Assembly (NCBI GenBank): GCA_016788115.1
Contig: JAEURR010000008.1
Location: forward strand, 186,001-250,000
Length of the DNA: 64,000 nucleotides
DNA from: Chthonomonas sp.
GTDB lineage: Bacteria > Armatimonadota > Fimbriimonadia > Fimbriimonadales > Fimbriimonadaceae
Reading direction: 5' to 3'
Part shown: in pieces, positions 1-64,000 of the stretch
Position numbering within the stretch: position 1 is the first letter of the stretch
Layout: the number at the start of each line of letters is the position of its first letter
The notes under the pieces: model-generated
Database searches by the model: none
Seen by the model: only the letters and a program-made list of their open reading frames with translations
What the model was told of the DNA's origin: nothing
Position numbers and translations under genes: made by a program

Positions 1-2
1 TT

Positions 3-950
3 GGGGGCGCGGCCTACGACCGCCACGGTACACCCCTTCCCGAAGAGACACTCCAACTTTGCAAGAACGCGAGCGCGGTGCTGCTTGGCGCGGTCGGCGG
101 CCCGAAGTGGGACCACCTTGACCCTCAGGTTCGACCTGAAATCGGCGGACTTCTCAAGATTCGTGCGGAGCTAGGCGTCTTTGCAAACGTTCGACCTGCC
201 AAGGTGTTGCGCACACTCCTGCAAGCAAGCCCGCTCAAGAGCACCGGAAGCACGCTCGATCTCGTCGTCGTGCGCGAACTTACCGGTGGGATCTACTTTG
301 GCCATCGCGAACGATCCGCCGATGGCAACACGGCCCTCGACACGTGCATCTACACACGTGATGAAGTGAGCCGCATCGCTGATATGGCGATTCGCATTGC
401 GCGCCAGCGCAAAGGCCAAGTCACGAGCGTGGATAAGCAAAACGTTCTGGAAACCAGTCGGCTTTGGCGCGAGGTCGTCAACGAACGAGCAGCCTTGAAC
501 CCGGATGTAAAGGTCACCCACATGTTGGTTGACAACTGCGCGATGCAGCTTATTCGGGATCCGTACCAGTTTGATGTGATCCTGACCGAGAACATGTTCG
601 GAGATATCCTGAGCGACGAGGCCTCCATGCTCACCGGATCGCTGGGTTTGCTGCCGAGCGCATCACTCGGGGCGGAACACGGTGGCAATGTGTTCGGACT
701 CTACGAGCCGGTCCACGGCAGCGCACCCGACATTGCTGGCCAAGGCAAGGCGAACCCGATTGCGGCGATTCTTAGCGGCGCAATGATGCTCAAATACTCC
801 TTCGGTGACGACGAAGGCGCGGCCCGCATTGAGCGAGCGGTCGACAGCGCGCTGGAGGAGAATCTTCGGACTCCTGACATCTTCACCCCTGGAAATCGAA
901 TCGTGACAACGTCCGAGATGGGTGACGCGATCGTCGCCCGGCTCAGCTAA
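3..950 (+). CDS. leuB: 3-isopropylmalate dehydrogenase, 5' end cut off by the window
   Basis: Leucine biosynthesis, third step: oxidises and decarboxylates 3-isopropylmalate with NAD in the cytoplasm. The reading frame is open from base 3, before the first in-frame ATG at 78, and reads [26 protein letters not shown] as in the LeuB N-terminal region, so the true start lies outside the window. Family landmarks follow: the [15 protein letters not shown] metal- and substrate-binding segment and [20 protein letters not shown] near the end. The C-terminus is complete. The stop overlaps the convergent gene at 943 by 8 bases. Certain as to family; isocitrate dehydrogenase relatives are less likely because of the [10 protein letters not shown] segment typical of LeuB. 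Confidence 0.95.
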
Positions 951-2544
951 TCGGTTGTGTCGGGTCCACGTGGATGGTTTTTTCGTGGGTGTAGGTTGCT
1001 AGGCCAGGGGCTGATCCCTTTGGTTTCCGTACGTACTTCTTGAGAGTGTAGTCCACGGCCACGACGCTGCTGTGCTTACTGGAACTGTGCTTCGCAACCA
1101 CCCATGCCGCGTACCGAATGGCCGCCTGCGGCACCCGGTCTGGCTGATTCATGGTACGTATGATCGCATGCGCGGACGGCCCCCCTCGCACGTGTAGCCA
1201 CCAGTCGTTCGTCTTGGCAACTCGGCTTGTCAGGTAATCGTTGGCTGCCGTGCTTTCTCCCACCAAGATGGCCCACCCGTCGGGCGTCGCGAGTTCGCGG
1301 ATGGGATGACCTTCGAACGGCCGCTCGCTTGGCTTCTTGCTCGCTTGGGCGGCTGCCAAGCGGAGCCAGCCGCGTTCCTCTGCGGTTCTCCGGCAGAAAA
1401 CAAGCCCCGCCAAGTCGGTCTCATCCTGCAAGATTATCAAGCAACTGCGAATCGAGACGAGCTCCTCTTGCTTGCGAGCAAGCTGTTCGGTCACCAAACC
1501 GATCGCAGACTTGGCCCGCTTCGCCTTCTGAAAGAGCGCATTGGCGTTCTCTTTGGGGGTCCAGTCGGCGCGGAGCGGAATGACCATCTCGCGACCCTCG
1601 TAGTCGAACGCTTGCAACTGGGTGTCGCCAGGCCTGATGCTCGCCATGTAGGCGAGAATCAGCTCCGCTTGCAGCTGCAGACTTCCTGCCCGTGCGGCCG
1701 TGTCGCTCGCTTGCTCCAAGTCTTGCACTGCCACCGACTTGGCAAGCTCCGCGCGCCGAAGCTGCGTCACCAGGAACCGCCGCTCTTGTCCACCGAGATC
1801 TTGCGTGGCGAGTTTCGAAAACACCGCCTCGGCCTCGTCTGAGAAGCCGGGTAAGGGACGCGCACCAGCAAGGAGCCGGGACAAATCCAGCGGGTACGCC
1901 GCCGCGCCGGTGCCGGATGGAGCAAATCGCGATGCTCCAAAAGCAGCCTGCACCGCAGGCAATCCTCCAGCCTCCATCCACTTGCGCAAGAACGGCGAAA
2001 CTCCCTCACAGTCCGCGGCTTCATCCATCGAAGCCGCGCCTAGGATCGAGGGGCGCGGGCTCAGGGGCGGAGGCAGATACGAACGCCCTGGCAAGATAGG
2101 CCGCTTGGTCTTCCCTGCACCCAGCCACTTCGCCGCCGCCGCTAGGTGCCCGTTGCTCCTTACCAGCATGACGTTTGAGTGCTTACCCATGAGTTCGGCG
2201 ATCAAGGTGAACGACTCCTCGGGCCCCTCAAACTCCAAGTGCGTGATCCGGTCCTGGCCAACTTGCGCCCAGCTGAGCAACGCACCCGGGATCAGGTGTC
2301 GCCGTAACTCTTGCCCGAAGGGTGACAGTTCTGTTCCACGCGGGGGCCGCTGCGTACTCCGCAGAACGCGCGCACGTTCGGGGTGCCAGCAGAGCGTCAG
2401 CCACGTAGAGGAGCCGGCGTAGAGCTCAATACCTACGGTCCATTCGTCAATCTGAACGACCTTCTGCACCTTTGCAGGCATGCCCATCGCCCGCCCTTCC
2501 CAGACGGCGCATGCCAGGCACAGACTATCGAATGGGACCCTCAC
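943..2544 (-). CDS. rqcH: NFACT-family ribosome quality-control protein (RqcH-like)
   Basis: Likely binds stalled 50S-peptidyl-tRNA complexes and promotes C-terminal tailing, as known for RqcH/Rqc2. The N-terminal NFACT-N part (about residues 1-180) contains LEFEGP and [15 protein letters not shown], typical of this family. A charged helical middle (about 250-400) fits the coiled-coil arms. The C-terminal NFACT-R domain carries [13 protein letters not shown] with the conserved W-x-H-x-R pattern. I chose the GTG at 2544 (V-R-V-P-F-D-S) because family members start with a short M-x-F-D segment; the open frame continues upstream to 2604 but that extension looks non-coding. About 533 residues. 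Convergent with leuB. Older names: fibronectin-binding protein A, FbpA. Confidence 0.85.
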
Positions 2545-2582
2545 ATCACGATTGTGGACGACTGGGGGTAAGACTAGGCAGG

Positions 2583-2951
2583 ATGTTTCGATCCGCCGCC
2601 CCAAAATCGGTCCGCCTGTACGGCTACTTTTGTATCGCCATGCTCATTCTCAATCTTGGGCTGACGTTCGCCGTGCTTGCGATTCCGTCCCAACTCGACT
2701 TGGGGGTTCTGGGACCGATCGAAATCGGCTGGACCAAGCAACTCCTGTTCCTCACCGGAATCGTGCTCACCATCTCATATGCGGTCTTACTGGTACTCCC
2801 CATCAATCGAACCGCCTACGTCTTGCATCTCACCAACCTGGCGGTGAGCGCGGGTTCTTGCATTTGGGTTCCGATCTGCGCGCCGATGATCCTCACCTTC
2901 CGGAGCGCGGAAGTGCAGAACTACTTCGGACTCGGACCCGAAGAAAGGTAA
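2583..2951 (+). CDS. small integral membrane protein of unknown function
   Basis: About 122 residues with three strongly hydrophobic segments: near residues 15-35 (CIAMLILNLGLTFAVLAI), 50-72 (LLFLTGIVLTISYAVLLVLPI) and 80-105. A basic N-terminus (MFRSAAPKSVRLYG) suggests the N-terminus is inside. No enzymatic motif was seen and I do not recognise a family. The ATG at 2583 is preferred because the frame upstream overlaps the rqcH 5' region and reads as low-complexity Arg/Pro sequence. Divergent from rqcH, 38 bases apart, and its 3' end overlaps the convergent ABC ATPase gene by 31 bases. Confidence 0.6.
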   Translation: MFRSAAPKSVRLYGYFCIAMLILNLGLTFAVLAIPSQLDLGVLGPIEIGWTKQLLFLTGIVLTISYAVLLVLPINRTAYVLHLTNLAVSAGSCIWVPICAPMILTFRSAEVQNYFGLGPEER

Positions 2952-3661
2952 GCCTGGAGCACAGCGTCAGGTGCGCCTTCCATCTTGATCTGCCCTTCTT
3001 GAATCCACAGCACACGATTCGCGACGCGGCGAACGGCGTCGGGGTTATGGCTGACAAAGAAGATCGTCCCGCCCGCGACGCGAAACTCCTCAATGCGGGC
3101 GTAGCACTTCTGCTCGAAGTCCTTGTCGCCAACAGCAAGCACCTCATCGACGATCAGAATCTCGGCATCGACGTGCACCGCGATGCTGAACCCGAGCCGG
3201 GCCAGCATGCCGCTCGAATACGTCCTCACGGGGGCGTGGATCGCCTCGCGCACCCCCGCAAAGTCAATGATCGCGTCCATCCGCCCGTGCACTTCGGCTC
3301 GGGTTAAACCGAGGATCACACCGTTAAAGAGAATGTTCTCTGCTCCCGTCAGGTCGGGATGGAATCCGGCCCCAAGCTCAAGAAGCGGAGCGACACGTCC
3401 GTTGACATGAATCGTCCCCGACGTCGGCTTGTAGACCCGAGCAATGAGCGAAAGCGTAGTGCTCTTCCCTGCTCCGTTTGAGCCGATAACCGCCACGCAC
3501 TCGCCGCGCTTGACTTCAAAGCTGATGTCTCGCAGCACGGTGTGCGACTCTAGTTTTCGGCGCTGCCACCAAAGGAATAGAGTCTTCAGCGAGTTCGATC
3601 CACTGTGGCTAACGCGGAAGATCTTCGTCAGGTTTTGAACCGAGATCGCTGCTTCGCTCAT
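2921..3661 (-). CDS. ABC transporter ATPase for polysaccharide or teichoic-type export (Wzt/TagH-like)
   Basis: Cytoplasmic ATPase that pairs with the permease encoded just upstream (3658-4527) to export a lipid-linked glycan. Walker A GSNGAGKST is at about residues 60-68; the signature reads YSSGMLARLGFS rather than LSGGQ, typical of the Wzt/KpsT/TagH subgroup; Walker B is ILIVDEVLAVGD, with the switch histidine in FVSHN. The extended N-terminus (KTLFLWWQRRK) between strand and Walker A is also typical of this subgroup. There is no C-terminal glycan-binding domain, so it is the short form. The start ATG overlaps the permease stop as ATGA, implying coupled translation. Substrate unknown. Confidence 0.88.
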   Translation of the reverse strand: MSEAAISVQNLTKIFRVSHSGSNSLKTLFLWWQRRKLESHTVLRDISFEVKRGECVAVIGSNGAGKSTTLSLIARVYKPTSGTIHVNGRVAPLLELGAGFHPDLTGAENILFNGVILGLTRAEVHGRMDAIIDFAGVREAIHAPVRTYSSGMLARLGFSIAVHVDAEILIVDEVLAVGDKDFEQKCYARIEEFRVAGGTIFFVSHNPDAVRRVANRVLWIQEGQIKMEGAPDAVLQAYLSSGPSPK

Positions 3662-4527
3662 GGTCTCTCCACGAATCTCCACTTCATGCGGTTGAAAACG
3701 GCGTAACCACCGATCAGGACCAGGAAGGAGATCGCGGATGCGACCAGCAGCAGCGGCACGTCAAGCGGCAAGTATGGCAACACCCGATCGCCAATCTTCG
3801 GATCAACCGGGGCGACGAGCACCTTGCGGAATGCGGTGCAGATCATCGCCACCGGGTTCAGGTGGTACAGCGTGTAGACCAGATCGGAGTACTTTGCGGG
3901 GACCGCGTTTGCATAGCGGACTTGCTCACTGAAGTACATCACTGGGCAAAAGAAGAACATGATGTACAGCGTCACACCCACCATGTACTTCACGTCCTCG
4001 AAGAACGTGTTCATCGCCGAGATGAAGAGCGCCAAGCCGGTGGTCAAAGCGAGGTGAATGATCAGCAGGAACGGCAAGTAAACCAGCGAGGGCTGGAAGG
4101 GCGTCCGGTCAGGGTGCCGCATCCAAACGGCGAGCAAGAACGCAAAGAACACCGTCAACGCAAGCAAGAAGTGTATGAAGTTGCTCAGGACGCTCGCAAG
4201 CGGTAGCACCTCGCGGGGGAAGTAGACCTTCTTCACGACCGGCAAGGCTGCCAAAACGGATTGCGAACTGTCCATGAGCGCCAACTGGAAGAACATATAC
4301 GGCAGGTACGCCGCGAAGACATACGCGCTGAAGCTCGGAGTCTGGTTGCCCAAAAAGTACCGAAAAACGACGTACATCGCTCCCATGGTCAGGAGTGGGT
4401 TCAGGAGCGACCACATGAACCCGAGAACCGAGTTCTTGTACCGGATGCGCAGTTCGCGCTCGACCAAGGTCAACAACAACTCACGAAAGCGCCAAAGCTC
4501 CCTGAGTTCATCCAGCATGGACGGCAT
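3658..4527 (-). CDS. ABC-2 type permease for polysaccharide export (Wzm-like)
   Basis: Inner-membrane permease of the ABC-2 class, 289 residues. The N-terminal RELLLTLVERELRIRYKNSVLGFMWSLLNP stretch (about residues 14-43, key R-E-L-R-x-R-Y-K and L-G-F-x-W-S-L-L-N-P) is the hallmark of Wzm/TagG proteins. About six hydrophobic segments follow, including FIHFLLALTVFFAFLLAVW and LLVASAISFLVLIGGYAVF. It lies 9 bases downstream of the oligopeptide-type ATPase gene and overlaps the Wzt-like ATPase gene. No glycosyltransferases are nearby, so the exported glycan cannot be named from context. Confidence 0.88.
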   Translation of the reverse strand: MPSMLDELRELWRFRELLLTLVERELRIRYKNSVLGFMWSLLNPLLTMGAMYVVFRYFLGNQTPSFSAYVFAAYLPYMFFQLALMDSSQSVLAALPVVKKVYFPREVLPLASVLSNFIHFLLALTVFFAFLLAVWMRHPDRTPFQPSLVYLPFLLIIHLALTTGLALFISAMNTFFEDVKYMVGVTLYIMFFFCPVMYFSEQVRYANAVPAKYSDLVYTLYHLNPVAMICTAFRKVLVAPVDPKIGDRVLPYLPLDVPLLLVASAISFLVLIGGYAVFNRMKWRFVERP

Positions 4528-4536
4528 GTTACCTGC

Positions 4537-5277
4537 TCACGCCAGTTCAAGCCGGGGCGCAGAGGTGAGCAGCTCCTGCGTATAGGGATGCTGCGGCCTC
4601 TCGAAGACGTCCTGCACGTCGCCCGACTCCACCACCACGCCTGCCTTCATCACGAAGACCCGCTGGGCCAAGTACCGAACGGTCACAAGGTCGTGCGAGA
4701 TGTACAGATACGCGCACCCAAGCTCCTGCTGCTGGTCCTTGAGCAAGTTCAGAATTTGGGCTTGAACGCTCAAGTCAAGCGCCGCCGTGGGCTCGTCGCA
4801 CAGAACGAGGGGTGGCTTGAGCGAAATAGCCCGTCCGATTGCCACGCGCTGACGCTGCCCGCCACTCAGTTGGTGTGGGTACCGATCTGCCATCTCGGCC
4901 GAGAGTCCGACGCTCGTGATCAGTGTATCAACATCAATCGGAGTGCCGGTGACGCTCGACGGCTCAAGCATTGAGCGCCTCACCGTCCAGCGCGGGTCGA
5001 GGCTGGCGTAAGGGTCTTGCCACACGACTCCGACGCGTGCGGCCTGCCTAGGCGAAACGCCCCGTACCTGCGCTCCCTGAATGTCGATCGTGCCGCTGGT
5101 GATCGGTTGGAGCCCCAAAATCGCCCGGATCAGCGTCGTCTTGCCGCTGCCCGACTCGCCCACGACCGCGACGCATTCGCCAGCCTCGACGGACAGGGAT
5201 ACGTCGTTCACCGCCCGCATGACTTGCGAACCGTTTACGTAGTCGACGCACAGGTTCTGAATGTCCAGGAGCGACAT
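4537..5277 (-). CDS. ABC transporter ATPase, oligopeptide/dipeptide (OppF/DppF) type
   Basis: Energises uptake of small peptides or related solutes in known relatives. The 246-residue protein has Walker A GESGSGKTT (about residues 40-48), the Q-loop in VWQDPYASLDPRWTV, the signature LSGGQRQRVAIGRA, Walker B LVLCDEPTAALD and the H-loop ISHD. The DPYASLDPR segment and the C-terminal HPYTQELL region are typical of the OppD/OppF group. No peptide permease genes adjoin it: it sits between nadK (1-base TAATG overlap) and a polysaccharide permease. A peptide-binding lipoprotein is encoded at 11821-13428 in another operon and is a possible partner (inference). Confidence 0.85.
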   Translation of the reverse strand: MSLLDIQNLCVDYVNGSQVMRAVNDVSLSVEAGECVAVVGESGSGKTTLIRAILGLQPITSGTIDIQGAQVRGVSPRQAARVGVVWQDPYASLDPRWTVRRSMLEPSSVTGTPIDVDTLITSVGLSAEMADRYPHQLSGGQRQRVAIGRAISLKPPLVLCDEPTAALDLSVQAQILNLLKDQQQELGCAYLYISHDLVTVRYLAQRVFVMKAGVVVESGDVQDVFERPQHPYTQELLTSAPRLELA

Positions 5278-6137
5278 TAATCCCCCACCGGCGGCTGCCG
5301 CCGCTCAAAGAGCAATCGGTCAGTAAGCTTGGCGAGAAAGTCTTCGTCATCGAGCGCGATCAGCCGCGTCGTCCGCTCCGACCGGCTGACGCTGACGGCG
5401 TCTCCGCTAAGCATCTGCAACCTACTCTGACCGTCGCATGAAAGGACCGCGTCGCCGCGAGTTTCGATCTGAATATGGACGTTGGAAGTCGGCGCGAGCA
5501 CAAGCGGACGGGTGCTCAGCGTGTGCGGCGTGACGGCCGTCAGAATCATGCACTGCAGGGTCGGCTCAACGATGGGTCCGCCCGCAGAGAGGTTGTAGCC
5601 CGTCGAGCCAGTCGGAGTGGCGACCAAGACGCCGTCCGCCGGATAAGAGTTCAGGAACCGGCCATTGACGGTTACCTCAAAATTCAGCATGCGAGCGGTT
5701 GCGGCGCGCTGGAGAACCGCTTCGTTGAGTGCATGCAACGTTGCGACCGATTTGCCGTGGCGCAAGAGCTCGACTTGGAGCATCATTCGCTCCTGAACCT
5801 TTGCTTGCCCATCGAAGAACAAGCTCAGCGCGGCACCAAGCTCGGAAGGTTGGCATTGGGTGACAAACCCAAAGCGCCCGAAGTAAACACCCAGGACTGG
5901 GGTGCCTCGGGCTGCGCACAGGTGCGAAGCACGAATGAGGGTGCCATCACCCCCGAAAGAAATCATCAGGTCGGCGTCGCCGAGTTCCTCAGTTGGCAGG
6001 GGTTGGGCATCGATCAACGCCGCCACATCGAGCTCAGAACCCACAAGAGCACGACGCCCCTTCAGGAAGTGCGTCGTGCTCCGTGCTGCCTCAACGGCAT
6101 CGTTTCTATGAACGTTAACGAGGATACTGATTCGCAA
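5277..6137 (-). CDS. nadK: NAD kinase
   Basis: Phosphorylates NAD to NADP with ATP or polyphosphate. The 286-residue protein shows the family motif GGDGT (residues 62-66), the N-E pair at about 138-139, TPTGSTGYNLSAGGP (about 174-188) and a C-terminal SCDGQ. The likely start is a TTG (5'-TTGCGAATC), because no ATG or GTG lies upstream before the TPR gene stop 11 bases away and the first strand MRISILVNVHR matches the family start. The stop and the next gene's ATG share one base (TAATG). Part of the purL to wzt-like operon. Catalytic residues are intact. Confidence 0.93.
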   Translation of the reverse strand: MRISILVNVHRNDAVEAARSTTHFLKGRRALVGSELDVAALIDAQPLPTEELGDADLMISFGGDGTLIRASHLCAARGTPVLGVYFGRFGFVTQCQPSELGAALSLFFDGQAKVQERMMLQVELLRHGKSVATLHALNEAVLQRAATARMLNFEVTVNGRFLNSYPADGVLVATPTGSTGYNLSAGGPIVEPTLQCMILTAVTPHTLSTRPLVLAPTSNVHIQIETRGDAVLSCDGQSRLQMLSGDAVSVSRSERTTRLIALDDEDFLAKLTDRLLFERRQPPVGD

Positions 6138-6148
6138 TCGCGAGAGCC

Positions 6149-7594
6149 CTACTTTTTCATTCGCTCAAGATTTCTCTTGGCGTCTTCAAAGTTTGGATCA
6201 ATTGCGAGTGCTTTTTCTAGCAGAGCAATGGCCTGAGCCATTCTGTTCTGCCGCTCGTAGGTCACCGCGAGGTTATTGTAAGCGGGCAAGAAGCTCGAAT
6301 CCAGGCTCAGAATGCGCTGGAACGTCTTCGAGGCGTCGTCCAGTTTGTCCATCTGGTACTGGTAAAGGCCCACGCCGTTGAGCGCGCGGACGTTGTTCGG
6401 CTGAGACTTCGTGACTTCGACGTAGTGGTACCGGGCTCCTTCATAGTCGCCCTTCTTCCACAGCGCCGAAGCGAAATCCAAGCGGATGTCGTCTCGCTTG
6501 GGGGTCTTGTGCAGGAACCCGCGCCAGATACCCATTGCCTTGTCCAAGTCTCCCGACTTGAGCGCGCAGGCGGCGACGTTCAGCTGATTTTGACCATTGG
6601 CAGGGTCCAGCGCCACGAGTCGCTCGAAAACTGGCAGGGCTGCTGCGTACTCACCATTGCGATAGAGCAACAACGCATAGTTATTCAGCGAGTCGGCATC
6701 GGCATCGTTCATCGCGATGGCCTTCTCGTACGCGACCTTTGCGCCGTCGATATCGCCAGTGCGCGTGCGCAGGACGCCCACGTTGTACCAGTAGGTCGAA
6801 GAGTCTCCGAGGGCTGCTTCAACCGCCTCCAGGGTTCGCTTTGCGTCGTCGGCGCGGCCCTCGGCAGCGTAAGCCTGCGAGAGCGCGAGCGAAGTTGCCG
6901 CATCCGTTTCGCCGGCACTTGCCTTCTCAAGGTACGTAATGGCCGACTTCGGCCGGTTCAATCGCATGTTCGCGAAGCCAGCGTTTCGGTTGAAAAGCAC
7001 CGAATCGGGTCGCAGGTCGACCGCCTTGCCGTAGCAGTTTGCCGCCTCGGCATAGTCACCCACGCCTTCGTACGCCAACCCCAAATTGTTGTAGACGAAT
7101 CCGTCGTTTTTGTTGAGCTCTAGCGCCTTCTTATAGGCATCAACGGCTTGTGCATAGTTCTGCTTTCGCAGGTGGATACCGCCGATATTGTAGTGCGGCT
7201 CGTAAAGTCGAGTGTTGAGCTTCGCGATCTCGCTGTACTGCTCAAGAGCTTTGTCATCCTGGCCGGTGGCGACATAGGCGTTACCCAGGTTGTTTCGAAT
7301 TTCGAGATCGTTTCCTCGGATCGCCAGTGCCTTCTCAAGCACCGGGACGGCATCGCCAGCCATATCCTTTCGCAGGTAGATGAAGCCGAGCCACGAGAGC
7401 ACATCTGCGTTCTCCGGGGCATCCTTTTGTAAGTCCTGGAATCGCGCCAGCGCTTCATCAACTTTGCCTTCTTTGTAGATGGCCGTCGCTTCGATGACTC
7501 GCTTCGTGATTTCAGGAGATGACTGGGCGAGCGCAGGCGCCATCAGCACCATCGCCATCAACCCACCGAGTACCCACTTAGAAATTGTTCTCAT
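6149..7594 (-). CDS. secreted tetratricopeptide-repeat protein
   Basis: 481 residues. A signal peptide is visible (MRTISKWVLGGLMAMVLMAPALA, cleavage after ALA about residue 23). The rest is about twelve TPR units with the usual 34-residue spacing, e.g. NADVLSWLGFIYLRKD, LEIRNNLGNAYVATGQ, FVYNNLGLAYEGVGDYAEA, FLPAYNNLAVTYERQNRMAQA. TPR arrays act as protein-binding scaffolds; no catalytic domain is seen. It lies between purL (36 bases) and nadK (11 bases) on the same strand. A GGGGA about 10 bases before the ATG could serve as ribosome-binding site. Periplasmic scaffold for an envelope process is the most that can be inferred. Confidence 0.85.
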   Translation of the reverse strand: MRTISKWVLGGLMAMVLMAPALAQSSPEITKRVIEATAIYKEGKVDEALARFQDLQKDAPENADVLSWLGFIYLRKDMAGDAVPVLEKALAIRGNDLEIRNNLGNAYVATGQDDKALEQYSEIAKLNTRLYEPHYNIGGIHLRKQNYAQAVDAYKKALELNKNDGFVYNNLGLAYEGVGDYAEAANCYGKAVDLRPDSVLFNRNAGFANMRLNRPKSAITYLEKASAGETDAATSLALSQAYAAEGRADDAKRTLEAVEAALGDSSTYWYNVGVLRTRTGDIDGAKVAYEKAIAMNDADADSLNNYALLLYRNGEYAAALPVFERLVALDPANGQNQLNVAACALKSGDLDKAMGIWRGFLHKTPKRDDIRLDFASALWKKGDYEGARYHYVEVTKSQPNNVRALNGVGLYQYQMDKLDDASKTFQRILSLDSSFLPAYNNLAVTYERQNRMAQAIALLEKALAIDPNFEDAKRNLERMKK

Positions 7595-7630
7595 TCTATT
7601 TTCCCCATCACAAACATTCAGCCCGTGACG

Positions 7631-9895
7631 CTATGACTCCATTATTCCCATAGTTTGCGGAATGGATCGCTGAAATACCAATCGCAAATCTTCCAGGTTC
7701 AGCTTCACTTCATCCAACTCGAACCGAGGTTCTTCGGGTCTCGCTTTACCTAGGTGACTCAAGCGCACGCCGACCAAGCCTGCGAGGTCAGCAACTGCAC
7801 TCGCGTTCTCAGCGCGGACTGCAATCACGGCTCGCCCTGGCGTTTCGCCGAACCACCTAGCATCTTTTCGGTTCGAAAACTCGAATGGCTCACCTTTTAG
7901 ACTCGCGATGATGCCAACTGTGTTCGGAATTGCCATCTCTGCAAGCGCCACCGCCACGCCGCCCTCGCTGACATCGTGCGCCGCCTCCAGAAGCGATCCT
8001 TCGGCCGCACGGACTAGGAAATCGATGAGCGACAATTCTCCCGCAAGATTGGGTGCGACCGGAAGTCCGTCCTCAATCCCATGGACAGTGGCTAAGTACT
8101 CGCTCGCCCCCAGGGCGTCGTGTCGCATCTCATCGAGCGGTGTAGAGACTAGCATCAAGTCGGCCCTGCGCGTCGGCAAGGCCGATCCTATTCGGCGATT
8201 GGCGTCTTCGAGCACGCCCAGCATGCCGATCAGCGGAGTCGGAAGGACCTCCCCAAGATTGCTCTCGTTGTAGAAGCTGACATTTCCACTCAACACAGGG
8301 GTACCGAGCGCTTCGCAAGCATCGGCGATCCCACGCACCGCGCGCTCAAACTGCCAGTACACATGCCCGAGCTGGGGGTTACCGAAGTTCAGGCCATCGG
8401 TCGCCGCGCGTGGCCGCGCCCCCGTACAAGCAACGTTCCGGGCAGCCTCGCACACCGCAAGCAACCCGCCCACGTACGGATCGAAGTATGTCTGGCGCGC
8501 GTTGCCGTCGATCTTGAGACTAATGCCCCGCTTGGATCCACGAAGCGCCAGTACCGCCGCATCGGCCGTTCCCGGCGGGAGTGCCGTCTGGGTTTGGACT
8601 TGCGTATCGTACTGCTGGTACACCCAGCGCTTGCTCGCCAGGTTGGGCGAGCCCATTAGCTTTAAGAGCGAATCGCTAAGTGGCAGTTCCGCCAACCCGG
8701 TTGCGTCGAACTCTTGCGCGCTTCGGTGATACTCCGGAACCTCGATGGCGGTCGAATAGGTGGGGCACTCGTCGGTCAGATGCTTCGGGTTCACCTGCGC
8801 CACAAGCTCTCCGTGGTAGAAGATCTCGACGAACGGTCCCTCGGTGACCGTGCCAATAACCTCGGCTTTCAGACCCCACTTCCGGAAAATGGCAAGGACT
8901 TCATCTTGACGTCCCTTCTTTGCGACGGCAAGCATCCGCTCCTGACTCTCGCTGAGCATGAGTTCGTAGGCAGACATGCCCGCCTCCCGCGCTGGCACCC
9001 GGGCCAGCTCGATGTGCATCCCCACTCCGCCCTTGCTCGCCATCTCCGTCGTGCTGCACGTGATGCCTGCTGCGCCCATGTCTTGGATTGCGATCACTGC
9101 TCCGGTCTCGAGTGCCTCCAAGGTCGCCTCGATGAGCTGCTTCTCCGCAAACGGATCGCCAATCTGCACGTTCGGTCGCTTGTCCGCGCCGTCTTCATCG
9201 AGCGCATCGCTTGCGAAGGTCGCACCGTGGATACCGTCCTTGCCCGTCGCAGACCCGAGGTAGATCACTGGGTTGCCGATCCCCGCCGCTTTGGCTGTGG
9301 CGATCTGGTTCACTGGGACCACCCCTACACTCATTGCATTGACGAGCGGATTGCCACTGTAGCGAGGGTGGAAGAAGACCTCGCCTGCAACGGTTGGCAC
9401 TCCCACGCAGTTCCCGTAGCCGCCTATTCCAGCCACGACTCTTTTGAAAAGATACTGATTGCGCTTCACAACCTCATCGGGAGCCGAGCCGGGAGTGATC
9501 GGTCCGAAGCGAAGCGAGTTCAGTGAGGCGATGGGGCGCGCGCCCATCGTGAAAATGTCTCGTATGATGCCCCCGACACCCGTTGCCGCTCCTTGGTAAG
9601 GTTCTACCGCGCTCGGATGATTATGGGACTCCACCTTCATCGTGATGCCGATGCCGTCCCCAATGTCGACGATCCCGGCATTCTCAAGGCCATCCCCTTC
9701 CAGCGCCTTCTTGTAACCGCTGAAGTACGACAAAATCGGTCGACTGTACTTGTAGCCACAATGCTCGCTCCACATCACCGCGAACATTCCAAGCTCGGTG
9801 AGGGTGGGTGAACGCCCTAGCAGATTGCAGATGAGTGCATGCTCGGTATCATTCAAACCCATGGAACGGTGTGCATCGGGAGCAACGGCGGCCAT
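7631..9895 (-). CDS. purL: phosphoribosylformylglycinamidine synthase subunit II
   Basis: Fourth step of purine synthesis: converts FGAR to FGAM with ATP and ammonia delivered by PurQ/PurS (small-type PurL, about 754 residues). Visible family segments are FAVMWSEHCGYKYSRPIL near the N-terminus, KVESHNHPSA with the catalytic His, GGIIRDIFTMGARPIA, IQDMGAAGITCSTTEMASKGGVG, and HDVSEGGVAVALAEM near the C-terminus. I chose the ATG at 9895 because a TATAAT box sits exactly 7 bases before it, giving a leaderless start; the alternative ATG at 9862 would cut the usual N-terminal lead. Its first 35 bases overlap the divergent lipoprotein gene. First gene of a six-gene operon. Confidence 0.95.
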   Translation of the reverse strand: MAAVAPDAHRSMGLNDTEHALICNLLGRSPTLTELGMFAVMWSEHCGYKYSRPILSYFSGYKKALEGDGLENAGIVDIGDGIGITMKVESHNHPSAVEPYQGAATGVGGIIRDIFTMGARPIASLNSLRFGPITPGSAPDEVVKRNQYLFKRVVAGIGGYGNCVGVPTVAGEVFFHPRYSGNPLVNAMSVGVVPVNQIATAKAAGIGNPVIYLGSATGKDGIHGATFASDALDEDGADKRPNVQIGDPFAEKQLIEATLEALETGAVIAIQDMGAAGITCSTTEMASKGGVGMHIELARVPAREAGMSAYELMLSESQERMLAVAKKGRQDEVLAIFRKWGLKAEVIGTVTEGPFVEIFYHGELVAQVNPKHLTDECPTYSTAIEVPEYHRSAQEFDATGLAELPLSDSLLKLMGSPNLASKRWVYQQYDTQVQTQTALPPGTADAAVLALRGSKRGISLKIDGNARQTYFDPYVGGLLAVCEAARNVACTGARPRAATDGLNFGNPQLGHVYWQFERAVRGIADACEALGTPVLSGNVSFYNESNLGEVLPTPLIGMLGVLEDANRRIGSALPTRRADLMLVSTPLDEMRHDALGASEYLATVHGIEDGLPVAPNLAGELSLIDFLVRAAEGSLLEAAHDVSEGGVAVALAEMAIPNTVGIIASLKGEPFEFSNRKDARWFGETPGRAVIAVRAENASAVADLAGLVGVRLSHLGKARPEEPRFELDEVKLNLEDLRLVFQRSIPQTMGIMES
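9847..9852 (+). promoter_or_regulatory. -10 box (TATCAT) for the lipoprotein gene, leaderless arrangement
   Basis: TATCAT lies 8 bases before the ATG at 9861, so transcription would begin at or next to the start codon. No ribosome-binding site is present. No convincing -35 box. It lies inside the purL 5' region on the other strand. Confidence 0.45.
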
Positions 9896-10283
9896 CCTCG
9901 TGATTATAGCTGGAGCAGCCTGCGGGGGGGGCGAGTCGCGGTTCGTCGGCAGTTGGGTTGGGATACGCAAGCTCGCCAACGAAGCCAACATGCCCACTCA
10001 CATTCAGAACACGCTCAAGCCGGTCAACCTCGAAATCAAATCCGACGGCACTTTCAAGCTTGAGGAGTACGGTATTCCGAGTACAGGCGATGTCGCCTAT
10101 CAGGCCAACAAAGCTCTTCTCACGGTAAAGACACAGATGAACCGAGCGTTGCCCCCGGAGAGCGAGCCCAAGCCTCTAGAGTTAGAGATCGGGACCGACG
10201 GAACTGCGAAATTCCGGGATCCCGCTGGATTCGATACATCGTGGGTGATCATGAAGCGCAAAGAAAAACAGCCCGGACCCTAG
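9861..10283 (+). CDS. small lipoprotein of unknown function
   Basis: About 140 residues. The N-terminus MERCASGATAAILVIIAGAACGGG has a lipobox A-G-A-A-C around residue 21, so it is predicted to be exported and lipidated. The mature part contains FVGSWVG and two similar DGTFKLEEYG / DGTAKFRDP strands, resembling small lipocalin-like or META-type barrels in which FxGxW recurs; I cannot assign a family firmly. The ATG at 9861 fits a TATCAT box 8 bases upstream. The gene begins inside purL on the opposite strand (35-base overlap). Confidence 0.65.
   Translation: MERCASGATAAILVIIAGAACGGGESRFVGSWVGIRKLANEANMPTHIQNTLKPVNLEIKSDGTFKLEEYGIPSTGDVAYQANKALLTVKTQMNRALPPESEPKPLELEIGTDGTAKFRDPAGFDTSWVIMKRKEKQPGP
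9903..9908 (-). promoter_or_regulatory. -10 box (TATAAT) for purL, leaderless arrangement
   Basis: The minus strand reads TATAAT, then CACGAGG, then the purL ATG at 9895: a consensus -10 seven bases before the start codon. No recognisable -35 (the expected site is a run of C). The box lies within the signal-peptide codons of the divergent lipoprotein gene. Confidence 0.55.
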
Positions 10284-10295
10284 GGTTCCGGACTG
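10264..10295 (-). terminator. rho-independent terminator of the glmU-to-small-ORF operon
   Basis: On the minus strand an imperfect hairpin, CAGTCCGGAACCC paired with GGGTCCGGGCTG, is followed directly by TTTTTCTTT. The T-run lies on the minus-strand side, so it terminates transcripts coming from 10317 and beyond. The plus-strand lipoprotein gene ends within the hairpin. Confidence 0.75.
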
Positions 10296-10316
10296 TCGAT
10301 TCGCGCCTACTCTGAC

Positions 10317-10499
10317 TTAGGCTGCTTGCTCGGCCGAAGCGCTCGCTCCGCCCTCAACAACCTTGAACAGCTTTCCGCCAGGCACCCAAGTGATCGTTGG
10401 GGCTGCCGGATGCGTGAGTTGGGTGTCTTCGTGATCAACTGCCGACTTCGACATGACCACGTAGAAAGTTGCTGCACCAATTAGATAGAGAGCCATCAT
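10317..10499 (-). CDS. small single-span membrane protein, hypothetical
   Basis: About 60 residues from the first of two adjacent ATGs (MMALYLIGAATFYVVMSKS); the frame also allows a GTG at 10514. One hydrophobic helix (about residues 2-15) is followed by a polar tail ending ASASAEQAA. No family recognised. In support of it being real: it is the last open frame before a strong minus-strand terminator at 10264-10295 and lies 88 bases after the AraC gene. Against: no clear ribosome-binding site and short length. Confidence 0.4.
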   Translation of the reverse strand: MMALYLIGAATFYVVMSKSAVDHEDTQLTHPAAPTITWVPGGKLFKVVEGGASASAEQAA

Positions 10500-10587
10500 G
10501 CTTTCGTACACCACCGCCGGACAGGAAGTCCGATGCTTCCGTTATTCCCTTGGCTCTACGAAGTCTCCAAGGTGATAATGCCGGATG

Positions 10588-11817
10588 TCATGGCTTCGTG
10601 CGCGCAGTAGCTCGAACGAGGGATGGCGCAGCGCTAAACCGCTCGGCAAATGCTCGGCTAAAGTGGGCGGGGCTGGAGAATCCAACCATGCGCGCGACTT
10701 CCGTGACCGACAAGTCGAGGTCCACCAACAGTTTCTTGGACTTCTCCAGCCGAACAGACATGAGATAGCGCTGGAACGGTTTGCCGGTGTACTTCTTGAA
10801 AAGGAATCGGAAGTGTGAAGTGCTCAGGCCCAGCGATCGCGCAATGGTCTCGTCGCTCAGGTCCTTGCCGAAATTTCTATCAATGATGGCGAGCGCGCGC
10901 GCGATGGCCGCATCGGTCGGTGCATCCGGAACTTTCATCAAGTCGTTGGTCAGTTCTTCAGCCATGCTGCTCATCGCTTCGCAAATCTGACGCGGAGTCG
11001 TAAGCGCGTCGAGTTCGCGGGCCGCACGGAGAACGAACCGGTGCATTTGCCGTTCGGCATGCACCTCTAGCATCGCCGCGCAGATCACCGAAAGGAACGT
11101 GAGCGCAAGCCCTTTCGCCTCTTCCAATTCGGACATCGCTTCGATCCCACGGACCGCCTGTTGCAGCGCCATCCCAAACCGCACGCGGTCGCCGACGCGG
11201 ACGACGGCCGCGAGCTCATCCAGCGTCACACCGCGACTGGCGGCATGAAACGGACACCCGGGTGCGGGAACGGCCTCTACGAAGACATCGAAGATGCAGA
11301 AACTCGTATCGGTGCCACAGTCCACGAACCTGAGCTGGGGATTCTCGGTCGGCTCCGGGAGGTCAATCGACAGGACATCGACCCGGGCCGCCTTCCCTTC
11401 GACTTTGCAGGAGCCGATGGTCTGCAAAACGATTCCGTCGCCTGAGGAAAGGTGTACATGCCCCACGGTGTGCGCATCCAAGTAGTGCGTCCCGCAGACG
11501 AGCGGCAAACTCTGAGCCGAGTTTTCGCCTTGGATGATCAGGCTGGCACCAACGGTTCCAGGTGCCTCATCTTCCGTCGTTGCGTAGAGCCCAAAGATCC
11601 CCACGAAGTGGATTCGGTTAACAATGCCGGTCGAGACCGGGATTTCGATCATCAACTCGTTGGGCAGCTGCTTCGCGGCGTGGACGGGTCCGCGCCCGCC
11701 CTGACTCTGCCACGCATGCTTCGTAGAAAGTGGTTCTCCGTTCCACTCCATACCCGCCGCGAGGCTCGGACCGGAGCGCGGTCTCTCGAAGCGTCCAACC
11801 AGCATCAGGGGTCTCAT
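10588..11817 (-). CDS. AraC-family transcription regulator with a long N-terminal domain
   Basis: 409 residues. The C-terminal 100 residues form the AraC double helix-turn-helix: DETIARSLGLSTSHFRFLFKKYTGKPFQRYL (first, about residues 325-355) and SVTEVARMVGFSSPAHFSRAFAERF (second, about 375-400). The N-terminal part (about 50-200) is beta-rich (IHFVGIFGLY, ASLIIQGENSAQSLPLVCG, LRFVDCGTDTSFCIFDVFVEA) and may be a ligand-binding sandwich; I cannot name it. A GGAG 8 bases before the ATG, inside the end of the peptide-binding gene (3 bases between the genes), suggests co-translation. It may regulate the uptake genes beside it (inference). Confidence 0.85.
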   Translation of the reverse strand: MRPLMLVGRFERPRSGPSLAAGMEWNGEPLSTKHAWQSQGGRGPVHAAKQLPNELMIEIPVSTGIVNRIHFVGIFGLYATTEDEAPGTVGASLIIQGENSAQSLPLVCGTHYLDAHTVGHVHLSSGDGIVLQTIGSCKVEGKAARVDVLSIDLPEPTENPQLRFVDCGTDTSFCIFDVFVEAVPAPGCPFHAASRGVTLDELAAVVRVGDRVRFGMALQQAVRGIEAMSELEEAKGLALTFLSVICAAMLEVHAERQMHRFVLRAARELDALTTPRQICEAMSSMAEELTNDLMKVPDAPTDAAIARALAIIDRNFGKDLSDETIARSLGLSTSHFRFLFKKYTGKPFQRYLMSVRLEKSKKLLVDLDLSVTEVARMVGFSSPAHFSRAFAERFSAAPSLVRATARTKP

Positions 11818-11820
11818 AAG

Positions 11821-13428
11821 CTACTCCAGAGTGACGGTGGTGTGCGGAAGGTGGCCGAACAGCGAATGGCGCATCCCCTTGACTCGCGGTGCAATAAGTT
11901 CTGCATCGCGCTGGAAGTAGATCGGCATCCACGGCGCATCTTGAAGGATCAGGTCCTCCGCCCGGGCGTATTTGGCATCCCGTTCCGGCCCCAGCGGCAT
12001 GACGTCAGCTTCCGCGCAGAGCTTGTCCACTTCCGGGTTGCTGTAGCCCATCTTGTTCTCCGGGCCGTTCGTTGTGAGCAAGAGGGTCAAGAAGTTTTCG
12101 GGATCGAGATAGTCTGCGCCCCACCGCATATGATAGAGCTGGAGTTCGCCACGATCCTTCTTCTGCAAGTACGCACCCCACTCCATGCTGCGCAGATTCG
12201 TTTTCATACCCAAGTTCTTCTGAAGCTGGGCAGCCAAGTTCTCTGCGACCAGCCGGACATCGGGTCGCGAGTCCCGATAGTTGAACTCGATCGGGGGTAT
12301 CTTCGCGGGGTCGGGGTATCCGGCCTTGGCCAGGAGCGCCTTTGCCGCGGTCGGATCGAATGGTAAGACCGCAGCTTGGGCGCGCGCACCAGTAACGGCT
12401 GGCGGCAGGATCCCGTTTGCAAGTTGGTTGATGCCGCCCAGCGTCTCCTTCACAATCTGCTCGCGATCAACCGCCATTGCGAAGGCGCGCCGGACGTCTC
12501 GGTTCTTGAACGGCGGATAGGCGTTGCCAGCCATGCCCATGTACCAGATCGCGGCTCGGTCGAAGAACTGCAGCTGATCTTTGAACTTCGCGTCCGACTG
12601 CAGACCACTGACGTCGCCACGCTCCAACTGGACAAGGTCGAGCTCACCGTTTTTGTATTTGAGCAGGCGTGTCGCGGCGTCCTTGATAATCGGTCGCTCA
12701 ATTCGCGCGATCTTCGGGGCACCTAGGTAGTAGTCAGGGTTAGCTTCCAGGACGAAAAGCTGGTCAGTGGAGTACGACTTCGCCTTGTAAGGGCCAGTCC
12801 CGACCATGTCCGTGGTGCTCTTCATCACCGTGTTTGCGGGCACAGATTCCTTTGGCAAGACGGCCGCGGTGAGGTAAGTCAGCTTCGCAGGAAAGAATGG
12901 AATCGGGCGGAGGAGCGAGATAGCAACGGTCGCTGGGTCACGCACAACCACGCCGCTGATGGTGTCGCTCTTGCCTGCGAGGCGGTCTGCGACCCCGACG
13001 ATGTCGCTCAAGTAGGTACCCGCGACCGGAGAAGCCAGCGCTGGATTGCAGGCGCGCTCGAGACTCCACTTCACGTCTTCGGCGGTCACGCTGCGTCCGT
13101 TATGGAATTTGGCGTTCGCTCGGAGCTTAAACACGTACGTGCTGCCGTTGTTCTCGATCGTCCAGCTCTCCGCGAGACCAGGCTTGACTTGGTTGTCTTC
13201 TCCCCAAACGGTCAAACTCTCAAAGACCTGCTGCAGGAGGTCGATCGTATCACCATCTTCGACCGCATGGGGATCAAGCGTCGATGGGCTGGTGACGATG
13301 GGATACCGCAGCACCTGCTCCTTGCCCGCGGCAGTGCGCTTCGAAAATCCCTGCCCTCCGGAACCACCCGAGCAGCCTGCCAAGAGAAGCGCGCTTACCG
13401 CCAGAAGCCAAACAATCTTTCGCACCAT
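11821..13428 (-). CDS. peptide-type ABC transporter substrate-binding lipoprotein (SBP family 5)
   Basis: Captures peptides or related solutes outside the inner membrane for an ABC importer. About 535 residues starting at MVRKIVWLLAVSALLLAGCSGGSGG with lipobox L-L-A-G-C. The mature part has family 5 features: LRYPIVTSPSTLDPHAVEDGDT, VKPGLAESWTI, YVFKLRANAKFHNGRSVTAEDVKWSLER, and FAMAVDREQIV. The frame continues upstream to 13497, but that part lies inside recO and lacks signal features. It follows recO by 19 bases and precedes an AraC gene by 3. No permease genes are nearby; the DppF-like ATPase at 4537 is the only candidate partner in the window. Confidence 0.92.
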   Translation of the reverse strand: MVRKIVWLLAVSALLLAGCSGGSGGQGFSKRTAAGKEQVLRYPIVTSPSTLDPHAVEDGDTIDLLQQVFESLTVWGEDNQVKPGLAESWTIENNGSTYVFKLRANAKFHNGRSVTAEDVKWSLERACNPALASPVAGTYLSDIVGVADRLAGKSDTISGVVVRDPATVAISLLRPIPFFPAKLTYLTAAVLPKESVPANTVMKSTTDMVGTGPYKAKSYSTDQLFVLEANPDYYLGAPKIARIERPIIKDAATRLLKYKNGELDLVQLERGDVSGLQSDAKFKDQLQFFDRAAIWYMGMAGNAYPPFKNRDVRRAFAMAVDREQIVKETLGGINQLANGILPPAVTGARAQAAVLPFDPTAAKALLAKAGYPDPAKIPPIEFNYRDSRPDVRLVAENLAAQLQKNLGMKTNLRSMEWGAYLQKKDRGELQLYHMRWGADYLDPENFLTLLLTTNGPENKMGYSNPEVDKLCAEADVMPLGPERDAKYARAEDLILQDAPWMPIYFQRDAELIAPRVKGMRHSLFGHLPHTTVTLE

Positions 13429-13447
13429 GTGACGGATTCTACTTGAC

Positions 13448-14185
13448 TCAGCTGATGTTTGATACGATTGCGGCCTGAAGCGCGGGCAAGTCTCCATGCG
13501 CGTGGTGTCGAAGGAACGGCACCAGCACCCTCAGAGACTCTTCGCGACGTCTCATGCGACTGGGTGGCTCGGGTTGCTCTGCCAAGCGTTCTAAACCGAC
13601 CAGGACAAGATCGTCGGCGGTGAAAGCGTCCCGGTAACTTGGCGCAGAGGTGGCTGGGATGATCCCACCTGCCGTGGGACTCACCCATGCCGGAGTCAGG
13701 GTGTTGGGGGTTCCCGTCTCGGTGCACACTCGGAACGAAGGCAACACGCCTTCGATTTCGAGCGCCTGGAGGAACGACCAGAGGGCCGCCACGAGCGGGT
13801 CCTCGTGGGTCTCAATCCGATTGAGCGATTCAATCAGCAGATCAAACTCGCTCTCGTGGGAGTGGCCGCCCAGGGTGAAGGCGGCGTAGAGTTCGGCAAG
13901 AGCGAGGGCGAGTACAAGTCGGTCGTAGTCCGTGCGCAGTCCGCGAAACGCGGAACGAGGTTGCGCCTGAGTGACATAGGTCACCCGAGGTCCGGCAGCC
14001 AGATGAAATTCTGCAAGGACGAGCGGCTCTGAGACTCCTGCGAGCCGCGAACCGGGCTTGCGTGCCCCGCGCGCCACGACATCTTGTCTTCCCTGCTCCC
14101 GGGTCAAAAGTGAAAGGCGCCGGTCCGATTCGCCGCTATCGCCACGACGTAGGACCAGCGCCAGAGCGTTGCTTTCTTTAGCCAC
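13448..14185 (-). CDS. recO: DNA repair protein RecO
   Basis: Helps load RecA on SSB-coated DNA together with RecR. 245 residues with a GTG start (the frame begins MAKESNALALVLRRGD). The OB-fold N-terminus reads LRRGDSGESDRRLSLLTREQGRQDVVARGARKPGSRLAG, close to the family pattern of a-E-x-D-R-x-L-S-L-L-T-x-E-x-G and VARGARKP. A helical domain follows. The four-Cys zinc site found in some RecO proteins is not seen: only one cysteine (RVCTETG) is present. The start overlaps the upstream membrane-protein gene by 8 bases. Confidence 0.88.
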   Translation of the reverse strand: MAKESNALALVLRRGDSGESDRRLSLLTREQGRQDVVARGARKPGSRLAGVSEPLVLAEFHLAAGPRVTYVTQAQPRSAFRGLRTDYDRLVLALALAELYAAFTLGGHSHESEFDLLIESLNRIETHEDPLVAALWSFLQALEIEGVLPSFRVCTETGTPNTLTPAWVSPTAGGIIPATSAPSYRDAFTADDLVLVGLERLAEQPEPPSRMRRREESLRVLVPFLRHHAHGDLPALQAAIVSNIS

Positions 14186-14933
14186 CGAAGAGCTTGCTCA
14201 CACCATCCTTGGCAAACTCAATGAAGATAAAGAACATGCGGTCGATGACCAGCGCGAAACGGGCCATGACGGTTGAGCCGAAGATCGCTCCGAGACCCAC
14301 CATTAGTAGCCATCGGCCAGCGGTGTTGGCGTTCTTCATGAGCTTGTTCTTCACGTCGAAGCTGAAGAAGAAGTAGCTGAGGACGCACAAGATCGTGACG
14401 ACGAAGATCGCGTTGTTGATCGCTTGGCTGACGAAGATCTGCTGCGACGCTGCCGTCGCCTCCTCCGGGCTCATCTTCAACTTGTCCGGCACGAAGAACG
14501 TGCCCTGAGTCGGGAACACTGGCCGCATCGAGTCGTGGATCTGCTTGCCCCACGTATTCCAGAAGGTCTGAATCTGCTGACCTGCCCAGAGACCTAGAAT
14601 GATGCCGATGGGAATGCGGCTCATCCAGTTATGCTTCTTGCTAAAGACCATGTAGGCCATGAGCCCAAACGGCAGCATCAGCATGTACAGGAAGTAGCCG
14701 GGCGTCCCTTGGGAACCAGTGGTTGCGTCAGGTACCGATCCCACCATGCGAAGCCACCACGGCTCGTACAACGTCTCTTTCCACACCGCGACAATGGTGA
14801 ACCCAGCCGCGAGCCCAAGGAAGACGTGCTCCACGAACCGATAGAATTTGTTCTCTCGGTAGAGAACGCTATAGAGTCCGACCGTCGCGATGACGCCAGC
14901 GAGCAGTTTCCATGCGAGGAATTTTTCGTTCAC
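14178..14933 (-). CDS. conserved polytopic membrane protein, unknown function (membrane block gene 5)
   Basis: 251 residues, GTG start overlapping the previous stop as GTGA. Around six hydrophobic segments: LAWKLLAGVIATVGLYSVLY, HVFLGLAAGFTIVAVW, GYFLYMLMLPFGLMAYMVF, IPIGIILGLWAGQQI, NAIFVVTILCVLSYFFF and WLLMVGLGAIFGSTVMARFALVI. A soluble loop rich in charge (about residues 140-175) lies between the fourth and fifth. No catalytic motif was recognised. The last gene of a five-gene coupled block (14178-18055), followed at once by recO. The LGLAAGFTIVAVW and GAIFGSTVMARFALVIDR segments look conserved in character and would be good search seeds. Confidence 0.75.
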   Translation of the reverse strand: MNEKFLAWKLLAGVIATVGLYSVLYRENKFYRFVEHVFLGLAAGFTIVAVWKETLYEPWWLRMVGSVPDATTGSQGTPGYFLYMLMLPFGLMAYMVFSKKHNWMSRIPIGIILGLWAGQQIQTFWNTWGKQIHDSMRPVFPTQGTFFVPDKLKMSPEEATAASQQIFVSQAINNAIFVVTILCVLSYFFFSFDVKNKLMKNANTAGRWLLMVGLGAIFGSTVMARFALVIDRMFFIFIEFAKDGVSKLFGG

Positions 14934-15901
14934 TTGCCACGCCCCTTAAACTTGGATGCAATGATGCTGGCGTTCCCCGCAAGCACTGCGAGAATCATCA
15001 GGGTCAAAGCCGCATGAAGCGCCAAGTAGTACTTGGCACCGCGGTCGTAGTTCGTCAATCCCGTGAAGGGTTCCACTTGGACATCGCGGAAGTTAGTGCT
15101 TTCTATCCGCTTGTCATCGGGGCCACTCTTCGGAACGGACGTTCCTCGCACTCCTGACTCCATCATCCGCTCAATATCGTAGACGCCCTTGAGCCCGATG
15201 CTCAATCCGACGAGCTGTCCCGATGCGTAATACTGTTGCATCTGGGGGCCGATGACGCCGGTGCACATGAGTGCGAGCGGAACCGAACCGCCCACACGGG
15301 CGATCAAGAAGTCCATCGTTCCCGAGGCGGTGATGTTCACTAGCAGCTGAAAGTCACCGATCCTCTTCACCTTGGCGAGCACCGGAGATCCCCAGATGTC
15401 CGCCGACTGTCCGTCGGGCCGACGATTTTGTTTGTCCTTGAACGCGGCGCGGATGTTGCCCTTCATGCTCGTAGCGAACGCCCCCGATGGGTCCGCGTAG
15501 TACCCCGCGTCAACCCAGTCCTCGAACAACTTGTACCGTTCGGCTTCGGGCTGTTCCAAATTGATTCGGTTGATGACGTTGCGAGCCACCTGCGGTGCCT
15601 GAGCGTCGCCCACTGCGTACAGTAGGAACTTCACCTTGCGTCGCATGATGATTCGCATCAGAGCTTCAAACTGCCCCATACTCTCGCCGCGTGAAGAGTT
15701 CGTCCAGTCAGACTGAATCAGGATCGGCTTGGACGGATCCAGCTGGCTCAAAGCCAGGAACATGTCAACGGACTGGTCCTCGGGCTTGCTTGGCACGTCC
15801 GCCTTGAAGAACAAGGTCACGGTGCAGACCAGGATCAGGAGCAGGTACAGCGTCTGCGAGCTTAATTTTGAGATTCTATCGACAAAGGAACGTTCTGCCA
15901 T
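14930..15901 (-). CDS. membrane-anchored protein with a large soluble domain, unknown (membrane block gene 4)
   Basis: 323 residues: a basic N-terminus, one membrane helix (about residues 18-33, LYLLLILVCTVTLFF), a soluble domain of about 250 residues and a second helix near 290-308 (ALHAALTLMILAVLAG) followed by a basic tail. By the positive-inside rule both ends are cytoplasmic and the domain faces outward. The domain alternates beta strands and helices (PILIQSDWTNSSRGESMGQ, KVKFLLYAVGDAQAPQVA, PVLAKVKRIGDFQLLVNITA, PLALMCTGVIGPQMQQYY), suggesting a Rossmann-like fold. I do not recognise a family. Two bases separate it from the gene upstream. Confidence 0.75.
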   Translation of the reverse strand: MAERSFVDRISKLSSQTLYLLLILVCTVTLFFKADVPSKPEDQSVDMFLALSQLDPSKPILIQSDWTNSSRGESMGQFEALMRIIMRRKVKFLLYAVGDAQAPQVARNVINRINLEQPEAERYKLFEDWVDAGYYADPSGAFATSMKGNIRAAFKDKQNRRPDGQSADIWGSPVLAKVKRIGDFQLLVNITASGTMDFLIARVGGSVPLALMCTGVIGPQMQQYYASGQLVGLSIGLKGVYDIERMMESGVRGTSVPKSGPDDKRIESTNFRDVQVEPFTGLTNYDRGAKYYLALHAALTLMILAVLAGNASIIASKFKGRGK

Positions 15902-15903
15902 TG

Positions 15904-16809
15904 TTAAGCCACCCCGCTCTTTTCAAGTCCAAGCCACAGGCGAATGCCCATCGCAAGTGCGCCGATCGCAATCCCGAACTCCATGGCACGCAGTGACGGA
16001 ACCTGGAGCGTGTTCTTGATCCAGCTCGAGACCTCCTCCAATTTGAAGTTCGCAGCGAAGCTGCTCGAATGAGAGATCTGATCGATCAAGCTGCTGCTTT
16101 GGTATTGCAGCGCTCCCATCATGTTCAGCATCATGATCAGCGCCACCGATAGCATGATCGTAGCCTCGACCGACCGGATTCTGAAGGCCCTGTACGCCGC
16201 TGACAGGATGTAGAACGCGATGATCGAGAACATTGCTGCGTCCATCTGCTGAAGCAGCCCGTCGAAGAGGAAGTCAAATCCATACTGTGCGGTGCGCCAG
16301 TTTTCCGGGTTGGTGAAGTCCACGTCCTTCATCAGGAACTTTTGTTGCCTCCAGTCCCAATAGCCGAAGAATGCCATCAGCACCATCGATGCAAGAAGCG
16401 TGATGCTGAACACACTGTCCTTGTGCTTCTTGATGATCCGCCCGAGGTGCACGCGCAGCAGCGAGTACACGCCCAGGCCCAAAAGGAATGCGGGAACGAT
16501 CGTCCCCAGGTCCTTGAAGAAGGGCGTCGCGTCCTCTAGGAAGAAGCTGACCTTCTCAACACCGTTTCTTGGAAGCTCGAATGGTTGTCGGGCCTGGTGG
16601 TTGGGCCAAACCAGCAGCATCACATAGAACACTCCAGAGATAAACGTACACACGCCGATCACGAACTTCCGACCGCGGGTCGGGACGTTCATCGTGGCGA
16701 CGAAGATCAGAATCGCCAGCACGGCGGAGACGATTAGCGCGGTGATGAGCTCGCGCGAGCCGCTCGGACGATAGAAGAAGTCAGGGCTCAATTGAGCTAG
16801 CAAGTTCAT
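15904..16809 (-). CDS. conserved polytopic membrane protein, unknown function (membrane block gene 3)
   Basis: 301 residues with about seven hydrophobic segments, including ELITALIVSAVLAILIFVATM, FVIGVCTFISGVFYVMLLVW, IVPAFLLGLGVYSLLRV, SITLLASMVLMAFFGYWDW, FSIIAFYILSAAYRAF and a run near 215-235 (IMLSVALIMMLNMMGAL). A polar stretch with WRQQKFLMKDVDFTNPENW (about residues 153-171) lies between membrane parts. Its ATG overlaps the preceding stop (ATGA). No recognised family. Size, topology and coupling resemble gene 5 of the block, and the two may form one membrane complex (inference). Confidence 0.75.
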   Translation of the reverse strand: MNLLAQLSPDFFYRPSGSRELITALIVSAVLAILIFVATMNVPTRGRKFVIGVCTFISGVFYVMLLVWPNHQARQPFELPRNGVEKVSFFLEDATPFFKDLGTIVPAFLLGLGVYSLLRVHLGRIIKKHKDSVFSITLLASMVLMAFFGYWDWRQQKFLMKDVDFTNPENWRTAQYGFDFLFDGLLQQMDAAMFSIIAFYILSAAYRAFRIRSVEATIMLSVALIMMLNMMGALQYQSSSLIDQISHSSSFAANFKLEEVSSWIKNTLQVPSLRAMEFGIAIGALAMGIRLWLGLEKSGVA

Positions 16810-17750
16810 TCACCACCTCCGCCGTATGTCGGCTCAGGCTCATCCGGCAGTTGCTCCCGCTTTTCACGCGGTGCTGCAGGTTTCTCCGGCTCAGGGGGCG
16901 ACGGGTTTGTGAAGAGTCGTTTCATGGCGAGCATATCTCCTCGCCGAGGACCCATCTTTTCCGCCGGGACCTCTTTACCTTTCTCCCATTTCATGTCCGT
17001 CTGCGTGGTGTACTGGTACGAGTTTGTCGCGAAGCCAATGAGGATGAACGAGGCGATCATGATCTTGCACCAGTCCTGCCCGATCAGGCTTCCGACCAAG
17101 ATTGGCTCGCGACTCAGGTAAGCGGACGCCGCGTAATACTCGTCGCCGATGAGCACGTAGTCGCACGCAGCGACGAAGAACGGCGTCTGGGTCGTCTGCG
17201 TCGAGCCCGCCACCTGGATTGCTCCCTCGGCGTTGGCCGATTCGGCGAAGATCAACGACTCGGCGTAGAACTCACCCAGAAAGAACGTCGCCGCTGCCTT
17301 CTCACGGCGGATGATGCCGGCCACACCGGCCGCAAAAGCGAACTGGCGATCGCTGACGAACTGGACCGAGTCCACGTCGTACCGATCAATGATCCCTTCC
17401 TTTTGGTAGACGTCCCGGATCGTTTCCTGCGCGACCGTATAGACCGCGGCGTCCGCCACACACAGCTTGATGGGGGTCGCGAACTTCGCAGCCGTCTGTG
17501 TGACCTTGGCGAAAATGTTGATCGCTTGGACGGAGATGGCGTTCAACGTACCGATTCCAGGGACCATCAAGACGGGGCGACCCATTTCGGTCGCGCGTCC
17601 GATCGCCTCGTCAATGGCGTTGAGGCCGGGGATACGACGAATGAAGAGATTGCCAGAGGAGGCCTTGGCACGCTGGATGTTATAGACGATGAATGCCACC
17701 ATCGACAGCGTGACCAATATGCCGAACCAGCCGGTTCCGTAATATTGCAT
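16806..17750 (-). CDS. membrane protein of the DUF6754 kind (membrane block gene 2)
   Basis: 314 residues. A first membrane helix (about 8-24, WFGILVTLSMVAFIVYNI) is followed by a basic segment and a roughly 200-residue alpha/beta domain (RPVLMVPGIGTLNAISVQA, TPIKLCVADAAVYTVAQET, YDVDSVQFVSDRQFAFAAG, FFVAACDYVLIGDEYYAAS), then a second helix (about 238-255) and a charged Pro-rich tail ending EPTYGGGGE. From memory this resembles proteins annotated only as DUF6754; that should be checked. The positive-inside rule puts the domain in the cytoplasm, opposite to gene 4. TAATG overlap with the upstream gene. Confidence 0.75.
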   Translation of the reverse strand: MQYYGTGWFGILVTLSMVAFIVYNIQRAKASSGNLFIRRIPGLNAIDEAIGRATEMGRPVLMVPGIGTLNAISVQAINIFAKVTQTAAKFATPIKLCVADAAVYTVAQETIRDVYQKEGIIDRYDVDSVQFVSDRQFAFAAGVAGIIRREKAAATFFLGEFYAESLIFAESANAEGAIQVAGSTQTTQTPFFVAACDYVLIGDEYYAASAYLSREPILVGSLIGQDWCKIMIASFILIGFATNSYQYTTQTDMKWEKGKEVPAEKMGPRRGDMLAMKRLFTNPSPPEPEKPAAPREKREQLPDEPEPTYGGGGE

Positions 17751-18055
17751 TAGGCAGATTGCTCCTGATTGGAGGAAGAACGACGAGCATCCAAAAGATC
17801 GATCAACCGGTTCCAGTTCTCACGATTGGACATAAGCCGGGAAACGTCATTGACGTTATCGAAGCCGACAAACGGGATGATGAACGGTGAGAGAGCGATC
17901 ATGGCGTGTGCGCCAACGTTTCCGAGAGGCTTGTGCATCTCAAGGAACAGGATCGCCGGAGTCTCCATCCGCTTGGCGGCGATCTTCGACGCCAACTTCT
18001 GCAGAAGCTCCTCGCTCGCCTCCTCGCTGAGGCTCTCGCTCCAAAATTCGTTCAT
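17750..18055 (-). CDS. small conserved protein of unknown function (membrane block gene 1)
   Basis: About 101 residues from the ATG at 18055, which has a strong ribosome-binding site (GGAGG four bases upstream). An amphipathic N-terminus (NEFWSESLSEEASEELLQKLASKI) precedes a conserved-looking core, TPAILFLEMHKPLGNVGAHAM, then LSPFIIPFVGFDNVNDVSRL and a C-terminal helix NRENWNRLIDLLDARR. Similar small proteins with FLExHKPL are known to me only as hypotheticals. No clear membrane helix beyond the moderately hydrophobic centre. It starts inside the 3' part of the PH-like gene and is TAATG-coupled to the DUF6754-like gene. Confidence 0.75.
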   Translation of the reverse strand: MNEFWSESLSEEASEELLQKLASKIAAKRMETPAILFLEMHKPLGNVGAHAMIALSPFIIPFVGFDNVNDVSRLMSNRENWNRLIDLLDARRSSSNQEQSA

Positions 18056-18470
18056 CTTCCCTCCAGAGTGAGCGGATTTTAGCCAATACTTCCGCTTCGT
18101 TGCTTGCATACCTCAGGTACACCCCTCGAAACGCACCTAAAGCACTCGCCTTGGGAAGCGGCGAAAGCCGCACTCCGTCCGCATCTTGAATCATCCTCTT
18201 AACGCTGGGCCACTCCACCTGTGTCACGGATAGACCGCAGCGAGCAGAGGCACCCTTGTCATCAAGACGGTAGTGAGTCGCAAAAAAGAGTTCGGCAACA
18301 GCGAGAATCAGCATAATTGGACCGATCACGGCCATGATCACCGAGCTGAGAAACACGAGTGCAAACGCGCCGCAGACCGCCGCGAGCACAGCCACCAGCG
18401 TACGCTTGCCTGGCATCGTGTTGCCGAGACTTATCGACCAAGCCAGCGGCGCGGGTTCGCCTAGCGCCAT
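17940..18470 (-). CDS. membrane protein with bacterial PH-like domain, long 3' overlap
   Basis: 176 residues as an open frame. Two hydrophobic segments (TLVAVLAAVCGAFALVFLSSVIMAVIGPIMLILAVAELFF, about 23-63) precede a PH-like strand pattern: HYRLDDKGASARCGLSVTQVEW, ADGVRLSPLPKASALGAFRGVYLRYASNEAEVLAKI, typical of short bPH proteins that read ...LSPLP...FRGVYLR. The frame then runs about 50 residues further (Arg/Glu/Gly-rich, unlike any domain), the last 38 inside the next gene on the same strand. The start overlaps the prs stop by 10 bases. Either a genuine long overlap or a frameshift near 18070. Function unknown. Confidence 0.65.
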   Translation of the reverse strand: MALGEPAPLAWSISLGNTMPGKRTLVAVLAAVCGAFALVFLSSVIMAVIGPIMLILAVAELFFATHYRLDDKGASARCGLSVTQVEWPSVKRMIQDADGVRLSPLPKASALGAFRGVYLRYASNEAEVLAKIRSLWREDERILEREPQRGGERGASAEVGVEDRRQADGDSGDPVP

Positions 18471-19402
18471 TCTTTGAACAACGTGCTGACCGACTCATTG
18501 AGATGGATCCGCCGAATGGCCTCCCCGATGAGTGGTGCACACGGTAGAACCGTGAGTTTGGGAAACTGTTTCGCGGCCGGGATCGGAATCGTGTCAGTGC
18601 AAACCACCTGGCTGATCACACTATCCTGGAGTCGCTGCGAGGCATTGCCACTGAGCACGGCATGTGTGCAACTCACCACGACGTCCGTTGCTCCTCGCTT
18701 CAGCAGCGCCTCTGCGCCTTGGACGACCGAGCCACCGGTGTCGATCATGTCATCGATCATCACGCACTTCTTGCCCGCGACGTCACCAATGACTTCGACG
18801 ATATCGACCTTATTCGGCTCCGGGCGGCGCTTGGCGATGATGCCGATGGGGCACTTAAGCATTTCTGCCAACGACCGAGCACGGCTGACACCCGCGACAT
18901 CGGGCGAAACAACCATCACATTGTCCTGGCCCGCAAGCTCATTCACGAAGTACTGTCCAAGCAACGGCCCCGCGTAAAGGTGATCGACGGGGACATCGAA
19001 GAAACCCTGGATCTGCTCAGCATGGAGGTCGATGCAGACAACTCGGTTTGCGCCCGCGACCGTGATCAGGTCCGCCACAAGCCGAGCTGTCACGGGCTCA
19101 CGGGGCTTGATCTTCTTGTCTTGCCGCGCGTAGCCGTAGTAAGGCACCACCACCGTAATATTGCGCGCGCTCGCACGCCGGAACGCATCGAGCATGATGA
19201 GCAGCTCCATGAGCGAATCGTTCACTGGCTCGCAGGTGGGCTGGATGATGAACACATCGTTGCCACGCGCACTCTCTTCAACCTGGATGCGGATCTCCCC
19301 ATCACTGAACTTGGTACTGGTGATTCGCCCAATCTCAATGTTTAGGTAATCGGCGACCCGGCGGCCTAGCTCACGATGGGCGTTACCAGAGAAAAGTTTC
19401 AT
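18461..19402 (-). CDS. prs: ribose-phosphate pyrophosphokinase (PRPP synthase)
   Basis: Makes PRPP from ribose-5-phosphate and ATP for purines, pyrimidines, His, Trp and NAD. About 313 residues from the ATG at 19402 (MKLFSGNAHRELG); a second in-frame ATG lies 9 bases earlier and a GGAGGGG sits between them. Family motifs: VVVPYYGYARQDKK with the flexible-loop RQ, DLHAEQIQGFFDVPVDHL, and the PRPP-binding CVMIDDMIDTGGSVVQGAE. It follows glmU by 35 bases. The prs-glmU pairing is classic in bacteria and ties UDP-GlcNAc and nucleotide supply together. All catalytic motifs are intact. Confidence 0.97.
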   Translation of the reverse strand: MKLFSGNAHRELGRRVADYLNIEIGRITSTKFSDGEIRIQVEESARGNDVFIIQPTCEPVNDSLMELLIMLDAFRRASARNITVVVPYYGYARQDKKIKPREPVTARLVADLITVAGANRVVCIDLHAEQIQGFFDVPVDHLYAGPLLGQYFVNELAGQDNVMVVSPDVAGVSRARSLAEMLKCPIGIIAKRRPEPNKVDIVEVIGDVAGKKCVMIDDMIDTGGSVVQGAEALLKRGATDVVVSCTHAVLSGNASQRLQDSVISQVVCTDTIPIPAAKQFPKLTVLPCAPLIGEAIRRIHLNESVSTLFKEWR

Positions 19403-19437
19403 CCCCTCCATCTCGCCGTTGCCCGCTTTGCCGTTCC

Positions 19438-20829
19438 TCACTTGCCCTGTTTCGATCTCCGTTCTTGTGCCCATCCCGCTTTATCTACCTGCCTTGCTCG
19501 CCCGATGGCCAGTGCGTCGGACTCTACGTCGTGGGTCACCACACTCCCGGCTGCGACGTAAGAGCCGCTGCCCAGGGTGAGTGGTGCCACCAATGTCGAA
19601 TTTGAACCCACAAAGACGTTAGATCCGATAGCGGTCACGCTCTTGTTAACTCCATCGTAGTTGCACGTGATGGTCCCCGCGCCGATGTTCGTGCCTGCGC
19701 CTACGGTGGCATCGCCGAGGTACGTGAGGTGCGAGACCGCGACATCGCGTTCAAGCGAGGCATTCTTGAGTTCGACGAAGTTGCCGACCTTGCTTCGCTC
19801 GCCGATCGTCGCGCGCGGCCGAAGGTGCGCGTACGGGCCGCAGCGGCTCTCATCTTTCATTTCAGCCCGATTGACGTGGCTCATCAGGACGGTGCACTCA
19901 TCGCCGATCGTGCTCTCAACGACCACGGACAAGGGTCCGATATGACAGCCCTCTCCGATCCTCGTGCGTCCTTCGACAGTGGTCATCGGATGGATAACCG
20001 TATCAACCCCAATCGTTGCGTCTGCCGAAATGTATGTGGTTGCGGGATCAACGATGGTCACGCCGCTCAGGGCATGTCGTCGCAGAATCCGCTTGCGCAT
20101 CTCCGTCGCCGCTTCTGCGAGCTGCCACCGATCATTCACACCTTGGAACACAAAGAAGTCGTCGTACACCAGCGTCTCGACTTTGCCGCCGTCAGCGGCG
20201 ATCCGTGCGATGACGTCGGTCAGGTAGTACTCGCCCTGGGCATTCTTGTTATCCAGCGTGGGCAGGATCTTGTAAAGGGTCTGGCAATCGAAGCAGTAAA
20301 CCGCGGAGTTGATCTCCTTGACTTGGCGCTGAGCGATGCTGGCGTCCTTCTCCTCGACGATCCCAGTCACCTTTCCTTCACCATCTCGCACGATCCGACC
20401 GTAACCGGAAGGGTCCGCTAGCATGCACGTGCCGATGGTCGCGTCCGCACCCGCTTTTGAATGTCGATCTACCAGCTGCCGCAGCGCCTCTGCATCGAGC
20501 AGGGGAACGTCCCCCGGTGACACGATGATGGGACCCTCGTGATCCTTGAGGAGCGGGGCGGCCATGATCGCAGCGTGCGCGGTTCCAAGTTGATCGGCCT
20601 GTTCGGCGTACTCGTAACGGTCTGCCCCGAGGGCATTGCTCAGCGTTTGTGCGCCAAAGCCTACAACGACTACGGGCTTGGCGATCCCGATCTCGCGCAT
20701 CGCATGACCTATATGCTCGGCCATCGGTAGGCCACAGACGGAGTGTGCGCATTTGGGCAGATCGGACTTCATCCGGGTGCCCTTTCCTGCGGCGAGAATC
20801 AACCCTGCGAGCTTCGAAGATTTGGCCAT
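19438..20829 (-). CDS. glmU: bifunctional GlmU: N-acetylglucosamine-1-phosphate uridyltransferase / glucosamine-1-phosphate acetyltransferase
   Basis: Makes UDP-GlcNAc, precursor of peptidoglycan and lipopolysaccharide. 463 residues. The N-terminal uridyltransferase domain has LILAAGKGTRMKSDLPK (about 9-25) and the ISPGDVPLLDA-type metal site; the C-terminal left-handed beta-helix has NFVELKNASLERDVAVSHLTYLGDATVGAGTNIGAGTITCNYDG (about 353-396), including the acetyltransferase active-site NYDG. Both halves are complete. It is the first gene of the long minus-strand operon down to 10317. A TATTCT box lies 11 bases before the ATG, so the 5' UTR would be only a few bases long. Confidence 0.97.
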   Translation of the reverse strand: MAKSSKLAGLILAAGKGTRMKSDLPKCAHSVCGLPMAEHIGHAMREIGIAKPVVVVGFGAQTLSNALGADRYEYAEQADQLGTAHAAIMAAPLLKDHEGPIIVSPGDVPLLDAEALRQLVDRHSKAGADATIGTCMLADPSGYGRIVRDGEGKVTGIVEEKDASIAQRQVKEINSAVYCFDCQTLYKILPTLDNKNAQGEYYLTDVIARIAADGGKVETLVYDDFFVFQGVNDRWQLAEAATEMRKRILRRHALSGVTIVDPATTYISADATIGVDTVIHPMTTVEGRTRIGEGCHIGPLSVVVESTIGDECTVLMSHVNRAEMKDESRCGPYAHLRPRATIGERSKVGNFVELKNASLERDVAVSHLTYLGDATVGAGTNIGAGTITCNYDGVNKSVTAIGSNVFVGSNSTLVAPLTLGSGSYVAAGSVVTHDVESDALAIGRARQVDKAGWAQERRSKQGK

Positions 20830-20883
20830 CGGGAGCGGTCAGAATACCAGAAAGATCGTCCTTGGTCGTGCCATAGTCAGGGC

Positions 20884-21504
20884 ATGGCGGTCCACGTTGT
20901 CGATCATCCTCTCGCGAAACATCTGGTGAACTCATTGCGTGATCGAACGACGCGCCCTGAAGCGTTTCGGCAGATGAGTCGCACGCTCTCAACGATGCTC
21001 GTCTTTGAGGCCACTCGCGGAATTCGATGTGATTCCCGGGTCGTCGAAACGCCCCTGGCCGAAACCGTTGGGGATTTCTTGGGCCAAGGACTGGCTGTGG
21101 TCCCCGTGCTCCGGGCGGGTCTCGCGATGCTGGAGAGCGCGCTCATCCTCTTCCCTGATGTTGCCGTGGGCTACATCGGCCTAGAGCGCGACCATAACAC
21201 CGCCGTCGCTCATAGCTACTACTGCAAGCTGCCCAACTTGGCCGACCGGTTTACGCTTTGCGTTGATCCGATGCTTGCCACGGGGGGTTCCGCTTCTCAG
21301 GCGGTGGCATTGCTCAAGGCTAACGGCGCAAAGCCTGTGGTCTTTGTTAGCGTCATCAGTGCGCCCGAAGGAATCGAGCGACTGCAGCGGGATCACCCGG
21401 ACGTTGAGATCTACACCGCTGCGGTGGATGACCGCCTGAACGAACTGAAATACATCGTTCCTGGCCTCGGCGATTTCGGCGATCGGCTCTACGGCACGAT
21501 GTAG
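20884..21504 (+). CDS. upp: uracil phosphoribosyltransferase
   Basis: Salvages uracil to UMP using PRPP. About 206 residues from the ATG at 20884 (MAVHVVDHPLAKHLVNSLRDRTT). Motifs: RAGLAMLESALILFPDVAVGYIGLERD in the middle, and the PRPP-binding loop VDPMLATGGSASQAV (about 128-142), followed by LNELKYIVPGLGDFGDRLYGT, the uracil-binding C-terminal region. The frame is open upstream to 20743, but that part overlaps the divergent glmU gene. It is divergent from glmU by 54 bases and convergent with smc (4 bases). Confidence 0.96.
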   Translation: MAVHVVDHPLAKHLVNSLRDRTTRPEAFRQMSRTLSTMLVFEATRGIRCDSRVVETPLAETVGDFLGQGLAVVPVLRAGLAMLESALILFPDVAVGYIGLERDHNTAVAHSYYCKLPNLADRFTLCVDPMLATGGSASQAVALLKANGAKPVVFVSVISAPEGIERLQRDHPDVEIYTAAVDDRLNELKYIVPGLGDFGDRLYGTM

Positions 21505-21508
21505 CGCT

Positions 21509-24500
21509 TCACGCCAGCGCAGGGAGGCGCTGCTCGTTCCTGAATGGCACCACCGTCGAGACCCCCGGTTCTTGCATCGTCACCCCGAACCAGATCGGAG
21601 CAGACTCAATGGTAAGCGGGTTGTGCGTGATACACAAGAACTGAGTCGTGCCGCGAAAATCGGCCATGGCATCGAGGAACCGCTCGACGTTTCGGCCATC
21701 CAGCGGCGCATCCACCTCGTCGAGCACCACGAACGGGCTTGGCTTGACCCGGAGCAAGGCGAACAAAAATGCACTCGCCGCGAGGGCTCTCTCGCCACCG
21801 CTGAGCAGCTCCAGGCGCTGTCGTCGTTTGCCCGGTACCGTCACTTCGACTTCGACGCCGGTCTCCAGCAAGTTCTCGGGATCGGTCAGGCTCAGTGTCC
21901 CTTCTCCGCCCCCGAATAGCTTCACGATCGTCTTTTGGAACTCATCGCGCACTGCCGCGAAGGTCTTGCTGAACCGCTCACGGGTTAGCTGGTCGAGCTC
22001 GCGGATGCCAGCTTCGATCTCCTGCTTGCCCGCAAGCACGTCTTCGCGCTGGAAGTTCAACTCGTCAAATCGGTCCGTGAGTCGGGCAAACGCATCGATT
22101 GCTCCCAGATTTACTGCCCCGAGTGACTTGAGCTCCCGGCGAAGACGCACGACCAACTCACTCGCGCCCTCCGGCAGCTCCACGTCCTGGCCTTGCTCCA
22201 GCGCGGTCTCTTCATCGATGCCGTACTCCTCTAGCAGGCGTTGCATGCTGCTCGCACGTCTTGCCTCGGCGCGAACACGGTCGACTTCGGCCCGACGTAC
22301 CCCGTCCATGTAGTTCGCCGCTGCCTTCTGGGCTTCCTTGATCTGCTCTTGCAGCGCGAAGTTTCGTTGCAGCAGAGTTGCCTTCAGCTGCACGACTTCT
22401 GCAAGCTCCTGTCCGTGCCGCTCGTACCGCTCGGCTGCCTCATCTCGCTCTGTGATGCTCCGTGCGCGCTTCGATTCGGCTTCGATCCGCCCATGTTCCA
22501 GAGACTTCATTCGCGCGGAACGATTCGTACCGTGAGTCTTCTCTGCTTCCAGGCGACGATTGCACTCCTTCATGCGCGATTCCGCGCTCTCCATCACCTG
22601 CTCGGCCACGCGGAGTCGATCGAGCATCGATACGGAATCCGCTGAACTCCTGGCCGCTGCTTCGAGGATCGCGTTGCGCTGAGCCTCTAACCCCACTGGA
22701 TCCAGCTTCATCTCCCCGGGCCCGGAATTCTCTGTCAGGCTCGCAAGCTCAGCCTCCAGCTTCTCTTGGGATCGCTCGGTTTGGGTGAGTTCAAGCTTGA
22801 GGTTGCCGTGCCAGCGGTGCGCGTCCTGGAAGTCTGGGTCCAAGAGTCGAATCTGAAGCTCGGTCGCTTCGATCTCCTCCACGACGCTGCTCTCAGACGT
22901 TCGATGCTGCGCCCCCTGGGTCTCCAACTTCTCCAGTTGGGCCGCAACCTTTGCGATCTCCTCAGCGACTCCTTCTAACTCTGCCTTCCGCGCCAAGATT
23001 CCAGTGCCCTGGCGAGCGGCGTGACCTCCGGTGACCGCGCCGCTGGAGTGGACAACTTCGCCATCGAGCGTGACGAGTCGGGACCAGCCTTGAGTCTTGG
23101 CGATTCGGAGGGCATCCTCGATCGTCTCGCACACCAAGACACGACCCAAGATGGAATCCACGACAGGGCGGTGAGCGGGGTCGCAGTCTACGAGTTCGTG
23201 CGCCAGCCCGACGATGCCGCGCTCCCTTTTCAGGGTGTGCAACTCGCTGCGGACCACGAGCGGTCGCATGAGCGTCACCGGTTGGAACGTCGCGCGGCCC
23301 ATGCGTCGTTCCTTCAGCCAGGCGATGGCATCTTTCGCCATTCGCTCGTCCCTGCAGATCAGATCGTTGGCCGCACCGCCCAGGGCGACTTCGATGGCGG
23401 TCGTCAGGTCAGCGTCGGCCCGGATCGCCTCGCCAACGGGCGCGAACTCTCCCTTCAGAAATCCTTCAGCCACGGCCGCCAGAACTGCACGCGAACCCTG
23501 GGCGAGCCCCTCGTGCGCCTCAATGGTGGACTCGATTCCACGCTTTCGGCCCTCCAGCGTAGCGAGCATCTGCGAGAGGTGCCGCACTCGTGCTGAGTGA
23601 TCTTGCTCGGTGGTAATGTGAGCGCTCTTCTTAGCAACGAGCTCGTCACGATGTGCGCGCAGAGCATCCTGCTCACTCTTCAGCCTATGGACCGCCTCCG
23701 CGGCCTCAGCAACGGCACTCTGTAGGTTGGGGATCGAACCACGGATCCCTTCAAGTTCTGCCTTGACCGCTCGCAGGCGATCCTTCCGAAGTCGAGACTC
23801 GGTTTGCCATTGCAGCACGCGGGCCTGATGTTCTCGCGCCTCGGCAAGCTGAGTGTTGAGTTCGTGGAGTTCGGTTGCCAGCTTGTGAGCTTCGTCCGAG
23901 GTGCCCGCTTGAGCCGTGGTCAACTCCTCAATCTGCGACTTGGCCAGCTCATACTCTCGGGTGCACGATTCCAACTCGGTCTTCATCGAGACTTGCCGTT
24001 CCTCAGTACTGTTGGTTTCGTGCTGGAGGCTGTGCTCTAGCTCGTCCAAGCTGGCCAGGGTCTGTTCGGCCAATCGGAGGTTCGACTCTGCCTTGTCACG
24101 CGCGCTGATCGAGCTCTGTTGCAGCTCTCGAAGGGCGTCGAGTTTTCGTTCAGATTCCGCGATGTCGCTGCCCACGGACCCCATCTCCGCCTCCAGCTTC
24201 TCTCCGCGGGTCGTCTCGTTGTGCGACGACTTGGTGCAGTTCTTGATGCGCGTTTCGATCTCCTCAAGGGCGGCGACCGTCTCGCAAACCTCGCGCATCA
24301 TCAGGCCCGTCTCCACCTCCTGGAGAGCCCCTTGCGCGGCTTTGTACTTCTGGGCTGCTTCGGCCTCTGCGCGAAGCGGCTCGCGCTGCGATTCGATTTC
24401 GTTCAAGAGGTCGTCCACCCGGGCGATGTGTTCGGCTGCATGGCCCAAGCGACGGAGCGATTCGATCCGTTTGAACCGATACTTTTGGACTCCCGCGGCT

Positions 24501-24988
24501 TCATCGATCCAAGCGCGTCGATCTTCAGCACTTGCCGCGAGTGCCGCGTCGATCTCCTTCTGCCCGACAATGGCATAGCCCGAACGGCCCAGCCCTGAAT
24601 CCGCCAAAACGTCGTAAATGTCCTTGAGTCGGCAACGCTGCCGGTTGATCTCGAATTCGCTGTCCCCCTGCCGGTTCACGCGACGAGTAATGACAACCTC
24701 GGGCGCATCCAGCGGAAGCGATCCGTCTTCGTTGTCAAAGTGGAGTGAAACCTCAGCGTATCCAAGCGGCTTTCGGTTCGCGCTCCCGTTGAAAATGATC
24801 TCTTGGCTGTTCGATGCCCGCAGGGAACGCGCGTTGGGTTCGCCCAGGCCCCAAAGGATTGCGTCGACGATATTGCTCTTGCCGCAACCGTTCGGGCCGA
24901 CAATCGCGATGAGATCGCCATCCAGATCAAACTCCGTCCGCTCTGCGAACGTTTTGAACCCAAAAATCTTGACGCGTTTGAGTTTCAC
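21509..24988 (-). CDS. smc: chromosome segregation ATPase SMC
   Basis: Dimeric ATPase that condenses and segregates chromosomes with ScpA/ScpB. 1159 residues, GTG start. The N-terminal head has KIFGFKTFAERTEF and Walker A GPNGCGKSN (31-39); the C-terminal head has LLSGGERALAASAFLFALL (signature) and FVVLDEVDAPLD (Walker B). Two long coiled-coil arms (about 170-490 and 660-1000) flank a hinge (about 500-650; GFLKGEFAPVGEAIRADADLTTAIEVALGG). Usual length for the family. No scpA/scpB gene in the window. The start lies 121 bases from divergent trmFO. Confidence 0.97.
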   Translation of the reverse strand: MKLKRVKIFGFKTFAERTEFDLDGDLIAIVGPNGCGKSNIVDAILWGLGEPNARSLRASNSQEIIFNGSANRKPLGYAEVSLHFDNEDGSLPLDAPEVVITRRVNRQGDSEFEINRQRCRLKDIYDVLADSGLGRSGYAIVGQKEIDAALAASAEDRRAWIDEAAGVQKYRFKRIESLRRLGHAAEHIARVDDLLNEIESQREPLRAEAEAAQKYKAAQGALQEVETGLMMREVCETVAALEEIETRIKNCTKSSHNETTRGEKLEAEMGSVGSDIAESERKLDALRELQQSSISARDKAESNLRLAEQTLASLDELEHSLQHETNSTEERQVSMKTELESCTREYELAKSQIEELTTAQAGTSDEAHKLATELHELNTQLAEAREHQARVLQWQTESRLRKDRLRAVKAELEGIRGSIPNLQSAVAEAAEAVHRLKSEQDALRAHRDELVAKKSAHITTEQDHSARVRHLSQMLATLEGRKRGIESTIEAHEGLAQGSRAVLAAVAEGFLKGEFAPVGEAIRADADLTTAIEVALGGAANDLICRDERMAKDAIAWLKERRMGRATFQPVTLMRPLVVRSELHTLKRERGIVGLAHELVDCDPAHRPVVDSILGRVLVCETIEDALRIAKTQGWSRLVTLDGEVVHSSGAVTGGHAARQGTGILARKAELEGVAEEIAKVAAQLEKLETQGAQHRTSESSVVEEIEATELQIRLLDPDFQDAHRWHGNLKLELTQTERSQEKLEAELASLTENSGPGEMKLDPVGLEAQRNAILEAAARSSADSVSMLDRLRVAEQVMESAESRMKECNRRLEAEKTHGTNRSARMKSLEHGRIEAESKRARSITERDEAAERYERHGQELAEVVQLKATLLQRNFALQEQIKEAQKAAANYMDGVRRAEVDRVRAEARRASSMQRLLEEYGIDEETALEQGQDVELPEGASELVVRLRRELKSLGAVNLGAIDAFARLTDRFDELNFQREDVLAGKQEIEAGIRELDQLTRERFSKTFAAVRDEFQKTIVKLFGGGEGTLSLTDPENLLETGVEVEVTVPGKRRQRLELLSGGERALAASAFLFALLRVKPSPFVVLDEVDAPLDGRNVERFLDAMADFRGTTQFLCITHNPLTIESAPIWFGVTMQEPGVSTVVPFRNEQRLPALA

Positions 24989-25096
24989 GCTTCTAGTCCT
25001 AATTCAGTGCAATGGTCCGGCCCGGTTCGTTGCCGCGCTCTCGTTTTGAATCCAGACGAATCGCACCGGGCATTTCGATTCGAGTTCCTGCACAAG

Positions 25097-25102
25097 TACA
25101 CT
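25097..25102 (+). promoter_or_regulatory. -10 box (TACACT) for trmFO, leaderless arrangement
   Basis: TACACT is followed by seven bases (CCGGGAG) and then the ATG at 25110. The GGGAG abuts the ATG too closely to work as a normal ribosome-binding site, so a leaderless start is more likely. No clear -35. Confidence 0.45.
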
Positions 25103-25109
25103 CCGGGAG

Positions 25110-26501
25110 ATGATCACTGTGGTTGGTGCCGGGTTCGCGGGAGTCGAGGCGGCCTGGGCCATCGCCACCCGTGGCGGTCGCGTCCGGCTCATCGAAATGC
25201 GCCCGACGCAAATGACTCCAGCCCACACTACGGGCCACTTCGCGGAGCTCGTCTGCTCGAATAGCCTCAAGTCCAAGTCGCCGACCTCTCCCGCGGGCCA
25301 GCTCAAAAGCGAAATGCAGTCCCTGGGCTCGGTTGTACTGTCGACCGCGCTCGAACACGAGGTCCCGGGCGGCGAAGCACTGTGCGTGGATCGCAACGCA
25401 TTTGGATTGGCGCTGACGGAGAGAGTTCGGAGCCATCCGAATATCAATGTCGAGGAACGCGAGTGGACCCCGGACGACTTCACCCATGACTCCCAGGACG
25501 GCCCGGTCATCATCGCCTCGGGTCCCCTGAGCACCGATCCGATCTCTCGCTGGCTCGCCAATATCAGCGGGCGTAAGCACCTCTACTTTTACGATGCCGT
25601 CTCGCCGACCGTGGAAGCGAGCAGCCTCGACCGATCAATCGTCTTTGCTGAGAGCCGGTACGGCAAAGGCGGCGGTGACGACTACTTGAACTGCCCCTTC
25701 AACAAGGAGAGCTACGAGACCTTCGTCCGCGAACTCGTGGGAGCAGAGCGGGTCCCGCTGCACGCTTTCGAGGCGGGCGGAAACCGAACCGCCAGCGGCG
25801 AGCTCGATCCTACCGAGTTCCTAGAGAAGATCAAGTACTTCGCCGGCTGTACACCGATCGAGGCAATTGCCGAGGCGGGTCCGCGGAGCTTAGCGTTCGG
25901 CAACTTCAAACCGATCGGTCTCACTGACCCCCGAACGGGACGACGACCTTGGGCCGCGCTCCAGTTGCGACCGGAGAACCGCGAGAAGACTCTATACTCG
26001 CTGGTGGCGTGCCAGAACCGGCTGCGATTTGGCGAACAGAAGCGTGTCTTCCGCCTCGTGCCGGGCCTCCAGAACGCCGAGTTCGTCCGCTACGGAGTCA
26101 TCCACCGTAACACCTATGTCGATGCGCCTCAGGTGCTCGACCACCGGCTGCAGATTGCCGAAGGTCTGTTGCTAGCTGGGCAGCTCACTGGGGTGGAGGG
26201 GTACGTCGAAAGCGCGGCCATGGGCATCTACGCCGGCCTCCAAGCTCTCGCGATCCAAGGTGGATTTGATATGCCCACCCCTGGGCGAGCTTGCGCCTAC
26301 GGATCGCTACTCAGCCATTTGCAGGATGCGACTCCACGCGAGTTTGCGCCAATGAATGTGAACTGGGGTCTGTTTCCCACAATCGAACCAGAGCCACGCG
26401 ACAAGTCCGTGCGTCGCGCAGCTAAGATTGAGGCAGCGCAGGCCGCGTTTACGGATTGGAAAGACGCACTTCTTCGGTGTTCTTCTTTGCTACCGGCTTA
26501 G
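25110..26501 (+). CDS. trmFO: folate-dependent tRNA (uracil-54-C5)-methyltransferase TrmFO
   Basis: Forms ribothymidine at tRNA position 54 using methylene-THF and FADH2. 463 residues. The FAD-binding Rossmann start reads ITVVGAGFAGVEAAWAIATRGGRVRLIEMRP (2-32), then FAELVCSNSLKS (about 46-57), the hallmark with the catalytic Cys; FNKESYETFVRELV and a C-terminal VEGYVESAAMGIYAGLQA FAD segment follow. Complete. The final 53 bases overlap the convergent gene at 26449. Distinguished from GidA/MnmG by length and the CSNSLKS segment. Confidence 0.96.
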   Translation: MITVVGAGFAGVEAAWAIATRGGRVRLIEMRPTQMTPAHTTGHFAELVCSNSLKSKSPTSPAGQLKSEMQSLGSVVLSTALEHEVPGGEALCVDRNAFGLALTERVRSHPNINVEEREWTPDDFTHDSQDGPVIIASGPLSTDPISRWLANISGRKHLYFYDAVSPTVEASSLDRSIVFAESRYGKGGGDDYLNCPFNKESYETFVRELVGAERVPLHAFEAGGNRTASGELDPTEFLEKIKYFAGCTPIEAIAEAGPRSLAFGNFKPIGLTDPRTGRRPWAALQLRPENREKTLYSLVACQNRLRFGEQKRVFRLVPGLQNAEFVRYGVIHRNTYVDAPQVLDHRLQIAEGLLLAGQLTGVEGYVESAAMGIYAGLQALAIQGGFDMPTPGRACAYGSLLSHLQDATPREFAPMNVNWGLFPTIEPEPRDKSVRRAAKIEAAQAAFTDWKDALLRCSSLLPA

Positions 26502-26991
26502 GGATCCACAGATCGCGCGTCGCGTAAACATCATCGCGAAGGTCCTCGATCGCCTTGCGAAGATCGGCAGCAGCAAGGTTCTCGTTCTCGACGGGGATTC
26601 CGAGCCGCAAGTTGTTTTTCGCCGTGACAAAGAAGTGGGTCGGCTGAAGTTCGGTGTTCCGCTTGAGCAGGCTCAGCAGTTTCGCTGGGTCCTTCTGGTC
26701 AGCCTCGGTTAACTCACCCAAGTTCACCGTCAACCAGATGCTCCGCCCACTCTTGCTCACATTCGCTACGACGTACACAAGCATGTTCGTCGAAGAGGTC
26801 TTGAGCTCGTAGTAGCCCGGTGTGACCTCGGTGACCTCGTAGCCCATCTGCTTGAGCGTCCGCTCCAGAGTTACAGGGGTCAGGCTTGTGCTCTTTGTCT
26901 GAGGGGCGGCGAGAAGCGTCGCTCCACCAACAAGCCCGATTGCGCCTAGGGCATAGCCCGCGGCAAATGTTCGAATCTGAGTTCCAGTCAT
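26449..26991 (-). CDS. exported or membrane-anchored hypothetical protein
   Basis: About 180 residues from the ATG at 26991 (MTGTQIRTFAAGYALGAIGLVGGATLLAAPQTKST). The N-terminal hydrophobic stretch (about 9-29) could be an uncleaved anchor or signal peptide. The mature part (YEVTEVTPGYYELKTSSTNMLVYVVANVSKSGRSIWLTVNLGEL and KNTELQPTHFFVTAKNNLRLGIPVENENLAAADLRKAIEDLRDDV, about 48-165) alternates strands and helices like a YbjN or type III chaperone-like fold; that comparison is inference. It lies 55 bases downstream of the 772-residue secreted protein gene on the same strand and overlaps trmFO tail to tail. Confidence 0.7.
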   Translation of the reverse strand: MTGTQIRTFAAGYALGAIGLVGGATLLAAPQTKSTSLTPVTLERTLKQMGYEVTEVTPGYYELKTSSTNMLVYVVANVSKSGRSIWLTVNLGELTEADQKDPAKLLSLLKRNTELQPTHFFVTAKNNLRLGIPVENENLAAADLRKAIEDLRDDVYATRDLWIPKPVAKKNTEEVRLSNP

Positions 26992-27046
26992 GGTTTTGGG
27001 TCCACCATCCAAGAAGACGGAGGACCCAACCCATTCGGCGCAAGAA

Positions 27047-29365
27047 TTAGGGCGCGCTGTTTCCCGGACCTCGTGGCCCGCCGCCGATGCCGGCGCCGCG
27101 ACCGTTCCCCTCGCGAATGGCGTCAGCCTGCTCCTTGCGGCGAGCGTAGTCCTCGTCAACCGCCTTGCGAAACGCCTCGGGTAAGCGATCGTAACTGCCA
27201 AACGAAAGTGACTTGGCAAGCGGGATTGACTGGAGTTCACGCACCATCTGGTAACCATCGCCGACCACAAACGTGAATTGCATGTTGGTCACCTCGGCTG
27301 GTGCGTAGTCACGGATTGCCTGAGGGGCTGCGTTGAATCCCGGGAAAGACGGTCCGCCCCCATCCTGCCGTAGACGCGCCATGGCAACCTCACCCGGGTC
27401 CATCACGCTCACGCGCCCGTTCTCAAATCGCACCATGGCTCCCTGCTCCGTTTCCATCTTGAGCTGGACCACCGCCTGCGAGGGAACGCCTTGCGCTAAC
27501 CGAACCGTCCGCTCGTCGCCGAATCGGAACTGGCCGCGCATCATCTGGATGCCGCGGCGAGCAAGCTGACGATCCATCTGATCGTTGGGATCGTTGCTCT
27601 GAGCCTTTGGCCCGTCTTCGCTGTGGAAGATCAGCGCATTCAGCTGGTCGCGTTGTGGACCAGTGAGTCCGCCCAGAGCGAGAGCCCCCGTCTGCTTCAG
27701 CGTCGTTTGCTGGCTTGAGCTCAGCGAGCCGTAGAACGCGAGGATGTCCAGGTTTGCGAAGAGACCATCACCGGACAAGGCGAGCGGACAGATCGCGCCG
27801 ATCGTCCCGAAATCGAAATTCGTCTGCCCCATCGCTTTAGGGCAACTCGCGATGTACGCTGCCTTCTGCTCCAAGGACCAGTTGCCGTTGGCATTGAGCG
27901 TGCTCAAAGCGGTGCCCAAGGCCGATCGGTCGACGCGACGAGTGGTCTGCGCCACTATGTCTGTCGGTTCTAGAGTCAACCATCCGCTGTTCTCGCCGAA
28001 TGACATGCGCCCGACGGTGGTCAGCGCAGACTTGACCTGAGCGACCGTGACCGTTCCGCTGATGGCCATGGCGGCGACCTGGTTCACCAGCCGATCCGGT
28101 ACGAGGGCAATGAACGGTTTGCCTTCTACCGCGGCGAGCGCGTCGAGTGCTTCGGCCACGAAGTAGCTCAGCGGGTCGCGCTTCTCTGGGTTGAGTACCG
28201 CATCTTTAACCTCATCGGCTACTCGCACGAGGTTCGCTTCCGGAGCATTGGTGATCACCGAAGTCACCGGGCGCGAGCCATTGCCCGTGTCAGTCACGAC
28301 GACAGCTCGCCCGGCGAAGCCACCGGCGGGAACCTGAGAGTTTACAATCTGTGCATAGGCGAGCGCCTCGGACGTGAACTTGACCTGCGTGTCGTCCGCT
28401 TTCGGATTGTTCACGGTGATTGTCTGGCTCGCCGGGTTGACGCCGTCCGTCTGGACCACCATCGATTCGCCTTTCTGGTTGACGACGATGAATGAGGCGC
28501 GAATCTGGGGCCCGAAACCGCCCCGCTGCAAGATCACGAGCACGTTTCCGATCTGACCCGTTGCCGGGTCTTGATCCCAGCCCATGTTCGGGCCGCCGCC
28601 GAACATCATCACCCGATCTTGTCCGGCGAGGCTCCGCATGGTATCGCGGTAAATCGCACCCTCGCTGATCGCCCGCTCGGCGATTGGCAGTACCGACGTC
28701 GAGAGGGAGCGCTGCATGCCCGTCGGGCGAGTCGAGAACACAACTCGCCCACCGATCGGGAGCGAGGCGATGTCGTTCGGGTTCATCGTGGCGAGCGCAC
28801 GCATAAGAGCTCGAACACCCGGGTTTTGGTTGTTGAGCTCGTTCATCATGTTTTGGATCTGCGGGTTGCCGCTAACCCGCTGGGGTCCGCCTCCCCCCCG
28901 CGCGCCGCCACGACCTACTCCAGCCTGCGACGACATGTCTTGCATGATTTCCCAGGCCCGATTCGCATTCTCGGCGGTGTACTCACCTTGGATCTCGTCC
29001 AATCGTTTGTCCAGCGCGGCCTTGATCTGCAAACCCGCTGCGCTGATTTCAGATCGATCCTGAGTGCTCCACGCAGCATCGTCCTTTACCAAGATTGCGC
29101 CCTCTTTGGTGTCTCGCCAAGTGCCCATCACGGCCTTGCTGATCTGCTTTAGGACTTCATCCGAATCGACGTGCTCGGCTCGGAGGTATATCACTTCATT
29201 GGCCAGCGCAGCTTGCACCGTAAGCGTCTTGCCGATTTGAGTGCCCAGCAACTCCACGACACGCGCCAGACGCTCGCCCCTGGCCGCGATGCTTACTTCG
29301 CCCGCCTGCGCAAATGCGGCACCCGCCGCGATGACTGCCAACGCCAGAACCCGAATGTTTGTCAT
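27047..29365 (-). CDS. large secreted protein with STN-like N-terminal domain, unknown function
   Basis: 772 residues from the ATG at 29365. Signal peptide MTNIRVLALAVIAAGAAFAQA. The next about 75 residues (VSIAARGERLARVVELLGTQIGKTLTVQAALANEVIYLRAEHVDSDEVLKQISKAV) match the pattern of secretin/TonB short N-terminal (STN) domains. The remainder is Gly/Gln/Asn-rich and variable, with GRGGARGGGGPQR (about 147-159) and a Gly-rich end; no enzyme motif. The open frame extends upstream to 30268 but that 300-codon extension lies opposite the pseudouridine synthase gene and is rejected. A second protein with similar layout lies at 54314-55930. Confidence 0.75.
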   Translation of the reverse strand: MTNIRVLALAVIAAGAAFAQAGEVSIAARGERLARVVELLGTQIGKTLTVQAALANEVIYLRAEHVDSDEVLKQISKAVMGTWRDTKEGAILVKDDAAWSTQDRSEISAAGLQIKAALDKRLDEIQGEYTAENANRAWEIMQDMSSQAGVGRGGARGGGGPQRVSGNPQIQNMMNELNNQNPGVRALMRALATMNPNDIASLPIGGRVVFSTRPTGMQRSLSTSVLPIAERAISEGAIYRDTMRSLAGQDRVMMFGGGPNMGWDQDPATGQIGNVLVILQRGGFGPQIRASFIVVNQKGESMVVQTDGVNPASQTITVNNPKADDTQVKFTSEALAYAQIVNSQVPAGGFAGRAVVVTDTGNGSRPVTSVITNAPEANLVRVADEVKDAVLNPEKRDPLSYFVAEALDALAAVEGKPFIALVPDRLVNQVAAMAISGTVTVAQVKSALTTVGRMSFGENSGWLTLEPTDIVAQTTRRVDRSALGTALSTLNANGNWSLEQKAAYIASCPKAMGQTNFDFGTIGAICPLALSGDGLFANLDILAFYGSLSSSQQTTLKQTGALALGGLTGPQRDQLNALIFHSEDGPKAQSNDPNDQMDRQLARRGIQMMRGQFRFGDERTVRLAQGVPSQAVVQLKMETEQGAMVRFENGRVSVMDPGEVAMARLRQDGGGPSFPGFNAAPQAIRDYAPAEVTNMQFTFVVGDGYQMVRELQSIPLAKSLSFGSYDRLPEAFRKAVDEDYARRKEQADAIREGNGRGAGIGGGPRGPGNSAP

Positions 29366-29455
29366 GATGGTGTTAACCCGTTCCAATGTACGGCCTTGAA
29401 TCTGTAGGTAGTTCCCCGGGGTGCATGGACGTACACAAACGCTGTCAAGTTTAGT

Positions 29456-30364
29456 ATGAAGACCCTCGTTGCACAGAAAAAGGAGCGGCTGGACGTACTC
29501 ATCGTCGGCAACGAACCGGGGCTCAGCCGCACCAAGGTTGCGGCGGCAATACCGAATGGGTTTGTGACCGTTGACGGCCTGGTCGTTCTCAAGCCGGGTC
29601 ACCCGGTGCATCCAGGTCAGACGGTCGCTTATCCCGAGTTCGAAGACACCCCCGCCCACGACCTCACACCGGCGTCCCGCGAGCTCGAGTTTGTCTTTGA
29701 AGATGCGCACATGCTCGTCGTCAACAAACCGCGCGGATTGGCAAGCCACCCCGCAACGAGCCTGAAAGAGCCTAGCTTGGTGAACGTACTTCTCGCATAT
29801 GGCAAGGAGCTGAGCTCCGAGGCGGGAAGTTTCCGTCCGGGGATAGTGCACCGGTTGGACAAGGACACCACGGGTCTTATGCTGATCGCGAAGACTGATA
29901 GCGCGCATCGATCTCTTGCCAGCCAGATCCAGAACAAGACGGCGGAGCGCCGGTACGTAGCTCTGTGCACCGGGCATATGGATCAGACCCGATTCCGCGT
30001 CGAAGCCCCGATCGCCCGGGACCCCGCCTACCGCGTTCGCATGAAGGTCGATAACAACGGCAAGCCCGCGGCGACAGAGTGCAAGGTCATCGAGCGCGGT
30101 GGACCTGGAATGCTGATCGGCTGCCGACTGGAGTCCGGACGCACCCACCAGATCCGTGTCCATCTCCAGGCGGTTGGTTGCCCAGTGCTCGGAGATCCGA
30201 TTTACGGCTCTTCCACCCCAACCGATGCACCCCTGCAACTGCATGCAGCCTACATCGCTTTCGATCATCCGGTGAGCGGTGAGCGGATCGTGCGCTATTG
30301 CCCGACGCCAGACGACTTCCTCTTCGTTAGTTCGAACCTGGAAGAAGCCCTAATGCAGTGGTGA
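29456..30364 (+). CDS. RluA-family pseudouridine synthase (RluD-like)
   Basis: Isomerises specific uridines in rRNA. 302 residues: an S4-like RNA-binding N-terminus (about 10-70; LDVLIVGNEPGLSRTKVAAAIPNGFVTVDG), VVNKPRGLASHP, and the catalytic motif HRLDKDTTGLMLIAK (about 134-148) with Asp in RLD. The later segment ESGRTHQIRVHLQAVGCPVLGDPIYG is family standard. S4 domain plus this length suggests RluD-type, but the target uridines cannot be told from sequence. The 3' end overlaps rsmG by 15 bases, tail to tail. Divergent from the secreted protein gene by 90 bases. Confidence 0.93.
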   Translation: MKTLVAQKKERLDVLIVGNEPGLSRTKVAAAIPNGFVTVDGLVVLKPGHPVHPGQTVAYPEFEDTPAHDLTPASRELEFVFEDAHMLVVNKPRGLASHPATSLKEPSLVNVLLAYGKELSSEAGSFRPGIVHRLDKDTTGLMLIAKTDSAHRSLASQIQNKTAERRYVALCTGHMDQTRFRVEAPIARDPAYRVRMKVDNNGKPAATECKVIERGGPGMLIGCRLESGRTHQIRVHLQAVGCPVLGDPIYGSSTPTDAPLQLHAAYIAFDHPVSGERIVRYCPTPDDFLFVSSNLEEALMQW

Positions 30365-31027
30365 GCGGCGGATTTCCGCCCAACTACGTGGGTACTGTCG
30401 CGGCGTTGGCTTGACCTTTCGGAACACCGGCAGTAGCCGCACCACGTCGGTCGTCGGCACCTCGATCGAGTGGATGTCCTCAAGCTCCAGGCCCAACACG
30501 TCGGCTGGAAACGACTTCACACCTTCCAGATCGGCCGGAGTCCGCATGGGTAGCACAAACCCTCCGACCTTCAGCGGCCGCGCAGAGAGCTCGATCTGGA
30601 TGCCCAACGGGGCGACTGCTCGGCCTGTCGTGACGTCCATCGCACCATCGAAGGGCCGATCCTCAGCGCGCGCTTGAAGGGTTGCCAGGTTCCGGCAGCG
30701 ATTCTTCTCCAGAAAACCCAGCATCTTGCCGCTGCTGTCCATGGCCGTCACCGTGAGGTCGGGGCGTGCGCACGCCAGGGGCCATGCCGGAAACCCGGGG
30801 CCGCACCCAATATCAAGAACTCTCAGACCGTGCGAAATGAATGGCGACACTGTGAGTGAGTCGGCGATGTGCCGAACGATGCACTCGTCTTTTGGCACCC
30901 GCGTCAGGTTCATCACCTCGTTCGCGATGTACAAAGCGTCTTCAAATGCTTCAAAGGCAGCCGCCTGCTGATCGCTGAGCTGTAGTTGCAGCGCTTGAAA
31001 AATACCGACAAGATGGCGATGATCCAT
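30350..31027 (-). CDS. rsmG: 16S rRNA (guanine-527-N7)-methyltransferase
   Basis: Uses SAM to methylate G527 of 16S rRNA. About 225 residues from the ATG at 31027 (MDHRHLVGIFQAL). Family features: NLTRVPKDECIVRHIADSL (about 40-58; the family pattern is N-L-T-x-x-x-x-x-x-x-x-x-H-x-x-D-S-L), the SAM-binding VLDIGCGPGFPAWPLACARPDLTVTAMDSSGKMLGFL and GRAVAPL. A TATACT box on this strand lies 11 bases before the ATG, so the mRNA leader would be about 4 bases. Divergent start overlapping the membrane gene at 31026. Confidence 0.94.
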   Translation of the reverse strand: MDHRHLVGIFQALQLQLSDQQAAAFEAFEDALYIANEVMNLTRVPKDECIVRHIADSLTVSPFISHGLRVLDIGCGPGFPAWPLACARPDLTVTAMDSSGKMLGFLEKNRCRNLATLQARAEDRPFDGAMDVTTGRAVAPLGIQIELSARPLKVGGFVLPMRTPADLEGVKSFPADVLGLELEDIHSIEVPTTDVVRLLPVFRKVKPTPRQYPRSWAEIRRSPLH

Positions 31028-31346
31028 GGGGCAGTTCGAGTATAACGCTCGGGCGGGTACCCTGCTGGCCGTGCGAGTGCGACGCGCCCCTGTGTGGGTC
31101 GGCAAACTGGGAATGGGATTGGGAGCTTCGGGGATAGCGATTGCCTGGGGCGGCGTCTTACTGAGCGACTTCTTTGCTCAACTGATCGCGATGCTGATCG
31201 GAAGCACGCTCTACCTAGCGGGAGCGTTTATGACCGTCCTCGCATTCGACTACCGAGCGAAATCTCCTTCCTACTGGCTCGTCCGGGCTGGCCGCTTGGC
31301 GATCGCCGGTGCTGTGATCACGATGATCGTTCGCTCTTCAGCCTAA
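31026..31346 (+). CDS. small membrane protein, hypothetical
   Basis: 106 residues from the ATG at 31026, or about 91 from an in-frame GTG at 31071. Three hydrophobic segments: LGMGLGASGIAIAWGGVLL, FFAQLIAMLIGSTLYLAGAFMTVLAF and AGRLAIAGAVITMIV. No family recognised. The ATG shares a CCATGG palindrome with the rsmG start codon on the other strand. A TATAAC at 31041-31046 inside the longer version would instead suit the GTG start. The 3' end overlaps the convergent TPR gene by 4 bases. Confidence 0.55.
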   Translation: MGQFEYNARAGTLLAVRVRRAPVWVGKLGMGLGASGIAIAWGGVLLSDFFAQLIAMLIGSTLYLAGAFMTVLAFDYRAKSPSYWLVRAGRLAIAGAVITMIVRSSA

Positions 31347-32230
31347 GCGAGGTGGTTGCTTTCCCCGATCCCCGCCTCTGCCAAGAACCGATTGACCCGG
31401 TCTCGGTCATAGTCATCCATCTTCTCGGCTCGCTTCCTTTCCTCTTCGGTCTCAGCTGAATTACCGAGTGCTCGCTGATAGGCATACATTAGCCCGAAGT
31501 ACATCGTCGAATCTGGAGCCAAGTCACTTGCCAGCCGGACGGCTTTGATCGCCTCAGCGGGCTTCCCAGCACCCCAAAAAGCGACACTCGCTTTGCTGTA
31601 GAGAAAATCGTCACCGGGTGAGAGTTCGATCGCAGCCCGCAACGAGATGAGCGCTGCCTCGTAGTCTTTCAGTTGAACCTGCAGATCGCCCATCCAATAG
31701 TGGAAGAACCCGCTATCAGGCGCGAGGAGCACCGCCTGCTGAATCGCCCGTAGCGCCTTCTTTGGGTAGCCGCATTCGCGCAAAGTCTCTGCAAGCTTGA
31801 AGTGCGTATGAGGATTTGCCGGATCGACCTTGACTGCCTCTTCGAGTCGCTGGATCGCCTCCTTGGCGTGCCCATACCCCTTGTAGATCTCGCTGAGACC
31901 GATGTAGGGGTCCGGATTGTCCTGCTGGAGTTTAAGCACCCGCGCGTATTGCCGAACCGCGGCAGGGCTCTGCTCCAAGATCTCGAATGCGGTGGCCAGT
32001 CCTAGATGGGCTTCCGCCGGGTCGCCCTCCGACTGGTGGAGCGCCCGCTGATAGTGCTTGATCGCGCGCTGGTACTCGCCCTCTCTCAAGCTCTGGTTTC
32101 CCAGCTGCTGGCTTTCCTGACCGTCCCTGCCCTGCTGCTCGGACTCTTCCAGTTCCAAGTCCACGTCGATTTCCGGCACAACGAGGCCGAACAGTTCGAC
32201 GATCTGCTGGTAGTCGGGGGACATGCTCAT
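31343..32230 (-). CDS. cytoplasmic tetratricopeptide-repeat protein
   Basis: 295 residues with no signal peptide. An acidic N-terminus (EIDVDLELEESEQQGRDGQ) precedes about six TPR units: SLREGEYQRAIKHYQRALHQ, AEAHLGLATAFEILEQSPAAV, PDPYIGLSEIYKGYGHAKEAI, PHTHFKLAETLRECGYPKKAL, GFFHYWMGDLQVQLKDYEAAL, DFLYSKASVAFWGAGKPAEAI. Likely a protein-interaction scaffold; partner unknown. A TATCTT box lies 6 bases before the ATG (another leaderless-type start). 34 bases downstream of the lipoprotein gene on the same strand. Confidence 0.8.
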   Translation of the reverse strand: MSMSPDYQQIVELFGLVVPEIDVDLELEESEQQGRDGQESQQLGNQSLREGEYQRAIKHYQRALHQSEGDPAEAHLGLATAFEILEQSPAAVRQYARVLKLQQDNPDPYIGLSEIYKGYGHAKEAIQRLEEAVKVDPANPHTHFKLAETLRECGYPKKALRAIQQAVLLAPDSGFFHYWMGDLQVQLKDYEAALISLRAAIELSPGDDFLYSKASVAFWGAGKPAEAIKAVRLASDLAPDSTMYFGLMYAYQRALGNSAETEEERKRAEKMDDYDRDRVNRFLAEAGIGESNHLA

Positions 32231-32264
32231 AGCCCTAAGATACTCGGAATGAGCTCAAACCAAC

Positions 32265-32993
32265 TCAGTCCAGCGTGGGCCAGCCGTTGAATTCCGCGCT
32301 CAGTTGCACCACGCTCAGCGCGCCGTACTTGGCGGGGAGGTTCCCGACGGTGCCGTCTATCCGCCAGCCATTGGTTTCGCTCAGATAGGCGACCTCATAG
32401 CCGGTCATCACGAGTCCAGTCTCTATGGCGCGGTAACGACCGAGCTGCGTCAACTCAAACTTGTACGGTTCGGGCGAAGCAACGGGTTCACCTAGGAGTA
32501 AGTTGATCTTCTTAATCAAGACCATCGGATCTGCTGGCGCGCCGATCCATACGAAGTCGGCGGTGCCCAGTTTCCCTGCGACTCCCATGATCCCTCGTGC
32601 CCTCTGCGGATCGGTGGGCAGGGACAGAAACTGCACGAAGTCGACGCGAGCGAAAATGCCGCCCTTTACTTGAAAGCTCTCGCGGACTACACCGGTCGAG
32701 ACAACCTCGGAAAACGGTCCCTCCAGCCGACACCCGGGCGGGAGCTTTTGCAGGACATCGTTCCGCCTGTCGGTCGAAGCCAGCTTGATCGCAAACCGCA
32801 AGAGCTCGTCCAGCGTGAACTGTGACTTGTCCACCATCTCCCCGGCGGTTCCGATCCGGGGGCCAGCTATCTCCGCACGAACGTACTCTTCCCGCTTGCG
32901 CTTGCCGGGGCCAAAGTCCGAGGGCAAAAGCGCTTCACGCCCACAACCCCAAAGGGCTGTGAGCGCGAAGATTGCCGCGGCCGCGCTGCGCAT
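32265..32993 (-). CDS. lipoprotein of unknown function
   Basis: 242 residues. The N-terminus MRSAAAAIFALTALWGCGREALLPSD has lipobox A-L-W-G-C (Cys about residue 17). A charged linker (GPGKRKREEYVRAE) leads to a mixed alpha/beta domain (about 60-240; RVDFVQFLSLPTDPQRARGIMGVAGKLGTADFVWIGAPADPMVLIKKINLLLG). No family recognised. A TACCAT box lies 6 bases before the ATG. It follows the GH15 gene by 23 bases and precedes the TPR gene by 34, so the three may form one transcription unit. Confidence 0.7.
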   Translation of the reverse strand: MRSAAAAIFALTALWGCGREALLPSDFGPGKRKREEYVRAEIAGPRIGTAGEMVDKSQFTLDELLRFAIKLASTDRRNDVLQKLPPGCRLEGPFSEVVSTGVVRESFQVKGGIFARVDFVQFLSLPTDPQRARGIMGVAGKLGTADFVWIGAPADPMVLIKKINLLLGEPVASPEPYKFELTQLGRYRAIETGLVMTGYEVAYLSETNGWRIDGTVGNLPAKYGALSVVQLSAEFNGWPTLD

Positions 32994-33016
32994 AGCAGCA
33001 TGGTACCGGGTCGCCG

Positions 33017-36000
33017 TTACGGCAGGTACGGGTCCTTGGTGCCGCCCTCCGTCTTACCACCGCCCACCGGAGTCAGGATCACGTCCACGACCGTCAGAGC
33101 TCCGACGCCAGTGTTGAGACTCGTCTGAATGTTGACGCGGTTTGTGCTGGCTTCGTAGGTGAAAGTTTTGAGCGTCTGCCCGTTGCGGCGTATGCGCAGT
33201 GGCTTGTAGCCGGTCGGCAGTCGGAGCCACGTGCCTAGGTTGCACGCCAGCCCGCTCTTGTTCGTAATGAACTGCGCAACACGCGTCGTTCCCTCGTTTC
33301 GCGCCTCGATGTCGAATGAGTGCGGACCAAACTGGACGTTCTTCCAACGCAGGCTGTTCCAAGTGCTTGGCAGCTTAGGCGAAATGCGCAATGTGTTGAG
33401 TCGTGCATCCGGCACGAAGTCGAGGAAGCCCATCATCGAGTCTACGTAGAAGCTCATCGACTCCCAAGCATTGGGCCAAGCGGCCTGGTGCCGGTAGTCG
33501 GGCTGCCCTGCGTAAAGCAGACTGTAGCTTGGCGAGTATTGCTCGGCACCAAAGTTGACCGACGTGTTGAACTGCTTCGCTTTGTCGATCCGCAACTTCA
33601 TGTTGTCGATGTCGCCCGTGCCCGCCGTGTAGTCCGCGCGCATGCCGTAGTACATGCCGTACCACAGGGTGCTGAGCGTCCACGGACCGCCGCCCCAGTA
33701 GCTGTCGCCCCAGTAGCGGTTGACCATCCCTTCGAACTCGCCGCTGAAGTTCATGATCGGGTGCTTGTTACCGAATCGGTCGTTGGCAACGCCGTTCATG
33801 CGATCAACCACCAGCTTCATGCGGTTGTCCGTCGGTGACAGGACGCGGAACGGGTACACCACGCCGAGCTGACTGATGTCGGTGTTCTCACCGTTCCAGT
33901 CCATGCGAGCGACCATGCCGTCGTAGATGTTCGAAGCGCGACTGTTGAAGAGCGAGACGTCGCTCGGCTTGTTCAGGACGTTCGCGATCCACGCGGCATC
34001 CCACAACCCGCGAATAACGTTCGCATTGGAATAGACGAAGACGTCGAACGCGTCTTCCCACAGGCTCATGCTGTACATGAGCTTCACGCTGTCGGCATAG
34101 TACATTCGCGAATCGATCGATGAGTCTTCGCTACTGGCACGGGCCGAGTCGTAGACCATAGAATCGTACTGCGCGCTCAGCCATGGCAAGTCGCCCGTTG
34201 AGTCGTAGTGGTATTTCACACCCCAGGGAACGACTGCGGTCTCGTCGACCTGCGGTGCACTCCAAATGGTGTATCCGTCGGTGGTGTACTTCTGATAGAA
34301 GAACCCCTTGCCGCCCCAAGACTCATTCGATCGGAACGCCACGTCCTTGAGGAATCGGTAAATTTCGCGAGCAGACTCGTTCTGACCGACTCGATCGAGA
34401 GTTACGGCCGCCCAGACGGCGTCGCGTGGCCAGCAGTACATGTATGCACCGTTGTGCATGCCTGCCACGAGCGCACCGCTCTTGCCATCCTGATGCAGTG
34501 CAGTACCCAGCAGACCCCGCTTAAACAGGGCGTCGTACGAGTCGTCTGGATAGTCAATCGTAGTTCCCTGGGCGAGCCAGTTCAGCCAGTAGTTGTCGGT
34601 ATCCACTTGGAGGTTCGAGACGTTGACTGTCTGGAACCAGTCCAGCACCGGTTGAATCTGGGAGGTGTAGGTTCCAGTTGCACCAGCGAAGTTGTCAAAC
34701 CCGCCCACCGTGGCGATATTCACTTCCCGAGTCTCGCCCGGATTCAGCGTGATGCGGCTACCGATCCAGCCCTGGCCGTTGTCGCTGCTCGAATCGCGCC
34801 ACGAGTCGGAAGCAAACGTCCCGCTGGCACCGCCAACGGTGTTCACCACCTTCATCGAGGAGGCCAGGTATAGCGACACGTTTTTGGAGTAGTCGCTGAA
34901 AGAAGACGGGTTGTACTCGCTGACCGAGCTGGCGAGGCGGAACGTGTTGTCGTAGGCGACCATCGCGCCTCGGCTCGAATCCGCGAACATGCCGTCGTGG
35001 TTGTCGCCTCCATTCAGCGCCGGATCCATGTAGTAGAACACATCGATCGTCTGCGCGCTTGCGCCGTTGTTCTTCAGCAACATGCGCTTGAAATAGATTC
35101 CACGATTCGGTTGGCTCGTGGCGTCGAGCGGGAAAGTGATCCCCTTCGGCGCAAAATCGTACTGCTCAACCTGAATGTTGCGACCACCCGCGACAAATCG
35201 GGACTTCGTGTAGACCGTCTGACTGTCCTCGATGTACCGGTGCTCCCAGTCAACGTAGTCGGTGCCAGCGGAGTTGGTAAGCCAGTAAGTCTTTCCACCC
35301 GCTCGCAGACCCGCGAATGCCTGGTTGAGATTCAACTGGCCGCGCGAAGTGGGCGGCAGACCAGCCGGGAAGGTGTCCACCCCATCGCTGTACCCCTCGT
35401 TCTTACTCGCCACACCCTGTACCGCGCCCGCGCTCGGGTAGTAAATATCGTAGACCGAGCCGTTTCGGTCCAGCATCACATTCATGTAGTTATTGCCTGC
35501 GACAGCTTCTTCCTTCCATGAGTGGTACGGCGGGTAGCCGACGGTGTGATTGACAAATGCAGAGCCTTGCCCGGGCCAAGCGATACCCACGCGGTAGCTT
35601 GAAACCTTTGCCGTGTTCGACGGGTCATTGCACGTGTTGTCCGAGCAACCAAAGTTGTCGCTGAAGACTTCGATGCCTCCCGAAGAGTGCCACGCGCCGA
35701 TCTTGTACTTGACTTGGCGGCCGTAGACTTGGATCGCTGCGGGCAGCGTCCCCTTCCACCAGTCGACCTGGCCACCCCCGGTGGACTCGTTTCGGACAAA
35801 TGTGATCTGCCCGGAGCTGCTCTTAAGGACTGTCGTGGTGCCTGAGCCGACACCCTTTGTGCCCAAGGGAGTACTGCCGTCGGTCGTGTAGTAAATGGCC
35901 ACGTCCGTGTAGAAGAACGAGTAACCGATCCGAACCCACAGGTCAGCAGCATCGCCTTCGCGCAGTCCCGCGGGATTGCGCATGGTCACGCCGCTTTCGC

Positions 36001-36103
36001 CAAACACCGCATTGGTCGCGCTGTGCTCAACGAACTCGGGCGTCGCCAACGCGCCTTGCACAAGCAAGAAGAGGCCGCAAAGAAGTGCCGTCGCTTTCGT
36101 CAT
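33017..36103 (-). CDS. secreted glycoside hydrolase family 15 (glucoamylase-like) enzyme
   Basis: Probably hydrolyses alpha-glucosidic links in starch- or dextran-like polymers outside the cell or in the periplasm. 1028 residues: signal peptide MTKATALLCGLFLLVQGALA, an N-terminal beta domain (about 25-175; YYTTDGSTPLGTKGVG, which resembles chitobiase-type Ig-like domains), a beta super-sandwich (about 190-500) and an (alpha/alpha)6 barrel. Catalytic-region motifs are YCWPRDAVWAAV (WPRD at 558-561) and QVDET (618-622), as in GH15. SD GGGAG 7 bases before the ATG. The substrate cannot be told; glucodextranase and isomaltase relatives share the fold. Confidence 0.85.
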   Translation of the reverse strand: MTKATALLCGLFLLVQGALATPEFVEHSATNAVFGESGVTMRNPAGLREGDAADLWVRIGYSFFYTDVAIYYTTDGSTPLGTKGVGSGTTTVLKSSSGQITFVRNESTGGGQVDWWKGTLPAAIQVYGRQVKYKIGAWHSSGGIEVFSDNFGCSDNTCNDPSNTAKVSSYRVGIAWPGQGSAFVNHTVGYPPYHSWKEEAVAGNNYMNVMLDRNGSVYDIYYPSAGAVQGVASKNEGYSDGVDTFPAGLPPTSRGQLNLNQAFAGLRAGGKTYWLTNSAGTDYVDWEHRYIEDSQTVYTKSRFVAGGRNIQVEQYDFAPKGITFPLDATSQPNRGIYFKRMLLKNNGASAQTIDVFYYMDPALNGGDNHDGMFADSSRGAMVAYDNTFRLASSVSEYNPSSFSDYSKNVSLYLASSMKVVNTVGGASGTFASDSWRDSSSDNGQGWIGSRITLNPGETREVNIATVGGFDNFAGATGTYTSQIQPVLDWFQTVNVSNLQVDTDNYWLNWLAQGTTIDYPDDSYDALFKRGLLGTALHQDGKSGALVAGMHNGAYMYCWPRDAVWAAVTLDRVGQNESAREIYRFLKDVAFRSNESWGGKGFFYQKYTTDGYTIWSAPQVDETAVVPWGVKYHYDSTGDLPWLSAQYDSMVYDSARASSEDSSIDSRMYYADSVKLMYSMSLWEDAFDVFVYSNANVIRGLWDAAWIANVLNKPSDVSLFNSRASNIYDGMVARMDWNGENTDISQLGVVYPFRVLSPTDNRMKLVVDRMNGVANDRFGNKHPIMNFSGEFEGMVNRYWGDSYWGGGPWTLSTLWYGMYYGMRADYTAGTGDIDNMKLRIDKAKQFNTSVNFGAEQYSPSYSLLYAGQPDYRHQAAWPNAWESMSFYVDSMMGFLDFVPDARLNTLRISPKLPSTWNSLRWKNVQFGPHSFDIEARNEGTTRVAQFITNKSGLACNLGTWLRLPTGYKPLRIRRNGQTLKTFTYEASTNRVNIQTSLNTGVGALTVVDVILTPVGGGKTEGGTKDPYLP

Positions 36104-36115
36104 TGAAATCTCCCA

Positions 36116-36132
36116 TCGCCGTCGAACGGCGA
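36116..36132 (-). promoter_or_regulatory. leader hairpin upstream of the GH15 gene
   Basis: TCGCCGT-CGA-ACGGCGA forms a perfect 7-bp stem with a 3-base loop, just before the GH15 ribosome-binding site and downstream of a TACAAT -10-like box (minus strand, about 36155). Could be an operator or an mRNA-stabilising hairpin. Confidence 0.4.
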
Positions 36133-36201
36133 ATACGTATTCTTGGGGATATTGTACAGGATTATGCGTATGAAACCCAACCAGTATTCTTGCGGGGAGC
36201 C

Positions 36202-38379
36202 CTAGTTTCGCAGGGGCTTGCCGGTCTCGATCATATGACGAATCCGCGCCACGGACTGACCGAGTTGCATGAGTTCAATGAACTCCTTTCGTTCCCAGTC
36301 CAGCGCTTCCTGCCAGTTCGTCGGCTTGACGAACACCGCTTTGATGTGTTCGCCGATCCGCTTGTCGTACTCCGATATCTTCCCTGCTGCCAGCAGTTCG
36401 GCCAGCATGTGATCAATCATCCCACCAAGCGGGCCAACTGGCATCTCGAAACTCTGCTCGCCAAGCGGCTTCACGGTCTTGGCGATCTCTCTCGCGTCCG
36501 CCATCAGCCGGTCCGGGTGTAGACCCACAACGTCGTGGGGTCGCAACAGTCCCAGGCGCTGCGCTTCGTACGCTCCAGACACCGTCACCCCCTGCACCAC
36601 CCTGCTAGCGAAATCGACCATGGTCTTGGCCGAATCTCCGCTTCGGGCGCGCAGGAGTGCCGTGCCGTGGCCGCCAGGGATGAGACCGACCTTGGCCTCT
36701 GGGAATCCGATCGTTGCCTCGGGACTAGCAAGAATGACCGCGCTACCGAGCGCGAGCTCAAATCCTCCACCCAGGCAATAGCCGTGGACCGCCGCCACAC
36801 AGGCCCGTGAGCGCAGGGCAATCGCCGTTTGCTGAAGCGCAACCAGTCCCTCGTCCACGAGGCCCCAATCGCCCGCATCGATACAATCGCGGAAGAATGT
36901 CAGGTCAAACCCGACCGAGAACGAGCGCTGCTCATTCGCAATCACGAACGGACCCTTGTGCGCCCCAATCCAGTGAGTGAGCTCTTCTAGCAGCTTCGGT
37001 CCGACAGTTCCGAGCTTAGTCGTCAAACTGACCGCGGCGATGCCATCTCCAAGGTCGCGGACTTGAAACGTCTCAAGCTTCTCTTTAAGCGGATACTCAG
37101 CGAGAGATCGAAACTCGGGTTCATGTTTCTGATTGACCCAGCCGCCGTGGTGACCGCGCATCTCGTTCTGCCGGTAGAAGTGGCCACCTTCGATGCCGAC
37201 CTTCTCAGGGCCGATCGCATCGATCATGGCAAACGGGCCCATCTCCCATCCAAATCCCCACATCATCACACGGTCGAAGTCCTGAACGTTGTGGCTGATC
37301 TCCTCGCGAATGGCATGCGCGTACTTCAGGGTGGGAATCAAGTAGCGGCGCATGAACTCACCCGCGTCGTCGCCAAGTTCCAGCGTCTTTGCGAGACGTT
37401 CACCCAGAGGCAGCTTTTGCAGCGGTTTGATCGAAGGCAAGTCCGCCTCAACCGAGTCGCGGTACAGCAGCGTCTCAAGGTCCAAGGTCGAGATGCTGTT
37501 GGCCTCTTTCATGAAGTAACCGCGCCCGGCCTTCTGGCCAAGGTGGCCGTTGGCGAGCAGGTGCTCGACGGACTTCGGTAGGGACAGCGAAGGGGTGAAG
37601 TCGTCGGTCGCGCAGCGGTCGCGCAGGTTCGCAGCGATGTCGGCCATGATGTCGATCCCAACGAGGTCATTCAGGCGGAAGCTTGCAGTTCGCGGGCGGC
37701 CCAAGAATGGACCGGTGAGCAGGTCCACCGTCTCCACGCTCAGCCGCAGCTTCTCTGCCACATGAACCGCGTGGAGCATCGCCCACATGCCGAATCGGTT
37801 CGCAATGAACCCCGGGGTGTCTTTGGCCGGGACGACCCGACGTCCCATGCGTGCCTCAAGGAGTTCGGTTGCCCTGCGTAGCTCGCCGGTATCTGTTTCA
37901 TCGGTCGGGATGAGTTCGAGCAGCTTCAGATGTCGGGGCGGATTGAAGAAGTGGGTTCCGAAGAATCGGCGACGGAAGGTCTCTGACCTTCCATCTTTCA
38001 GCAGCGCGATTTCCAGGCCGCTCGTATTGGTGCTGACCATCGCGGTCTCGGGCAAGTAGGGCTCGATCCTCTCATAGAGGCTGCGCTTGGCATCGAGCTT
38101 CTCGATGATCGCCTCGCAGACCCAGTCCGCCGACCGCAAAATCTCAAGGTCCTGGTCTACTCCCGCGATCTCGACCCGCGCCGCAGATTCGGGCGTCGCG
38201 AAATGCGGTGGTTTCAGAGATTTTGCTCTGTCCAGTCCCGCCCTGGCCGCGTCGCGCGTCATATCAAAGAGCGTGACGCGGAACCCGCAATTGGCCAAGT
38301 GAGCTGCAATTCCGGAACCCATGGTCCCGGCTCCCAGAATGCAGGCGTGAAAATGTTGATTATCTTCTGAAGTCAGCAT
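36202..38379 (-). CDS. 3-hydroxyacyl-CoA dehydrogenase / enoyl-CoA hydratase fusion (FadN-like)
   Basis: Two successive steps of fatty acid beta-oxidation: hydration of enoyl-CoA and NAD-dependent oxidation of 3-hydroxyacyl-CoA. About 725 residues from the ATG at 38379. The NAD domain comes first: ACILGAGTMGSGIAAHLANCGFRVTLFD (about 12-39), NTSGLEIALL and GTHFFNPPRHLKLLELIPTDET; the crotonase domain is C-terminal with VAAVHGYCLGGGFELALGSAVILASPEATIGFPEAKVGLIPGGHGT. This order (dehydrogenase then hydratase) is that of Bacillus FadN, opposite to E. coli FadB. Usually paired with a thiolase and acyl-CoA dehydrogenase, which are not in the window; etfBA lies 10 kb away. Confidence 0.9.
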   Translation of the reverse strand: MLTSEDNQHFHACILGAGTMGSGIAAHLANCGFRVTLFDMTRDAARAGLDRAKSLKPPHFATPESAARVEIAGVDQDLEILRSADWVCEAIIEKLDAKRSLYERIEPYLPETAMVSTNTSGLEIALLKDGRSETFRRRFFGTHFFNPPRHLKLLELIPTDETDTGELRRATELLEARMGRRVVPAKDTPGFIANRFGMWAMLHAVHVAEKLRLSVETVDLLTGPFLGRPRTASFRLNDLVGIDIMADIAANLRDRCATDDFTPSLSLPKSVEHLLANGHLGQKAGRGYFMKEANSISTLDLETLLYRDSVEADLPSIKPLQKLPLGERLAKTLELGDDAGEFMRRYLIPTLKYAHAIREEISHNVQDFDRVMMWGFGWEMGPFAMIDAIGPEKVGIEGGHFYRQNEMRGHHGGWVNQKHEPEFRSLAEYPLKEKLETFQVRDLGDGIAAVSLTTKLGTVGPKLLEELTHWIGAHKGPFVIANEQRSFSVGFDLTFFRDCIDAGDWGLVDEGLVALQQTAIALRSRACVAAVHGYCLGGGFELALGSAVILASPEATIGFPEAKVGLIPGGHGTALLRARSGDSAKTMVDFASRVVQGVTVSGAYEAQRLGLLRPHDVVGLHPDRLMADAREIAKTVKPLGEQSFEMPVGPLGGMIDHMLAELLAAGKISEYDKRIGEHIKAVFVKPTNWQEALDWERKEFIELMQLGQSVARIRHMIETGKPLRN

Positions 38380-38478
38380 GAGTGGCGAACAAACTGCTCT
38401 TGAACGTGATCTGAACCTTTGTCCAGGATAATGCGTCTCTTTGCGCACTTTTCTGGAAAGTTTTCGACCAATCTGCCC

Positions 38479-38484
38479 TATACT
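38479..38484 (+). promoter_or_regulatory. -10-like box (TATACT) upstream of the deacetylase-like gene
   Basis: TATACT lies 62 bases before the ATG at 38547, within the 167-base gap between this gene and the divergent FadN-like gene. It would give a roughly 55-base leader. No ribosome-binding site precedes the ATG, and no clear -35 was found. Confidence 0.35.
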
Positions 38485-38546
38485 ACCGTAGCGACTCCCA
38501 TTGGAGCCGTGCCCGGATTGGGCTTGGTCTTTTTGAACCTTTCGCT

Positions 38547-40439
38547 ATGGCTAAATCTACCGTTGATCAACAAAAGGGCGGGTATCGAACTCGGCTGACG
38601 ATGTCTGCGACCACCAATCCAACCGGTGGGACGTTCACCATCTCGACGATTTTTGGTACCACTGCACCGCTACCTTGGAACGCGTATGCCGACAAGATTC
38701 AGTCAGAGCTTGCCAAGGTCACCCCGGCGAATCTTCTCTCGGTGACTGGTGGTCCCTTCCCGCAGTGCCCGGTCACGATCATCAGCCAAGTGTTCAGCAC
38801 CGTCCGAAGCGACCGAACCTACACCGTGAACACAGCGGGTCTGACTGGCGGGTCAGGGATCTCCGTGAAGCAGGAGTACCTGTCGGACTACGAGACGAGT
38901 CCGTCGCAACTACCGACGACCCCGGTCCTCGGCAATAACACAGTTTTGATCTCCGGGACCGAATTCCCCGAGGTCATTTCCACTTCTGCGATCGCCTCTC
39001 CGGCGTGTATGGAATACACCTTCGACGGAAACGGCTCCGTCCGGGTGACCAGCTTGGTCAAGGATAAGTCGATCACGATTATCGATCGCATTGTCCCGTC
39101 CGTTAATTTGGTCGGCAAGTCGGTTTCATTCGCGGTGTACAACCCGCAGTCGTTCCCCATCTCGTCCTCGTTCCAGTTCTATGGGACGTGGCCCGCAACC
39201 GGGACGGCCTGGACGCTCAATCTGCAGTTGCAGCCAGGTTGGAACCACACGTGGTGCAACCAAACAAACCTCCCGAACGGCAATGTTCCCAATCTCAAGC
39301 AGGTGCAAGGGCTCTATGTGTCGTTGAATAGTCTGAACACCCAGTCCTCGGACGACCCTTCAAACACCATCGAGATGTACTTCGACAGCCTGCAAGTCTG
39401 TAATCCCGAGAAGTCATCGGTGTGTATCGGCTGGGACGACGGATTTGTCCGGATTCACCAGATCGCCAATCCGATCATCCAGAAGTACCCGGGGATCAAG
39501 CACTGCCTATTCGTGGTCCGCGATTGGACACTCGCGGGCAAGCGATGGGACAACGTCCCGACGCTCACGGTTTCCCTATTGAATCAGCTATATGCGACCG
39601 GCCAGTACCTGATCTGCAATCACTCCGCAACCCACGGCAGATTCGAATCCGGCATCAACCCGGCGTTCACCGGCACCTTGTCCCGTGACCAAGCCGTGCG
39701 CTGGGATCCATCCACGCTGCCGACGGGCGGAACTTTCCGACTCACGATGCCCGGCTATGGGACCACCGGTGCCATCCCTTACAACGCGACGATTCGCCAA
39801 CTGCGCGATGCTGTCGCGAGCCTGGTGGGTGAGGACCGCGTGCAGATTACAAGCTGGACCACAACGTCCCTCAGCGCGAGCTACGGTTTGCGAATCGCTT
39901 TCTCCGAGCCGTTCCCGATCCTTACCTTGTCGGATCCCGATGGAAACGTCAACCAGAACCGCATTCGGGCCGGTGCCGCTTACGCAGTGGCCGATATCGT
40001 CACCGACTACGAGAACAATCGCCAATTCCTGCTGCAGAACGGATGGGTAGGCGGAGAAGACATCGTTGCTTACCCCGAGGGGTCGTTTGGCCCGGCGGTT
40101 GACGCCGCCATGAATATCCTTGGGATGCGCGGCGCGCGGATCATGACCTCCAAATACGGAAACTACGCGACGCGGAACCGCGGCGCCTTCCTGGACCGAT
40201 TCGCACTCCCCGCACTAAATTTTGGCGGCAACTTGCCGAAGCTCATTCAGCAGTGCGAAATGATCGCTGAAGAGGGTGGCCACCTTGGCATCATGCTCCA
40301 CGACATTTCGTATATGCCGGGACAGACGAACCGCGTCAATGCCGCCGAGTTCGAGATGTTCCTGCAGTATCTCTATCGAAACCAGCACCGAGTCAAGACG
40401 CAAACCTATGCGGAGTACTTCTCGATGATCGGTATCTAG
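38547..40439 (+). CDS. polysaccharide-deacetylase-like protein with two copies of a beta-rich module
   Basis: 630 residues, no signal peptide. Layout: module A (about 25-110; PTGGTFTIS, TTAPLPWNAYADKIQSELAKV), a beta-sandwich resembling carbohydrate-binding domains (about 130-285), then a NodB-type deacetylase domain. Deacetylase landmarks: GWDDG (295-299, for TFDDG), NHSATH (358-363, for the metal-binding HxxxH motif), YPEGSFG (509-515) and LHDIS (584-588). Module B (about 390-475; PTGGTFRLTMPGYGTTGAIPYNATIRQLRDAVASL) sits between the second and third motifs, so it interrupts the catalytic domain. Similar GTFxLxxxGxTTxxIPYNA modules occur in phage-like structural proteins. Function inferred, substrate unknown. 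Confidence 0.75.
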   Translation: MAKSTVDQQKGGYRTRLTMSATTNPTGGTFTISTIFGTTAPLPWNAYADKIQSELAKVTPANLLSVTGGPFPQCPVTIISQVFSTVRSDRTYTVNTAGLTGGSGISVKQEYLSDYETSPSQLPTTPVLGNNTVLISGTEFPEVISTSAIASPACMEYTFDGNGSVRVTSLVKDKSITIIDRIVPSVNLVGKSVSFAVYNPQSFPISSSFQFYGTWPATGTAWTLNLQLQPGWNHTWCNQTNLPNGNVPNLKQVQGLYVSLNSLNTQSSDDPSNTIEMYFDSLQVCNPEKSSVCIGWDDGFVRIHQIANPIIQKYPGIKHCLFVVRDWTLAGKRWDNVPTLTVSLLNQLYATGQYLICNHSATHGRFESGINPAFTGTLSRDQAVRWDPSTLPTGGTFRLTMPGYGTTGAIPYNATIRQLRDAVASLVGEDRVQITSWTTTSLSASYGLRIAFSEPFPILTLSDPDGNVNQNRIRAGAAYAVADIVTDYENNRQFLLQNGWVGGEDIVAYPEGSFGPAVDAAMNILGMRGARIMTSKYGNYATRNRGAFLDRFALPALNFGGNLPKLIQQCEMIAEEGGHLGIMLHDISYMPGQTNRVNAAEFEMFLQYLYRNQHRVKTQTYAEYFSMIGI

Positions 40440-40464
40440 GGCAAGCGCTCAGTAACGTCAGCAT

Positions 40465-40498
40465 GAAGGGGAGGAGCCGGTATCGACTCGTCCCCTTC
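40465..40498. terminator. bidirectional terminator between convergent genes
   Basis: GAAGGGGA and TCCCCTTC form a perfect 8-bp stem around an 18-base loop, in the 80-base gap between the convergent genes ending at 40439 and 40520. No long T-run on either side. Confidence 0.5.
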
Positions 40499-40519
40499 TC
40501 AAATGCTTTGGAGTTGATC

Positions 40520-41293
40520 TCAGGCGAATGCGCTGAGACGAGATCCGTAGTAGGGCGCATTGATGCCACCACACGTGTTGCGGCACTTGACCCGAGACAG
40601 AAGCGTGCGTCCCGCAGAAGTGTACAGGTCAGGAGACATTCGGCTGATACGCGCGATCGCGTTGTCATCGAATAGCGCACCACACCACATGATGGAGCCA
40701 TTCGCGATGGCCACGAGTACTCCAAAACTTCCTGGCGACACCCCGACAAACTGCGTCGCGAGCAGTCCCGGTTCAATGGTGTCATCGATATCGATCAAAC
40801 GCAGCTTGGGCTGAATCTTCACCAGGTTGCGCTGAACGTTGCCCGCACGCTGCATGTTCTCAGGATCGACGAGGCGTCGGTCGGGGATGTTGTTCATCCA
40901 GAAGTTGTATTCGTCCGCCGACATGATGTGGGTCGCGTTCGGGAAGAGTAGCTGCCCGCCGTAGAGTGCGCCACCCGTGTTGCCGAGTGTGGCGTGGGTG
41001 AAGATGACATCGGTGACATCGTTCGGGTTGATGCCGCGGTCGAGAAGCTTCATGCGGGTGAGGTCGCCGTTGTAGCCCGGGTCAAACACCACCGTCTTCG
41101 AAGCGCTCCGGCCAACGCCAAACGTGAGCGAGCCGGTAGGGACCAACTCGTTGATTGGAACGCGCTGGAACACGTACGTTCCGTCGTCGCCGCCGACAAC
41201 GTCGCCGCCATCGGCACGGGCAATGGCGGGCACTGCAAGTGCCATAGCACTTGCACCGGAAGCAATCAGAAACTCGCGACGGGACAGACTCAT
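40520..41293 (-). CDS. Tat-exported metallo-beta-lactamase-fold protein without metal ligands
   Basis: 257 residues. The N-terminus MSLSRREFLIASGASAMALAVPAIARA is a twin-arginine signal (SRREFL). The body follows the MBL-fold plan, e.g. VVFDPGYNGD, INPNDVTDVIFTHATLGNTGGALYG, LFPNATHIMSADEYNFWM. The zinc motif H-x-H-x-D-H reads H100-A-T102-L-G104-N105; the later PGHTPGH region reads VSPGSFGVL, the G-D loop reads CGALFDD and the final His region reads GGINAPYYG. Nearly all metal ligands are therefore replaced, so hydrolase activity is unlikely. I expect a binding or structural role. The ATG at 41293 is preferred over the TTG 6 bases upstream. Confidence 0.8.
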   Translation of the reverse strand: MSLSRREFLIASGASAMALAVPAIARADGGDVVGGDDGTYVFQRVPINELVPTGSLTFGVGRSASKTVVFDPGYNGDLTRMKLLDRGINPNDVTDVIFTHATLGNTGGALYGGQLLFPNATHIMSADEYNFWMNNIPDRRLVDPENMQRAGNVQRNLVKIQPKLRLIDIDDTIEPGLLATQFVGVSPGSFGVLVAIANGSIMWCGALFDDNAIARISRMSPDLYTSAGRTLLSRVKCRNTCGGINAPYYGSRLSAFA

Positions 41294-41362
41294 AAGCAAA
41301 TCAACAAGATAACTCTAGTATTGTAGTGCAGTTTCCGGGCCAAGTGTGACTTCTTTGATTCG

Positions 41363-44038
41363 CTAATGCGAGGTTTTTGGTTTCAGCAAAGGCAGGACCT
41401 CAAACGTGCCCTCGCACTTTTGCTTGCCCATCTCCAGTGTCACCGTATACTTGCCGGGCCGCACATAGAACTTCTGAATCCAAGGCTCCTCGCCTTTATC
41501 TGACACTCTCAACCACTCTTCAGGTTCCAAATCCCAGACAACTCTGTTGAAACCGGGGGCATTCGAGCCCGCCAGTTTCTTCTGAATCACTCCCTTCTCA
41601 TCCTTAATCGTTAGCTTCACTTCCTCATTGGCGTACGCCGAGATCCAGTAGCTGATCTTCAACCCCTGCGGTGGGTTCGCCGCACGGAACATCTTGTGTG
41701 TCCACGATCCAACAATCTCGAACGTGTACTTCGGTCTTGCAGGTGAGATGTTGAATAGGTGGATCGGCTTTGCCATCACTTCGGCGGCCAATTCGCTGAT
41801 CCACCGGGCATCGTCTAGGACGTAGATCGACCGCCCGTGCGTGCCCAAGACCAGATCGGACTCCCGCGCGTGCTGCTGGATGTCGTAGACGGGGACTGTG
41901 GGCAACGCCTTGCCGTTGAACTTGGTCCAGGTTGCTCCGGCATCTAGACTCAGGAACAAGGCACCCTCAGTCCCCACGTACAGGACATCCGGGTTGAACA
42001 AGTCCTCGCGAACGACCATCGCGCAGCGATTCTTTGGCAAATTGGCTGTGATGTCTTTCCAACTCTTCCCGAAATCGTGGCTCACGAGGACGCACGGCTC
42101 AAAGTCGTCCGTCCGGTGCCCATCGATGGACGCATAACAACGTCCACTCGTGTGCTTGCTCGCATGCAAGCGCGAGACGTACCGCCCGGACACCTGGTCG
42201 GGCGTCACATTCTCCCAAGACTTGCCGTCATCCCGAGTCAGCTGAATCAACCCGTCGTCGCTCCCCGCCCACAGCTCGCCCCGGCTCAACGGCGACTCTG
42301 TGAGCGAGACGACCGTGCAGAATGTTTCGGCGTTTGAGCCCTGGGTATCCATCCGCTCCGGATCGCGGGTCGTGAGGTCGGGGCTGATCCGCTCCCAGTC
42401 GTCCCCCCGCTTGGTGAGCTTGAAGACGTAGTTGCCCGCGTGATATACCACCGACGGGTCGTGAGTACTCACGAAGAACGGGGAGTTCCAGTTGTAGCGA
42501 ATTCTCGATTCTCCCTCGCGTGCCTCGGGAGCACACAGCTTCGTTTCGCCGGTGAAGAGGTCAAGTCGGGAGATGTTGCCGCCTTGCCATTCGGCGTAGA
42601 CGCTGTTGCTGTCGGTCGGATCAAAAGCGCAATGGAACCCGTCGCCCCAGAACACGTCGAGCCAATCGGCGTTGGTGATGCCCGTGTCGGGAATGCTGCG
42701 GGCATCGTTCTTCTTCTCGTTTCGGTTCGTCGCGCTTGGACCCAAGCACGTTCCGTTATCCTGAAGGCCGCCCATGACGCGATACGGCTCGGAATTATCG
42801 AGCGCGATGTTGTAGAACTGTCCGACTGCGATGGTGTTCAGGAAGTCCCAAGTCTTCCCTTTGTCCATACTCTGGTATGCGCCGCCGTCAGTACCGATGA
42901 TGAGATGATCTGGATCTGATGGATTCACCAAGATCGCGTGGTGGTCGGCGTGGAGGATGTCCGCGACTCCGCCACGGAAGGTGTCGCCGCCGTCATCGCT
43001 GACTTCGGTGGTCCACCCAAGCAGGTAAACCCGCTGGTCCGATTTCGGGTCGAACTTGATCTTGCTGAAGTAGAACGCGCGCGGAGACCGGACGCTGAGC
43101 TTGCGCCACGTCTCGCCGCCATCGTCGCTGCGAAAAACTCCGCCTCCGCGCATCCGATCGTCCCGAATGCTATTCGCCCCGCGCTCCGTGCTCTCGACCA
43201 CGGCGATCAGCTTCTTGGTATCGTCGGGGAAAATGTCCAGACCAATGCGTCCGGTCTGCGTGGGCAAACCACCTGAAAGTTTCTTCCAGGTCTTCCCCGC
43301 ATCGGTACTGCGGTAGATGCCGCCCTCCGGTCCGCCGCTCAGCATGCTCCAGGGCTTACGCAGGCGCATGTACATGGCTGCGTACACAACCTTCGGGTCG
43401 CTCGGGTCGAGGATGATGTCGCAGCATCCAGTCTTCTCGTCGATGTAGAGGACCCTTTCCCAGGTTGCACCGCCGTCGGTCGTCTTATAGACCCCTCGCT
43501 CGGGGTTGTACCCCCACAGATGCCCGAGCGCGGCCACGTAGCAGGTATCGGGGTCCTTCGGGTCGACCGCTATCCGCGGGATGTCGTGGGTCTGCTCCAG
43601 CCCTAAGTGCTTCCAAGTCTTCCCTTCGTCGGTGCTCCGGTAGACGCCGTTGCCCCAGCTGCTGCTATTCCGGCCATTCCCTTCACCGGTCCCCAGCCAG
43701 ATGATCTTCCCTTTGCCCTGCTTCGCGCGGTCTGCCTTGGAGACCGACTTTTCCCATCCTGCCCAACCATCGGGAGCATCGCAACAAACCACGCTGCCGA
43801 TGCTGCTGGTCTCCTGATCGTCGAACAGTGGCTCGAAGGTCGTACCCATATTGGCCGTACGCCACAGCCCACCGCTTGCGTACCCCACATAGAACGTCTT
43901 ATGATCACCCGGCTTGAAGCACATGTCGGCAATGCGCCCGCCCATGAACGCGGGGCCAATACTTCGCCAGGGGACGCGCTTGAGGTCGTCAGCGGTGAGA
44001 GCGCGAACGGGAGCGTCCGCCGGTTTCTTTGAGGCCAT
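41363..44038 (-). CDS. large BNR/sortilin-type beta-propeller protein
   Basis: 891 residues. Repeated Asp-box-like motifs of the S-x-D-x-G-x-T-W type are spread through the chain: GVYRSTDEGKTWKHL, VYKTTDGGATWERV, IYRSTDAGKTWKKL, VFRSDDGGETWRKL, AYQSMDKGKTWDFL, LVSHDFGKSWKDI, LFLSLDAGATWTKF. These form two beta-propellers like those in sortilin/VPS10 and bacterial BNR-repeat hydrolases. A beta-sandwich C-terminus (about 770-890) follows. No signal peptide is seen: it starts MASKKPADAPVRALTADDLK, and a TATACT box 6 bases before the ATG supports that start. Catalytic residues were not identified; possibly a binding protein. Confidence 0.8.
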   Translation of the reverse strand: MASKKPADAPVRALTADDLKRVPWRSIGPAFMGGRIADMCFKPGDHKTFYVGYASGGLWRTANMGTTFEPLFDDQETSSIGSVVCCDAPDGWAGWEKSVSKADRAKQGKGKIIWLGTGEGNGRNSSSWGNGVYRSTDEGKTWKHLGLEQTHDIPRIAVDPKDPDTCYVAALGHLWGYNPERGVYKTTDGGATWERVLYIDEKTGCCDIILDPSDPKVVYAAMYMRLRKPWSMLSGGPEGGIYRSTDAGKTWKKLSGGLPTQTGRIGLDIFPDDTKKLIAVVESTERGANSIRDDRMRGGGVFRSDDGGETWRKLSVRSPRAFYFSKIKFDPKSDQRVYLLGWTTEVSDDGGDTFRGGVADILHADHHAILVNPSDPDHLIIGTDGGAYQSMDKGKTWDFLNTIAVGQFYNIALDNSEPYRVMGGLQDNGTCLGPSATNRNEKKNDARSIPDTGITNADWLDVFWGDGFHCAFDPTDSNSVYAEWQGGNISRLDLFTGETKLCAPEAREGESRIRYNWNSPFFVSTHDPSVVYHAGNYVFKLTKRGDDWERISPDLTTRDPERMDTQGSNAETFCTVVSLTESPLSRGELWAGSDDGLIQLTRDDGKSWENVTPDQVSGRYVSRLHASKHTSGRCYASIDGHRTDDFEPCVLVSHDFGKSWKDITANLPKNRCAMVVREDLFNPDVLYVGTEGALFLSLDAGATWTKFNGKALPTVPVYDIQQHARESDLVLGTHGRSIYVLDDARWISELAAEVMAKPIHLFNISPARPKYTFEIVGSWTHKMFRAANPPQGLKISYWISAYANEEVKLTIKDEKGVIQKKLAGSNAPGFNRVVWDLEPEEWLRVSDKGEEPWIQKFYVRPGKYTVTLEMGKQKCEGTFEVLPLLKPKTSH

Positions 44039-44044
44039 TTGGCG

Positions 44045-44050
44045 AGTATA
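44045..44050 (-). promoter_or_regulatory. -10 box (TATACT) for the beta-propeller gene, leaderless arrangement
   Basis: The minus strand reads TATACT, CGCCAA, then the ATG at 44038. Six bases between box and start codon imply transcription starting at the ATG. Confidence 0.5.
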
Positions 44051-44111
44051 GCCAGGAAAATCCCGCCCGCATCAGCCTTTGACTCCAGGAATGTGGGCAA
44101 AATGGAGGTCT

Positions 44112-45779
44112 ATGTCTGCTGCGGTCGAGTCGTCAACCCCCAAAGAAGAGGTGTTCATCAAGCACCCGTGGGCGATTTTCCCTTTGCTCTACCTGATGCA
44201 AGCGATGCCCGTGCACATTGTCCAGGACGTCTCGACTCTGGTGTACAAGGACATGGGCCTCCCGAATGCGGAGATCGTCCGCTGGACGTCGCTCATCGCG
44301 CTGCCGTGGTCCATGCAGTTCTTGCTCGGGCCACTCGTTGACTTCAACGCGACCAAGCGCCGCTGGATCCTCGGCGCGCAAGCGATCATCTGTGGCTGTC
44401 TCATCTTGGCTGCGTTCATGCTCGGCATGAAGGAAGCGTTCCAATTCTCGCTGGCCGTCCTCGGCATCGCCGCAATCACCTCCGCGCTCTGCAACATCGC
44501 CACCGATGGCTTTTTCATCATCTCTCAGACCAAGACCCAGCAAACCGCCATGGCTGCGGTCCAGACAACCTTCTATCGGTTTGGCAGACTCCTAGTGACT
44601 TGGCTGATGGTCAAGACGGCTGGTGGCATGATAGAGAACGGAGCGCTTCCCGCGACCGCCTGGAAAAATGTCCTGATCGCCGCCGCAATCGCGTACTTCG
44701 TCGGGTACCTGATCAACCTCCGGCAGATCCCTGTAGTCCCCTCGGACGCTCCCAAAGAGCAGCTGGAGCCGGACCAAAACAAACGAAACATCAAGCGAGT
44801 CCTGCTCATCGTCCTCTCTGGCATCGGGAGCTACTTTGCCGCGAACGCCCTGGTACGACTGATCGCCCACGGCATCTTCCAATTGAAGGGAGGCGACCCC
44901 CAAGGGCCGTGGAAAGGTTGGATGCTTCAGAATCCGGTCGTCGACGGAAATGTCATGCCGGTCCGCTGGGGACCAGTTTTCTCGCCGTTCAGCCCGGTGA
45001 TGTCCGAGGTCGTACAGCTCGGCGTCTGTGCTGTCATCGCGGTGGTCGCGATCACGTGGGTGCGCAAGCTCCTTGTGAAGACCGAGATGGGCTTCGCGCT
45101 CAGTTCATTCTTCCAGCAGCCTGGCATCGCAGCGATCCTTGTGTTTGTCCTCTTCTACCGGTTCCCCGAGGCGATGGTCGGAAAGATGACGCCGCTCTTC
45201 TACAAGGACCCGATCACGGCTGGCGGACTCGCCCTGACCACCGAGAATGTCGGCGATATCAAAGGACTCTTCTCCGTGCTCGGCATCATTCTCGGTGGCA
45301 TTATTGGGGGTTGGGTGGTGCACAAACTCGGATTGCGTAAAGCGTTCTGGATCGTTGCCCTCGCGATGCACACTCCGAACCTGCTGTACATGTACTTGAG
45401 CTACAACGTCGGCACCTACCAATCGCTTGGCAGTATGACCCTACCGCTCATCGGTGTCCAAGTCTCCGAGAAGCTCGCTTGGCTCGTGGGGATCGAGCTC
45501 ATTGACCAAGCAGGGTACGGCATCGGCTACGCTGCATACTTCGTGTACCTGATGCAAGTGGCGCAACGAGGCAAGCACATCACTACCCACTATGCGATCG
45601 CCAGCGGCCTGGGTGCGCTGTGTATCGCGCTCGCAGGCATCCTGGGTGGCATCTTCCAGTCGAACTTCGGCTGGCACGGCTTCTTCTTCTCGGTGATTGT
45701 CTTGGGAGTACCTGCGCTCTGCACCCTCCTGATCATCCCGATGGACAAGACGACGGGCGCAGCTACAGCGAGCAGTTAG
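44112..45779 (+). CDS. major facilitator transporter of the AmpG / PAT type
   Basis: About 555 residues and roughly 12 membrane helices (e.g. WAIFPLLYLMQAMP, FQFSLAVLGIAAITSALC, VAITWV, AAILVFVLFYRFPEAM, VLGIILGGIIGGWVVH, FFFSVIVLGVPALCTLLII). The pattern YLMQAMPVHIVQDVSTLVYKDMGL and LLGPLVDFNATKRRW, and the second-half FYKDPITAGGLALTTENVGDIKG, resemble AmpG-like muropeptide permeases and acetyl-CoA-transporter-like PAT proteins. Start at 44112 is supported by GGAGGT three bases upstream; an ATG at 44091 is less likely. A muropeptide substrate would fit the cell-wall amidase encoded at 53026, but this is only inference. It ends with a 4-base overlap with the convergent lipoprotein gene. Confidence 0.83.
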   Translation: MSAAVESSTPKEEVFIKHPWAIFPLLYLMQAMPVHIVQDVSTLVYKDMGLPNAEIVRWTSLIALPWSMQFLLGPLVDFNATKRRWILGAQAIICGCLILAAFMLGMKEAFQFSLAVLGIAAITSALCNIATDGFFIISQTKTQQTAMAAVQTTFYRFGRLLVTWLMVKTAGGMIENGALPATAWKNVLIAAAIAYFVGYLINLRQIPVVPSDAPKEQLEPDQNKRNIKRVLLIVLSGIGSYFAANALVRLIAHGIFQLKGGDPQGPWKGWMLQNPVVDGNVMPVRWGPVFSPFSPVMSEVVQLGVCAVIAVVAITWVRKLLVKTEMGFALSSFFQQPGIAAILVFVLFYRFPEAMVGKMTPLFYKDPITAGGLALTTENVGDIKGLFSVLGIILGGIIGGWVVHKLGLRKAFWIVALAMHTPNLLYMYLSYNVGTYQSLGSMTLPLIGVQVSEKLAWLVGIELIDQAGYGIGYAAYFVYLMQVAQRGKHITTHYAIASGLGALCIALAGILGGIFQSNFGWHGFFFSVIVLGVPALCTLLIIPMDKTTGAATASS

Positions 45780-46888
45780 CGCTTCGGTGCAGGGCGTGTC
45801 ACTTTCGGTTTGGAAGTGGTCGCGCTCCTCACCGGCTGAGCCACTGGCGGCAAGATCGGTGCCCTCAGCTCGCCTATGGCGGCGATCTCAGACGCATCCT
45901 TCACGAGACGAGCGGTCGTCAGCTTGCCCACGAGTTCATCCCACTTCTCGGCACCCGTCGGCTTTACACCCTCGCCCACGGTGAGTTCGACGCTCGTCTT
46001 GGGCCCCAACGACTTTGGCACGAAGCTCGGCTCTAGAGTCACGGTCCGTGGCTCGGTACTGGTTGAGACGACCTTGCCACCAATCCATCCACCTTCGGGC
46101 GATCCAACCGCCACGACTCCTGCACGCTGGGTCGCCCGATCAAAGAGCAGGGCCACACGTGCATCCGCGTTCTTGTCGGGCAGTTCTTTGGCAAGCAGGC
46201 AGACATCCTTCGAGAGCATGGTCGGGTCTGTGATTTTCATCGTCACCGGGAAGCTCTCTTGCCGGTCAGCTTCGAGCGCATCGCGCACCGATCCTAGACC
46301 CATCGTTGGAGTCAGGCCGCCGCTCGGATCCGCAGCCGGCGCGAAGTTCAGCTCCAGCACCAGGGCGTCTTTGAAATCGCCGTTAGGGTCGAGGTTCGTC
46401 TTGAGCAAAACGTGGCCGCTCGAACCGTCCTTGGTCACATCTGAGAACGACTTCTTGACCGGATCCTCACCCACCGAATTGACCCAATAGTCGCCGCTCA
46501 GCTCGAACTGAGCCCGCACATAGCGAACTCCGCGGTCGGCCATCCCCAAGAAGACGAAGCGTCGCCCCTCAACGTCACGTAGCGAGGCCAGTCGCATCAA
46601 ACTATCCGGATCGAACCGCAGCAGCTGTTTCTGGGAATCAGACGACTGTAGCTCCGCTCCCCGCAAACTGCACCAGATGTCCTGGGTCAGCGTTTCCGGG
46701 CGTATGGTCAGAAGTACGGGCAATGTCCCCTTTTCTTGGTTGGCTGGGATCGTGCGGCTCGTTGCGGCAACCGGCTCCTTCCCCTGCAACGACCCACCCT
46801 GAAGTGGGCTCGAACTATTGGAGTTCCCTCCACAACCGGCAAGGACGGCGATGACGCTGGTGGCCAAAACGATAACGCGGTTTCGCAT
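45776..46888 (-). CDS. lipoprotein of unknown function
   Basis: 370 residues. Signal MRNRVIVLATSVIAVLAGCGGNSNSSS with lipobox V-L-A-G-C (Cys about 19) and a Ser/Asn/Gly linker. The mature chain shows two related stretches: LPVLLTIRPETLTQDIWCSLRGAEL (about 56-80) and FPVTMKITDPTMLSKDVCLLAKEL (about 209-232), suggesting an internal duplication of a beta domain. A basic Pro-rich tail (TTSKPKVTRPAPKR) ends it. No family recognised. The gene lies between convergent transporter and metH genes and has 40 bases to the latter. Confidence 0.7.
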   Translation of the reverse strand: MRNRVIVLATSVIAVLAGCGGNSNSSSPLQGGSLQGKEPVAATSRTIPANQEKGTLPVLLTIRPETLTQDIWCSLRGAELQSSDSQKQLLRFDPDSLMRLASLRDVEGRRFVFLGMADRGVRYVRAQFELSGDYWVNSVGEDPVKKSFSDVTKDGSSGHVLLKTNLDPNGDFKDALVLELNFAPAADPSGGLTPTMGLGSVRDALEADRQESFPVTMKITDPTMLSKDVCLLAKELPDKNADARVALLFDRATQRAGVVAVGSPEGGWIGGKVVSTSTEPRTVTLEPSFVPKSLGPKTSVELTVGEGVKPTGAEKWDELVGKLTTARLVKDASEIAAIGELRAPILPPVAQPVRSATTSKPKVTRPAPKR

Positions 46889-46928
46889 GGTGTCTATTCT
46901 CTAGGACGCACGGCAGCGGCGCCGGTCG

Positions 46929-48608
46929 TCATCGGATGTTGAAATACTTGGCTTCAGGGTGGTGCACCACAATGGCGCTGGTCGATTGTTCCGGAATGAT
47001 CATGAACTCTTCTGAGAGCTCGAGCCCGATATCCGCCGGTTCGAGTAACTCAAACAACTTCGTCTGATCTTCCAGGTTTGGACATGCCGGGTAGCCAAAT
47101 GAGTACCGCGCCCCGCGATACTTCGCACTGAAAAGGAGTCTGAGCTGATCCGGCTCCTGGTCATCGATGCCCATCTCTCGCCGGACCTGCCGGTGCCAAT
47201 ACTCTGCGAGGGCCTCGGCGGTCTCCACACCCATCCCGTGGGTGAACAGGTACTCCTGGTAATCGCCGCCGTGGAACAGCGAACGCTCGTACTCCGAGAT
47301 TTCACTCCCGACGGTCACGATCTGGAATCCAACGACATCGGGTTCGCCTCCCAACGGCTTAAAGAAGTCGCTCAGACAGCTCCGTCGCCCTTCGAGCTGC
47401 CGCGGGAACCGGAAGCGCAAGCGCTCCGTCCTCGCGTCTTCGTGAAGAATGACAAGGTCATTCCCCTCCGAGCCGCACCAGAAGTAGCCCCATTTCACCT
47501 TGGGGTGCATACGCCGCGCCAGGCTGCGCTGCAAACGCTCGAAGATGGGCTGAGCGTTCTCTTCAAGCCAAGCGGTGAACGCAGGGTTGTCCATCGACTC
47601 CTGCCGTTTGAACTGCCACTGCCCGCGGAAGAGCGCGATGGTGTTGATGTACCGGTACAACTCGAAGATGTCGAACTTCTCGTGCTTCCGCCAACCGTAG
47701 AACGGCAACTTCGGCGGGGCAATGTCCTTCGTCACGTCCGAGATCACTCCGTCAAAGACGTAGTGCGCAGTGTCCGCACCGTCCACTCGATGGGAGCGCA
47801 CTCTGCGCTCCAGCGGTTCATCGAGGTCCTGGACCTCGGGGGCCGGAGCCGTCTCGGTGCAAAGCTCACCCATGAGCCGAAGCCCCTCAAACGCGTCCTG
47901 CGCATAGTAGACTCTGCCTCGGTACAACTCCCGCAGATCCTGCTCGACGTAGGCCCGTGTGAGCGCCGCACCGCCAAGGATCACCGGAATCCGCTCAAGC
48001 TTGCGATCGTTCATCTCCAGCAGGTTGTCCCGCATGATCAGCGTGCTCTTGACCAGCAGCCCGCTCAGTCCGATCACCTGACACTTGTTCTGCTGGAACT
48101 GCTCAAGGATCGTATTGATCGGCTGTTTGATGCCAATGTTCACGACGCGATAGCCGTTGTTGCTGAGGATGATGTCGACGAGGTTCTTGCCGATGTCGTG
48201 CACATCGCCCGAGACCGTCGCCAACAGAATTGAGCCCTTCTCACTCCCTTCGACTCGCTCCATCATCGGCTCAAGGTAGCGAACCGCGCTCTTCATCACC
48301 TCGGCGCTCTGGAGGACGAATGGAAGCTGCATTTTCCCCACCCCAAACAGCTCACCGACCGTCTTCATCCCTTCTAGCAGGATGTCGTTGATGATCTGCA
48401 GCGGCGTGTACTGAGTGAGCGCATCGTCGATGTGCGACTCCAGCTGACGCTTGATCCCATCGACGATGTGCTTCTGGAGGACTTCTTCCTCCGAGAGCCC
48501 CTCGAACGGGTTCGCCGAGTTGTCCTGCGCCTTGACGTTTTCGAACCGCGCCATCAATTCGATGAGCGGATCATAGGAAACGGTGCGATCTTTGGGTGTC
48601 TCGGTCAT
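46929..48608 (-). CDS. metH: methionine synthase C-terminal half: B12-binding and activation domains only
   Basis: 559 residues. An N-terminal helical cap (about 45-118), the cobalamin domain with GDVHDIGKN (134-142; His137 would be the lower cobalt ligand), GLSGLLVKST (180-189) and LGGAALTRAYVE, then an activation domain with RYSFGYPACPN (about 506-516), the SAM-binding RxxxGYPACP. The homocysteine- and folate-binding modules of full-length MetH are absent, and not encoded upstream, so they must come from a separate protein. Split arrangements of this kind are known in other phyla. The ATG at 48608 has no ribosome-binding site. It lies 135 bases downstream of etfA, behind a structured leader. 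Confidence 0.9.
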   Translation of the reverse strand: MTETPKDRTVSYDPLIELMARFENVKAQDNSANPFEGLSEEEVLQKHIVDGIKRQLESHIDDALTQYTPLQIINDILLEGMKTVGELFGVGKMQLPFVLQSAEVMKSAVRYLEPMMERVEGSEKGSILLATVSGDVHDIGKNLVDIILSNNGYRVVNIGIKQPINTILEQFQQNKCQVIGLSGLLVKSTLIMRDNLLEMNDRKLERIPVILGGAALTRAYVEQDLRELYRGRVYYAQDAFEGLRLMGELCTETAPAPEVQDLDEPLERRVRSHRVDGADTAHYVFDGVISDVTKDIAPPKLPFYGWRKHEKFDIFELYRYINTIALFRGQWQFKRQESMDNPAFTAWLEENAQPIFERLQRSLARRMHPKVKWGYFWCGSEGNDLVILHEDARTERLRFRFPRQLEGRRSCLSDFFKPLGGEPDVVGFQIVTVGSEISEYERSLFHGGDYQEYLFTHGMGVETAEALAEYWHRQVRREMGIDDQEPDQLRLLFSAKYRGARYSFGYPACPNLEDQTKLFELLEPADIGLELSEEFMIIPEQSTSAIVVHHPEAKYFNIR

Positions 48609-48638
48609 AAAGTCATTACGCGCTACAAATAAATATCT

Positions 48639-48717
48639 AGTTGTCTTGAGGAAAAATCGCGTTTGAAGGTCTGCCGGTCACTCTTGCTCTCCCCTTGACA
48701 ACTGGCTCAGACCTTCA
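48639..48717 (-). promoter_or_regulatory. candidate cis-regulatory RNA, pseudoknot-capable leader of metH
   Basis: In RNA order, TGAAGGTCTG (48717-48708) pairs perfectly with CAGACCTTCA (48673-48664). AGTTGTC (48703-48697), inside that loop, pairs perfectly with GACAACT (48645-48639) downstream. The two helices interleave, the topology of an H-type pseudoknot, or are mutually exclusive. A TTTTT follows the first helix (about 48656-48652), so termination control is possible. It does not match the cobalamin or SAM-I consensus I know. It could also be simply the etfBA terminator. Confidence 0.45.
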
Positions 48718-48743
48718 GTTGGTTCATCCAACCTGCGAGAGCC

Positions 48744-49637
48744 TTATCTCAGTTTCGACTGTATTTCTGGCAGCGCCGTGTACAAGTCCTGCACAAGGCC
48801 GAAATCGGCCACCTCGAAAATCGGCGCATTCGCATCGGTGTTGATCGCAACGATGATTTTGCTGTCCTTGATTCCCGCCATGTGCTGCGTGCTTCCGGAG
48901 ACTCCTGCGGCGATGTACAGATCCGGTGCGACAATCTTGCCCGTCTGGCCCACCTGCAGCTCATTCGCGGCAATGCCGCTGTCAACCGCGGCTCGGGTTG
49001 CCCCCGCTGCCCCGTGCAGCGCGTCAGCAAGCCCACCGATGACTTGTTCAAACGTCGCTGCGTCCCTCAGCGGACGACCACCGCTCACGATGATCTTGGC
49101 CTGCGAAAGGTCCGGACGACCACCTCGGCGCTGAGCTGCCTGAGTAATGACCGTCTTCCCCGATCCGCTGAACGCTACGGCTTCCGCCGGGGTCGTGCCC
49201 GATGGCTCATCAAGCTTGGAGAACCCGCTCGGTCGGAAAGTCATGAGCGTGAGCGGCGAATTGACTTCGACGGTCTCGATCAAGCTTCCCGCGACAATCG
49301 GGCGACGAAAACGGTGCGGGCCTTCGATTCCGATCACGTCCGTGACCATCGGTGCATCCACCAGACCAGCGAGTCGCGCAAAAGTGTCCTTTGCGGCCAT
49401 GGACGAAACTGCCGCGACATGCGTGTAACCCGCCGTGTACCCGGCGATCGATGCGGCTGCCGCGTCGGGTGGCACTGAGCCCCCCTGTGCAAACGTCATA
49501 ACCCGGCCCGCCGAAGTCACTGGGGCGCTCGAGCCGGACAGGAGCAGTGCGTCAAACTCGCACCCCATGGCCTGGATGAAACCGCCCGCGAGCGAGAGTT
49601 CATCCGCCGAAAATCCGATCAGCAGTAGCTTGGACAT
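48744..49637 (-). CDS. etfA: electron transfer flavoprotein, alpha subunit
   Basis: Passes electrons from acyl-CoA and related dehydrogenases toward the quinone pool. 297 residues. The C-terminal FAD domain shows IIVSGGRPLRDAATFEQVIGGLADALHGAAGATRAAVDSG, then QVGQTGKIVAPDLYIAAGVSGSTQHMAGIKDSKIIVAINTDANAPIFEVADFGLVQDLYTALPEI, the standard EtfA block (about 178-290), usually holding the FAD site. The ATG overlaps the etfB stop as TAATG. With the FadN-like enzyme and proline dehydrogenase in this window it fits an oxidative, menaquinone-linked metabolism. Confidence 0.96.
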   Translation of the reverse strand: MSKLLLIGFSADELSLAGGFIQAMGCEFDALLLSGSSAPVTSAGRVMTFAQGGSVPPDAAAASIAGYTAGYTHVAAVSSMAAKDTFARLAGLVDAPMVTDVIGIEGPHRFRRPIVAGSLIETVEVNSPLTLMTFRPSGFSKLDEPSGTTPAEAVAFSGSGKTVITQAAQRRGGRPDLSQAKIIVSGGRPLRDAATFEQVIGGLADALHGAAGATRAAVDSGIAANELQVGQTGKIVAPDLYIAAGVSGSTQHMAGIKDSKIIVAINTDANAPIFEVADFGLVQDLYTALPEIQSKLR

Positions 49638-50377
49638 TAGTTCAGCACTCCTTTGTCGCGCAAAGCGGTTACCAGTGAATCGACTGAATCCACTCGCTGG
49701 CCGGCACCCCGCGGCGCAACCGCTGAGACAGCGACGGTCTTCACCCGGGCACTGTCAGAGTTACTGCTCGCCACCTTTGCCAACGGTTTGGAGCGGGCCT
49801 TGACGATGCCCGGCAAGGCGATGTACCTCGGCTCGTTCAATCGCAGGTCCGCGGTGATCAGGCAAGGCAGCGGCATTTGGACGGTCTCTTCGCCGAGGTC
49901 GGTCTCGCGCGTGACCGTTGCTGTCCCACCCTCGATCGAAATCTTGCTGGCAAACGAGGCGTGCGGCCAATCGAGCATCGCGGCGAGGGTCGGGCCAACT
50001 TGGCTGTTGTCCCCGTCCGTACTCTGCTTCCCCATCAGAATCAAGTTTGGCGACTCGGTCGCCACCACTGCCTTGAGCTCCCGCGCGATGATGCCGGGGT
50101 CGGTGTCTCCGGTCTTCTCGACGAGGATCGCTCGGTCCGCGCCGATCGCGAGCGCCTTGCGCAGCTGTTCTTCGACCTCACCGCCTCCGACACTCACCAC
50201 GACGACTTCGGCCGAAGGGTCCTTCTCTTTCATTCGCACGGCCTCTTCGACCGCGATCTCATCGAAAGGGTTGATGTCGAACTTCACCCCGGTTGTCTCG
50301 ATGGACTGTCCGTCACCCGATGGGCGGACTTTGGCGTAAGGGTCAATGACTCGCTTGATGGGTACAAGAATCTTCAT
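49637..50377 (-). CDS. etfB: electron transfer flavoprotein, beta subunit
   Basis: Partner of EtfA; binds AMP. About 246 residues from the ATG at 50377 (MKILVPIKRVIDPYAKVRPSGDG); an upstream GTG would add 12 residues unlike the family. Signature elements: NPFDEIAVEEAVRMKEKDPSAEVVVVSVG (about 35-63), GADRAILVEKTGDTDP, and the AMP-binding GKQSTDGDNSQVGPTLAAMLDWPHASF (about 116-142). Complete. The preceding hairpin at 50402-50423 may end the GH20 transcript. Confidence 0.96.
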   Translation of the reverse strand: MKILVPIKRVIDPYAKVRPSGDGQSIETTGVKFDINPFDEIAVEEAVRMKEKDPSAEVVVVSVGGGEVEEQLRKALAIGADRAILVEKTGDTDPGIIARELKAVVATESPNLILMGKQSTDGDNSQVGPTLAAMLDWPHASFASKISIEGGTATVTRETDLGEETVQMPLPCLITADLRLNEPRYIALPGIVKARSKPLAKVASSNSDSARVKTVAVSAVAPRGAGQRVDSVDSLVTALRDKGVLN

Positions 50378-50401
50378 AGGGCTTGGCGCTCTGGTGTCCC
50401 G

Positions 50402-50423
50402 AGGGGCACGCAATAATGCCCCT
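50402..50423. terminator. hairpin between the GH20 gene and etfB
   Basis: AGGGGCA and TGCCCCT form a perfect 7-bp stem with an 8-base loop, downstream of the GH20 stop and upstream of etfB on the same strand. No T-run follows, so an etfB leader element is an alternative. Confidence 0.4.
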
Positions 50424-50454
50424 AAGGATACTTGAGCGCACCTCTGATTCGCTC

Positions 50455-52968
50455 TTAAGGGAGCGCCGAGATCCCACCAACACGGATGCCGTTGACCGTG
50501 TTCAAACCGCGCACCTTGACCGAGACGATCTTCTTGTCGCTCTGCAACGTGACCGCGCTGTAGCCCTGTTGCCTTGGCAAGCGCGCAGTCCCGGCAGGGT
50601 CTGAGCCCGCACGTACATCAAGCAAGTACTTCAGTCGCGTTGTCCTCGTTGAGCCGTCCGCGCAAGTGAAGATGATCTCGGCAGCGTCCTCCAGGCGGTT
50701 CAGGCGGTTTTCTGTCTGGATGGCGAGTCCTACTCGGCTGACGCCTTTGGCGGGCAGCTCAAAGACCAGCTCGCGTGGTCGCTTTGCACCTTGCTCGGTG
50801 AGTTCGTTCGTAGTCGAGACAGGCTCGATCAAGTCGAACATCCACGGGCCGATCTGCACGGGCTTGCCGCCCAGCGAATCGCCGAACTGCATCCCGGAGA
50901 CCGATTTCGTTGGAGACGCCGGAGCGAAGTACCGCTCGTACAGCGCGGTCAGCGGATCGTATCCAAGCTGCTTCGGCCCTTCCGTCCTGCCCGTCCACGC
51001 GTAGTCTCCCGCGACGATGAACGCAGCGTACTGTTCGGGGTTCTCGACCAACGCGCGCTCCTCGCTGAAGTACCCACTCCATGTGGTCTGCAAGTACCCT
51101 CCACCGACCTTTGCCGCGGCCTGAGCGAACCCAATGATGTTGCCAAGACGGTTCCAGCCCGAGGCAATCGGAAACTGCCCATTCTTCTTGAAGATCTCCA
51201 GCGAAGTGTAAATGCGCGGGTCCGGGTTGTCGATGTAATGCCAGTCGGTCACCATCGCACCCTTGGGAATCACCTGACGCCGCGCCATGGCCTCTTCCTT
51301 GTTGTAACCCAGGGCTGCATCGGGCGCCTCACCCGGTGCTAAGCACTTGTCACCCCACAGCATCATCGGAACGTTATGTCGCTTGGCGATATCGCCCAGC
51401 ATGGGGATTTGAATACGCCACAGCTCGGTTACCAACTTTTGGTCGCCAGGAAATCCGCGCATATCCACCTCATCGAGCCCAAAGTGCAGGGCACTCGGCT
51501 TCAGCAGCTCGACGACCTCGTCCCATAGCTTGTTCAGGATCGGTGCAACACCTGGTTTGCGCGGGTCCACCGAATAGGGGATTGAGCGGTTGAATGCGAG
51601 GTCCAGGTTCTGTCCATTGGCGAAGAACCACTCCATGTGGCCAAAACTCTGGATAAGCGGGATCGGATCGATCCCCTGGCTGCGGTACATGGCGAACAGC
51701 TTCTGGAGGTCTTCCAGATTCATCGAGTTGGCGTGGTAGATGCCCGGCAGCGATTTCCACCGCGCTTGCTCGGCCTGCAGCACCATCTTGTTGTAGCCCA
51801 GCGGTCCCAAGACCCGCTGGTGAAACTTCGTCTGAAAATCGAGAGCGTTTGGGCCGACGAAGAGGTGCGCCCCGCGCCACGAAAGTGTCGGCCAATCGGT
51901 GATGGTGGCTTGCACAAGCGTCACCGCCCCGTCGTTCACCCGGATGAGCTGGCCCAGCTGAGTCAACCCCATACGCAAGCCGATCGCATCTTTGCCCGTG
52001 ACCTTGATGGGCCTACCTACCGCCACCGTATAACCATTCTCCGGCACGTTGAGTTTCGGATCGACCTTCGCAACAATTGCGCTCTCAGGGAACGTGGCGT
52101 CCGCGAACCGCTGCATCACCAGCTTCACCGCCTCGCTTGCATCCTTGCGCGGCTTCGGGTCAAGGGAAATCCGGAACATCGCTGGCGACATGATCGACTC
52201 CCGTGGAGCCGGGATGACTGCCGTGAGCCGGGTCGGCGATAGCACCGTGCCAGTGCGAGGCTTCAGCTTGATCGTCTCGGAGGCCGGGGCGCTCGCGGCC
52301 ATTTTGCTGATCGTCATGGAGACCTTGATCGTCACAGAGCCCTGCGGAGGGATGGTCAATCGGTTGTGCCCGAGCCACAAGAGCTCCCGATCGCGCGCGA
52401 AATCTTGCTGGTAGTTGCGAGCATCGAAGAGCGTGAGCGGAGCGTCCGGGCTCGAAGCCGAGACTTCGGCAATCCGCCCCTTCATCGTGACGGACGACGA
52501 GTCGGGACCAAGTGAATTGTCCTTTGGATCGTTCGTTGGTCGTGGTGACTCTCCCAAAACCTTGGAGCTGCCATCGGAGAACCGGATCTCTCCGCCCTTG
52601 AAAGCCGTCGCCCACAGGCAGCCGACCGTGTTCTCGACGTTTGCAGGCTCAGTGCCGCGCCAGCCAAAGGTATAGGTCGCATCCACACCCGAAGCGGTAC
52701 GCACGAAGCGCATCATGCCGTGCGCGAGCCGATCAGGTCCCGTGAACACGACGGTGAGGTCGCCATTCGCATCGCGCGTTACGGTCTGGGGGTTCCAGTT
52801 CGAGCTGTAGAGGCCCTTCTCCCAGTTTCCTTTGTAGTACTGAAAGAACCCGCCACGGACGATCTCAACGCCTCCCACCGTCACGAAAAGCCCACGTGTG
52901 CTCTCGTATCGCATGTCAATCGGGCTCGCATTCATGGCCAGGGTACAGAGGATCGGAATCAAATTCAT
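50455..52968 (-). CDS. glycoside hydrolase family 20-like enzyme (beta-hexosaminidase type)
   Basis: 837 residues with a short possible signal (MNLIPILCTLAMNASP). An N-terminal beta domain (about 20-230), a GH20b-like alpha/beta domain (about 270-370; GYTVAVGRPIKVTGKDAIGLRMGLTQLGQLIR), then a TIM barrel beginning TDWPTLSWRGAHLFVG and containing LIQSFGHMEWFF and ALHFGLDEVD, where H-F-G-L-D-E (495-500) matches the GH20 catalytic H-x-G-x-D-E. GH20 enzymes remove terminal beta-GlcNAc or GalNAc from glycans. AGGAG 5 bases before the ATG is a good ribosome-binding site. Divergent from the amidase gene, 57 bases apart, which suggests a shared cell-wall or glycan role (inference). Confidence 0.85.
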   Translation of the reverse strand: MNLIPILCTLAMNASPIDMRYESTRGLFVTVGGVEIVRGGFFQYYKGNWEKGLYSSNWNPQTVTRDANGDLTVVFTGPDRLAHGMMRFVRTASGVDATYTFGWRGTEPANVENTVGCLWATAFKGGEIRFSDGSSKVLGESPRPTNDPKDNSLGPDSSSVTMKGRIAEVSASSPDAPLTLFDARNYQQDFARDRELLWLGHNRLTIPPQGSVTIKVSMTISKMAASAPASETIKLKPRTGTVLSPTRLTAVIPAPRESIMSPAMFRISLDPKPRKDASEAVKLVMQRFADATFPESAIVAKVDPKLNVPENGYTVAVGRPIKVTGKDAIGLRMGLTQLGQLIRVNDGAVTLVQATITDWPTLSWRGAHLFVGPNALDFQTKFHQRVLGPLGYNKMVLQAEQARWKSLPGIYHANSMNLEDLQKLFAMYRSQGIDPIPLIQSFGHMEWFFANGQNLDLAFNRSIPYSVDPRKPGVAPILNKLWDEVVELLKPSALHFGLDEVDMRGFPGDQKLVTELWRIQIPMLGDIAKRHNVPMMLWGDKCLAPGEAPDAALGYNKEEAMARRQVIPKGAMVTDWHYIDNPDPRIYTSLEIFKKNGQFPIASGWNRLGNIIGFAQAAAKVGGGYLQTTWSGYFSEERALVENPEQYAAFIVAGDYAWTGRTEGPKQLGYDPLTALYERYFAPASPTKSVSGMQFGDSLGGKPVQIGPWMFDLIEPVSTTNELTEQGAKRPRELVFELPAKGVSRVGLAIQTENRLNRLEDAAEIIFTCADGSTRTTRLKYLLDVRAGSDPAGTARLPRQQGYSAVTLQSDKKIVSVKVRGLNTVNGIRVGGISALP

Positions 52969-53012
52969 AAACTCTCCTATCTTCGCATGTTACGAAGCCG
53001 GAATTCCCGTCT

Positions 53013-53018
53013 TATAAT
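53013..53018 (+). promoter_or_regulatory. -10 box (TATAAT) for the amidase gene, leaderless arrangement
   Basis: A perfect TATAAT is followed by GATAACG and then the ATG at 53026. Seven bases between box and start leave no room for a leader or ribosome-binding site. The expected -35 position reads TTACGA, a weak match. Confidence 0.6.
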
Positions 53019-53025
53019 GATAACG

Positions 53026-54330
53026 ATGCGGAATCTCCCACGAGTCCTTTTAGGTGCTGTCTTGGCTGGCACAGCATTGCCAAGTTTTGCGCAACCGGAT
53101 TACAGTGGTGCCCTCTGGAACCAAGCGAACACGGGAAACTTCACGGTCAGCAACCGCACGACCACGTATCCGATCCTCTACGTTGTCTGCCACATTATGG
53201 AAGGCACCTACGCGGGGTCGATCAGTTGGTTCAAGAACGCCGCATCGAACGTCAGCGCCCACTACCTCATCCGCAGCAGTGACGGTCAAATCACCCAGAT
53301 GGTCCGCGAGAAGGACATTGCCTACCACGCGGGCGTGTGGACTTACAATACGCAGTCAATCGGCATCGAGCACGAGGCGTTCAGCAACCAACCTCAGTGG
53401 TACACCTCGACCCTGTACCAGAGCTCCGCGCGTCTGACCCGGTACCTAACGAGCAAGTACGGCATCGCCCGCGATCGCACCAAGATTATCGGCCACAAGG
53501 AGACCGGTGCCGCTACCAGTTGTCCCGGCCCAAACTGGGACTGGAACATCTACATGCCGCTCGTGCAGAACAATGCGACGTTTGTGGATTCCACAGTTCC
53601 CGGGTACATCAGCGCAGGCCAGAACTTCGATGTGGTGATGCGATTTGTCAATGCTGGGACCGACGCGTGGACACAGTCTTCTTCGGACCCCGTTCAGTTG
53701 GGAACCGCGTCGGCGAGCCCCTACTTCGTCCCCGGCAACTGGCTCTCATCGACGCGTGCCGCCGGAGTCTTTGCCGATACACCTGCGGGCGGGACGGCGG
53801 AGTTTAAGTTCCAAATGAAAGCTCCCACTACTCTGGGCAGTTACAGTGAGGTGTTCCAGCTTTACCGCAGCAGCATCGAAGCGTTTGGACCCACGGTCAC
53901 CCTCAACTTCAACGTGGGCACCGTCGACACGGTGCTGGACAACACGAGCCCAAACTTCACCGCAACCGGAAGCTGGGCGACCGGCACCACTGCTCCCGGT
54001 AAGTACGGAGCGAACTACCTCTTCAGCACAGTCACCAAGAAGACCAGCGCGGTCGCAAACTGGTTCTTGAACGTGCCTACGAGCGGGTCGTACGACGTTT
54101 ACGGCTGGTGGCCCGAAGGAGCGAACAGAAGTCCGCTAGCGCTCTATCAGATGGACTCGGTCCGGGATGGGACGGTGAACGCCATCGTCAACCAAATGAC
54201 CGACGGCGGTAAATGGAATCTGCTGGGTCGTGTCAGGTTGCGCCAGGGCACTGGCAACGTCAGGCTGCAGGCTTATTCGGGCAACGGTGTCGTCGTGGCG
54301 GACGCGATCAGAGTTGTCGGACCGTTCTAG
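53026..54330 (+). CDS. secreted N-acetylmuramoyl-L-alanine amidase with NBR1-like and Golvesin-like domains
   Basis: Cleaves the amide bond between muramic acid and the stem peptide in peptidoglycan. 434 residues: signal peptide MRNLPRVLLGAVLAGTALPSFAQ; an amidase_2 domain (about 30-185) with VVCHIMEG, SAHYLIRSSDGQITQMVREKDIAYHAG, IGIEHEAF and HKETGAATSCPGPNWDW, i.e. the zinc-binding His and Cys positions; an Ig-like domain (about 190-300, GQNFDVVMRFVNAGTDAW) of the NBR1 type; and a C-terminal Golvesin-like domain (about 310-434, SGSYDVYGWWPEGANR and GNGVVVADAIRVVG). The start is fixed by the signal peptide and the TATAAT box. Confidence 0.88.
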   Translation: MRNLPRVLLGAVLAGTALPSFAQPDYSGALWNQANTGNFTVSNRTTTYPILYVVCHIMEGTYAGSISWFKNAASNVSAHYLIRSSDGQITQMVREKDIAYHAGVWTYNTQSIGIEHEAFSNQPQWYTSTLYQSSARLTRYLTSKYGIARDRTKIIGHKETGAATSCPGPNWDWNIYMPLVQNNATFVDSTVPGYISAGQNFDVVMRFVNAGTDAWTQSSSDPVQLGTASASPYFVPGNWLSSTRAAGVFADTPAGGTAEFKFQMKAPTTLGSYSEVFQLYRSSIEAFGPTVTLNFNVGTVDTVLDNTSPNFTATGSWATGTTAPGKYGANYLFSTVTKKTSAVANWFLNVPTSGSYDVYGWWPEGANRSPLALYQMDSVRDGTVNAIVNQMTDGGKWNLLGRVRLRQGTGNVRLQAYSGNGVVVADAIRVVGPF

Positions 54331-55930
54331 GCTCGAAATCGGGCTGATCTGTGCATCGTTATGCATGGTGGGTCATGCGCAGTTACCGTCCACGGGGGCC
54401 TTCGCTGACCCTGTCTCGGTGCGTGCTGATCGAAAGCTTGTCCGAGAAGTGGTTGAGGAGCTCTGGCCCGCCGGTGGCCCGACATTGCGCATTGCCAAGG
54501 AGCTTTCAGAGCGGAAGCTGATCGCCTTGATCCGAGGGCGGCCCACAGGCGAAGCCCTGAACCGGATCGCCGAAACCCTGGGCCTGAGGTGGGTTCAACT
54601 TGACGACGCCTATGAACTGAGGGAGGACCCGCGACAGCGTGCTCTTGCATTCGCAGCGGTGCGTGCCGCTGAAACTGAACGCCGCACCGACTGGTCCGAG
54701 CAGTTGGCGATCCTACGCAAGCTCGCCGGGCGTCCCCACCAGGAGATTCTCGCCGAGGCCAAGCAACTTCGCGAACGCCTCGAGACGCTGAACCGTGACA
54801 AGCCACCTCACTGGACCGAGGAAGTTCCGGCCCTGGCGAGTCAACTCGCGCAGATAGAGCCCGCGCTCTCGCCAGAAGGAAACCTCTTCAGCCGCGCCCT
54901 CAGTGCGGCTTCGGACCGGCTCCGGAGTTCAGCCTCCTTCCAAATCCCACTAGACGACGATGGGGGCCAAGCGGTGTTCAGGTACATCCCGGAGCTTGAC
55001 GAGGTGCAAGTGATGATCAGCGCCAGAGGGCTGCGGTTCAGCCGATCACTTTCCGGATCAGATGCTCTTCTTGGCGAAACCGAGTGGGACGTCGCGGCAC
55101 GTGCTTGGGGCGGCGACCTTTGGACCAGTAAGCTCTCGATGGATCGGTGGCATCCATCCGGTCCAATCCGATCCGCGTTCGAATTCTGGGATCTAGTCCA
55201 GCAGGCGGCGGATCGGGATGTCATCATCGAAGCGTTTCAGACTCCCTTTTTCGACGACGGCGCGGGACGTCCCGAGCGCGCTGAGCAATGGCTCCGGCAG
55301 ATCTGTGTTGCCGAGCGCCTTGACGACGGCTGGCTTCTGGCACGTCCCCGTCGCGCACCGCAGCTACGAGGCACGGACCCGCCTGAGTTAGCGCTTCGAA
55401 CTTTGCTAGCGGATACCACGGCCAACTTGGACACCGCGGCGTGGTTTCTCAGCCAACTCAACCCCCGGCAGGTAGCAAGGCTTGAGGCCGGGACTGTCCA
55501 CTTACCGTTCTCGACTGCCGAAGCAGCCGCATTTGCACCCATCGCCGCGGTTTGGACGAAGCTAACGCCCGAGCAGAAGCAAATCTTGCTCTCCAGGCAG
55601 CCACTCGCTGCCACCCGACTTTCGGACGGCGCACGTACTGCCTTATACCGGGCCTTAGAACAAGAGCTGTTCCGAAGCTATAGTCGGCTGGAAGCCTTCG
55701 AGCAAACGTTTCGACGGCAACCCGAGCTGCTCACGCTATTCCTAGACACCGACACCATGGCAGCGACAACGGTTCAGGATGGGCCTACGGACGTGACCTC
55801 CACCCCTGACCAAATCGCGAACCCCAATCAGGCCAGTGGTCGTACGGTGCGAAAGTACTCCTTGTACGTCGGTACCCAGGTCAAGGACTCCGCGTCCTTC
55901 ACGCTGACGCTCGGCGCTAAGCCTCGATGA
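54314..55930 (+). CDS. secreted protein with STN-like N-terminal domain, unknown function
   Basis: About 538 residues if it starts at the TTG at 54314, which gives a signal peptide (SRLEIGLICASLCMVGHAQ); the next ATG, 54365, would cut that in half. Bases 54314-54330 overlap the amidase stop. The first mature about 75 residues (DPVSVRADRKLVREVVEELWPAGGPTLRIAKELSERKLIALIRGRPTGEALNRIAETLGLRWVQLDDAYELR) resemble an STN domain. A helical, Arg/Glu-rich middle and a C-terminal beta segment (TVRKYSLYVGTQVKDSASFTLTLG) follow. Function unknown. The layout matches 27047-29365. It overlaps the convergent mqnC by 14 bases. Confidence 0.7.
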   Translation: MSDRSRLEIGLICASLCMVGHAQLPSTGAFADPVSVRADRKLVREVVEELWPAGGPTLRIAKELSERKLIALIRGRPTGEALNRIAETLGLRWVQLDDAYELREDPRQRALAFAAVRAAETERRTDWSEQLAILRKLAGRPHQEILAEAKQLRERLETLNRDKPPHWTEEVPALASQLAQIEPALSPEGNLFSRALSAASDRLRSSASFQIPLDDDGGQAVFRYIPELDEVQVMISARGLRFSRSLSGSDALLGETEWDVAARAWGGDLWTSKLSMDRWHPSGPIRSAFEFWDLVQQAADRDVIIEAFQTPFFDDGAGRPERAEQWLRQICVAERLDDGWLLARPRRAPQLRGTDPPELALRTLLADTTANLDTAAWFLSQLNPRQVARLEAGTVHLPFSTAEAAAFAPIAAVWTKLTPEQKQILLSRQPLAATRLSDGARTALYRALEQELFRSYSRLEAFEQTFRRQPELLTLFLDTDTMAATTVQDGPTDVTSTPDQIANPNQASGRTVRKYSLYVGTQVKDSASFTLTLGAKPR

Positions 55931-57005
55931 GTTCGTACCGGGTGTTGCGGCGGTGCGGCTTGTAGCCCGCATCGGCGATGACCCGGCAGAATTCCTCCTC
56001 ATTCAGAATGAACTTGCTGCCCGCTGCGCTCACCACATTCTCTTCAATCATGATCGAGCCAAAATCGTTCGCCCCGTATCCCAGGGCCAACTGCGCGATC
56101 TTGGGCCCTTGAGTCAGGATCGATACCTGCAGGTTCGGGATGTTGTCCAAGAATATACGCGCGACGGCGACGGTTCGCAGGTAATCGAACCCGCTCGCCT
56201 TGTGCAAAATCGGCAGTTGTGTGTCCTCGGGCTGGAAGTTCCACGCGATGAAGGCGCGAAACGGATTGCATTCGTCTTGCAGGTCACGAATGCGCTGCAG
56301 GTGTTCTACTCGATCGTCAAGCGTCTCGACGTGCCCGAACATCATGCTCGCGGTGCTGCGTATTCCCAGTTCCGAAGCGGCGCGCATGCACGCAAGCCAC
56401 TCATCGGTCGTGTCCTTGTACGGGGCAATGATGCCGCGGACTCGGTCCACCAGGATCTCACCGCCCGCACCCGGGATCGAATGCAAACCGGCAGCCTTGA
56501 GTCGCCCCAGCGTCTCGGAGAGCTTGAGTTTCGAAATGTGAGCAATGTAGATGATTTCTGCGGGGCTGAGTGCATGGAGGATAACTGAGGGGTACCTTTC
56601 CATGATCAAGCTGAAGATGTGCTCGTAGTAGTCAATCTTGAGCTTAGGGTTAAGGCCTCCCTGGAAGAGAATCTCAACACCGCCCTTGTCCACCGTGTCG
56701 CCCACCTTGCGCAGGATCTCGTCGTCGGTCAGAAGGTAGCCCTCGTCGTGTCCGGGAACCCGATAGAACGCACAGAATTTGCACCGGACCCAGCAGACGT
56801 TCGTGTAGTTCAAGATCCGGCCAATGACGTACGAAACCGTGTTTCCGGGCACGAGCTGCTGCCTGCGGTGGTTCGCCATCGTGGCGAGCTCGATGAGGTT
56901 CGGATGCTCGTAAAGGACCCGGGCATCCTGAGCGGTGATTCGCTCATTCGAGAAGACTTTTTCTGCGATGGCTTCGATAGCGGCAGGCGAAGCAGAGACG
57001 CTCAT
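55917..57005 (-). CDS. mqnC: cyclic dehypoxanthinyl futalosine synthase (menaquinone, futalosine pathway)
   Basis: Radical SAM enzyme that cyclises dehypoxanthinyl futalosine in the alternative menaquinone pathway. 362 residues. The cluster motif C71-x3-C75-x2-C78 sits in NYTNVCWVRCKFCAFYR. The segments GGLNPKLKIDYYEHIFSLI, SIPGAGGEILVDRVR, and QGPKIAQLALGYGANDFGSIMIEENVVSAAG are diagnostic of MqnC rather than MqnE. A TATCAT box lies 7 bases before the ATG (AGGAGG lies between, 1 base from the ATG). Other mqn genes are not in the window. Confidence 0.93.
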   Translation of the reverse strand: MSVSASPAAIEAIAEKVFSNERITAQDARVLYEHPNLIELATMANHRRQQLVPGNTVSYVIGRILNYTNVCWVRCKFCAFYRVPGHDEGYLLTDDEILRKVGDTVDKGGVEILFQGGLNPKLKIDYYEHIFSLIMERYPSVILHALSPAEIIYIAHISKLKLSETLGRLKAAGLHSIPGAGGEILVDRVRGIIAPYKDTTDEWLACMRAASELGIRSTASMMFGHVETLDDRVEHLQRIRDLQDECNPFRAFIAWNFQPEDTQLPILHKASGFDYLRTVAVARIFLDNIPNLQVSILTQGPKIAQLALGYGANDFGSIMIEENVVSAAGSKFILNEEEFCRVIADAGYKPHRRNTRYELIEA

Positions 57006-57011
57006 GCCTCC

Positions 57012-57017
57012 TATGAT
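57012..57017 (-). promoter_or_regulatory. -10 box (TATCAT) for mqnC
   Basis: On the minus strand TATCAT is followed by AGGAGGC and the ATG at 57005. The AGGAGG is too close to the ATG (1 base) to act normally, so either it is fortuitous or the box is not used. Confidence 0.4.
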
Positions 57018-57080
57018 ACCTACGAACTTTCACTCGCGGCTGAAATAATGAACCTAGTAGACTTTTTTCTACCTCTTCTC

Positions 57081-57109
57081 TTGACATGGCCCCGATGCCC
57101 GGATATTAT
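57081..57109 (+). promoter_or_regulatory. consensus sigma-70 promoter, TTGACA-17-TATTAT, leaderless start
   Basis: TTGACA (57081-57086), exactly 17 bases, then TATTAT (57104-57109). The start codon ATG at 57116 follows 6 bases after the -10, so transcription should begin on the A of the ATG. It is the best-formed promoter in the window. Confidence 0.8.
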
Positions 57110-57115
57110 TGCGCC

Positions 57116-57589
57116 ATGGACATCAAAGAACTCATCATTTCTCAGTCCGTGAAGAATTCGAACGAACTCTTCCATGCCGCTCGTAAAGTGCCAGCGGACA
57201 AGCTCACGTGGAGACCCCTAGACGCAGGTCGCCACGTTCTGGATCTTTGCCAGGAGTGCGCGCTGTCGCCACTGTGGTCGGTTGAGATGCTCCACTCACG
57301 CAGATGCCCCGACTTCACGCCTGAGATGATGGCGGAGTTCGAGGCGATGAAGGAGAAGCTGACAGACCTCGATGCCTGCGAAGCCGCCTGCAAGAAGAAT
57401 CTTGAAACCCTTGCCGAAGCGGTCCGTGCATTCCCCGATGCAGACTGGGGCAGCACGCTCACGCTTCCTTGGGGCGTCGAGAAGGAGTACAGCTTTGCCG
57501 CGATCGGCATGATCCACTACTGGAACGCTGTCTACCACACGGGTCAGGTCAACTACATTCAGACTCTGTACGGCGATCACAGCATGTAA
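57116..57589 (+). CDS. DinB/YfiT-like four-helix protein
   Basis: 157 residues. DinB-like proteins form a four-helix bundle that often binds a metal through three histidines and, in some members, acts as a thiol transferase. Here HVLDLCQECALSP (about 41-53), MLHSRRCPDF and IGMIHYWNAVYHTGQVNYIQTLYG (about 129-152) are in the right places; H-Y-W-N-A-V-Y-H-T-G-Q is the typical C-terminal metal-binding segment. Three cysteines in the middle are notable. It is divergent from mqnC and convergent with rpsD. A second family member lies at 58379-58849. Confidence 0.8.
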   Translation: MDIKELIISQSVKNSNELFHAARKVPADKLTWRPLDAGRHVLDLCQECALSPLWSVEMLHSRRCPDFTPEMMAEFEAMKEKLTDLDACEAACKKNLETLAEAVRAFPDADWGSTLTLPWGVEKEYSFAAIGMIHYWNAVYHTGQVNYIQTLYGDHSM

Positions 57590-57594
57590 AACAA

Positions 57595-57629
57595 ATGCAG
57601 GGTCGATCCGATATGGATCGACCCTGCAT
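57595..57629. terminator. perfect bidirectional terminator hairpin
   Basis: ATGCAGGGTCGATCC and GGATCGACCCTGCAT pair over 15 bp without mismatch around a GATAT loop. It lies in the 56-base gap between the convergent DinB and rpsD genes. T-rich sequence (ATCTTTCTCC) follows on the plus strand and TTTGTTTTAC on the minus strand. Confidence 0.85.
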
Positions 57630-57645
57630 GATCTTTCTCCCGCTC

Positions 57646-58254
57646 TTAGCGAGCGTAGAATTCGACCACTGCCTGCTCGTTAAAGAAGTTCGGGAAGTCT
57701 TCCCGCTCCGGAAGAGCAATGATCTTGCCGGCCATGCTGGCGACGTCTACTTCGATGTAGGCCGGTACCGGCGCACCTTCGTAGTGATTCATCTTGGCGA
57801 TGCCGGTGCTGCTCTCTCGCGAGCGCACTCCGATGACGTCCCCCACCCGGCAGGTGTAGCTGGGGATGTTCACGATGCTGCCGTTGACGGTCACGTGTCG
57901 GTGCACCACCATCTGTCGAGCCTGGAAAATCGACTTGGCGTAGCCCAATCGGTAGACGACGGTCGCCAGTCGAAGCTCAAGGAGCCGCAAAAAGTTGAGG
58001 GAGCTGTTTCCGTGCATGCGCTGGGCGCGATCAAATGTGCGGCGAAACTGCTTTTCCATCACGTGATAGTGACGGCGAATGACCTGCTTGGCCAAAAGCT
58101 GCTCACCATACTCGCTGGTGCGGCGGTCGCGCATGTTCGGACCGTGCTGGCCAGCCGGGTAGGGCCGCTTAGCGCTCGGGCACTTTGCTTTGCCCCAGAT
58201 GTTAAAGCCGACGCGTCGGCAAATGTCTGTTTTTCTTCCTCGATACGTTGCCAT
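57646..58254 (-). CDS. rpsD: 30S ribosomal protein S4
   Basis: Primary 16S rRNA-binding protein, 202 residues from the ATG at 58254 (MATYRGRKTDICRRVGFNIWG). The S4 domain (about 93-155) has LELRLATVVYRLGYAKSIFQARQMVVHRHVTVNGSIVNIPSYTCRVGD. It stands alone, not in the usual rpsM-rpsK-rpsD-rpoA cluster. The N-terminal zinc-binding CxxC-type site is not intact: only single Cys residues (ICRR, KCPS) are seen. A TATACT box at 58367-58372 gives a roughly 105-base leader holding a perfect hairpin, a likely place for S4 autoregulation. Confidence 0.96.
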   Translation of the reverse strand: MATYRGRKTDICRRVGFNIWGKAKCPSAKRPYPAGQHGPNMRDRRTSEYGEQLLAKQVIRRHYHVMEKQFRRTFDRAQRMHGNSSLNFLRLLELRLATVVYRLGYAKSIFQARQMVVHRHVTVNGSIVNIPSYTCRVGDVIGVRSRESSTGIAKMNHYEGAPVPAYIEVDVASMAGKIIALPEREDFPNFFNEQAVVEFYAR

Positions 58255-58263
58255 GATTTTTTT

Positions 58264-58311
58264 CTGAACTTCTGGTTCCCTTCGTTTCCTTCTGTGCACC
58301 GGGAAGTTCAG
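58264..58311 (-). promoter_or_regulatory. candidate S4 autoregulatory leader hairpin
   Basis: CTGAACTTC and GAAGTTCAG (RNA sense: 58311-58303 with 58272-58264) make a perfect 9-bp stem around a 30-base loop, ending 9 bases before the rpsD ATG. The A-rich AAAAAAATC between stem and ATG has no clear ribosome-binding site, so the hairpin could hold or expose the start. S4 is known to repress its own mRNA in other bacteria; that this does so here is inference. Confidence 0.45.
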
Positions 58312-58366
58312 GACGGTGAGCGACCCAGCAGCCAACTTTCTCGCTCGTACCGATGCACGAATCTGA

Positions 58367-58372
58367 AGTATA
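58367..58372 (-). promoter_or_regulatory. -10 box (TATACT) for rpsD
   Basis: TATACT on the minus strand just downstream of the DinB-like gene stop (58379), giving a leader of about 105 bases before rpsD. Confidence 0.5.
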
Positions 58373-58378
58373 GCACTC

Positions 58379-58849
58379 CTATTGCTGCCAATGCATCTCC
58401 ATGTCGTCGGCTTGAGCTTGGAGCAGGTTCAGTTGGCCATCGTGATAGGCCATGTGGTTCGCGCACAGCGTCGCAGCAGTCACGCCATTGACCGTGTCAC
58501 CATTCGGGAGCTCGATACCACCCCACAGCATTTCATCGGACTTGCCGCGGAGCGCATCGCAGACGCTCGCCGCAGACTCTCGAAGCTCCGCGAGCAGTGC
58601 CGACTTGGAGCGGGATTCATCCGGTGCGACGCACCACGACTCGAATGGCCAAGGACCGGGGTCTACACCAGCGAGTCTCGATGCCACCCGCCGATTGACT
58701 ACCGCGACTTCGTGCGTGAAGTCGACGGGGGCTCGGCCGTGCGGCACCGAGCCAAGCAGAATTGACTCGTCCATCGCTTCAAGATCGTCCGCGTAGCGTG
58801 CTGCGTTCGCTTCTACTTGCGATGCCAGAAATTCGGAAAGACTTCCCAT
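58379..58849 (-). CDS. DinB-like four-helix protein
   Basis: About 156 residues from the ATG at 58849 (MGSLSEFLASQVEANAARYADDL). The fold pattern of the DinB/YfiT family is visible: an N-terminal helix, FTHEVAVVNRRVASRLAGVDPG (about 44-65), and a C-terminal LCANHMAYHDGQLNLLQAQAD (about 128-148) with the two metal-binding histidines spaced H-x3-H. A TAGAAT box exactly 7 bases before this ATG supports the start over the ATG 9 bases upstream. Function unknown; distant paralogue of 57116-57589. Confidence 0.78.
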   Translation of the reverse strand: MGSLSEFLASQVEANAARYADDLEAMDESILLGSVPHGRAPVDFTHEVAVVNRRVASRLAGVDPGPWPFESWCVAPDESRSKSALLAELRESAASVCDALRGKSDEMLWGGIELPNGDTVNGVTAATLCANHMAYHDGQLNLLQAQADDMEMHWQQ

Positions 58850-58877
58850 GATCGGCATTCTAGCAGAGCCCGCACCC

Positions 58878-58907
58878 CTGACCGCGAACGAGGATTGCAA
58901 GTACACT
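58878..58907 (+). promoter_or_regulatory. putative promoter of the proline dehydrogenase gene (CTGACC-18-TACACT)
   Basis: CTGACC (58878-58883) and TACACT (58902-58907) are separated by 18 bases; the ATG follows 14 bases after the -10, so the leader would be about 8 bases. Confidence 0.4.
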
Positions 58908-58921
58908 CCTAACCCGAAGCA

Positions 58922-59848
58922 ATGGAGCTACTCGGAAGAACCTTGATTCTGCGTACCGCAGCGATGCCGTGGATCGAGCGGCTTGTGAGGCGCTCCCGCC
59001 TTTTCCGGCCCCTAGTCGGCCGCTTCGTTGCTGGAGATACTCTTGAGTCGGCCATGGGGCCAGCAGAAGCCCTCTGCGAGCGAGGGTTCAGAGTGAGCTT
59101 GGACCTGCTCGGAGAGAACACACATGATCGCGTCGAAGCGGTTAAGGCAAAGGACGCGTACATTGACATGCTCGAACGCGTCCATGCCAGCCCGCACGCG
59201 GCCAGCATGAACATCTCGATCAAGATGACTCAGTGCGGTCTGGACCTCGATGAATCCTTCGCCGAAGAACAGTTCCGTGAAGTCCTTAAGGTTGCCGCGA
59301 AGTACGACCAATTTGTCCGAGTGGATATGGAAGCGAGCGACTACACGGAGCGCACGATCTCGATGATCGAGCGGGTTTTTCCGGACCACAAGAGTACGGG
59401 CACGGTCCTCCAGAGCTATCTTTACCGCACTCCGGACGATGCGCAGCGAATGATCCGCCTGGGTGCCCGGGTGAGGATTGTCAAGGGTGCCTACCTCGAG
59501 CCCGAATCGGTGGCGTTCCCCAAGAAGAGCGATGTCGATGCAAAGTACATCGAGGTCGCAAAGGAGCTGATGATGCACGGCAACTATCCCGCCATCGCAA
59601 CCCACGATGAGAGCATCATCCGCCACTTGAAAGCATGGGCGGACGAACAAGGTATCGCCAAGGAACGATTTGAGTGGCAAATGCTCTACGGAATCCGCCG
59701 GGACCTGCAGGACTCTCTTCGACAACAAGGCTACAACGTCCGGGTGTACATTCCATTCGGCGACCAGTGGTACCCATACTTCACGCGCCGACTCGCGGAA
59801 CGCCCCGCGAACGCGCTGTTTATTTTCAAGAGCCTGTTTCGGGGCTAA
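58922..59848 (+). CDS. proline dehydrogenase
   Basis: FAD enzyme oxidising L-proline to pyrroline-5-carboxylate and feeding electrons to quinone. 308 residues, the single-domain (PRODH) form, as opposed to bifunctional PutA. Features: GFRVSLDLLGEN (about 56-67), FVRVDMEASDYTERT (about 136-150), LGARVRIVKGAYLEPESVAFPKKSDVDAKY (about 180-209; K-G-A-Y-x-E) and the C-terminal FEWQMLYGIRRDLQ and RVYIPFGDQWYPYFTRRLAERPAN (substrate-binding Y-x-x-R-R-x-x-E). A CTGACC-18-TACACT promoter (58878-58907) lies just upstream. No P5C dehydrogenase gene is adjacent. Confidence 0.92.
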   Translation: MELLGRTLILRTAAMPWIERLVRRSRLFRPLVGRFVAGDTLESAMGPAEALCERGFRVSLDLLGENTHDRVEAVKAKDAYIDMLERVHASPHAASMNISIKMTQCGLDLDESFAEEQFREVLKVAAKYDQFVRVDMEASDYTERTISMIERVFPDHKSTGTVLQSYLYRTPDDAQRMIRLGARVRIVKGAYLEPESVAFPKKSDVDAKYIEVAKELMMHGNYPAIATHDESIIRHLKAWADEQGIAKERFEWQMLYGIRRDLQDSLRQQGYNVRVYIPFGDQWYPYFTRRLAERPANALFIFKSLFRG

Positions 59849-59884
59849 GTTGCAGTTATTTCACCATAAGTACATTTATCGGTG

Positions 59885-59917
59885 TACACTATTCGCATCG
59901 CATACATTTGTACGCGA
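59885..59917 (+). promoter_or_regulatory. -10 box followed by a near-palindrome at the likely transcription start of the PEP-CTERM gene
   Basis: TACACT (59885-59890) is followed at about +1 by TCGCATACA-TT-TGTACGCGA (59898-59917), an inverted repeat with one mismatch in nine. It could be an operator or a 5' mRNA hairpin. The gene's ribosome-binding site GGAGAGG (59931-59937) and ATG (59942) follow. The region is clearly more A+T-rich than its surroundings. Confidence 0.45.
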
Positions 59918-59941
59918 TCTTAGGTTATTTGGAGAGGACAT

Positions 59942-60577
59942 ATGAATAGATTTTTTGTAACGGTCGGGCTTGCCGTCGCGGGTGTCTCGGCCCATGCTGC
60001 CATCGTCAATGCAAGCTTTGAGAACCCTGCCCAACTTTCAGGGAGCTTTACGCAAATTACTCCCCCGGGCTGGGTCTCGGATGGGATTGCAGGGGTATGG
60101 CGCTACAATACAGGCAGTCTGCACTTCGCTGTAACCCCTCCAGATGGCTCACAGGTGGGATATCTCAACGCAAGAGTTTTGGCCCAGACCACTACTACAG
60201 TGCTAGAACAAGGAATCACAACGCTTTTGTGGTTCTCTGGCCGACGATTTGACTCCTTGGAGGGCGTGAGCCAAGTTGAGCTGTGGGCTGGCGGTTCGCT
60301 CAGTTCAACTGGCGCGATGACAGGTGGCTCGCTGCTCAACTCAAGGGTCATTGCCGTGGCAGACGTTACCAAGGGAGCTTGGAAGGAGTTTAGCTTCAAC
60401 TACACTGCGGGCGCAAACGATCCTAACTTGGGCAAGAACCTGACGATTCGATTCGTGAAGACGTCTGGCGGTCAGATCGACTTCGATCACGTCCGGCTCA
60501 ACACCGTTCCCGAGCCCGCGACGTTCCTTGCGATCGGTCTGGGAGTGGTTGCACTTGCCGCTCGGCGACGAAGGTAA
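59942..60577 (+). CDS. PEP-CTERM sorted exported protein
   Basis: 211 residues. Signal peptide MNRFFVTVGLAVAGVSAHA. The mature part (IVNASFENPAQLSGSFTQITPPGWVSDG..., about 20-185) is a jelly-roll typical of PEP-CTERM surface proteins. C-terminus: VPEPATFLAIGLGVVALAARRRR, the sorting signal (P-E-P, membrane helix, Arg cluster), cut by an exosortase. No exosortase gene is in this window. GGAGAGG gives a strong ribosome-binding site. Usually such proteins belong to extracellular matrix or biofilm; the partner is unknown. Confidence 0.9.
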   Translation: MNRFFVTVGLAVAGVSAHAAIVNASFENPAQLSGSFTQITPPGWVSDGIAGVWRYNTGSLHFAVTPPDGSQVGYLNARVLAQTTTTVLEQGITTLLWFSGRRFDSLEGVSQVELWAGGSLSSTGAMTGGSLLNSRVIAVADVTKGAWKEFSFNYTAGANDPNLGKNLTIRFVKTSGGQIDFDHVRLNTVPEPATFLAIGLGVVALAARRRR

Positions 60578-60599
60578 CCATCTAGCTCGGTGAATGCTT

Positions 60600-60629
60600 G
60601 ACTAGCCACTTCATCAGAGGTGGCTAGTC
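60600..60629. terminator. bidirectional terminator hairpin
   Basis: GACTAGCCAC and GTGGCTAGTC pair perfectly over 10 bp around a 10-base loop, between the convergent PEP-CTERM and biotin carboxylase genes. TGCTCTTAAT follows on the plus strand. Confidence 0.7.
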
Positions 60630-60634
60630 TGCTC

Positions 60635-62140
60635 TTAATCGGTCGAACGGAACCGGTCATTCAGCGCCCAACTCGACTGCGCCGCCGTGATTCCCGCCGT
60701 TTCATGCGATCCTCCACCGGTGCGCGCGTGCTCCACCAGATTGGCGAGTTCCGCGGGGTGCTCCCCCGAGTCCGTGAGTAGTCTTGGATGCCGGGACAGA
60801 TACGCAGTGTCAAATCGTCCATCTTGAAAGTCCTTGTCTTTCAAGATGTTGAGGATCGACGGGATGTTCGTCCTGACCCCTAGAATATGGGTGTCTTCCA
60901 GCGCTCCGATCAAGCGCATGCGCGCCGCTTCTCGGGTTGAACCGTGCGCGATGACCTTGGCTACCAGGCTGTCGTAGAAGCGCGAAATCTCGCCTCCTTC
61001 CGCATAACCCGTGTCCACGCGAATTCCCGGTCCTACAGGCATCGCGAACCCGAGCAAGGGCCCGATGCTCGGCATGAATCCTTTCGAGGCGTCCTCGGCA
61101 ACGATGCGTGCTTCGATGGCGTGTCCGTGAATTGCGCCTCGATCGCCAGCCAGGATCGATGGGTGGACGTGGTCGGCCAAAGACTCGCCGCGAGCCACAA
61201 GGATTTGCAGCGCAACCAGATCAACACCGGTGATGAGCTCGCTCACGGGGTGCTCTACTTGCAGCCGCGCGTTCACTTCGAGGAAGTAGTACTCGCCAGT
61301 GGAGGGGTCGAGCATGAACTCGACGGTCCCCGCACCAACGTACTTAGCCGCGAGCGCGAGCCGGGTTGCGCTCTGCCGCATACTCTCCCACATCGTGTCC
61401 GTCATCGCGACCGACGGTGCCTCTTCGATGAGCTTCTGATGGCGGCGCTGGATGCTGCACTCGCGTTCATAGAACACGGCAACGTTGCCGTGCCCATCGG
61501 CCACGAACTGAACCTCGATATGGCGCGGACTCTCTACCAGCTTTTCAACCATCATCGCGCCGTCGCCGAAAGCGGCCAGTGCCTCAGCGCTCGCCACCTC
61601 AAGCGACGGGATGAATGCCTCAACAGAAGACACCGCGCGCATACCGCGCCCGCCACCACCGGCGCTGGCTTTGAGCATCACCGGGAATCCGATTTCCTCG
61701 CTCGCCGCGAGCAATTCCTCTGACGTCGCTCCGGGGCGGAACAGACCCGGCGTCACCGGAACGTTGTTTGCTTCAGCAAGTCCCTTGGATCGGATCTTGT
61801 CACCCAGCGCGCGCATCGCATCGCCACTCGGGCCAACAAAAGTGATCCCTGCCGCAGTACAGGCATCGACGAAATCGGCCCGCTCGCTCAAGAAACCGTA
61901 GCCGGGATGAACTGCGTCAGCCCCGATCTCACGCGCTGCCTCGACGAGCGTATCCATTCGCAAATAGCTGGTGCTAGGCTCCGGCTCACCAATCATCACG
62001 AGCTCGTCCGCAAGATTCGCATGGACCGAACGTGCATCGGCGTCGCTGGCCACGGCGACGGTCCGGATACCCATATCGCGGGCGGTGCGGATCACGCGGC
62101 AGGCAATCTCGCCGCGGTTGGCAATCAGTAGCTTCTTCAA
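60635..62140 (-). CDS. biotin carboxylase subunit of an acyl-CoA carboxylase
   Basis: ATP-dependent carboxylation of biotin on a carrier protein. 501 residues: KKLLIANRGEIACRVIRTARDMGIRTVAVASDAD at the start, the ATP-grasp loop KASAGGGGRGM (about 160-170), ECSIQRRHQKLIEEAPS, and EVNARLQVEHPVSELITGVDLV (about 292-313). The last 50 residues are low-similarity. No biotin-attachment domain (M-K-M) is present, so a separate BCCP is needed. Translationally coupled (ATGA) to the enoyl-CoA hydratase gene, as in leucine or related acyl-CoA degradation clusters (e.g. methylcrotonyl-CoA carboxylase with methylglutaconyl-CoA hydratase). accC of fatty acid synthesis is the alternative. Confidence 0.85.
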   Translation of the reverse strand: MKKLLIANRGEIACRVIRTARDMGIRTVAVASDADARSVHANLADELVMIGEPEPSTSYLRMDTLVEAAREIGADAVHPGYGFLSERADFVDACTAAGITFVGPSGDAMRALGDKIRSKGLAEANNVPVTPGLFRPGATSEELLAASEEIGFPVMLKASAGGGGRGMRAVSSVEAFIPSLEVASAEALAAFGDGAMMVEKLVESPRHIEVQFVADGHGNVAVFYERECSIQRRHQKLIEEAPSVAMTDTMWESMRQSATRLALAAKYVGAGTVEFMLDPSTGEYYFLEVNARLQVEHPVSELITGVDLVALQILVARGESLADHVHPSILAGDRGAIHGHAIEARIVAEDASKGFMPSIGPLLGFAMPVGPGIRVDTGYAEGGEISRFYDSLVAKVIAHGSTREAARMRLIGALEDTHILGVRTNIPSILNILKDKDFQDGRFDTAYLSRHPRLLTDSGEHPAELANLVEHARTGGGSHETAGITAAQSSWALNDRFRSTD

Positions 62141-62898
62141 CTCTTACACCCCAGCACAAACGATGCCTTGCGCTTCTCCAGAAATGCGGCGACTCCTTCC
62201 TTGGCCTCTTCCCCGCTCCGCGCCTCGGCTAGCCAGCGGGCGGACTCCTCCAAAGAGAGCGGCGCACACTGAGCAAGCTGCTTGGAGCGAGCCACTGCCT
62301 GCGGTCCGTTGGCCAGAACCAACTCAACTTGCCGTTTCAGTTCGATCCCAGCCGCCTCCATGGTGGGAACTTCGAAGTGCACGAGTCCGATCTGGCAGGC
62401 ATGAGCCGCATCAAAAACGTCCGCGGTTGCGAACAGCCTGCGTGCGTGGCCATGGCCGATCTTGGGGATCACAAAGGGGCTGATCGTCGCGGGGATGAGC
62501 CCCAGCCTAACTTCGCTGAAGCAGAACTTAGTGCCGGTCACTGCGATGGCGACATCTGCTGCGGCGACCAGGCCACACCCACCGCCAAAGGCGGCTCCGT
62601 GCGCGAGCACGACCACGACGGCGGGATTCTCGCACATCGCTTGGAAGAGCTTTGCGAGCTTTAGCGCATCGGCCTCGTTCTCAGCCTGCGTGTAGCCGGA
62701 TGCCTTCCGCATCCAGTTCAGGTCCCCACCCGCGCAGAACGTAGGCCCGTTCCCCCGCAAGATGATGAGTCGTGTGTCGCCCCGAGTCGTAAAGACCTTG
62801 GTAAGCGCCTCGATCAGATCGTCGTTGAATGCATTTCGAACGTCCGGCCGATCGAGCGTAACAATCTTTACGGTTTCAAAGGTGTCGACATTGACCAT
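62137..62898 (-). CDS. enoyl-CoA hydratase/isomerase family protein
   Basis: 253 residues, crotonase fold. Visible: VKIVTLDRPDVRNAFNDDLIEAL (about 9-31), LRGNGPTFCAGGDLNWM (about 48-64, first oxyanion segment) and VVVLAHGAAFGGGCGLVAAADVAIAVTGTKFCFSEVRLGLIPATISPFV (about 95-143; S-E-V-R-L-G-L-I-P-A-T-I as in methylglutaconyl-CoA hydratase-like enzymes). The exact substrate is not certain, but co-transcription with a biotin carboxylase fits the leucine pathway. A CATAAT box lies 6 bases before the ATG. Confidence 0.88.
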   Translation of the reverse strand: MVNVDTFETVKIVTLDRPDVRNAFNDDLIEALTKVFTTRGDTRLIILRGNGPTFCAGGDLNWMRKASGYTQAENEADALKLAKLFQAMCENPAVVVVLAHGAAFGGGCGLVAAADVAIAVTGTKFCFSEVRLGLIPATISPFVIPKIGHGHARRLFATADVFDAAHACQIGLVHFEVPTMEAAGIELKRQVELVLANGPQAVARSKQLAQCAPLSLEESARWLAEARSGEEAKEGVAAFLEKRKASFVLGCKS

Positions 62899-62923
62899 GC
62901 CTCGATTATGGCGGAGCCCAACC

Positions 62924-63463
62924 TCAGGCGTGACCCTCCTTCATGAACCCCTCGAAGATTGGCAGATAGAACAGCCACTCCTCGCGTGCGACGGCCTTCA
63001 GGTATGCGGGGAGCGAGATGTAGGGGATGAAGTGCGGCCTCCGTGGGTTCGTCTTCAGCTTCATCTTTGCCTGCGTTGGCGTCTTATCACCCTTCTTCAG
63101 GTTGCACTTGCGGCAGCAAGCCACCAAATTGTCCCAGGATTGCGGCCCACCCATCCACCTCGGGATCACGTGGTCGATGGTCAAGTCCTTGCCCCTGATC
63201 CCGCAGTACTGGCAAGTATAGGCATCCCGCGCGAGGACGCTGTGCCTCGAAAGTCTCAGTTGTGGCAACGGTCTCCGAACGTGGTAGCGCATCTTCACGA
63301 TCGAAGGTGCGTTCATCGCTCCGCGTGCTGTGCCGATGTTGCGTGTTGATGCCTCAAGCACTTCGGCTTTCCCAAGCAGGATGAGCGCCATGGCTCGGCG
63401 AATATTGCACACGTTCAGTGGCTCGTAGTCAGAGTTTAGAAGCAGTACCTCATGAGCAGACAC
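62924..63463 (-). CDS. HNH endonuclease family protein
   Basis: About 179 residues from a GTG at 63463, preceded by GGAGG eight bases upstream; a TTG five codons earlier is possible but less likely. N-terminal VLLLNSDYEPLNVCNIRRAMALILLGKAEVLE (about 6-37) and PSIVKMRYHVRRPLPQLRLSRHSVLARDAYTCQYCGIRG, then LTIDHVIPRWMGGPQSWDNLVACCRKCNLKKGDKTP with the H-N-H catalytic residues (DH, N, H-like) and two Cys pairs (CQYC, CRKC) binding zinc. This is a widespread chromosomal family of unknown target, not a restriction or homing enzyme by context. Followed by the hydratase gene after 25 bases. Confidence 0.87.
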   Translation of the reverse strand: MSAHEVLLLNSDYEPLNVCNIRRAMALILLGKAEVLEASTRNIGTARGAMNAPSIVKMRYHVRRPLPQLRLSRHSVLARDAYTCQYCGIRGKDLTIDHVIPRWMGGPQSWDNLVACCRKCNLKKGDKTPTQAKMKLKTNPRRPHFIPYISLPAYLKAVAREEWLFYLPIFEGFMKEGHA

Positions 63464-63879
63464 GGTGATGTCCTCCAAGGGTTCCGACGCCGCGAATGAG
63501 ACGCGCCGGGCGATCGGGGGTCATGGGTTGCGAGTCCGGCGACACATGATTTCGCGCCCTGGCAACCTTGCGGTGAGTGAGCAGAGAGGCACTAAAAAGG
63601 CCCGCAGACGAACATCTCCGAGCACTGACACACGAGTACGCGACTACACTTATCATGGTGTCGGTCCACGTCTGCTCCCAACGTATCCGGAAGCCTGTTG
63701 AATGGCGTGCATCAAGCATGTGCTTCTATCGTACTAACGATAGTCTCCAACAAAAAGCCGCAATCCGAGCGAGAATTGATCGAAGTTGCAGCGTTGTTTC
63801 GGGCAAGTGATCGAATTTTGCGAACAAAATTGTAGCGATGGACGGAGTGATCCGTCGAAACTGCCGAGGGAAACACTAC
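63464..63879. other. intergenic region, about 416 bases, no gene, several hairpins
   Basis: No credible gene was found: the short frames here have no ribosome-binding site or domain-like sequence. Three structured pieces were noticed: interleaved pairs TCATG/CATGA and GGTTGC/GCAACC (63521-63567), a perfect 7-bp inverted repeat CTATCGT-ACTA-ACGATAG (63726-63743), and GACGGA-GTGA-TCCGTC (63841-63856), a 6-bp stem with a GTGA (GNRA) loop in the leader of the gene at 63880. It must also hold the promoters for the HNH gene and for the gene at 63880. Confidence 0.6.
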
Positions 63880-64000
63880 ATGCACTCTAACTCGAAACTC
63901 TTTAGGGCCGTTCTTGTGGCCGCGCTCGCCGTCGCCGCTTCCTGCACCGCCTTCGCCAACTTTGCGCGCGAGTTTGGCGTGGCCGATCTCCAAAAGATGG
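63880..64000 (+). CDS. exported protein, 3' end cut off by the window
   Basis: The ATG at 63880 opens a frame that runs off the end. The first 40 residues are MHSNSKLFRAVLVAALAVAA, SCTAFANFAREFGVADLQKM: a signal peptide (basic start, hydrophobic core, cleavage probably after AFA). A GAGGGA about 11 bases upstream may be the ribosome-binding site. Too little is present to name the product. The hairpin at 63841-63856 lies in its leader. Confidence 0.6.
   Translation, partial: MHSNSKLFRAVLVAALAVAASCTAFANFAREFGVADLQKM

Follow-up and report, generated by a model that had tools for sequence, protein, structure and literature searches.

What do the tightly packed minus-strand genes between glmU-prs and recO of a Chthonomonas genome encode, and do their products act together? 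An earlier note on this DNA had described five of them as one membrane complex. We analyzed the window, which is the whole stretch of 64,000 nucleotides, and compared its genes with relatives in other genomes.

Layout and conservation of the gene set

The run of genes in the window reads glmU-prs-PH-A-B-C-D-E-recO, with these features:

17940 to 18416, minus strand: gene PH, an ORF with its ATG at 18416; ~158 aa, N-terminal membrane segment and a small domain
17750 to 18055, minus strand: gene A, small, 101 aa; one moderately hydrophobic stretch at about residues 44-63
16806 to 17750, minus strand: gene B, 314 aa, DUF6754 (PF20539); TM helix, predicted cytosolic Rossmann-like domain, TM helix
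17109 to 17636, minus strand: Rossmann-like domain of B, residues 39-214, the range of the model aligned to CODH epsilon
15904 to 16809, minus strand: gene C, 301 aa, polytopic; ~7 membrane segments predicted by hydropathy scan only
14930 to 15901, minus strand: gene D, 323 aa; TM helix, predicted extracytoplasmic Rossmann-like domain, TM helix
15161 to 15787, minus strand: Rossmann-like domain of D, residues 39-247, the range of the model aligned to CODH epsilon
14178 to 14933, minus strand: gene E, 251 aa, polytopic; ~5-6 membrane segments predicted by hydropathy scan only

All five genes of the earlier note, A to E, are present, with ORFs and tight junctions exactly as it gave them: read from the sequence, A meets B at TAATG, B meets C at ATGA, C and D are separated by a 2-base gap, and D meets E at GTGA. 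The five genes are real; however, the unit starts one gene earlier, with the conserved PH, whose ATG lies 44 bases past the prs stop and which overlaps A by 116 bases. PH homologues precede A at the same place at many Armatimonadota loci and in some other phyla. At the far end, E and the recO ORF (start 14185) share 8 bases, and this recO neighborhood is local, being found at 13 of the compared loci. After recO come genes for an AraC-type regulator and for an oligopeptide-binding lipoprotein (window 10588-13497), and 9-10 related loci have homologues of both close to the set.

The 314-residue B protein had been called DUF6754-like, which proved right: it matched PF20539 with an E value of 8.7e-90 and 300.8 bits, against a curated Pfam cut-off of 27, over 241 of 257 positions. 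A Pfam search with A, C, D, and E found no family over cut-off, and an NCBIfam search found none for any of A-E. Profile comparison gave no signal for C and E as paralogues, and a plasmid search with B matched nothing. PF20539 is on record as a domain of unknown function, without partners, topology, or mechanism in the sources searched. DUF6754 and PF13941, the family of a linked ATPase (see below), are named in no paper of the open-licence literature searched; the main text of the FESNov catalogue paper (PMC10849945) names none of the taxa at issue.

The nearest named relatives of the window's B are from Fimbriimonadaceae, and the genome it comes from, 2.4 Mb in 9 contigs, clusters with Armatimonadota, in which B is present in 252 of 291 genomes, mostly as a single copy. 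When named genomes were scanned with a pattern, at least 578 stretches proved to encode relatives of B; 80 were retained. These 80 came from Armatimonadota, WOR-3/Stahlbacteria, Zixibacteria, Eisenbacteria, Poribacteria, Latescibacterota, Edwardsbacteria, Coatesbacteria, Fermentibacteria, Effluviviacota, and Planctomycetota. Most of the compared genomes were assembled from metagenomes, and some bins carry the wrong label; for example, one filed under Actinomycetota (L075) groups with Armatimonadota.

The earlier note had asked whether the genes are usually apart, and they are not. In profile searches covering more than ten phyla, C-D-E lay downstream of B, in order and on the same strand, for 96 of the 100 B copies with sufficient flanking sequence. 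The same order was found by tblastn in distant Armatimonadota families at ~22-67% identity, arguing that the set is not a chance run. There were four exceptions; those at L037 and L129 look like ORF-start artefacts, and at L037 tblastn located C between B and D. These analyses show that B-C-D-E is one conserved genetic module.

Two loci were unusual. At L047, a 374-aa ORF (3858-4982, minus strand) that appears pectate-lyase-like by eye lies between C and D, a rare break in the module. At L036, some 250 extra residues separate TM2 from TM3 in the C homologue (4315-5925, minus strand); this insertion looks by eye like a glycosidase-type beta-propeller, has no Pfam match, and is likely extracytoplasmic. 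We considered and rejected a C-D fusion here, as this is C carrying an inserted domain. No B copy in the tree has diverged further than the one beside it, and neither D nor E follows.

Predicted folds and topology

We modeled B and D by AlphaFold2 (B: pLDDT 87.7, reaching 92-98 over the domain, and pTM 0.77; D: pLDDT 84.5, pTM 0.83). Both models share a common order of TM helix, helix, six alternating strand-helix units, and a long TM helix, or TM-(beta-alpha)6-TM. The B model aligned with Sir2 (Z 11.5, 3.5 Å, 139 residues), CODH epsilon (Z 9.8, 3.1 Å, 136 residues), and transhydrogenase dIII (Z 9.7), and the D model with CODH epsilon (Z 8.8, 3.2 Å, 141 residues); the same CODH epsilon chain, 9c0r_C, aligns to residues 39-214 of B and 39-247 of D. 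These nearest solved neighbors have Rossmann-like folds, a common kind of fold; however, they are soluble domains with 5-14% identity, whereas the domains of B and D are set between two TM helices. The likeness to NAD/FAD-type proteins indicates no function. Foldseek with B or D returned nothing under 1e-3, and an hhalign comparison of the B and D sequence profiles was not significant.

Positive charges follow TM1 in B and precede it in D, a placement suggesting that the domain of B faces inside and that of D outside. This agrees with the orientation predicted in the earlier note, and the hydropathy scan upheld its two polytopic proteins, C and E. Its description of the domains as mirror images stands insofar as there are paired alpha/beta domains with one fold order, predicted on both faces, but an inverted repeat is not proven. 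An outside N-terminus of B would also fit the N-terminal extensions that B carries in other phyla, some with weak fn3 matches. The cytosolic domain is the best-conserved part of B and has many invariant residues. Invariant positions close to the ends of strands (among them G65, Q136, G159, E164, Q188, D197, and E204) may form something resembling a ligand-binding site.

MutL and BSH partners and their joint loss

In its inventory of partners, the earlier note fell short by PH and by two soluble proteins, a MutL-like ATPase and BSH, a barrel-sandwich protein. In several phyla (L046, L103, L119, and L122), the operon order is PH-A-MutL-BSH-B-C-D-E, and L092 begins likewise. MutL is a MutL/GlmL-like ASKHA ATPase of ~600 aa (PF13941, E below 1e-125), and the partner encoded outside the window scored 437.3 bits against a Pfam cut-off of 27. 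Its three ATPase motifs, ATDCGSTTTK, DIGGATTD, and GSGG, are kept at ~95% or more at most positions (24 sequences from 23 loci). BSH is ~375 aa long, and its homologues weakly match NQRA_N (1.5e-5, barely over cut-off), RnfC_N, and Biotin_lipoyl; the BSH of the window's genome had no match at all in a Pfam search. None of B, D, MutL, and BSH had a credible relative among PDB sequences.

Relatives of BSH occur in 44 B loci, among them almost every locus from the deep Armatimonadota families, and relatives of MutL in 17. MutL adjoins BSH in many Armatimonadota, and in G235 the pair lies beside a B-C-D-E set. Both partners are single-copy in the window's genome and lie on other contigs (58% and 48% identity to the L122 proteins), so that the system is spread there across three or more places. 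The operon neighbors in other phyla tie B-C-D-E to MutL and BSH and, overall, show that B-C-D-E belongs with PH, A, the MutL/GlmL-like ATPase, and BSH. In several phyla, BCDE occurs in tandem, in two or three copies (seven loci). The B copies fall into separate, well-supported clades, so the tandem modules are ancient paralogues; a single MutL/BSH pair accompanies them where these genes are seen.

Other features of these loci were observed. BSH is followed directly by an OmpR-type response regulator at L135 (6272-8061, minus strand) and at seven other loci; the two genes share 4 bases in the window's genome, and at some loci a PAS histidine kinase comes next. In some phyla, glycine-cleavage genes lie upstream of the operon (L122 and L092); on its downstream side, L122, L098, and L119 carry a lipoate-ligase-like gene and one for a TonB-dependent receptor. 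We rejected a biotin/lipoate carrier role for BSH, which has no conserved lysine at the hairpin where one is expected. A role of MutL as a B12-mutase helper was not supported in the genomes tested, in which no mutase link was found: Met_asp_mut_E (glutamate mutase) occurred in 0 of 25 genomes and MM_CoA_mutase in three of 25, among them the window's genome, and the latter was absent from 11 MutL-carrying genomes. The methylmalonyl-CoA mutase genes of the window's genome (contig C4, 20477-23739) are absent from most of the tested relatives.

Alongside B, BSH was detected in 265 and MutL in 256 of the 291 Armatimonadota genomes, and all three were missing from the same 20. Genomes discordant for the three were mostly incomplete assemblies. 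Pairwise Fisher tests gave p values of 3e-15, 2e-15, and 3e-22, which are inflated because the lineages are not independent and the joint absence stems from about seven of them, including those of G133 and G134, both 1.5-Mb genomes, and several genera in family f13 that have relatives retaining the system. Despite this inflation, the loss pattern recurs across lineages. D was absent in 19 of the 20 triple-loss genomes and present in 10 of 10 controls. A conserved system is well supported.

We also tested whether this system relates to other envelope components. Omp85 was present in 30 of 30 genomes tested, whether or not they carried the system; having an outer membrane therefore does not depend on the system, and a genome that loses the system does not thereby lose that membrane. 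A role as a replacement for ExbBD/TolQR was rejected, as there was no mutual exclusion with ExbD/TolR: ExbD and B occur together in seven genomes, and other B genomes have no ExbD. An ExbD/TolR homologue was absent from the window's genome and from six of seven same-family genomes tested, and Omp85 was present where checked.

Possible modes of action and nearest known systems

We propose, at a probability of roughly 0.45, that MutL and BSH drive an envelope-spanning machine built on B-C-D-E, PH, and A. On the cytosolic side, MutL would bind and hydrolyze ATP and would act together with BSH upon the Rossmann-like domain of B. The resulting movement would travel by way of C and E, both polytopic, to the Rossmann-like domain that D is predicted to hold outside the cytoplasm, and would drive transport across the envelope or remodeling within it. 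The ancient BCDE paralogues beside single MutL and BSH genes suggest a shared drive unit with exchangeable modules, and it would probably be the membrane module BCDE that sets what is handled. More tentatively, and with greater doubt than we attach to the machine itself, this could be a new class of ATP-driven membrane machine, in which a MutL-type ASKHA ATPase and a barrel-sandwich adaptor energize exchangeable four-protein modules, each with a Rossmann-like domain on either membrane face, in Armatimonadota and many uncultured phyla. Two points count against this reading: we know of no ASKHA ATPase that drives a transporter directly, and the coupling of BSH to a response regulator in Fimbriimonadales would suit signaling.

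That coupling makes signal transduction the main rival, which we consider unlikely, slightly more so than the new class. Here, D and the extra outer domains found elsewhere on B and C would sense the state of the envelope, and B, BSH, and MutL would relay it inside, ending in Fimbriimonadales at the BSH-coupled response regulator. The 4-base overlap of BSH with the OmpR-type regulator, their adjacency at seven related loci, some of which also have a histidine kinase, the N-terminal extensions of B in other phyla (some with weak fn3 matches), and the large outer domain inserted into C at L036 all speak for such a relay. However, the response regulator does not adjoin the set in other phyla, the cytosolic domain of B, its best-conserved part, is richer in invariant residues than would be expected of a pure relay, and the MutL ATPase would be left with no obvious role.

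An ion- or redox-coupled pump of the RNF/NQR kind would likewise find no place for MutL. BSH would be its NqrA/RnfC-like peripheral subunit, C and E its membrane subunits, and D a subunit with an outer soluble domain, a comparable layout that is joined by the weak NQRA_N (1.5e-5) and RnfC_N matches of BSH and by the resemblance of the B and D folds to nucleotide-binding proteins. Yet the consensus sequences of B, C, D, and E contain neither conserved Cys clusters for Fe-S centers nor a flavin-attachment motif, and these four proteins match no RNF/NQR family in Pfam or NCBIfam; we regard such a pump as improbable. We give equally little credence to co-transcribed genes with separate functions being kept together by operon packing. 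The window genes do sit within a housekeeping operon (glmU-prs-recO), but their order survives across phyla in unrelated neighborhoods and in tandem copies, and components encoded at separate loci disappear together.

A component near-universal in Armatimonadota, and also present in at least ten other phyla, has had neither a name nor an assigned function. Through our analyses, what was a domain of unknown function becomes part of a delimited system of some eight proteins, one of them a predicted ATPase, for which a topology is predicted and which has paralogous modules and natural loss lineages; this makes the DUF6754 set testable. If the ATPase does drive the membrane part, this would be a membrane machine of a kind not described before.

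Among known systems, the linked ATPase is over the Pfam cut-off for the MutL/GlmL family (PF13941), which comprises B12-mutase accessory proteins, and keeps the ASKHA motifs. It falls below the NCBI cut-offs for the mutase accessory proteins GlmL and Or-4 (231.7 versus 475 bits for GlmL; 215.5 versus 600 bits) and, at 179.3 bits, below the 204-bit cut-off of the GlmL family. Unlike those proteins, it is found in genomes without glutamate mutase and mostly without methylmalonyl-CoA mutase, and it is tied to membrane genes. BSH homologues are akin to the N-terminal barrel-sandwich proteins of NqrA/RnfC through the weak NQRA_N and RnfC_N matches, but no redox subunits lie near BSH. The PilM-PilN-PilO inner-membrane complex of type IV pili combines a cytosolic ASKHA protein with membrane proteins bearing outer alpha/beta domains; its likeness to our set is an analogy only, and no common sequence family was found.
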